Made by a program: the position numbers and the translations under genes. Shown here piece by piece: positions 1-23,513 of a stretch of DNA of 23,513 nucleotides (within the stretch, counting starts at the first letter, position 1; every line of letters begins with the position of its first letter). Source of the stretch: a virus; the IMG/VR virus record IMGVR_UViG_3300037961_003157, positions 1 through 23,513 of that record. One strand, given 5' to 3'. The notes under the pieces were generated by a model. It worked only from the letters and a program-made list of their open reading frames with translations. It had not been told where the DNA came from and did no database searches.

Positions 1-504
1 CCAGGCCGGCCAACTGGTCAAGCACCTCCTGGTCCTACCTCATGGCCGACAGTTAGCTGTGGCTGCCGAGGTCGCAACGGAGTATTCGGTTGTCGAGGTT
101 CGATACTGGACAACTTATGCCATCTGGCAAAGGTCGTCAAGCAATGTGAGGAAATGCAAACCTGAAGGGTCACCGGTTGGCTGTCTCTCTCTCTTGTGAT
201 TGAAGGATCGAGACTCTCCTCCCCCTTTACAGGGAGAGTCGAGATACTCAATCTTCAAACAAGAGAGGAGGTCTGACGATACAGGTCGATGGTGGTGGAC
301 GATCTGTCAAGCTGCACATCACCAGGTCAGATCCCAGTCACAGCAACGGTGATCATCTTTGTTTATCAATCATCGGTCAATGATTAGCGAAGCTAGGGGA
401 GTCGCGACAGATCGCGTGAGAGTTACACGCATCCGTTACGCATGTGTTCCAACTACCGCGCCCGCCTGTAGCCGCGCAGTACCCTAAAACCCCAGTCATT
501 GCGG
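1..504. other. Intergenic region with no supported gene, probable genome-end region
   Basis: I see no convincing gene on either strand in these 504 bases. The left edge is GC-rich (37 of the first 60 bases are G or C), unlike most of the tail genes. It holds a large imperfect inverted repeat (189-267), the 8-bp palindrome GTCGCGAC at 401-408, a GGCCGGCC palindrome at 4-11, and a short hairpin (AATCAT 368-373 with ATGATT 380-385). It lies downstream of the last late gene, where T7-like phages carry their terminal repeat and concatemer junction. That role is an inference from position and structure. No repeat copy can be seen because the other genome end is outside the window. Confidence 0.6.
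189..267. repeat. Large imperfect inverted repeat (hairpin)
   Basis: Three stem blocks nest in order. CTCTCTTGT (189-197) pairs with ACAAGAGAG (259-267). GATTGA (198-203) pairs with TCAATC (248-253). GACTCTCC (212-219) pairs with GGAGAGTC (233-240). That makes 23 perfect base pairs, interrupted by a 5-nt bulge (254-258) and an internal loop of 8 nt against 7 nt, around a 13-nt apical loop. No T-run follows on either strand, so it is not a standard intrinsic terminator. It may be a replication, packaging or RNA-processing structure at the genome end. Confidence 0.75.
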
Positions 505-786
505 TTAGATCTCTGATCTAGCGAGGCCATTTTGACCCACCCCCATGGGGGATGCGGCCTGCTTGCTCGTATAAATATAGCCTTGAGACATTTCTGCCAT
601 TTTTTGAAGGGCTTCACGCTCCCGCTGATACGGCTTTGTCGAACGAAACTCGACATAATCACGGAAATACGCTGGCATGTACTCATGTACAGCCAGACAA
701 GACATCAAACTAGGCGTATTAGCTGTACAAATAGAAACAAACAAGCCTAAAGACTGGATAAAGCTTGTGACACTAACGGGAAACAT
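505..786 (-). CDS. Hypothetical protein, last gene of the late region
   Basis: This is a 93-residue protein that I do not recognise confidently. It starts at an ATG inside the 3' end of thyX (40-nt overlap) and ends just before the intergenic region. The N-terminal 35 residues are rather hydrophobic with two cysteines (FIQSLGLFVSICTA), possibly a signal peptide or membrane anchor. The rest is polar with a short charged helix (PYQREREALQKMAEMSQ, residues 52-68). A second in-frame ATG at 678 would give a soluble 57-residue protein beginning MPAYFRDY and avoid the overlap. No clear Shine-Dalgarno precedes either start. The orderly composition and the co-orientation with thyX favour a real gene. 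Function is unknown. Confidence 0.6.
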   Translation of the reverse strand: MFPVSVTSFIQSLGLFVSICTANTPSLMSCLAVHEYMPAYFRDYVEFRSTKPYQREREALQKMAEMSQGYIYTSKQAASPMGVGQNGLARSEI

Positions 787-1379
787 TGTTCGATCAGCAA
801 ACGACAGTCATCAGCAATATCACGATGTTCCTTCTGTGTACCATTACCACAACGCAGGTCACAGTAATGAATCCAAGACCTCAAAGTACCATTCATGTAC
901 AACTTGGTCGGAGCAGATAGAGGCAAGACCTCACGTGCACATTCTTTAGCAATACCAGCTTCAAGCATTTCGTTGTACAAGCTATACGACAGGTCATAAA
1001 CCTGCTGAGCTTTAATTTGAAAGTCTTGAGTGGTGTAGGCATCAACATCATCAATACTTGACTGTCGATTCGTAGAATCTTGACGACGAACAACCAAGGC
1101 TTCAGGTTTAGCGGTTACCCCGGCATAACGCTGGGAAAACTCTTGGAAACTAAAGCTACGATGACGAAGTATTTGAGTAGAAATACTACGAGTAGTGTTG
1201 ATTTCTACGCACATGTTCACCATTTCAAAGGGTGACCAATGCTTATGTTTAATAAGGTATTTAATCAGCCTTGCACTGGTCTCAGTGTTGTTCTGATTAG
1301 AGGGATTAGACACCCTAGCCATATAAGCTACGAGGTCATCACCATTAGGTGTTGAATGAATTAAGTTGACGGATGACAT
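747..1379 (-). CDS. thyX: Flavin-dependent thymidylate synthase ThyX
   Basis: This 210-residue protein makes dTMP from dUMP using methylene-tetrahydrofolate, FAD and NADPH, supplying thymidine for phage DNA synthesis. The diagnostic ThyX motif RHRxxSxxxxSxR is present as RHRSFSFQEFSQR at residues 72-84. The C-terminal block is also typical: LPLSAPTKLYMNGTLRSW, then RCGNGTQKEHRDIA. Length fits the roughly 210-250 residues of the family. It starts at ATG with no visible Shine-Dalgarno. It sits alone after the large terminase, separated by tandem hairpins and an AT-rich leader, so it may form a separate unit with the small gene that overlaps its 3' end. Its place at the end of the late module, rather than beside replication genes, is worth noting. 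Confidence 0.97.
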   Translation of the reverse strand: MSSVNLIHSTPNGDDLVAYMARVSNPSNQNNTETSARLIKYLIKHKHWSPFEMVNMCVEINTTRSISTQILRHRSFSFQEFSQRYAGVTAKPEALVVRRQDSTNRQSSIDDVDAYTTQDFQIKAQQVYDLSYSLYNEMLEAGIAKECAREVLPLSAPTKLYMNGTLRSWIHYCDLRCGNGTQKEHRDIADDCRLLIEQCFPLVSQALSSL

Positions 1380-1465
1380 ACAGTAGTAAACGAGTCACTG
1401 GATTAACTGAATTTGAATCCTTATACAAAATAAGAAATAATCAGTAGTCTAGTTTCATTAGATAA
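1380..1465 (-). promoter_or_regulatory. AT-rich leader of thyX, possible weak promoter
   Basis: The 86 nt between the UUCG hairpin and the thyX ATG are AT-rich. They contain TATAAG (minus sense, 1425-1420) preceded by TG, which resembles an extended -10 element. There is no good -35 hexamer about 17 nt upstream. The heptamer CAGTAGT occurs twice (1381-1387 and 1442-1448). No Shine-Dalgarno is visible before the ATG. A phage-polymerase promoter could be here, but I have no consensus to test it against. Confidence 0.2.
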
Positions 1466-1483
1466 GGGGATCCGAAGATCCCC
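1466..1483 (-). terminator. Hairpin with UUCG tetraloop after the large terminase gene
   Basis: GGGGATC (1466-1472) and GATCCCC (1477-1483) form a perfect 7-bp stem. The RNA made from the minus strand has a UUCG tetraloop. It lies 49 nt past the terminase stop codon. The downstream tail (CTTATCT in minus sense) is only moderately U-rich, so termination may be partial, or the structure may protect or process the mRNA end. Confidence 0.7.
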
Positions 1484-1488
1484 AAGTC

Positions 1489-1513
1489 ACAGGAAGTCCA
1501 CCCTTCTTCCTGT
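1489..1513 (-). terminator. Second hairpin between terminase and thyX
   Basis: ACAGGAAG (1489-1496) pairs perfectly with CTTCCTGT (1506-1513) around a 9-nt loop. In transcription order it comes 18 nt after the terminase stop codon and just before the UUCG hairpin. No T-run follows, so on its own it is more likely an RNA stability or processing element than a terminator. Confidence 0.5.
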
Positions 1514-1531
1514 ATACATGTGGGACCGCTC

Positions 1532-3262
1532 TTAAACCCAGGTGGGGACTGAGTTGTTGTCTTTCCCTCTAGCTTGCTTTCTCTGCTCCATATTCATGTT
1601 GAATACGAGGTGGTCTGCGAAGCAATCAAGGTCATCTTCCCAGTGTTCTAGAAGGTCATTCCAGTCTTGACGTTTACGGTTAATGATCTCCTGTTGTGCT
1701 GAGATAGAAAGGATGTCTGTGAAGTATTTAACGCCTTGTGCTAAGGCATCAATACGGTCATCATGTCTTACTGCACCCTTCTCACGACACATACGACTCA
1801 TCTGGTAGAAGAGCATGTATTGGAGTCTTTTCTCAGGTGCTGTGTCTGGATTAGACTTGTAATCCCAGTCAACGACTGACTTGTCTACAACAAGCCGGTG
1901 TTGGTTAAGTACAGGCTCAAGGGTATCAATGATCCTGTCTTCTTTACGTACGTTAGCTCTTGTTTCTTCAACGTTAATGGCTTGTTTTGTCTGTTGAAGG
2001 TGTTTCTTAAATAGTTCAGCAACGATTCCATCGCCAAAGTTAGATTCAATAAGGAGTGTTTTTGTGTCGTACTTTTTGCAGCCTTTTAGAATGTCCAAAA
2101 GCGTGCTGTCGCTGTATCCGTCTCTATAAGCACGCATTTCGTGCAAGTACAAAATACCGTTGCGTTGGGAGAGATAAGCCGCGACTGTTTCATCCGATCC
2201 ACGACCCGACGGGTCAACAGAGCAGATTGTGTCGTCGTAAGGGTCCCAGTTTCCCTGGAGCTGCATTGGACTGTAGAAATAATCTCCAGGTAGGCCGACA
2301 GTCGGGAGTTCTTTGATGCAGTTCCGTGGGTCTGAGCACCAGATGATTGACTCAGGAGCAGACTTAGGATTAACAGAGGTGACGATAAGGTCAGCCATTT
2401 TAAGTGGGAACTTTTCTGCGTCAGACAGGCTCGTATCGAGCATGAACTGGAGCATGAAGTTAGAGCGTCCCATCGACGCTTCACGTTCAATAAGATCTTC
2501 ATCACTAAAACGATCAGGGTCAGTTACGTCCCAAGATTTGGCACCGTTATCGATCTGTTCCTGCAGCTGAGGGGCTATAAGGCCCTCGTAATTCGTCATT
2601 GAACGTGGGACACGTGCAGGCCAAATAAGAGGCCTGTAAGAGCGTTCTGCGAGCTTCTTATAGATCGTAAAGGTTGTCTGGGGAGTACCAAGGTACATGA
2701 TGCGAGAGTCTTCTTTAGGTGTAAGGATTGACTCAGCTTCCGTACAGAGTTGTAGGAGCTTTTCCCGCATCATTTCAGTCATTGAGTTACCAGGAACTTC
2801 AACGTCGTCGAGAATCATTAAATCTGCGCGGCTTCCGGTGAGCTGACCAGTGATACCCACCGACTTGACGCTTGGGGCTTGGCTTGGAGAACAAAGGACG
2901 TCGAAGCTGATGCGACTCCATCGAGCATCGTCCGACTTGGGTCTTAGATGAGTAAGCCATGGCGTTTCAATGATTAGTTTTTGTAGGAAGATAGACATGT
3001 TGTCGGCTCTCTCTTTAGAGGCCGAGATGATCATGATCTTTTTTTCTGGGTTATTGAAAAGCGTCCACAGAACGAAGGCTCCAGTAATCCATGATTTTCC
3101 AACACCACGGAAAGCCTGAATCTGAAGACGTTTAGGTCCGTGCTGAAGATAGTCTGCGATTGCATATTGAGCGCGGGTTGGTTCTGGTAGGTCAAGCTGC
3201 TTCCATAAAGCTTGTAGAAACAGCTTGAAATCGTCCTGTAAGGCGGTTAAAACGTCTGTCAT
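1532..3262 (-). CDS. terL: Terminase large subunit (T7 gp19-like DNA packaging ATPase/nuclease)
   Basis: This 576-residue motor protein pumps DNA into the prohead and cuts concatemers. The ATPase half carries Walker A in FRGVGKSW (residues 51-58), Walker B in LMILDDVE (148-155) and a coupling motif YLGTPQT (190-196). The nuclease half shows the RNase H-like acidic residues in CSVDPSGRGSDE (D350), LLIESNFGDG (403-412) and RHDDRIDALAQG (around 499-510). Length matches T7 gp19 (about 586). The start is ATG, 35 nt after the upstream gene, without a clear Shine-Dalgarno. Together with the Asn-Gly repeat gene it forms a unit bounded by hairpins at 4262-4279 and 1466-1513. Confidence 0.97.
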   Translation of the reverse strand: MTDVLTALQDDFKLFLQALWKQLDLPEPTRAQYAIADYLQHGPKRLQIQAFRGVGKSWITGAFVLWTLFNNPEKKIMIISASKERADNMSIFLQKLIIETPWLTHLRPKSDDARWSRISFDVLCSPSQAPSVKSVGITGQLTGSRADLMILDDVEVPGNSMTEMMREKLLQLCTEAESILTPKEDSRIMYLGTPQTTFTIYKKLAERSYRPLIWPARVPRSMTNYEGLIAPQLQEQIDNGAKSWDVTDPDRFSDEDLIEREASMGRSNFMLQFMLDTSLSDAEKFPLKMADLIVTSVNPKSAPESIIWCSDPRNCIKELPTVGLPGDYFYSPMQLQGNWDPYDDTICSVDPSGRGSDETVAAYLSQRNGILYLHEMRAYRDGYSDSTLLDILKGCKKYDTKTLLIESNFGDGIVAELFKKHLQQTKQAINVEETRANVRKEDRIIDTLEPVLNQHRLVVDKSVVDWDYKSNPDTAPEKRLQYMLFYQMSRMCREKGAVRHDDRIDALAQGVKYFTDILSISAQQEIINRKRQDWNDLLEHWEDDLDCFADHLVFNMNMEQRKQARGKDNNSVPTWV

Positions 3263-3297
3263 AGGGATATGTATTCGGGTGGTATTTCATCGGCCTT

Positions 3298-4254
3298 CTA
3301 GGGCATATAACCGCCAGGCATGAGAGCTTTGCCGCCTTCAATAATTAGGCCGCCAATAACAGCTCCAGTGCCGAGGACGATATTGTTTATGAGTTCAAAA
3401 TCCAGCCCGTTTCCATTGCCGTTTCCGTTTCCGTTGCTGTAAGCCCCGCCATTGCCGTTACCGTTGCCATTACCGTTACCATTACCATTTGTCTGATAGC
3501 TGTACTGCTGTACAAGCGGCGGTACATACTTAGGAGAAGGCGGAGTAACGTAAGGGGTACGTTCTTCGGGAACAAAGCCACCTAATTGACCTGGTTTGAA
3601 CTCAACCTTGCCTGCTGTTGTCTGAATACCAGGTTGTTGCTGTGTGCCAGGGAACTGAGTATTTGGTTGGGATAGGTCTTCTCCAACAACAATAAGATTA
3701 GGATTACGAGCAGACGGAGATTGACCTAAGGCTTCGCGGCTACCAAGGTAGTTTTGTAGAGCTTTGTTTTGTTGATTTTTTGCTTTGTTATCGTCAGGTG
3801 ATAGAGCTTGCAAATTACGGGGATCGTCACCCAAGGCGTAACCAGCATCTCGAAGGCGCTGTAAAGCAGCTTGTACATCACCACCTGACCTTTCTAAGGC
3901 TTCAAGTTGTGCACCGATAAAAGCAATTTCGTTGAAGTGATCAACTTCTAAGCCATCTGCTCTAGTTTGATCCTTAAATTCCCTAGATTCAGCCAACTGT
4001 TGTGGACTTAGTTGGCCTGTTTGAATCCGTCGTCGTTTTTGGTAGAGCTTGTTTCGTGCTTCGTGAGCAGTACGGTTGCGTTTTTTTACCCCACCCTCAC
4101 CATCAGATGTGATAGATATACGCTGACCATTCTTGATTGCGTAACCTAATTCTCCAACAATCTGTTGTGGTGTAATGCCAGGAACGGTTTTCTTAAGAAT
4201 ACGAGCCGCCTTTTTGTAATTAGCCCAACTCAATTTAGTGGGTCGTATAGCCAT
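3298..4254 (-). CDS. HNH-like protein with Asn-Gly repeat tail
   Basis: This 318-residue protein sits directly upstream of the large terminase. The N-terminal third is basic (KKRNRTAHEARNKLYQKRRR, 57-76). Residues 101-165 resemble an HNH nuclease core: LEVDHFNEIA (His106), then DDPRNLQALSPDDNKAKNQQ (Asn147, Asn156, Asn160). The CxxC zinc ligands of classical HNH enzymes are absent. A Pro/Gln-rich linker follows (around 196-250), then two Asn-Gly runs (256-270 and 274-283), and a hydrophobic Gly/Ile-rich C-terminus (288-318) that could be a membrane or capsid contact. The ATG lies right after a seven-T tract and a hairpin that buries the only Shine-Dalgarno-like sequence. Nuclease activity is inferred from the motif only. 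A virion or packaging accessory role is equally possible. Confidence 0.75.
   Translation of the reverse strand: MAIRPTKLSWANYKKAARILKKTVPGITPQQIVGELGYAIKNGQRISITSDGEGGVKKRNRTAHEARNKLYQKRRRIQTGQLSPQQLAESREFKDQTRADGLEVDHFNEIAFIGAQLEALERSGGDVQAALQRLRDAGYALGDDPRNLQALSPDDNKAKNQQNKALQNYLGSREALGQSPSARNPNLIVVGEDLSQPNTQFPGTQQQPGIQTTAGKVEFKPGQLGGFVPEERTPYVTPPSPKYVPPLVQQYSYQTNGNGNGNGNGNGNGGAYSNGNGNGNGNGLDFELINNIVLGTGAVIGGLIIEGGKALMPGGYMP
3406..3489 (-). repeat. Tandem hexamer repeat coding for Asn-Gly
   Basis: Imperfect 6-bp units of the AAYGGN type (minus sense) encode two Asn-Gly runs, one of about 7.5 units and one of 5, separated by GAYS. Synonymous third positions vary, so the repeat is selected at protein level or is old. 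Its 6-bp unit permits in-frame length change by slippage. Confidence 0.85.
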
Positions 4255-4261
4255 AAAAAAA

Positions 4262-4279
4262 GCGCCCCTTTCGGAGCGC
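4262..4279 (-). terminator. Intrinsic terminator or RBS-occluding hairpin before the Asn-Gly gene
   Basis: In minus sense the sequence is GCGCTCC-GAAA-GGGGCGC followed by seven Ts (4261-4255). It has six Watson-Crick pairs, one U-G wobble and a GAAA tetraloop. The U tract ends exactly at the ATG of the next gene (4254). The stem's 3' arm contains AAAGGGG, the only Shine-Dalgarno-like sequence for that gene, 10 nt from the ATG. It can therefore end transcription, control translation, or both. Confidence 0.85.
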
Positions 4280-4308
4280 GGTATGAGTTATTTGCCGTTA
4301 GGCACAGG

Positions 4309-4758
4309 TCAGACGCGACGACCGCGACGATTTACTTTTGGTTTAAGGCTGGTCCGGTTGGGAGTACGAGTTCTATTTTTGTACTTACGAAGAGCTGCCT
4401 GATATGAAGAAGCTCCACTCCGACCGGCAGGAAAGTCACTGCGCTTAGGCTGTTTAGGTTGAGACTTCAGAGCCGGGTTAGAAGGCATGTTTTGTCCACG
4501 AGTCCCACTAGAGGAGCTGTAAAAACGGCTTGCAGCTTCAGACTTGGTGGTCTGTCTAGGTTTAGCTTTAGCAGGCTTAGCTTTTGCAGCAGGCTTAGAC
4601 TTAGGGGAGTTCTTAGCAGCGTCTCTAAAGGTCTGTACATTTGCTGCACGTTCCGCAGGAGTCATGCTGCTGTATTTCTTTTTCATTTCCGCAAGGGTCA
4701 TACCCTTAAAGGGATTACGTGTGTTCCGTACACGTTCCGCGGTATTAGTTTTAGCCAT
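4309..4758 (-). CDS. Basic Lys/Ala/Pro-rich protein of unknown function
   Basis: This 149-residue, strongly basic protein is not one I can assign. The N-terminus (residues 1-50) looks helical and folded, with MTLAEMKKKYSSMTPAERAA. Residues 50-70 are a histone-H1-like run (SKPAAKAKPAKAKPRQ). The C-terminal half is Ser/Arg/Pro-rich and ends in KVNRRGRRV. Its ATG overlaps the HNH gene's stop codon by one base (TGATG), which predicts translational coupling. A terminator-like hairpin follows 29 nt after its stop, so it closes the fiber-to-HNH transcript. The composition suggests nucleic-acid binding, for instance on packaged DNA, but there is no domain evidence. Confidence 0.75.
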   Translation of the reverse strand: MAKTNTAERVRNTRNPFKGMTLAEMKKKYSSMTPAERAANVQTFRDAAKNSPKSKPAAKAKPAKAKPRQTTKSEAASRFYSSSSGTRGQNMPSNPALKSQPKQPKRSDFPAGRSGASSYQAALRKYKNRTRTPNRTSLKPKVNRRGRRV

Positions 4759-5087
4759 CAGTTAATGTGAGATAAAATTAGAGATTCTCTAAGTAGATTT
4801 TTTCCAAACTGCTCTCTCATCCAAGAGCGCCAATGGTTACTTCCTTTATCCTGATTGCAACAGGTACAGGCTGGAACAACATTCGATGTGATGTCTTCAC
4901 CCCCAAGACTGCGAGGATGAACATGATCCAGTGTAAGTTCGTGTAATTCATAAGTTTTTCCGCAATAAACACATGTGCATCCAAAGTGCTCTTTGATGCT
5001 GCGCCTCCAAAGGCGCTTAGCTTCTGGAGACGTCATGGTTATTAGGTTGTAAAGGTAATGATCAGGAGTAGGAAGCAAAGGGGTCAT
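4758..5087 (-). CDS. HNH endonuclease (zinc type)
   Basis: This 109-residue nuclease has a complete HNH motif. Zinc pairs are C39/C42 (CVYC) and C74/C77. The catalytic His is in LTLDHVHPRSLGG (His55), the Asn in DITSNVVPAC (Asn69), and the final Asn in CCNQDKGSNH (Asn78). It starts at ATG, overlapping the upstream stop by 4 nt (ATGA), and ends in a TGATG overlap with the next gene. It lies between the small and large terminase genes. Elsewhere in phages HNH proteins in that position assist terminase cleavage, but free-standing homing-type HNH genes are also common in cyanophages, so the role is not settled. A second start at Met18 would leave the domain intact. Confidence 0.93.
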   Translation of the reverse strand: MTPLLPTPDHYLYNLITMTSPEAKRLWRRSIKEHFGCTCVYCGKTYELHELTLDHVHPRSLGGEDITSNVVPACTCCNQDKGSNHWRSWMREQFGKNLLRESLILSHIN

Positions 5088-5317
5088 TTAGTACGGCTAG
5101 CTCTGTTTTTCGATCGCATTTGCGGTCGTCCGTTCGTAGTGCTGCCTTTGTAGTGAGCAGCATCACGAGGATCACCTTTGCGAATCTTCAGTTGACGGCG
5201 TAGTCGGTTTGCGTTTACACGCAGTGCTTTACCCTTTGGTGTTTTGTTGTATGCCTTTTGCTGGGACTTGTGGTTCCCGTTGGCGTATTTAGGTCCGTTA
5301 AACCGGGGCTTTGCCAT
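5084..5317 (-). CDS. Small basic protein of unknown function
   Basis: This 77-residue protein is very rich in Lys, Arg and Asn (KGKALRVNANRLRRQLKIRKG in its middle, then KNRASRTK at the end). It lacks recognisable catalytic motifs. It starts with ATG inside the last 20 nt of the small terminase gene and ends in an ATGA overlap with the HNH gene, so the three genes are translationally linked. I recall similar basic proteins near the HNH gene of other cyanophages, but I cannot name a family. DNA or RNA binding is a reasonable inference from composition. Confidence 0.8.
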   Translation of the reverse strand: MAKPRFNGPKYANGNHKSQQKAYNKTPKGKALRVNANRLRRQLKIRKGDPRDAAHYKGSTTNGRPQMRSKNRASRTK

Positions 5318-5549
5318 AAAGCCTCCGCTGAACCATTTCTGGGTCGACCTCAGGCATGACAGCGGCTAGTTTCGACAAGGGGTTACCCTCAAGGGCAACA
5401 CCAGAGATGTCGTTAGTCTTTAGCCAGTCACACGCTGCTTTTAGGTCTTGAGTAGTTGCCTCGCCAGACTTAATGCGTGCAAGGAACTCGGTGGTGATTA
5501 GATTGTGCAGTTCGTTGAACTGATCTTCTGTCGCCTTTTTCTTAGCCAT
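5298..5549 (-). CDS. terS: Probable terminase small subunit (DNA maturase A, T7 gp18-like)
   Basis: This 83-residue protein has the size of T7 gp18 (89 residues) and lies in the equivalent position, between the fiber/lysis genes and the large terminase. Residues 7-48 form two predicted amphipathic helices (TEDQFNELHNLITTEFLARI, then GEATTQDLKAACDWLKTNDI), resembling the DNA-recognition helices of phage small terminases. The C-terminus (65-81) is PEVDPEMVQRRLYGK. Small terminases choose the packaging site and stimulate the large-subunit motor. The ATG overlaps the upstream stop by 8 nt (ATGGCTAA). The assignment rests on synteny, size and remembered resemblance to annotated cyanopodovirus proteins. 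Confidence 0.75.
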   Translation of the reverse strand: MAKKKATEDQFNELHNLITTEFLARIKSGEATTQDLKAACDWLKTNDISGVALEGNPLSKLAAVMPEVDPEMVQRRLYGKAPV

Positions 5550-5796
5550 TCCTAAGAACTATTTGGTCAAGTTTGTTTTCAATACGTACCATGTGATCTT
5601 CCATGCGATCGACCATTGAGTTGAGGTCGGATTTGGAAACATAATCCTGAGCAACACCCAGCTCTACACCGTCGATACGACGATCTAAACCACTGATGCG
5701 GTCATGTACGTTATTGATTCTTTGATGTAGTCGGTTGTTTAGTGCTGCTCCCGCTGCTATTGATGCTATCGAGAGACTTACTATTGCTTCCAGCAT
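5542..5796 (-). CDS. Membrane-anchored coiled-coil protein, possible i-spanin
   Basis: This 84-residue protein has an N-terminal hydrophobic segment (residues 3-19, EAIVSLSIASIAAGAAL) followed by a long heptad-rich helical region (22-80: NRLHQRINNVHDRISGL, then LNSMVDRMEDHMVRIENKLD). The layout of one N-terminal membrane helix and a periplasmic coiled coil matches inner-membrane spanins (Rz class), and T7 keeps its spanin genes in this neighbourhood. Similar proteins occur in many marine cyanophages as hypotheticals. Its first 86 nt overlap the upstream gene in another frame, and its end overlaps the small terminase start by 8 nt. The spanin role is inferred. No lipoprotein partner (o-spanin) is evident. 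Confidence 0.82.
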   Translation of the reverse strand: MLEAIVSLSIASIAAGAALNNRLHQRINNVHDRISGLDRRIDGVELGVAQDYVSKSDLNSMVDRMEDHMVRIENKLDQIVLRNG

Positions 5797-6433
5797 TGAT
5801 AGAGACTATTGGTACGATGTCGTGACACATCATTTCTACCCTGCTACCAGGTCTAAAAGTAAACCCAGATTTCAAGATTTCTGTACACTTAAGCGCACGT
5901 ACCATCTCGTAATTAAGACGCATCTTTTGTTCATGTCGTCTAGCAATTTGCTTACATAGCTCAGTCATGCCGCCATCTAGTGGCACCATAAAGTTAAGCT
6001 GTGCTCCGAAATTGTTAGACCTTACATATCCCTCTGATTTGGCTGGAACAGTGTCGTTGCCCATATAAAATGGGCTAAACGTCATAGTGGCGCCATTACA
6101 AGAACTATTGGCACCAAACATTTGTCGTGATGGTGCTCCATTGTTTTGAAATTGTACCGCCTGATTGGTAACATTTCCTGTTGCAGCCGCTACAGGGTTA
6201 GATGAGTTGTTAACTTCAGGTTCAGCTAGGGCTGGTGAAGTTATTGAGAGAAGATAGAAAGCGAGGTAGTAGTAGAAACTGAGTTGATTACTTCGTTGAT
6301 GTCGATAGTTTCGATTACTCCCGGATCGCGAGTTGTGATTTCTAGAGACCAAGGCTGTGTAGAGTCGGTGATGGAAAAGGTTGTACCGGCTCCACCAACG
6401 GCATCGCTTGGCGTTACGTTTGATCCACTCCAT
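5711..6433 (-). CDS. Secreted cyanophage protein of unknown function (start unresolved)
   Basis: The open frame codes for 240 residues. A signal peptide core lies at residues 51-70 (LSFYYYLAFYLLSITSPALA), with cleavage likely before Glu71. The mature part holds TGNVTNQAVQFQNNGAPSRQ (85-104), SSCNGATMTFSPF (110-122), and a cysteine-containing helical region (157-205; Cys160, Cys183, Cys203). This pattern recalls conserved hypothetical proteins of marine cyanophages. The ATG at 6433 puts a strange 50-residue Arg-rich stretch before the signal peptide and overlaps the previous gene by 193 nt. The only nearer start is TTG at 6352 (112-nt overlap). No Shine-Dalgarno supports either. The Ser/Asn-rich C-terminal 28 residues overlap the next gene. 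Function is unknown. Confidence 0.72.
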   Translation of the reverse strand: MEWIKRNAKRCRWWSRYNLFHHRLYTALVSRNHNSRSGSNRNYRHQRSNQLSFYYYLAFYLLSITSPALAEPEVNNSSNPVAAATGNVTNQAVQFQNNGAPSRQMFGANSSCNGATMTFSPFYMGNDTVPAKSEGYVRSNNFGAQLNFMVPLDGGMTELCKQIARRHEQKMRLNYEMVRALKCTEILKSGFTFRPGSRVEMMCHDIVPIVSINAGSNSKSLDSINSSGSSTKQPTTSKNQ

Positions 6434-6591
6434 GATGTATGAGAACCACCAAAGATTTCGTGAGCAATATTTCGTTCAATATCAACCGTAGTGGTGGTAG
6501 TAGATTGCATTGAACCCTGCGTAAAATTAGGAGTTACACTTTGTGCAGAGACTGGAGCAGCCAAAAACAAAAGCATTAGTAGCTTTTTCAT
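6241..6591 (-). CDS. Small secreted protein of unknown function
   Basis: This 116-residue protein has a clear signal peptide, MKKLLMLLFLAAPVSA, probably cut before Gln17. The mature part is rich in Thr and Ser (TPNFTQGSMQSTTTTT, 20-35) with predicted beta strands and an acidic patch (GVIETIDINEVI), and ends SLSIFSQ. I chose the ATG at 6591 because it begins the signal peptide and overlaps the upstream stop as ATGA. The longer frame from 6678 would prepend a Cys/Arg-rich segment that is out-of-frame noise. A purine/A-rich stretch (A8) precedes the start. It resembles a conserved hypothetical family in marine cyanophages. An outer-envelope or lysis-related role is a guess. Confidence 0.82.
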   Translation of the reverse strand: MKKLLMLLFLAAPVSAQSVTPNFTQGSMQSTTTTTVDIERNIAHEIFGGSHTSWSGSNVTPSDAVGGAGTTFSITDSTQPWSLEITTRDPGVIETIDINEVINSVSTTTSLSIFSQ

Positions 6592-6803
6592 TCTTTTTTT
6601 TCGCGTGTAATAGAAAAAGTTGCAAGAGTGCCGCTCAGGATTGAGGCGACATAAGTGGGATCCATTTTTGGCATCCATCCTGCATAACTTGCAGTCAAGA
6701 GTCCTGCTGACCAGCAGAGGACGATGAATTTGATGAACTCACCCTTTTTGTTATCTTTGTCCATGCTTGTTTTAGTATGGGCTTCATTACAGTTACAGTC
6801 CAT
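6588..6803 (-). CDS. Two-helix membrane protein, holin candidate
   Basis: This 71-residue protein has two hydrophobic stretches (residues 23-43, FIKFIVLCWSAGLLTASYAGW, and 51-65, YVASILSGTLATFSI) joined by a short loop, and a charged tail (TREKKE). That is the outline of a class II holin, which forms holes in the inner membrane to trigger lysis. T7 encodes its holin (gp17.5) in the same place, between the fiber and the small terminase. The ATG at 6803 is within the 3' end of the upstream gene. A second ATG at 6764 (MDKDNKKGEF) would remove the N-terminal CNC segment and make a more typical holin N-terminus. No Shine-Dalgarno decides between them. No endolysin gene is in this window. Confidence 0.8.
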   Translation of the reverse strand: MDCNCNEAHTKTSMDKDNKKGEFIKFIVLCWSAGLLTASYAGWMPKMDPTYVASILSGTLATFSITREKKE

Positions 6804-7165
6804 TTAAAGACTGCCGTTGCTGTAAGGGTGGCTGCAACAGACACGGTGGCTGTAGTACCAGCCGTGATAAGTATTTCGTTAGACGGTAGAGGCATAGTTA
6901 CATCCGTAAATGGGATGTCTACCTGTCGTGTGTCTTGAGGTATGTCCGGTAGTTTTACCGGAGCAGGTTTTGGTTTTGGTTTTTCTTTGTCAGATTGTGT
7001 TGTACCTTTGACTCCCGGGGGTGCCCGAAGGTCGCTAGGAGGCACTACAAGCGGCTTGTAAGAGGGCAAATCCGCTCTAGGCACCTCTAACACTGGACGA
7101 GGCAGTGTAAGCGGCTCAGGCAGTATTAAATGTGGCAGCTTGGGAGGATCATTCCAATCAGGCAC
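6695..7165 (-). CDS. Proline-rich protein with one membrane segment
   Basis: This 156-residue protein (from the GTG at 7165) is proline-rich over residues 1-75, with a Lys-Pro repeat (EKPKPKPAPVKLP). A hydrophobic segment at about 97-120 (EILITAGTTATVSVAATLTA) is followed by a basic amphipathic stretch and a Ser-rich tail (SSSNSSSSAGQQ). I prefer the GTG start because it overlaps the upstream stop by 8 nt (GTGCCTGA), a geometry seen at other junctions here; a TTG at 7171 is the alternative. The architecture, a long extended N-terminal part and a membrane anchor near the C-terminus, suggests an envelope-spanning or virion-associated protein. I do not know its function. Confidence 0.8.
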   Translation of the reverse strand: MPDWNDPPKLPHLILPEPLTLPRPVLEVPRADLPSYKPLVVPPSDLRAPPGVKGTTQSDKEKPKPKPAPVKLPDIPQDTRQVDIPFTDVTMPLPSNEILITAGTTATVSVAATLTATAVFKWTVTVMKPILKQAWTKITKRVSSSNSSSSAGQQDS

Positions 7166-7343
7166 CAGCAAAAATGCGCTTTGGTTGTTCTGGGGTCACT
7201 TGATAAGTGGTCGAGCCCTCTTCTTCTTCATCATCGCTGCAAAGAATTTCGATCACATCGATAGCGTGGCCTGCAGTGTAAGGTTGTAGTAGGTCCAACC
7301 TGGGGAAACCCAAAGGTTCTACACGACCAGAAGAATTAGACAT
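7158..7343 (-). CDS. Small acidic protein of unknown function
   Basis: This 61-residue protein begins at ATG (MSNSSGRVEPLGFPRLDLL) and contains an acidic cluster (LCSDDEEEEGS, residues 34-44), ending PEQPKRIFAGA. No known domain is visible. It sits between the 53-residue gene and the proline-rich membrane protein and overlaps the latter by 8 nt. The non-repetitive, well-mixed composition and its place in a tightly packed run of genes support a real gene. A small virion or fiber-accessory protein is possible. Confidence 0.75.
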   Translation of the reverse strand: MSNSSGRVEPLGFPRLDLLQPYTAGHAIDVIEILCSDDEEEEGSTTYQVTPEQPKRIFAGA

Positions 7344-7351
7344 AATTAACC

Positions 7352-7513
7352 TTATTTATTAGGGAATAGACCGTTTCGAATGAATTCGACCGCTTTGTCA
7401 TCGACTTCATTGTCGGTTGATTCAGCAAGTTTGCTCAGCAAATCAACGATAAGCAGTTTTACCTTTTCAGATTGAAGAAAAGAAAACAGGATTGGACGGA
7501 TAATGGTGATCAT
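7352..7513 (-). CDS. 53-residue conserved-looking small protein
   Basis: This short gene fills what would otherwise be an empty stretch between the fiber and the acidic protein. Translation from the ATG at 7513 gives MITIIRPILFSFLQSEKVKL, then a helical middle (LIVDLLSKLAESTDNEVDDK) and the end AVEFIRNGLFPNK, with a TAA stop at 7352. The N-terminus is hydrophobic, possibly a membrane-associated helix, and the rest looks like an amphipathic alpha-helical domain. The codon composition resembles its neighbours. I recall similar proteins of about 50 residues next to tail genes of marine cyanophages, without a known function. No clear Shine-Dalgarno is present. It lies 22 nt after the fiber stop codon. 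Confidence 0.75.
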   Translation of the reverse strand: MITIIRPILFSFLQSEKVKLLIVDLLSKLAESTDNEVDDKAVEFIRNGLFPNK

Positions 7514-7535
7514 TGTTCAAATAGGGGGTAAAAAT

Positions 7536-10310
7536 TTAATTGCTTGTAATGCCATACACGACAATGTTAATAAAGCCGCTGTTACCGTTAGTGCCATCAT
7601 CTTTAATAGTTTCAACAGTAAATGAAGCTTGATTAGAACTAACTGTTGCACTGCCTACTTTAGTCATTGGCTGAGAAGAAGTTGCTACTACACAAAAATC
7701 ATTACTAGATGCAAACTCAAGATCACTATCTAATGTAACTGTGTAATTACCAGTAGAGTTTCTAACAATACTAGCAATGTTATTTGACTGTCTAATAAGT
7801 TCTGCACTGCCACTATAACGTGCCCATGCTATTGCACCGAGCGCTTGCCAGTCATTACTGCTGCGGACAGTGGTTTTAGTTCTTATAACACCAGTAGTCT
7901 TGTTTACGTGTACTGAGCCTTTACCGCGTCCAGACCCAGGGGTTGATGTACTTTTTTCAAGTACAAGTTCATTAACATTGACTGTGTTTGTGTAACCCCT
8001 AATATCAGGCTGTTCAAATCTGAGATTATCATTAGTGCTGTCAAGAGCGGGACCAGTTCTTGTAGTTGCACTACGAATTTGAACACCGCGAAAAGCGCCA
8101 AAGTATTGCGCACTAGAACCAGTAGCACTGACGATTTTTTCAGGACCATCGACAACAGTCAGATTGCTGCAGTTGATAGCGTCGAAACAACTACTTACAA
8201 TCTTAAATACATTCTCAGTAAGCGGAGAAGATCCACCAAAACCTGTTACTTGGATATTAGAAAAACTAACATTACGGCAACCATTGTGAAGGTGAATCAA
8301 GCCAACGTCACCGGTACTACCTGGACCGGAAGCTCCAAACGCACTGGCTTGTACGTAACCATCAACATCAGACAGAGCAGTGTCGTTTCTTCCGTCGTTA
8401 AAAGTGATGTTGCTAACTAAGACACCATCATAATTACCGACTTCAAAACAACGCTCAGGGTTTTTAGTGGCTGCGGTAAAGTTGTTGTTGGAGTCACGTT
8501 CGTAGTAGCTAAAAGTGGCAGGCGCAATAATCTGAACATTGCTGACAGAGATATTACGAGCCATTGGAGAAATACCGTCAGTACACACAACCTCTTGATC
8601 GGTGCCTGCGCCGAGAGTGACAGTGCCTGACGTATCATTTAGAAGATGATGAAAAGCATTGGTTCCGGTTCCTGAAATAGGTCCTTCCCAGCCTGTGTGA
8701 TGAATTTCAATTGGCTCAGAGCAGTTGATAATCCTGCAGGCGTCGATCATGATGTTGTAGGGAGCCGGGAAGTATTCATGAGCTTTAACCTCAATACCCG
8801 ACATACACTTGATCGCAACCGAGTTAGTTAGGATAATGTTTCGAGAACCATCATCAATCTCAAAACCATTGTTATTACCTCCTCCGGTATCACTGTAACC
8901 TCCATGCGGGCTTTCAGATCTACAGCCAGTAATTAGTACATCAGAACAATAGTGAGTCGTTAAGTTATCGTCTCCAGCACCTTTAAAATAACAGTTTTCA
9001 ATAGTAATGTACTGAGCACCGAAAACTTCTGTACCGCTGATATTGGGCAGTACAGGCATCTGAAGCCACTTTTGTTGCGTTGTAAGAGAATCTAGGTTCT
9101 TTTTAATTGGTGTAGAAATATCTAAGCAATGTCGAAAGCCATCAAGGAAACGGCAGTTGCGCATCGTGATGTACTTAGCATTTGCGATAGTGCAAGCATT
9201 CTTTTTATAGGCATCGTCTTGACTTGACTGTGTTCCTGAAACTGAATCCCTTCGATCATCATTAAAGTCGAAAGTGATGTTTTCAATTAAAACACGTTCA
9301 ACTGGTGATATTGCATTAGCAGTACCAACAGTAGACTTACCAACGTTTGCTACTGACCAACTTCGGTGAGTACTGGCAGGCATGGTAATAGTTACATCAC
9401 CTTCACCACGGATAATTGTGTCGCTTTGATCAAAAATAATTGTTTGGGAAACAGAGTAAGTACCTTTTGGAAAGATCAAAGTCTTACCAGCTGCTGCTGC
9501 AATAGCAGCTGTAATGGCTGAATAGTCATCAGTAGAACCATTACCCGTAGCACCAAAATCTTTTACCGAAAAAACTTCTTTTAATTTTGTATAGACATTA
9601 CGTGCAACAGCACCAGTGCCGTCCTGAGTGAAGTCGCTAAGGGTTCCAGCCGGACCTTGAGGACCTGTTGCACCTTGAGGGCCTTGAGCACCTGTTGCAC
9701 CTGTTGCACCAGTGTTCCCTTGAGGTCCCTGAGGACCAGTTGCACCCTGTGCACCAGTGGCACCTTGAGGACCTTGGGCTCCAGTAGCCCCCTGGGGACC
9801 GGTAGCTCCATCAGCGCCATCAGCGCCATCTGCACCGTCTGCACCTGCTGGGCCTTGTGCTCCTGTTGGACCTGCAGGGCCAGTAGAGCCGGTAGCTCCC
9901 GTTGCACCTGTTGGACCAGCCGGACCAGCCGGACCTTGAGGACCCGTGTCACCTTGAGGACCTCTCTCTCCCACAGTGTTGTTATCTAGTTCTTGCTGAC
10001 GAAAAACTACTTGTTCAAAGTTGTCGTTAATACTGCTGGCACTAATAAAAGATCCAGTGTAGAAGTTGTTTCGTGGACCTGAATCAATATCAGTATCACG
10101 ATAGATCTTGATGGCTGCTCCCGTTGCTGGGATATGACCAGTCAAAAATCGAATAGAGGTGGCAGTGTCAAATTCGTAGTGAGTGTCTTCAGTTTTTACG
10201 ACGTCGTCAACAGAAACCTTGACGTCCGCCTGCAAAATGTATGGAAAGGTGAATGTAAAAGATGGACCGTTGCTATTTGATTTTGTATACGAATTTTCAG
10301 TTGTTGCCAT
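7536..10310 (-). CDS. Tail fiber with collagen-like stalk and pectate-lyase-like beta-helix
   Basis: This is a 924-residue receptor-binding protein. Residues 1-112 are a T7 gp17-type anchor ([18 protein letters not shown], then [14 protein letters not shown]). Residues 114-221 are 36 uninterrupted Gly-X-Y triplets, a collagen-like stalk that would trimerise. From about 246 ([20 protein letters not shown]) begins a right-handed beta-helix of the pectate lyase superfamily, with many N-x-x-I/V rungs such as NISVSNVQI. The last 100 residues or so form a beta-rich tip ([17 protein letters not shown]). Such beta-helices often bind or cut surface polysaccharide, but no catalytic residues can be assigned by eye. 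A good Shine-Dalgarno (AAGGA) lies 5 nt before the ATG. It follows the other fiber gene by 20 nt. Confidence 0.93.
9648..9971 (-). repeat. Collagen-like Gly-X-Y repeat region
   Basis: 36 consecutive Gly-X-Y codon triplets lie within the fiber gene, dominated by [12 protein letters not shown] and a four-fold GAD run. At DNA level this is a 9-bp-periodic array with near-identical blocks, so in-frame expansion or contraction by slippage or recombination is likely. Confidence 0.95.
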
Positions 10311-10330
10311 TGTTTCCTTAATTAAAGGTT

Positions 10331-11377
10331 TTAGTATTTAATACAAGCAAGAAGAGCAACGTTGCGCGGACGCGCCTCAGAACCGCCATCGGTTGTCATC
10401 GTAGTTGTAACAGTTATTCCGGTTGTAGCACTGCTGGTGTTGAAATTCTGCTCTCTAACACGTTCATCAGGAGCACCACCATCATCAGTGTGACCACCGA
10501 TGTCTCTCGCAGCTGACACACCGTGGTTGTGCCCAGGATCAGTGACAGTTGATGTTGCTGTGTGGTCATGTTGTCTATTTTGATCACCTTGTGCAGTGCC
10601 AACAGCACGATTATTATCTACACCACGGCCGTCATCAAGACCACGAATAAACTCACCACGAAGATCAGGTAGAGTTGCACCAACCAGTGCGTAAAGAGCA
10701 GCAAAGTTAGCAGTAACACCTTGTACTGTTCCAGAACCATTCGGAATGGTGTCGCCATTACACTTCAAATAACCAGAAGGTATAGAAGAGGCGGCAAAAT
10801 GAAAAACAGCACCAGTAGGTACAAACCCGTTATTACCAAAGACTTTAGCTTCAGTGATTACATTATCATCAATATCATTTGTACCGATAGTAGAAGATGA
10901 TGCACTTGTAAGTCGACCCTGCTGATTAACAGTAATATCAGCAAGTGTATAACTACCAGGGACTACTGAAGTGTGTGAAAGTTTATTATCTGTTACAGAA
11001 TCATCAGCAAGTTTGACAGTCACTAATGAACCATCAGCAACATCACCGGCAGTGAGGCTTGAAATATTTCCCTTTAGTTCTTGTGCGATATAAAGGAATC
11101 TGTTTACCGCATCGTTCAAGTCATCAGCCTTGATTGAGCTACCAGTATTAAAGACGATCTTATTGTTAGAGTCGTCAGTAACTCGGTAGATACGGATTTC
11201 TACACCGTTACCTGGAGCAGAGTTGAAACGCAGGGTGGTTGCGTTAATTAGTGAAAATGCTGTTGTACCTATATCGTCAAGTGATACTCGAACATCGGCA
11301 ACAGCAAGGTATGGAAAAGTTAGGGTGTAGTCAGTAGTACTGCCATCCCCTGTGTATGTGTTTTGTGTTGTTGCCAT
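10331..11377 (-). CDS. Tail fiber/collar protein with T7-type anchor and tail-collar domain
   Basis: This 348-residue fiber starts with the same kind of T7 gp17 N-terminal anchor as its neighbour (residues 1-102: [20 protein letters not shown], then [16 protein letters not shown]). A middle region of repeated [12 protein letters not shown]-like strands (110-180) follows. It ends in a phage tail-collar domain (about 186-348): [43 protein letters not shown], and the terminal [14 protein letters not shown]. Two His-x-His motifs (QHDHT 269-273, GHNHG 282-286) resemble metal-binding motifs in T4 fiber tips. Its ATG overlaps the upstream stop by one base (TAATG). It is probably a second, shorter receptor-binding or adaptor fiber on the same tail. 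Confidence 0.92.
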
Positions 11378-14300
11378 TATTTGTAGATTCCAAGTACGGT
11401 ATTGATCTGATCTGTGTCACCACGTTCTGAGAACTCAGCGACAGCATCTTGACGGTACTGCTGCATACGAATCTCTTCTGCATCAGTAAGCTGGGATTCA
11501 GCACGCTTACGTGCCTGCATCAGTGCCGCGTTAATTTGTCCATGCAGATTGTTCCACCTACGGTGGTCAACAATGCCATTAGACGCAGCCTGTGCTTCTC
11601 GGTAGGATTTAACAAAGTCTTTGTTGTCGTTCATAATCCTTTGCAGATCACGAGCAAACTCACCTTGGGTACCCATAATTTCATATAGTTCTGCACGCTG
11701 TGCAGGCGTGTACTCAACACCACGACCATTGGTCAGCATTGAAGGACGAGAGTCAAACTCCACATCAATCAAGAACTGCTCAAGATCAGTCTGTCCTCCA
11801 TACACCTTCCAAGGACTAACAGCATTCCAAATACGATGGAAGAAGTTAGAAGGCTCATTGACCTTTTTACCTGTAATCCAGCTGTACTGGACAGCTAGGT
11901 CTCCTTTAGCAATAGGGTTCCGGTTAGCAATTAGATGATAGACGTCCTGTTCAACGACACGTAGTTCCGGGTGAATCAGACGTGCCATCTCATTACGCAT
12001 ACCAGACAGTGGTATGGCGGAGCTGCCAAAGCTTGCAGCCCACCGGGAGGCAGCTGCAGGGTTACCAGAGGTAATATCAAACAGAGGCTCAAGACCAGAC
12101 ATAAACGACTTACTGGTCAGGTGCGCACTCAACAGAAAGCCAAGGCGGTTGAAGGTGGTCTCTAGGTCATGACCGTCAAGAGAACCAAAGTTATCCATGA
12201 CGTCAGCAGTGACAGCTAGCCAGTCAGTGATTGCACCGAGGTTGTCGTAGCTGTACCAGTTACCATCTAGACCCATATAAGTCCTAGGCTTAAAGTTAGC
12301 CTCACGACGGACACTGTTTGTCTGCGTATCAAAGTGACCAGTACCACGCAGTCTGCCAGCAGTAAACATGGCTCCAGCACCTAACACCGCAAGGGTGCCG
12401 ATAGCTTTACGACCACGGATCTCTGCACGCAGCGTGTCAAAACGCTGGTCGGCATACTCGTCTACAGGAATACCTTTGGACTGAAGAATTTCACTAATCT
12501 CCTGGCGTGTGAATGCATGACGAGGCTTAAAGGCAATCTTGTTGTAGTCCCGTACAAACATACTGAATGGACTGTGCGTATCAGTGAAACGCATAACATT
12601 CAGGGATGTCTTAGGGAACATCAGGAATGGCTTAAGACCAGGTGCTCGGCTCAACATGTCACCCAGAGCATTAACAGCTGGTGTATCCATGTTCATGGCA
12701 ATCTCTTTGGAAGCAAAAGAAACTGCTTCGTCAGTGACCTTACCGGTCTCATCAAACATCTTTTTATAGACTTCCTGTCGGATAGCCTGTGCACCAGCTT
12801 CGTCTAATGCCTTTGTGCCGTTGAGGGTGACTCGGTCAAATGCAGCACCACGTGCCTCAATGTTTGCAATCACGGAGTTAGTGAATCCGTCGAATGCAGC
12901 CATAGCATTCATGCCAAACTTAAGCAGTGGATGATTAGCCAAGTCATTCATTGCTTCAATGTGCTGATACATAACCATTGGACCTAGGTCACCGTTATCT
13001 TCAGCACTCTCAGCAAAGGCCTTATACAAGGTCAAAGCTTCATCATTCTTGCGTTGGAAGTCACTCTTATATAACCAGTCAACCTGACTTGGATCCTGTG
13101 AGGCACGGCGGAACACTTGTCCCATATACTTACCGGCTTGACCAAACGTCTCAGCAATAGCCTGGTACTGGTAGAAACCACGACGTAACGTCCGAGTATC
13201 ACCAGCAGATAGTGCGCCAGCAAACGTTGCAAGCGGACGTTCAACCAACAATGCAATGTTGCTAGCCCCTGCTTTGAGGGGTGTAGACACAGCAGACAAG
13301 ACAGAGTTGTAGATGTTTGACCAGACACCCTGCATAACCAATGAAGGGATCTGAGGGTTATTATCGATGAATGCTTTACTGATAGTTCCGCTACTTTCAC
13401 GGATCCATTCATTCAAAGAACCAATGGTGCGTACGTTGCCATCAGTGACTTCATAAGCAAGCATTAACGGTCCAAGCATCTCAGGCCGTTCCTTTTGTAC
13501 AGCACGTAAAGACGAAAGGATCTCGTTTGTCTCCTCAGTGACTTTGTTAAAACGTTTAAGTGTCTCTTCACGAGCTGATTCGACAGCATCCTTAGTACCT
13601 TTAGGTCCGAGCTGCCTAGCAGCACGCTTAGCCATGTTGAGGATTCCAAGACCACGACCAGATACATAACTACGTTGTGCTTTCTGAACCATCAGATATG
13701 CAAGACGATCTAGGATCTGTTCCTGTGCAGCAGCAACAGCTCCTGTGTCTTCCATCAAACGCATACCTTCAGCCATATCAGAAACCTGACCTGCAAATGA
13801 TGTATCTACATAGGCCTGAGCCTTCATTAGATCCATATTTGCGAAGTCATCCATGTATTGCTTGATGGTTTTCATGACGCCGCGGTAAGCACCACCACTA
13901 AGAACGTTGACGCCTTCGAGTCGGTCAGTCTTGAACTCATCCAAGATACGCTTGAGATCAGGCACAGACTTGCCGTACAAGTCAGCTGCTAATGCTTCAC
14001 CAGCATCATCGATTTCTTTGAAGGAGATGTATCCATCAGCTGTGTTATAGCCGTACTTACCTGCTTTCTTCAGCTCATCAGTCAGACCACGGAGAATCTG
14101 GAACCCATTTTCACCACCACTGGTGCTCCACTTGAGCATCCCGTCAGTCATTACACTGCCTAGACGTCCGAAGCTGGAGTCAAGGTTCTTATTTACACGT
14201 ACAAGCTGGACGCTGGCATCAATGATCCCAAGATCATCAGCAGAACGTACGCCGCTCTCTTCATAGCCGTAAAGGTCATGAACACCCTTCTGAGGTGTGG

Positions 14301-15318
14301 GGTTGGTAACGTCGTAGTTATTAGCAAAGTTGTACCTACCAACATCATCAAGAGCAGTAGATCGTTTAGCAACAGACTTAAGAACCGCATCTTCAACAGG
14401 GTCATCAGAGACCATGTCAAGATCTAGGTTGTCATCAAAGTATTTCTGTGCAAGCTCATCTTCAGGAACCCAACGGGTTGCTTCTTTAACACCCTTACGA
14501 CCACGCAGGAACTTAGCAGCACCTAGCAGAACATCACTAGCAAGGCCAAGACCAATGCCTTCATTACGGTTCTTAGACCGCACGACATCAGGGTGATCAT
14601 CATCTAGTGTTGCCCAGTCGGGCGGGAAGATACCAAACAGGTTCTCGTTTTCAGGTGTGCTTAGCAGGTCACGGAGAGATGCTTGTAAGTTTTCATCCTC
14701 ACCTTGTGTCTCGACAATAGAGTCGACCAAGGCACCAGAGCCTGCTGCTGCACCAGAGTTAGCAAAGAACTGGAAGAACTTGTCGTTGCCAAGTTTTTGC
14801 AATGCCTGTGCTTTCTTGCTGCCCTGTGCTGCTTTAGTAGCGGTAGCAGCATGACCAGCCTTACCTAGAAGGCCAACGCCTTTAGTAAACAGGATTGTAG
14901 GCAGAACAATAGAAGAGATCTCACGGAGTGCTTGGACACCTCTATCATTGAACTTAGGAATCTTTGGGATATTAACCCCAGGAATCAAATTAACTGTATC
15001 GACACCAAAGTCAATAACTGATGTAGGAATCGAGAGCACTGCTTCGGTGGTAGTCCGTGCAGCATCTCCAAGATCATATCCCTCTTGCCAAGGCATACTT
15101 TGATCTTGCTGTCCTTCATCTTCTTTAGGTGCTGCCTCAGCAGCGGCTTCAGGTTTAGATGTAGAAGGAGCAGGAGCATCCCCTTGAGGTTGCTCCGTTT
15201 CTTGCTCTGTAGGTTCAGGCTCTCCAATAGATGATTGAATACCTTGGAGTACCTGCTTTAACTTTTCATCGTCTACACCGCCAACCTGAGCACTCATGTA
15301 CTCATCAAATTGGCTCAT
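11377..15318 (-). CDS. Giant internal virion (ejectosome) protein, T7 gp16 position
   Basis: At 1313 residues this matches T7 gp16 (1318) in size and position (last internal protein before the fibers), and cyanopodoviruses keep a similar large protein there. Residues 32-75 are an acidic Glu/Pro/Gln/Ala linker. Several hydrophobic patches occur (SIVLPTILFTKGVGLLG around 136-152, and AIGTLAVLGAGAMF late in the chain), with long amphipathic helical regions, as expected for a protein that refolds to form a channel across the envelope during DNA ejection. I see no transglycosylase motif here; that domain is in the upstream gene. The ATG overlaps the upstream stop (TAATG). Assignment is by size, synteny and character. 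Confidence 0.85.
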   Translation of the reverse strand: MSQFDEYMSAQVGGVDDEKLKQVLQGIQSSIGEPEPTEQETEQPQGDAPAPSTSKPEAAAEAAPKEDEGQQDQSMPWQEGYDLGDAARTTTEAVLSIPTSVIDFGVDTVNLIPGVNIPKIPKFNDRGVQALREISSIVLPTILFTKGVGLLGKAGHAATATKAAQGSKKAQALQKLGNDKFFQFFANSGAAAGSGALVDSIVETQGEDENLQASLRDLLSTPENENLFGIFPPDWATLDDDHPDVVRSKNRNEGIGLGLASDVLLGAAKFLRGRKGVKEATRWVPEDELAQKYFDDNLDLDMVSDDPVEDAVLKSVAKRSTALDDVGRYNFANNYDVTNPTPQKGVHDLYGYEESGVRSADDLGIIDASVQLVRVNKNLDSSFGRLGSVMTDGMLKWSTSGGENGFQILRGLTDELKKAGKYGYNTADGYISFKEIDDAGEALAADLYGKSVPDLKRILDEFKTDRLEGVNVLSGGAYRGVMKTIKQYMDDFANMDLMKAQAYVDTSFAGQVSDMAEGMRLMEDTGAVAAAQEQILDRLAYLMVQKAQRSYVSGRGLGILNMAKRAARQLGPKGTKDAVESAREETLKRFNKVTEETNEILSSLRAVQKERPEMLGPLMLAYEVTDGNVRTIGSLNEWIRESSGTISKAFIDNNPQIPSLVMQGVWSNIYNSVLSAVSTPLKAGASNIALLVERPLATFAGALSAGDTRTLRRGFYQYQAIAETFGQAGKYMGQVFRRASQDPSQVDWLYKSDFQRKNDEALTLYKAFAESAEDNGDLGPMVMYQHIEAMNDLANHPLLKFGMNAMAAFDGFTNSVIANIEARGAAFDRVTLNGTKALDEAGAQAIRQEVYKKMFDETGKVTDEAVSFASKEIAMNMDTPAVNALGDMLSRAPGLKPFLMFPKTSLNVMRFTDTHSPFSMFVRDYNKIAFKPRHAFTRQEISEILQSKGIPVDEYADQRFDTLRAEIRGRKAIGTLAVLGAGAMFTAGRLRGTGHFDTQTNSVRREANFKPRTYMGLDGNWYSYDNLGAITDWLAVTADVMDNFGSLDGHDLETTFNRLGFLLSAHLTSKSFMSGLEPLFDITSGNPAAASRWAASFGSSAIPLSGMRNEMARLIHPELRVVEQDVYHLIANRNPIAKGDLAVQYSWITGKKVNEPSNFFHRIWNAVSPWKVYGGQTDLEQFLIDVEFDSRPSMLTNGRGVEYTPAQRAELYEIMGTQGEFARDLQRIMNDNKDFVKSYREAQAASNGIVDHRRWNNLHGQINAALMQARKRAESQLTDAEEIRMQQYRQDAVAEFSERGDTDQINTVLGIYK

Positions 15319-17813
15319 TAGTTAGTTGCAAATGAAGATCTAAAAATTGCAGGATCGTTAAGTGACACTTGACCATAACCATACTTAGTAGCAAGTTTCA
15401 TGATCGAAGGGTAGTAATTAGCATTCTCTTCTGTTGCGCCAATTCCATACCTTTGAACCGTACCTGGTCCAGCGTTGTATGCATAAATAGCTGTCTTCAG
15501 GTCAAAACCATAGCTATCCATTAAATGACGCAGATAGCGTGCAGCACCATCAATAGCTGAATCAGTATTAAGTGGGTCAACACCCATCTGTCTGGCAGTA
15601 CCAGGCATAAATTGCGCAATACCTGCAGCACCAGAACGACTGAGGGTCTTACCGCTGATTACATCAGGACGGAATCCACTCTCTTGTTCGAGTAAGGCTG
15701 TCAATACAGCAGGAGGAATGCCGTTAGCATCTGCTGCTTCTTTAATTTTTGGGCCAAAACCACCAGGCACAATAGAAGGTTCATACTCACGTGTCTCCGC
15801 AAAGCCACGGATGGACCGTTCAGGCGTCTGATGTTTATACAAAAGAGCCTTAGCTTGAGGAGAAACAGTATTATCTACGTATTCCAAAGAGGGCGGTTGA
15901 GGCATTGGAGGTAAATCCATTGCTTCTCTTGCTCGTTTAATAACTTCTAAAGGTGTATATCCGGTCTGACTAGCAACATAAGTAACGATGCCAGGCATCT
16001 TGAATCCGTTTCTAGCTATATCTTTATCCATCTGTTCAAACTCAGCCCTAGTCAGGATTGCACCAGGTGAATCAAGAATGCGTTCACCAATGGTTTGAAG
16101 CAACTGTGTGGTATTTGTAAGACGATTACGACCAACTATTTTATTATCTTGTGACGCTAGCTGCTCTTGACTAGAGGTATAGTTAGAGAACTTACCTTCT
16201 CTAGTATTAAAGTTATAGATACTATTTGATCCTGGCCTCTGTGCATCGTTGTACATCTGGACGGTTTCGGCTAATGCCTGACTAGCAATCTGATCAGGGT
16301 TAGCATCAGGTCCAGCGCTATTTGTTAGTTCAACAACACGGCGATCATATTCACCCTGAAGGTTACCAATGATAATGACACTGGCCTGACCACGAACACC
16401 ATCAGGAGTGGCTTTCAGACCTGGTGTTGATTTGACAAGCTCCTCAAGCGCCTTGTGATGTAGCTTAGATTTGCCAGACTTATTAGAGGCCTGTTCAGTT
16501 GCAAGCTTAAGCCACTTTTGACGAAGTCTAACGCTGGGGACACGCATAACTGCTTCAGGTGTCAGTTGACCAGCAAGGTACAGGTTTTCAAACATTGCAT
16601 CTGCTTCACGCTCGACTTGAGCAGAAGCAGTGTCCTTTAGAAGTGCATCAAGTTTGGTGCTATTTTCACCTCTAATGCTTCTAATTACTTTTTGCAGAGA
16701 TTCGATATCAGCCTTTGAAGGCTCAAGGCCGTTGTAGACCTTATCTAAATACTCTTCCTCCAGTAACCTTGCTTCTTCATACCTGTCCTGACGCCTTGCT
16801 TCGTTGTTTGCACGCTCTTCAGCAGCAAGCTCTTGCTTCAGGTTTTCAAACGCAGTCGGCTTCATCTCACCGTACGTTTTACCACCCATACCAGGCATCT
16901 CTTGATCCATGATTGCATCAAGCTCATCCATCGTTAAGGTGCCAGCATCCATCATCTTTTTAAGATGACTAATGGCTAGGTCAAAGCCCCGCTTCCTACC
17001 TAAGCCTTGCCCATTCTCGTCATAGGTGACAGACAATGATTGGACAAATGCAGCAAAGTCATTGTCAGATTCAAACAGAGATGTTACTTCAGCAACTTCT
17101 GTAAAGTTATCGTTCTGCTGATCAAGCTTGGCACCCTCTTGCAATGCCTTGGCATGAGTTTTCATGATGCCAGGGTAGAAGACATCACCAATCAGATCAT
17201 CACCAAATTCGTCAAGATCAAATTTCTCAAAGAACTTCTGACGTGCAGTTTCAATAGCAGCAGCACGTGATGCTTGATCAGTAATTTCAACTCCCTTAAG
17301 TTGTTTAGGAAGCCAAGTCTCGTAATAGTGATTAAGAATGTTGAGGTCAATTCGTGCAGTCCGGTATTTACGCCAACCAGACAGCTCACGAACCTGCTTA
17401 GCAACCTCATGGTTGCCAGTCTCTTCAAAAGCTTTGGATCCTAATTCTTCAGTCTGTTTGTTTACTTCGCGCAGTTCTTCAACTTCAGACTTGAAGTATG
17501 GACTTACAAAGCCTTCCGTGTCAGCAAGGTAGGCATTCCATCTTTCGTTCTGAATCTTTTGAGTTTCCTTTTCACGATACGCAAGCTCACGTTTAACTAA
17601 ATAATCTCCGAGTTTGCCACTAAGTTGAGACAAGCCTTCAAATGATTTGGCAATTTGATCAGCACGACCCTTATCACGTGTATATAGGTCCTGAACATTC
17701 TGCTGTTCAGATCTACGCAATGCCTCTAGGTTGCGGTTGATATATGGAGTGACGTCAGGGACATCAACAGGGGCGAACCCCTCTTCTTTTACAAAGGATT
17801 GATACTGAGTCAT
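15318..17813 (-). CDS. Internal virion protein with C-terminal lytic transglycosylase domain (gp15 position)
   Basis: This 831-residue protein occupies the T7 gp15 slot. Residues 1-600 or so are helical and highly charged. The C-terminal 140 residues are a soluble lytic transglycosylase (SLT) domain: LTALLEQESGF with catalytic Glu at about 711, SGAAGIAQFMPGTARQMG (about 727-744), and IYAYNAGPGTVQRYG (about 776-790). It would cleave peptidoglycan strands to let the ejection channel cross the wall. In T7 this activity is at the N-terminus of gp16, so the domain is in a different protein here. It is coupled to its neighbours by ATGA (start) and TAATG (stop) overlaps. Confidence 0.94.
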   Translation of the reverse strand: MTQYQSFVKEEGFAPVDVPDVTPYINRNLEALRRSEQQNVQDLYTRDKGRADQIAKSFEGLSQLSGKLGDYLVKRELAYREKETQKIQNERWNAYLADTEGFVSPYFKSEVEELREVNKQTEELGSKAFEETGNHEVAKQVRELSGWRKYRTARIDLNILNHYYETWLPKQLKGVEITDQASRAAAIETARQKFFEKFDLDEFGDDLIGDVFYPGIMKTHAKALQEGAKLDQQNDNFTEVAEVTSLFESDNDFAAFVQSLSVTYDENGQGLGRKRGFDLAISHLKKMMDAGTLTMDELDAIMDQEMPGMGGKTYGEMKPTAFENLKQELAAEERANNEARRQDRYEEARLLEEEYLDKVYNGLEPSKADIESLQKVIRSIRGENSTKLDALLKDTASAQVEREADAMFENLYLAGQLTPEAVMRVPSVRLRQKWLKLATEQASNKSGKSKLHHKALEELVKSTPGLKATPDGVRGQASVIIIGNLQGEYDRRVVELTNSAGPDANPDQIASQALAETVQMYNDAQRPGSNSIYNFNTREGKFSNYTSSQEQLASQDNKIVGRNRLTNTTQLLQTIGERILDSPGAILTRAEFEQMDKDIARNGFKMPGIVTYVASQTGYTPLEVIKRAREAMDLPPMPQPPSLEYVDNTVSPQAKALLYKHQTPERSIRGFAETREYEPSIVPGGFGPKIKEAADANGIPPAVLTALLEQESGFRPDVISGKTLSRSGAAGIAQFMPGTARQMGVDPLNTDSAIDGAARYLRHLMDSYGFDLKTAIYAYNAGPGTVQRYGIGATEENANYYPSIMKLATKYGYGQVSLNDPAIFRSSFATN

Positions 17814-18451
17814 GATTCTGTCTGTCCCGTTTTAAGTCCTTTGAAACCTTTGTACATATCAATTCCTCCACTAGCCAAAGTACCAGCTGCGCTGAACAAA
17901 GCTGAAGTCATATCCATATCCGGTTTAACAGGCGGTAGACCAGGGATAGGTTGGAATTGAACAGGTGCAAGTGTCTTGCGGTTAGCAGCCTTAAGCTTGC
18001 TTCTTATGTTGGCAACATCATTCCTAAAGGAGTCTCTACCTCTAACAAGGTTGGCAGATGTCAAAGCTTGAGACCTGCCAAACTCAGCTATATCTCTTGC
18101 AGCTAGTCGGTCTGCTGTCCTACCAGTTCCGTAGAACCCACGCTTCTCTGCAAGTTTGACAAACTCACTCTGCAGAGACACAGAGGCCTGATCAAAGAGT
18201 GCATTAAGTTGTTGTTGTTCAGCACCATAACCACGGCTAGCAGCAAGGAAGTTCTCATCCAGCTGCTCTTCAGCTCGGGTTACGTTATGTGCATACTCAG
18301 CTCTTGAACGATCCCATTCAATTTCACGAATGGCGAGCTGACGTTTGTAGTTATTTGCTGCAGCTCTATTTTGAGCCGAAGCTCCTGCAAGGGTACCCGC
18401 TGCACTAGCTGCAGTCGAGACCCCGCCTAGTATCAGTGTCGGTTCGCACAC
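17810..18451 (-). CDS. Internal core protein, T7 gp14-like
   Basis: This 213-residue protein has the size and place of T7 gp14 (196 residues), which forms the outer-membrane part of the ejection channel. A small, Ala/Gly-rich N-terminal hydrophobic segment (LILGGVSTAASAAGTLAGAS) is followed by Arg/Glu-rich helices (REIEWDRSRAEYAHNVTRAE, 43-62) and an Ala/Gly segment near the C-terminus (SALFSAAGTLASGG). I chose the GTG at 18451 because it yields MCEPTL, the start I recall from cyanopodovirus homologues; a TTG at 18463 would add four residues. No Shine-Dalgarno decides. It overlaps the gp13-like gene by 47 nt and the next gene by 4 nt. Confidence 0.85.
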   Translation of the reverse strand: MCEPTLILGGVSTAASAAGTLAGASAQNRAAANNYKRQLAIREIEWDRSRAEYAHNVTRAEEQLDENFLAASRGYGAEQQQLNALFDQASVSLQSEFVKLAEKRGFYGTGRTADRLAARDIAEFGRSQALTSANLVRGRDSFRNDVANIRSKLKAANRKTLAPVQFQPIPGLPPVKPDMDMTSALFSAAGTLASGGIDMYKGFKGLKTGQTES

Positions 18452-18875
18452 GGCAAAATTCAATAAAGGTTACGTTGTTCGGTCCGTATTTCACTTTACG
18501 TAAAAACTTAAAACCGAGGAATTTAAGAAGCTTTAGATGGACTGTATTGCGACTATCGCAAATGTTCCACAGCATCTTTTCTGGTCTACTGTCAATAAAC
18601 CTTTTACACTTACGTGCAAAGGACTTCGGATACTTATAAATCTCAGGAGTGCATAACATCCAGATCCCGTTCTCGGGACCAATACCAAAGGCTGCTCCCC
18701 ATTTGTTGTCGGGAGTCAGCCAAGCTCCTGAGTAGCCACTGTGAGCCCCTAGAAGCAGGGAGTAGTACGGGTTATGACCGTGACCCTCCCTGACTTCTCT
18801 AAGGTCTTCTGGGCGTAAATTAGACGCTATTTCAACAGCAATTTCTTTAGTAAGTGGATAGATGTACTTAGACAC
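18405..18875 (-). CDS. gp13-like internal virion protein with GNAT acetyltransferase-like fold
   Basis: This protein of about 156 residues lies just after tail tube B, as T7 gene 13 does. It shares gp13's pattern: YPLTKEIAVEIASNLRPEDL, WGAAFGIGPENGIWMLCTPE, an Arg/Lys helix (ARKCKRFID), LWNICDSRNTVHLKLLKFLG, and a final strand (NNVTFIEFCRV). This is the outline of the GNAT fold, although catalytic acetyltransferase activity is not implied; T7 gp13 helps assembly of the internal core. I prefer the GTG at 18875, which overlaps the tail-tube stop by 8 nt (GTGTCTAA). A GTG at 18902 directly abuts a GGGAGG sequence, too close for a normal Shine-Dalgarno. Confidence 0.85.
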   Translation of the reverse strand: MSKYIYPLTKEIAVEIASNLRPEDLREVREGHGHNPYYSLLLGAHSGYSGAWLTPDNKWGAAFGIGPENGIWMLCTPEIYKYPKSFARKCKRFIDSRPEKMLWNICDSRNTVHLKLLKFLGFKFLRKVKYGPNNVTFIEFCRVRTDTDTRRGLDCS

Positions 18876-21672
18876 GCTTGTAGTAACTTGGGTTGTAATC
18901 ACCCTCCCAAGTCAGTGAAGTAAGAGTTGCTGGGAGTGGAGAAGTAGATTTAATTGATAAGGTAAAGTTATCACTCTTTTCATACACAGGTACATAAGCA
19001 GCATATGTATCTTCTATACTTACATCACCAGCTTGATAGCTATCAAAAGTGGTAGATGAGAATTCCTGAGAGAACTTAGGCTTACCTACACGGGTCAACT
19101 CGGTCTCATACACACCAACACGACTAAAGATAAGATTGACACGATGGATTGTTAGTGAACCACGTTGTTCGTTGATAGTGACATTCCCAGCCTTTGTCTG
19201 AACAAAGAACCTAGGTAGGTCAACCTGCATCGTGTAGTCATAACCAAAGTTAAGCTCAACGCCATTCCATTTACCAGGCACAGTGACAGTAGTACCAGTA
19301 TTAGGTACATCAATTCCTGTGATAATCGATCCATCTGTACCTCCTTTGACTGCTGTCAGGTTTGGTTTTTTGTCTGTGATGCTGGATAACCAGCTAAGAG
19401 TAAAGGTTGTTTTATTGGTAGCAGCGTCGTACGCTCCTCCAGTAGCTGGAGAATAGTTATCAAGATGTACTAAGTAAGTATCGTTATTTTCAGCAAAGCT
19501 AAGTGCATCGTCACGGATCAAATCAATCTTTTGAAGAAAGAACTGATCATCAACGAAGAAGTAGGTGTCGTCAGTAACGCAATGGTATTTGATTGGACGT
19601 CTATGTTCCCATCTAAACCAGGCGGACTGAAGCTGACGTTCGGCAGAAAAGAAGTATCTATAACCAAATACTTCCTTACTATCACGCTTACCAAGAAAAA
19701 CAAAGCTGTTCTCCCTAGAGTTAGCCATCATATCAAGATCATTGGCTAGCTTACGTGAAACAACTTTGCTAAGTTCGTTGATAGCAGGCTCACCTTCACG
19801 TGCAACATTAGCCATTGCAAAGAAGCGAGAGAAGGCACCAGCGTTGTCTACAAAACCAGCAATCACACCCATCGAAATAGGAGGCAGTTTGGCGTTGTAG
19901 CTATACGTAGAGACGCTGCCTAGCTTGGCTGATTCTGGCTGAAGGACGTCACTGTCGGTGGCTAGTAAGAACTGCTGGTTCTTTGCAAAGACAATCAAAC
20001 CTGTGTTCTGTTCCAGGCCGTCAAATAACTCAGATGGATAAGTAGAGCTACAAGAGATGTCAATAGGATCATCTGCCGCAACAGTCAGGGCTGTCTTAAC
20101 AAAGAAGTTACCAAGGTCCCCAGGACGTGAAAGTACGACGTTGTCTCCACTGAGAACAACAAGTCGATTCCTAAAGAACAAGACTTTATTGATCTTGGCA
20201 TCTACGAAACTAGGTTCCGGGTTGGTATTTTCATCGCCAACCTCGCGGTCCCCATAAGTAAATTGCTTTACATTAAAGTTACCGTTTGCCGTACGTTGAA
20301 TAACGATCGGCATTGTTGTCTCATTTAGCTTCTTTTTTATACCAGGCTTCGCGCATTCAGACCAACTACCAGGTCCATCGGATCCTCCATCACCTTCGAA
20401 TTTAAGATAGTAGTCATCTTCATTACTCGATGAGTTAGAAACTTTGAGGATGTAGCCATTTTTTGACTGGAACGGTAAGTTAGTTACATCGTTGGTTGAC
20501 TCAGTAACAACAGTCAGAAGGTCTGTGTTTGGTGTGGTGACAGTAAAATCCTGAGTATTGCTATAAAGATAAAGCCCATTACCGATGATTTCTGAGCTAA
20601 TACCACTAGGCAAATCGCCCTGAATACCACCCAGGATAGAGTCAACACTTACTGATGTCTGTTGATCAAAAGATGTCGGTGAAGGACGAACTGCTGCTAA
20701 TGATGCTTTGATTGTTGCTGTCTCAGCTTGATCAATAACAATAGGATAAGTCTTATCTTCTAGTGTGACATTAAAAGTATCACCTTCAAGCCAGCCTTCA
20801 CCACCATGTAGGAGGTCTATCTCACATTTGTAACTACATGTGTATTCATTAGCGTCGTCCAAATTCGATTGACCAGGCACTGGTCCTTGCTGACCAGTAA
20901 CGGTAAGTCTAAAAATTAGATTATTTCTGCCAGTGACACTACTGCCATTATTAGTTACTGTACCATTAAAATTGTAATTAGTATTAGCCGTTCCAGAACT
21001 AATAGTAAATACTTTCGTACCAATGTGAGGGCAATGTCCCCTATTACCACTGAAGGTTGTATAACCTTGACCAGTAGGATTAGCACTGACAAAAGTAGCG
21101 CTGCTTATCTGTGTAGTTGCACTAGAAGCTGGGTCATGAATGTTCAACGCATACTGACGGCCATTGACAACCTGTTTTACTTCAACAAAGGCAACATAGG
21201 TATGGGGATTTTCGGGTGTCTTGTGTGCAGATGTCGGGTGCATCTCAACCGTCTTCTTACGGTTGCAGGCAAACGTAGAGTCATTGATAGTCGTGAACTG
21301 AAGATCACCAGCAGCGGGTGAGCCGTGAGCCAAGTAAGCCTTCAGGTCGGTTTCTTGACCAGACTCGTAGGTGACTGTGATCGCATTTCCGGTCTCGCAG
21401 CTCCACATGTTGACGCTGCCATCTGTCTGAATTTGACCGATGTAGCTACCTTCAGTTTCATCACGGTAGTAGTGGAACCAATGTGTAGAAGTCGTGGCAC
21501 CAGCAAGTGCTGATGCACCAACTCTCTTAGCACCAGGTCGTTTATACAGACCCCTGGTTAGGTCTGGGATGCAGTTGACAGCATCTCGTACTTGACCCTG
21601 ACCTTTGTATTGATCCGGAGCTTCGTTGATGCCACCGAAGAAGTCAGGGATTCTTTGTGTAATTGCACTCAT
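18868..21672 (-). CDS. Tail tubular protein B (T7 gp12-like, tail nozzle)
   Basis: This 934-residue protein forms the distal tail nozzle through which DNA leaves. The N-terminus is typical of the family: RIPDFFGGINEAPDQYKGQG, then VRDAVNCIPDLTRGLYKRPG (residues 28-47). The C-terminus (YVPVYEKSDNFTLSIKST, then LTSLTWEGDYNPSYYKRV) is also characteristic of cyanopodovirus members. It is longer than T7 gp12 (794), consistent with larger surface insertions in the beta-rich middle. Its ATG overlaps the stop of tail tube A by one base (TGATG), and its end overlaps the gp13-like gene by 8 nt. Confidence 0.95.
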   Translation of the reverse strand: MSAITQRIPDFFGGINEAPDQYKGQGQVRDAVNCIPDLTRGLYKRPGAKRVGASALAGATTSTHWFHYYRDETEGSYIGQIQTDGSVNMWSCETGNAITVTYESGQETDLKAYLAHGSPAAGDLQFTTINDSTFACNRKKTVEMHPTSAHKTPENPHTYVAFVEVKQVVNGRQYALNIHDPASSATTQISSATFVSANPTGQGYTTFSGNRGHCPHIGTKVFTISSGTANTNYNFNGTVTNNGSSVTGRNNLIFRLTVTGQQGPVPGQSNLDDANEYTCSYKCEIDLLHGGEGWLEGDTFNVTLEDKTYPIVIDQAETATIKASLAAVRPSPTSFDQQTSVSVDSILGGIQGDLPSGISSEIIGNGLYLYSNTQDFTVTTPNTDLLTVVTESTNDVTNLPFQSKNGYILKVSNSSSNEDDYYLKFEGDGGSDGPGSWSECAKPGIKKKLNETTMPIVIQRTANGNFNVKQFTYGDREVGDENTNPEPSFVDAKINKVLFFRNRLVVLSGDNVVLSRPGDLGNFFVKTALTVAADDPIDISCSSTYPSELFDGLEQNTGLIVFAKNQQFLLATDSDVLQPESAKLGSVSTYSYNAKLPPISMGVIAGFVDNAGAFSRFFAMANVAREGEPAINELSKVVSRKLANDLDMMANSRENSFVFLGKRDSKEVFGYRYFFSAERQLQSAWFRWEHRRPIKYHCVTDDTYFFVDDQFFLQKIDLIRDDALSFAENNDTYLVHLDNYSPATGGAYDAATNKTTFTLSWLSSITDKKPNLTAVKGGTDGSIITGIDVPNTGTTVTVPGKWNGVELNFGYDYTMQVDLPRFFVQTKAGNVTINEQRGSLTIHRVNLIFSRVGVYETELTRVGKPKFSQEFSSTTFDSYQAGDVSIEDTYAAYVPVYEKSDNFTLSIKSTSPLPATLTSLTWEGDYNPSYYKRV

Positions 21673-22505
21673 CAGCGACGAAGTCCTAGATACGGAAGAT
21701 AGGTTTGATATGAGGTGTCATCACCAAGACCCATATAGTTATGGTCACCTTGGTTGCACTCGTACTCCATGCAGATTGCCCTTGTATAGGCTTCCTGTTG
21801 TTGAAGCAACTGAACCAACGTAGGGTTAGAAACAAGCTGCGTAGCAGCCCTTACAGAAGCCTTCTGGACGATGTAGCGCTTAAAGACCTGGGGTAGATCT
21901 TCAAACGGCCAAAGATAAACAACATCACAACTCACCTTGTCAGTAAACTGATCACTATGTTTGATCTTGTCGTACAGGTATGCACCACGCTTGACTACGT
22001 TAGTAGTACGAACGTGGAAATCATCATGCACATCTAAACGCAGCACGTTGGATGGAATAGGAATCTTGTTATTAACAGGAGAGAACTCCACGTGTGATTC
22101 GGTGTTATACACCCAACCCTCGCTTTGTACTTCCATGTTAGTTTCCTTTAGAAGCTGCAAAATAAATGCAACCTCAGGGTTAGCCAAGGTGTTGTAGGTC
22201 TCCACCTTCTTTGTAATCAGGACTTTTGCCTGATTGATTGGTGCTGTAGTAAAAACAATGTTGCCAGAACTCACGACATAATCAGTAGCTGCAACACCAT
22301 TTACTGTTACAGAGATCTGGGAAGGAGAGTCATAGCTGTAGCCGATAGCAAAGGTCTGGTTAGAGCCGTTGCCGGTCAATTCTGTTTCCGCTTCAGTTTC
22401 AAGGTTTGCACCAAGAGTAGTGACTGGGGACTGACCAATGCTCCCCAAAATTGAGTTTACTGCGGATAGTTCGGTATCGAGATCAATAGTAGTAGGAGCA
22501 GGCAT
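21672..22505 (-). CDS. Tail tubular protein A (T7 gp11-like gatekeeper) with an inserted domain
   Basis: This 277-residue protein links the portal to the nozzle. Residues 11-36 (TELSAVNSILGSIGQSPVTT) and 108-277 (VQSEGWVYNTE, KRGAYLYDKIKHSDQF, LPQVFKRYIVQKASVRAATQ, AICMEYECNQGDHN) match the T7 gp11 pattern. T7 gp11 is 196 residues; the extra 80 or so lie mainly at 41-103, where TGNGSNQTFAIGYSY, SQISVTVNGV and NIVFTTAPINQAKVLITKK resemble the fiber anchor domain encoded downstream. The ATG follows the terminator's T-tract by 6 nt and has no usual Shine-Dalgarno. Confidence 0.94.
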   Translation of the reverse strand: MPAPTTIDLDTELSAVNSILGSIGQSPVTTLGANLETEAETELTGNGSNQTFAIGYSYDSPSQISVTVNGVAATDYVVSSGNIVFTTAPINQAKVLITKKVETYNTLANPEVAFILQLLKETNMEVQSEGWVYNTESHVEFSPVNNKIPIPSNVLRLDVHDDFHVRTTNVVKRGAYLYDKIKHSDQFTDKVSCDVVYLWPFEDLPQVFKRYIVQKASVRAATQLVSNPTLVQLLQQQEAYTRAICMEYECNQGDHNYMGLGDDTSYQTYLPYLGLRR

Positions 22506-22519
22506 ATAAATAAAAAAAA

Positions 22520-22537
22520 GGGACTCCGAAGAGTCCC
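22520..22537 (-). terminator. Strong intrinsic terminator after the capsid gene
   Basis: In minus sense GGGACTC-TTCG-GAGTCCC is a perfect 7-bp stem with a UUCG tetraloop, followed by eight Ts (22519-22512). It lies 21 nt past the capsid stop codon and 6 nt before the tail tube A start, the same position as T7's Tphi terminator. It should lower transcription of tail genes relative to capsid. Confidence 0.95.
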
Positions 22538-22558
22538 CGTAGAAAACATAGAATTAAA

Positions 22559-23513
22559 TCAGAACGCAGCAGCGCCAGAGGTTGCAACAGCACCGCTGGT
22601 AACTGTGGGAGCAACGTCACAGACGAATTCCACAGCAGCAGCGGGGTTCAGATAATCAGCACCCATAGCCAGACGTCCAACGATCAGGTCACCCTGATAC
22701 ATCACGGAAGTGTCGTTGGAAGTGACTTGGACTTGAGGTCCGATTGCTTCAACAACACCTGCAGCTTCACGCTGGAAAATAAGACCACAGGACTTACCGA
22801 AGACCTGACCACCGTAGTTGTTACGGGAGCCATAGTTGTCGCCAGACACAGCGGTGTCAGCAGGCATGGTTTCGCCAACGAAGTCGCCAGCCAGAGGCAG
22901 GCTGGAGTTGGTACCAAACTTGCCCAGGAACGGAATGTTCATGGACTTGTAGATCTGGATACCAGCGATTTCGATGATGCCTTGACCGGACTGCAGGGCA
23001 GTTCCCTGGACGTCGCGGTTCACCAGGCCGTTGGAACCAACAGCTTGGATCAGCTCGTAGTACTGACGGGGGTTGATAACAGCCACACGTCCTTCGGAGC
23101 TGACACCCTTCTCATCGAGAGCAGCAGCAGCGTCATAGAAGCCTGCAATCAGTGAGGTGGGGTTGGTAGCGTCAGAGCTGTCGGTAGCAGTACCGAGACG
23201 GATCTGGGTGCCACCAGGCTCTTTGTAGTTAGTAGCAGTGATCGGGGAGACCTGACGTGCACCACGAGTGATGCTGCGGAAGATCTTCCGGTCATAAGTT
23301 TCAGCCAGGGCGTAGCCGATCTTGCGAGAGATCTCACCACGCAGCTCGTAATGAGCAAGGGTCTCGTCCAGCTCATACAGGAAAGCGGAGCTGACCAGCA
23401 GGTCATCGACCGTGATGGTCTTCTCAGCCACCGGAGGAGCTTTGTCGGAGTTACCCAGGATCGGGGTACCAGGGGTGTGATATTCAGCCTTGGTACGACC
23501 GGTGTAGATGAAC
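22559..23513 (-). CDS. Major capsid protein (T7 gp10-like), partial
   Basis: The open frame runs off the right edge, so the N-terminus is missing; 317 codons plus the stop remain, beginning FIYTGRTKAEYHTPGTPILG. This is the HK97-fold shell protein of T7-like phages. Typical stretches are FLYELDETLAHYELRGEISR (about 45-64 of the visible part), RVAVINPRQYYELIQ, and the C-terminal YQGDLIVGRLAMGADYLNP. No frameshift signal for a gp10B-like extension is apparent: the frame ends GAVATSGAAAF and the terminator follows at once. Base use is unusually GC-rich (36 of 60 bases at 22561-22620) compared with the tail genes (20 of 60 at 19441-19500), as expected for strong codon selection in the most abundant virion protein. 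Confidence 0.96.
   Translation of the reverse strand, partial: FIYTGRTKAEYHTPGTPILGNSDKAPPVAEKTITVDDLLVSSAFLYELDETLAHYELRGEISRKIGYALAETYDRKIFRSITRGARQVSPITATNYKEPGGTQIRLGTATDSSDATNPTSLIAGFYDAAAALDEKGVSSEGRVAVINPRQYYELIQAVGSNGLVNRDVQGTALQSGQGIIEIAGIQIYKSMNIPFLGKFGTNSSLPLAGDFVGETMPADTAVSGDNYGSRNNYGGQVFGKSCGLIFQREAAGVVEAIGPQVQVTSNDTSVMYQGDLIVGRLAMGADYLNPAAAVEFVCDVAPTVTSGAVATSGAAAF

Follow-up and report, generated by a model that had tools for sequence, protein, structure and literature searches.

What does a spare copy of a fibre-anchor domain do inside a head-tail ring protein? The question is raised by the window, the whole stretch of 23,513 nucleotides analysed here, which belongs to a marine cyanophage whose tail adaptor (tail tubular protein A, the homologue of T7 gp11) contains such a copy. 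The joint between adaptor, nozzle and fibres is where receptor binding leads to tail opening and where 12-fold symmetry steps to 6-fold. The 277-aa product of the adaptor gene matches PF17212 (Tube) in two stretches (E=8.6e-35; 120.6 bits against a cut-off of 22.3) and PHROG 446 (E=4.9e-54), and its full-length AF2 model (pLDDT 78), with a four-helix bundle and a fibre dock, resembles the solved T7, P-SCSP1u and KP32 adaptors. Among the PDB matches of this model, adaptors came best, followed by fibre anchors. The features on which the argument rests, all on the minus strand, are these:

21672..22505, minus strand: tail adaptor gene, 277 aa (PF17212, PHROG 446, AF2 full-length model).
22440..22481, minus strand: adaptor helix alpha1, residues 9-22 (AF2 full-length model; T7 gp11 alignment).
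22185..22400, minus strand: inserted fibre-anchor-like jelly-roll domain, residues 36-107, with the homologous core at 41-103 (alignment, profiles, AF2, Foldseek).
22122..22178, minus strand: adaptor helix alpha2, residues 110-128; from the T7 A36 equivalent onwards the adaptor core continues (T7 alignment; AF2).
21915..22103, minus strand: the adaptor's own fibre-dock beta-domain, residues ~135-197, separate from the insert (AF2 strands; T7 gp11 layout, PMC6702177).
18868..21672, minus strand: nozzle (tail tubular protein B, T7 gp12 homologue), 934 aa, the next gene after the adaptor (PF25675, E=5.6e-155).
19078..19083, minus strand: nozzle platform hairpin, residues 864/865, empty in the window (gp12 alignment; maps to P-SCSP1u gp23 736/737).
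11048..11377, minus strand: collar fibre N-terminal anchor domain, residues 1-110 of 348 (PF03906, E=6e-17; insert HMM, E=1.6e-12).
9981..10310, minus strand: second fibre N-terminal anchor domain, residues 1-110 of 924 (PF03906, E=1.9e-8).

The two genes that encode these T7-type fibre anchors lie at 10331-11377 and 7536-10310. The second fibre (7536-10310, minus strand) joins its T7-type anchor to a collagen Gly-X-Y stretch and a pectate-lyase-like body (PF01391, PF12708), and the short collar fibre, with an anchor of its own, adjoins it, so that two anchor-bearing fibres are encoded for six docks. Elsewhere in the window, an ORF at 747-1379 (minus strand), adjoining a terminase-like gene, resembles by eye a ThyX-type flavin-dependent thymidylate synthase.

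The preliminary description of this DNA had claimed that the segment encoded at 22185-22400 is absent from T7 gp11, and pairwise HMMER alignment to the solved T7 protein bears this out. Residues 7-39 of the window protein align with T7 gp11 8-40 and the alignment resumes at A108, the equivalent of T7 A36, which places the extra segment between T7 D35 and A36. The insert thus comprises about 72 residues (~36-107) between adaptor helices alpha1 and alpha2. In the full-length model, alpha1 (9-22) is followed by the insert, alpha2 (110-128), the native fibre-dock strands and alpha3/alpha4; the first and last strands of the insert are long (33-44 and 94-105). The size excess over T7 gp11, which had been put at about one domain, proved close to that: it amounts to 81 residues, of which the insert accounts for ~72 and most of the remainder is C-terminal. 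The same 277-aa protein, 100% identical, was found in three separate metagenome contigs (L001-L003), so the insert is no assembly error. Diverged versions of it occur in L004, L005, L007-L011 and L083-L097. Most pairs tested gave a dN/dS of ~0.06-0.16 (Nei-Gojobori on insert codons), the highest value, up to 0.42, coming from L095/L096, a pair with few synonymous changes; these low ratios indicate that the domain is maintained by purifying selection.

We built a profile from 12 gp11 inserts and no fibres. Searched against every ORF in the window and the loci, it matched one gp12-type ORF and fibre N-termini, that of the window collar fibre among them (E=1.6e-12). When aligned by hhalign with 33 fibre N-termini, the profile gave E=6.5e-19 and a probability of 99.1, with insert columns 6-69 paired with fibre 5-69. 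Profile searches, proposed earlier as a check, therefore link the insert with fibre N-termini, and the resemblance of its strand pattern to collar-fibre residues 9-67 that had been noticed by eye is well above chance. A search of the PDB with the single insert sequence produced no match; the profile found solved fibre N-termini there (23sh_r, 1.1e-5; 9s0y_AB, 6.7e-5; 7y22_e, 7e-4). The window insert scores 18.1-18.5 bits against PF03906, below the cut-off of 25.2, which is exceeded by the insert of the sister locus L008 (26.9) and by a gp12 insert (31.2). Judged from these sequence profiles, the window insert is homologous to PF03906, although its own copy scores under the Pfam cut-off. A TIG/Ig identity (PF01833) was considered and rejected: the score was 19.7 bits against a cut-off of 20.9 and no TIG structure stood among the leading fold matches.

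The fold leads to the same family. AF2 prediction of the insert alone, from a 12-row alignment, gave a model of six strands with pLDDT 90.2 and pTM 0.76. Since that alignment held no fibre sequences, the evidence from fold and from sequence is largely independent. In a Foldseek search of the PDB, the top ranks were mainly T7-like tail or fibre N-terminal chains, among them 8es4_F (TM 0.81, rmsd 1.4 Å), T7 gp17 (7ey9_b), P-SCSP1u (8i4m_M) and Kp7 (7y22_e), and the TM scores against fibre anchors ranged from 0.76 to 0.81; a viral library returned tail fibres and one 'tail tubular protein B'. The structural comparison that had been suggested thus revealed the jelly-roll anchor fold, and an unrelated fold was not seen. 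Together, the insert profile, hhalign and Foldseek rule out a chance or compositional resemblance. The alpha1-alpha2 loop of the adaptor has received, as a whole, a jelly-roll domain belonging to the family of T7-fibre N-termini. This domain has the jelly-roll fold of PF03906 and lacks two other marks of that family. First, there is no docking helix: the alignment ends at fibre residue 69 and the model consists of strands only, running directly into adaptor alpha2, so that only the jelly-roll half is present. The anchor domain of the collar fibre corresponds to the insert homologue plus this helix, and its absence implies that the insert is unable to dock exactly as a fibre does. Second, rather than opening a trimeric fibre or spike at its N-terminus, the insert is internal to the adaptor. 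As a separate observation, L281 (ORF at 14233) and L282 (ORF at 13291) encode proteins of 159-167 aa consisting of a fibre anchor and ~50 further residues; these ORFs directly precede one of 423-461 aa and are possibly anchor-only adaptors or split fibres.

Is the insert an ordinary feature of the adaptor family? The loop was short in 101 of the 121 unique gp11 proteins sampled, a sample biased towards inserts, and none of 60 evenly spread isolate records had a domain-sized insertion in gp11, which rules this out. The nearest isolate, S-TIP37 (68% identity), has an adaptor of 204 aa without the insert, and of the remaining cyanopodovirus isolates that were examined, S-RIP1 alone had a loop of domain size, holding an unrelated domain. 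Two insert versions searched against 50,697 phage records returned, among the matches listed, fibres, one gp12 and the conserved flank of an insert-less tail tube A, and no relative was found in a scan of genome contigs. On a tree of the gp11 core, insert presence needs 6 changes, at least 4 of them forced by well-supported branches, and by this reconstruction the insert is repeatedly gained or lost. These distributions agree with the earlier expectation that the insert is not common to the family.

The loop also receives other domains. In L007 (3001-3993) a second anchor-like domain is nested within the gp11 insert; the L088 insert has a nested endosialidase-β-barrel-like domain (PF12195, E=4e-5), as does L094 by likeness. 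Unrelated domains occupy the adaptor alpha1-alpha2 loop in S-RIP1, G034/G035 and L039; those of L081 (S-RIP1), L269/L270 and L039 are ~80-95 residues long and could not be assigned with confidence to Pfam or PHROG families. In a tree of the jelly-roll domain itself, built on only 71 columns, the window insert groups with other gp11 inserts and not with the window fibres, which speaks against recent copying from those fibres. The idea of a captured fibre module therefore stands as to fold and family, and needs amending in that the fibres of the window are not the nearest relatives and that the jelly-roll came without its docking helix.

The site of insertion is a well-studied contact. In T7, 12 adaptors are matched to 6 nozzles through the alpha1-alpha2 loop (E26, D35, D39), which rests on the platform of gp12 and alternates between two conformations; the groove formed by adaptor and nozzle provides the surface for the fibres (PMC6702177). 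Each fibre N-terminus of cyanophage P-SCSP1u consists of a jelly-roll together with an α-helix. The helices form a bundle on the adaptor and nozzle, two of the three subunits bind the fibre docks of the adaptor through their jelly-rolls, and there is a bond between nozzle D737 and N24 of the adaptor (PMC10575957). By alignment, N24 corresponds to window T29, and the insert begins 6-8 residues later. On the other side of the contact, the gp12 proteins of G027, G030, G036 and AP013539 (L272, L273, L274 and L259) carry the same domain family in their C-terminal platform hairpin, as a clean insert of ~65-70 residues (~745-808 of ~878). Their relatives, including the window nozzle, have a tight turn at this site (864/865 in the window), aligned by HMMER with P-SCSP1u gp23 736/737, which adjoins D737. 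The adaptor and nozzle insertion sites would then map to facing sides of one contact, as placed by alignments good to within a few residues and by the published contact. In the domain tree, the gp12 inserts lie among fibre domains, across a supported branch from the gp11 inserts, suggesting that the two were captured separately.

We favour, with a probability of about 0.5, the reading that the insert is an interface module beside the fibre dock, which would reinforce or re-angle fibre docking; we prefer it to generic decoration and to a spacer between adaptor and nozzle. In the virion, two-stranded stalks would carry the 12 copies along the seam between adaptor and nozzle. For want of space in the ~40 Å channel, which is unlikely to accommodate twelve domains of 8 kDa, and in view of their neighbours, the copies would point outwards, into the groove where the six fibre trimers dock. 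Each trimer would have a copy on either side, next to the jelly-rolls of the fibres themselves, and the contact area shared by adaptor, nozzle and fibre would be enlarged. The added contact may give a firmer hold on the fibre, a different resting angle or a tuned signal for nozzle opening. The module was probably exchanged among marine podoviruses by recombination, because the joint tolerates such domains, and other lineages would have placed it on the nozzle side of the joint or put different domains in the adaptor loop. The insert is absent from close relatives, and others carry the domain in the tail protein opposite; domain shuffling thus seems to be a way in which phages remodel the joint. 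In its broadest form, which we offer only tentatively as a possibility, marine podoviruses repeatedly moved a fibre docking domain onto the dock itself, into the 12-to-6 loop of the adaptor and, separately, into the facing nozzle hairpin, creating a self-complementing joint with an altered fibre hold and tail-opening signal.

The strongest competitor, though a doubtful one, is that the insert is promiscuous surface decoration, a small beta-domain in tolerant exposed loops that binds weakly to cell surfaces or particles and has no special role in fibre docking. The unrelated domains in the same loop (S-RIP1, G034/G035, L039) and the nested ones (L007, L088, L094) would be expected from it; the former fit a merely tolerant site and count against an interface module. 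The window insert has also diverged faster than the core in its lineage (82% against 94% identity with L004), and shows weak TIG and Shr-like matches. However, the TIG match falls under the Pfam cut-off and the fold search yields fibre anchors, not Ig domains; moreover, what is found is one specific family rather than random beta-domains, and it is present on either face of the joint that serves its relatives as a dock.

A spacer for the symmetry mismatch, by which the insert would pack on the nozzle platform and stabilise or space the 12:6 interface independently of the fibres, we consider unlikely. The insert does lie within the very loop by which T7 matches 12 adaptors to 6 nozzles (PMC6702177), close to the equivalent of nozzle D737, but most relatives achieve the match with a bare short loop and a generic spacer need not be a fibre-anchor homologue. 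Binding of a host receptor by the insert is improbable: Vp0980, a host protein, is a binding partner of TTPA and TTPB in phage OWB (PMC7241545), whereas the homologues of the insert are virion anchors and not receptor binders.

Fibre number bears on two readings. Two anchor-bearing fibre genes are present in the window phage and in those of L007, L088, L090 and L093, insert-bearing contigs of two clades, and a single one in 16 of the 16 isolates checked that lack an adaptor-loop or nozzle insert; exceptions are G010, with an insert and one fibre, and G022 and G038, with two fibres and no insert. The raw association is lost once relatedness is counted: of three independent pairs, 1 pointed in the same direction, 0 in the opposite and 2 showed no difference. 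There is no association with fibre number once kinship is allowed for, which counts against the interface module; fibre number is tied to clade, and a link with a second fibre is unsupported. That the insert is an extra dock allowing a second kind of fibre, the reading suggested by the two-fibre phages and the 16 one-fibre isolates, is accordingly the least credible of all, given the three exceptions and the result from independent pairs.

In the open-licence literature searched, we found no description of such an adaptor insert. It reveals a hot spot for domain insertion in a section of the adaptor core that is generally regarded as fixed. Because the insert in this loop is natural and variable, and because close relatives do without it, the role of the loop can be put to the test. 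The finding further flags 'tail tubular protein A' proteins of nearly 300 aa as overlooked by automatic annotation.

How does the insert compare with known systems? Its closest counterpart is the T7 gp17 anchor, Phage_T7_tail (PF03906; solved in 7ey9, 8i4m, 8es4 and 7y22), with which it shares the jelly-roll fold and homologous sequence; in contrast to that anchor, it is internal to a ring protein rather than the start of a trimeric fibre, and has no C-terminal docking helix. The host protein is an ordinary adaptor of the T7 gp11 type (PF17212, PHROG 446), yet the sequence-matched solved adaptors, of 184-241 residues, have no loop domain of such size aligned, while the window loop holds a 72-residue domain. 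The nozzle insert of uncultured phage MedDCM-OCT-S28-C3 (AP013539) and of G027/G030/G036 belongs to the same domain family and sits at the same tail junction, on gp12 instead of gp11 and probably through a separate capture. Ig-like and other promiscuous domains occur inserted in phage virion proteins, and the Ig-like ones are likewise small beta-domains shuffled among structural genes; the insert described here differs from them in its family, and in that its normal job is at the very joint into which it has been inserted.
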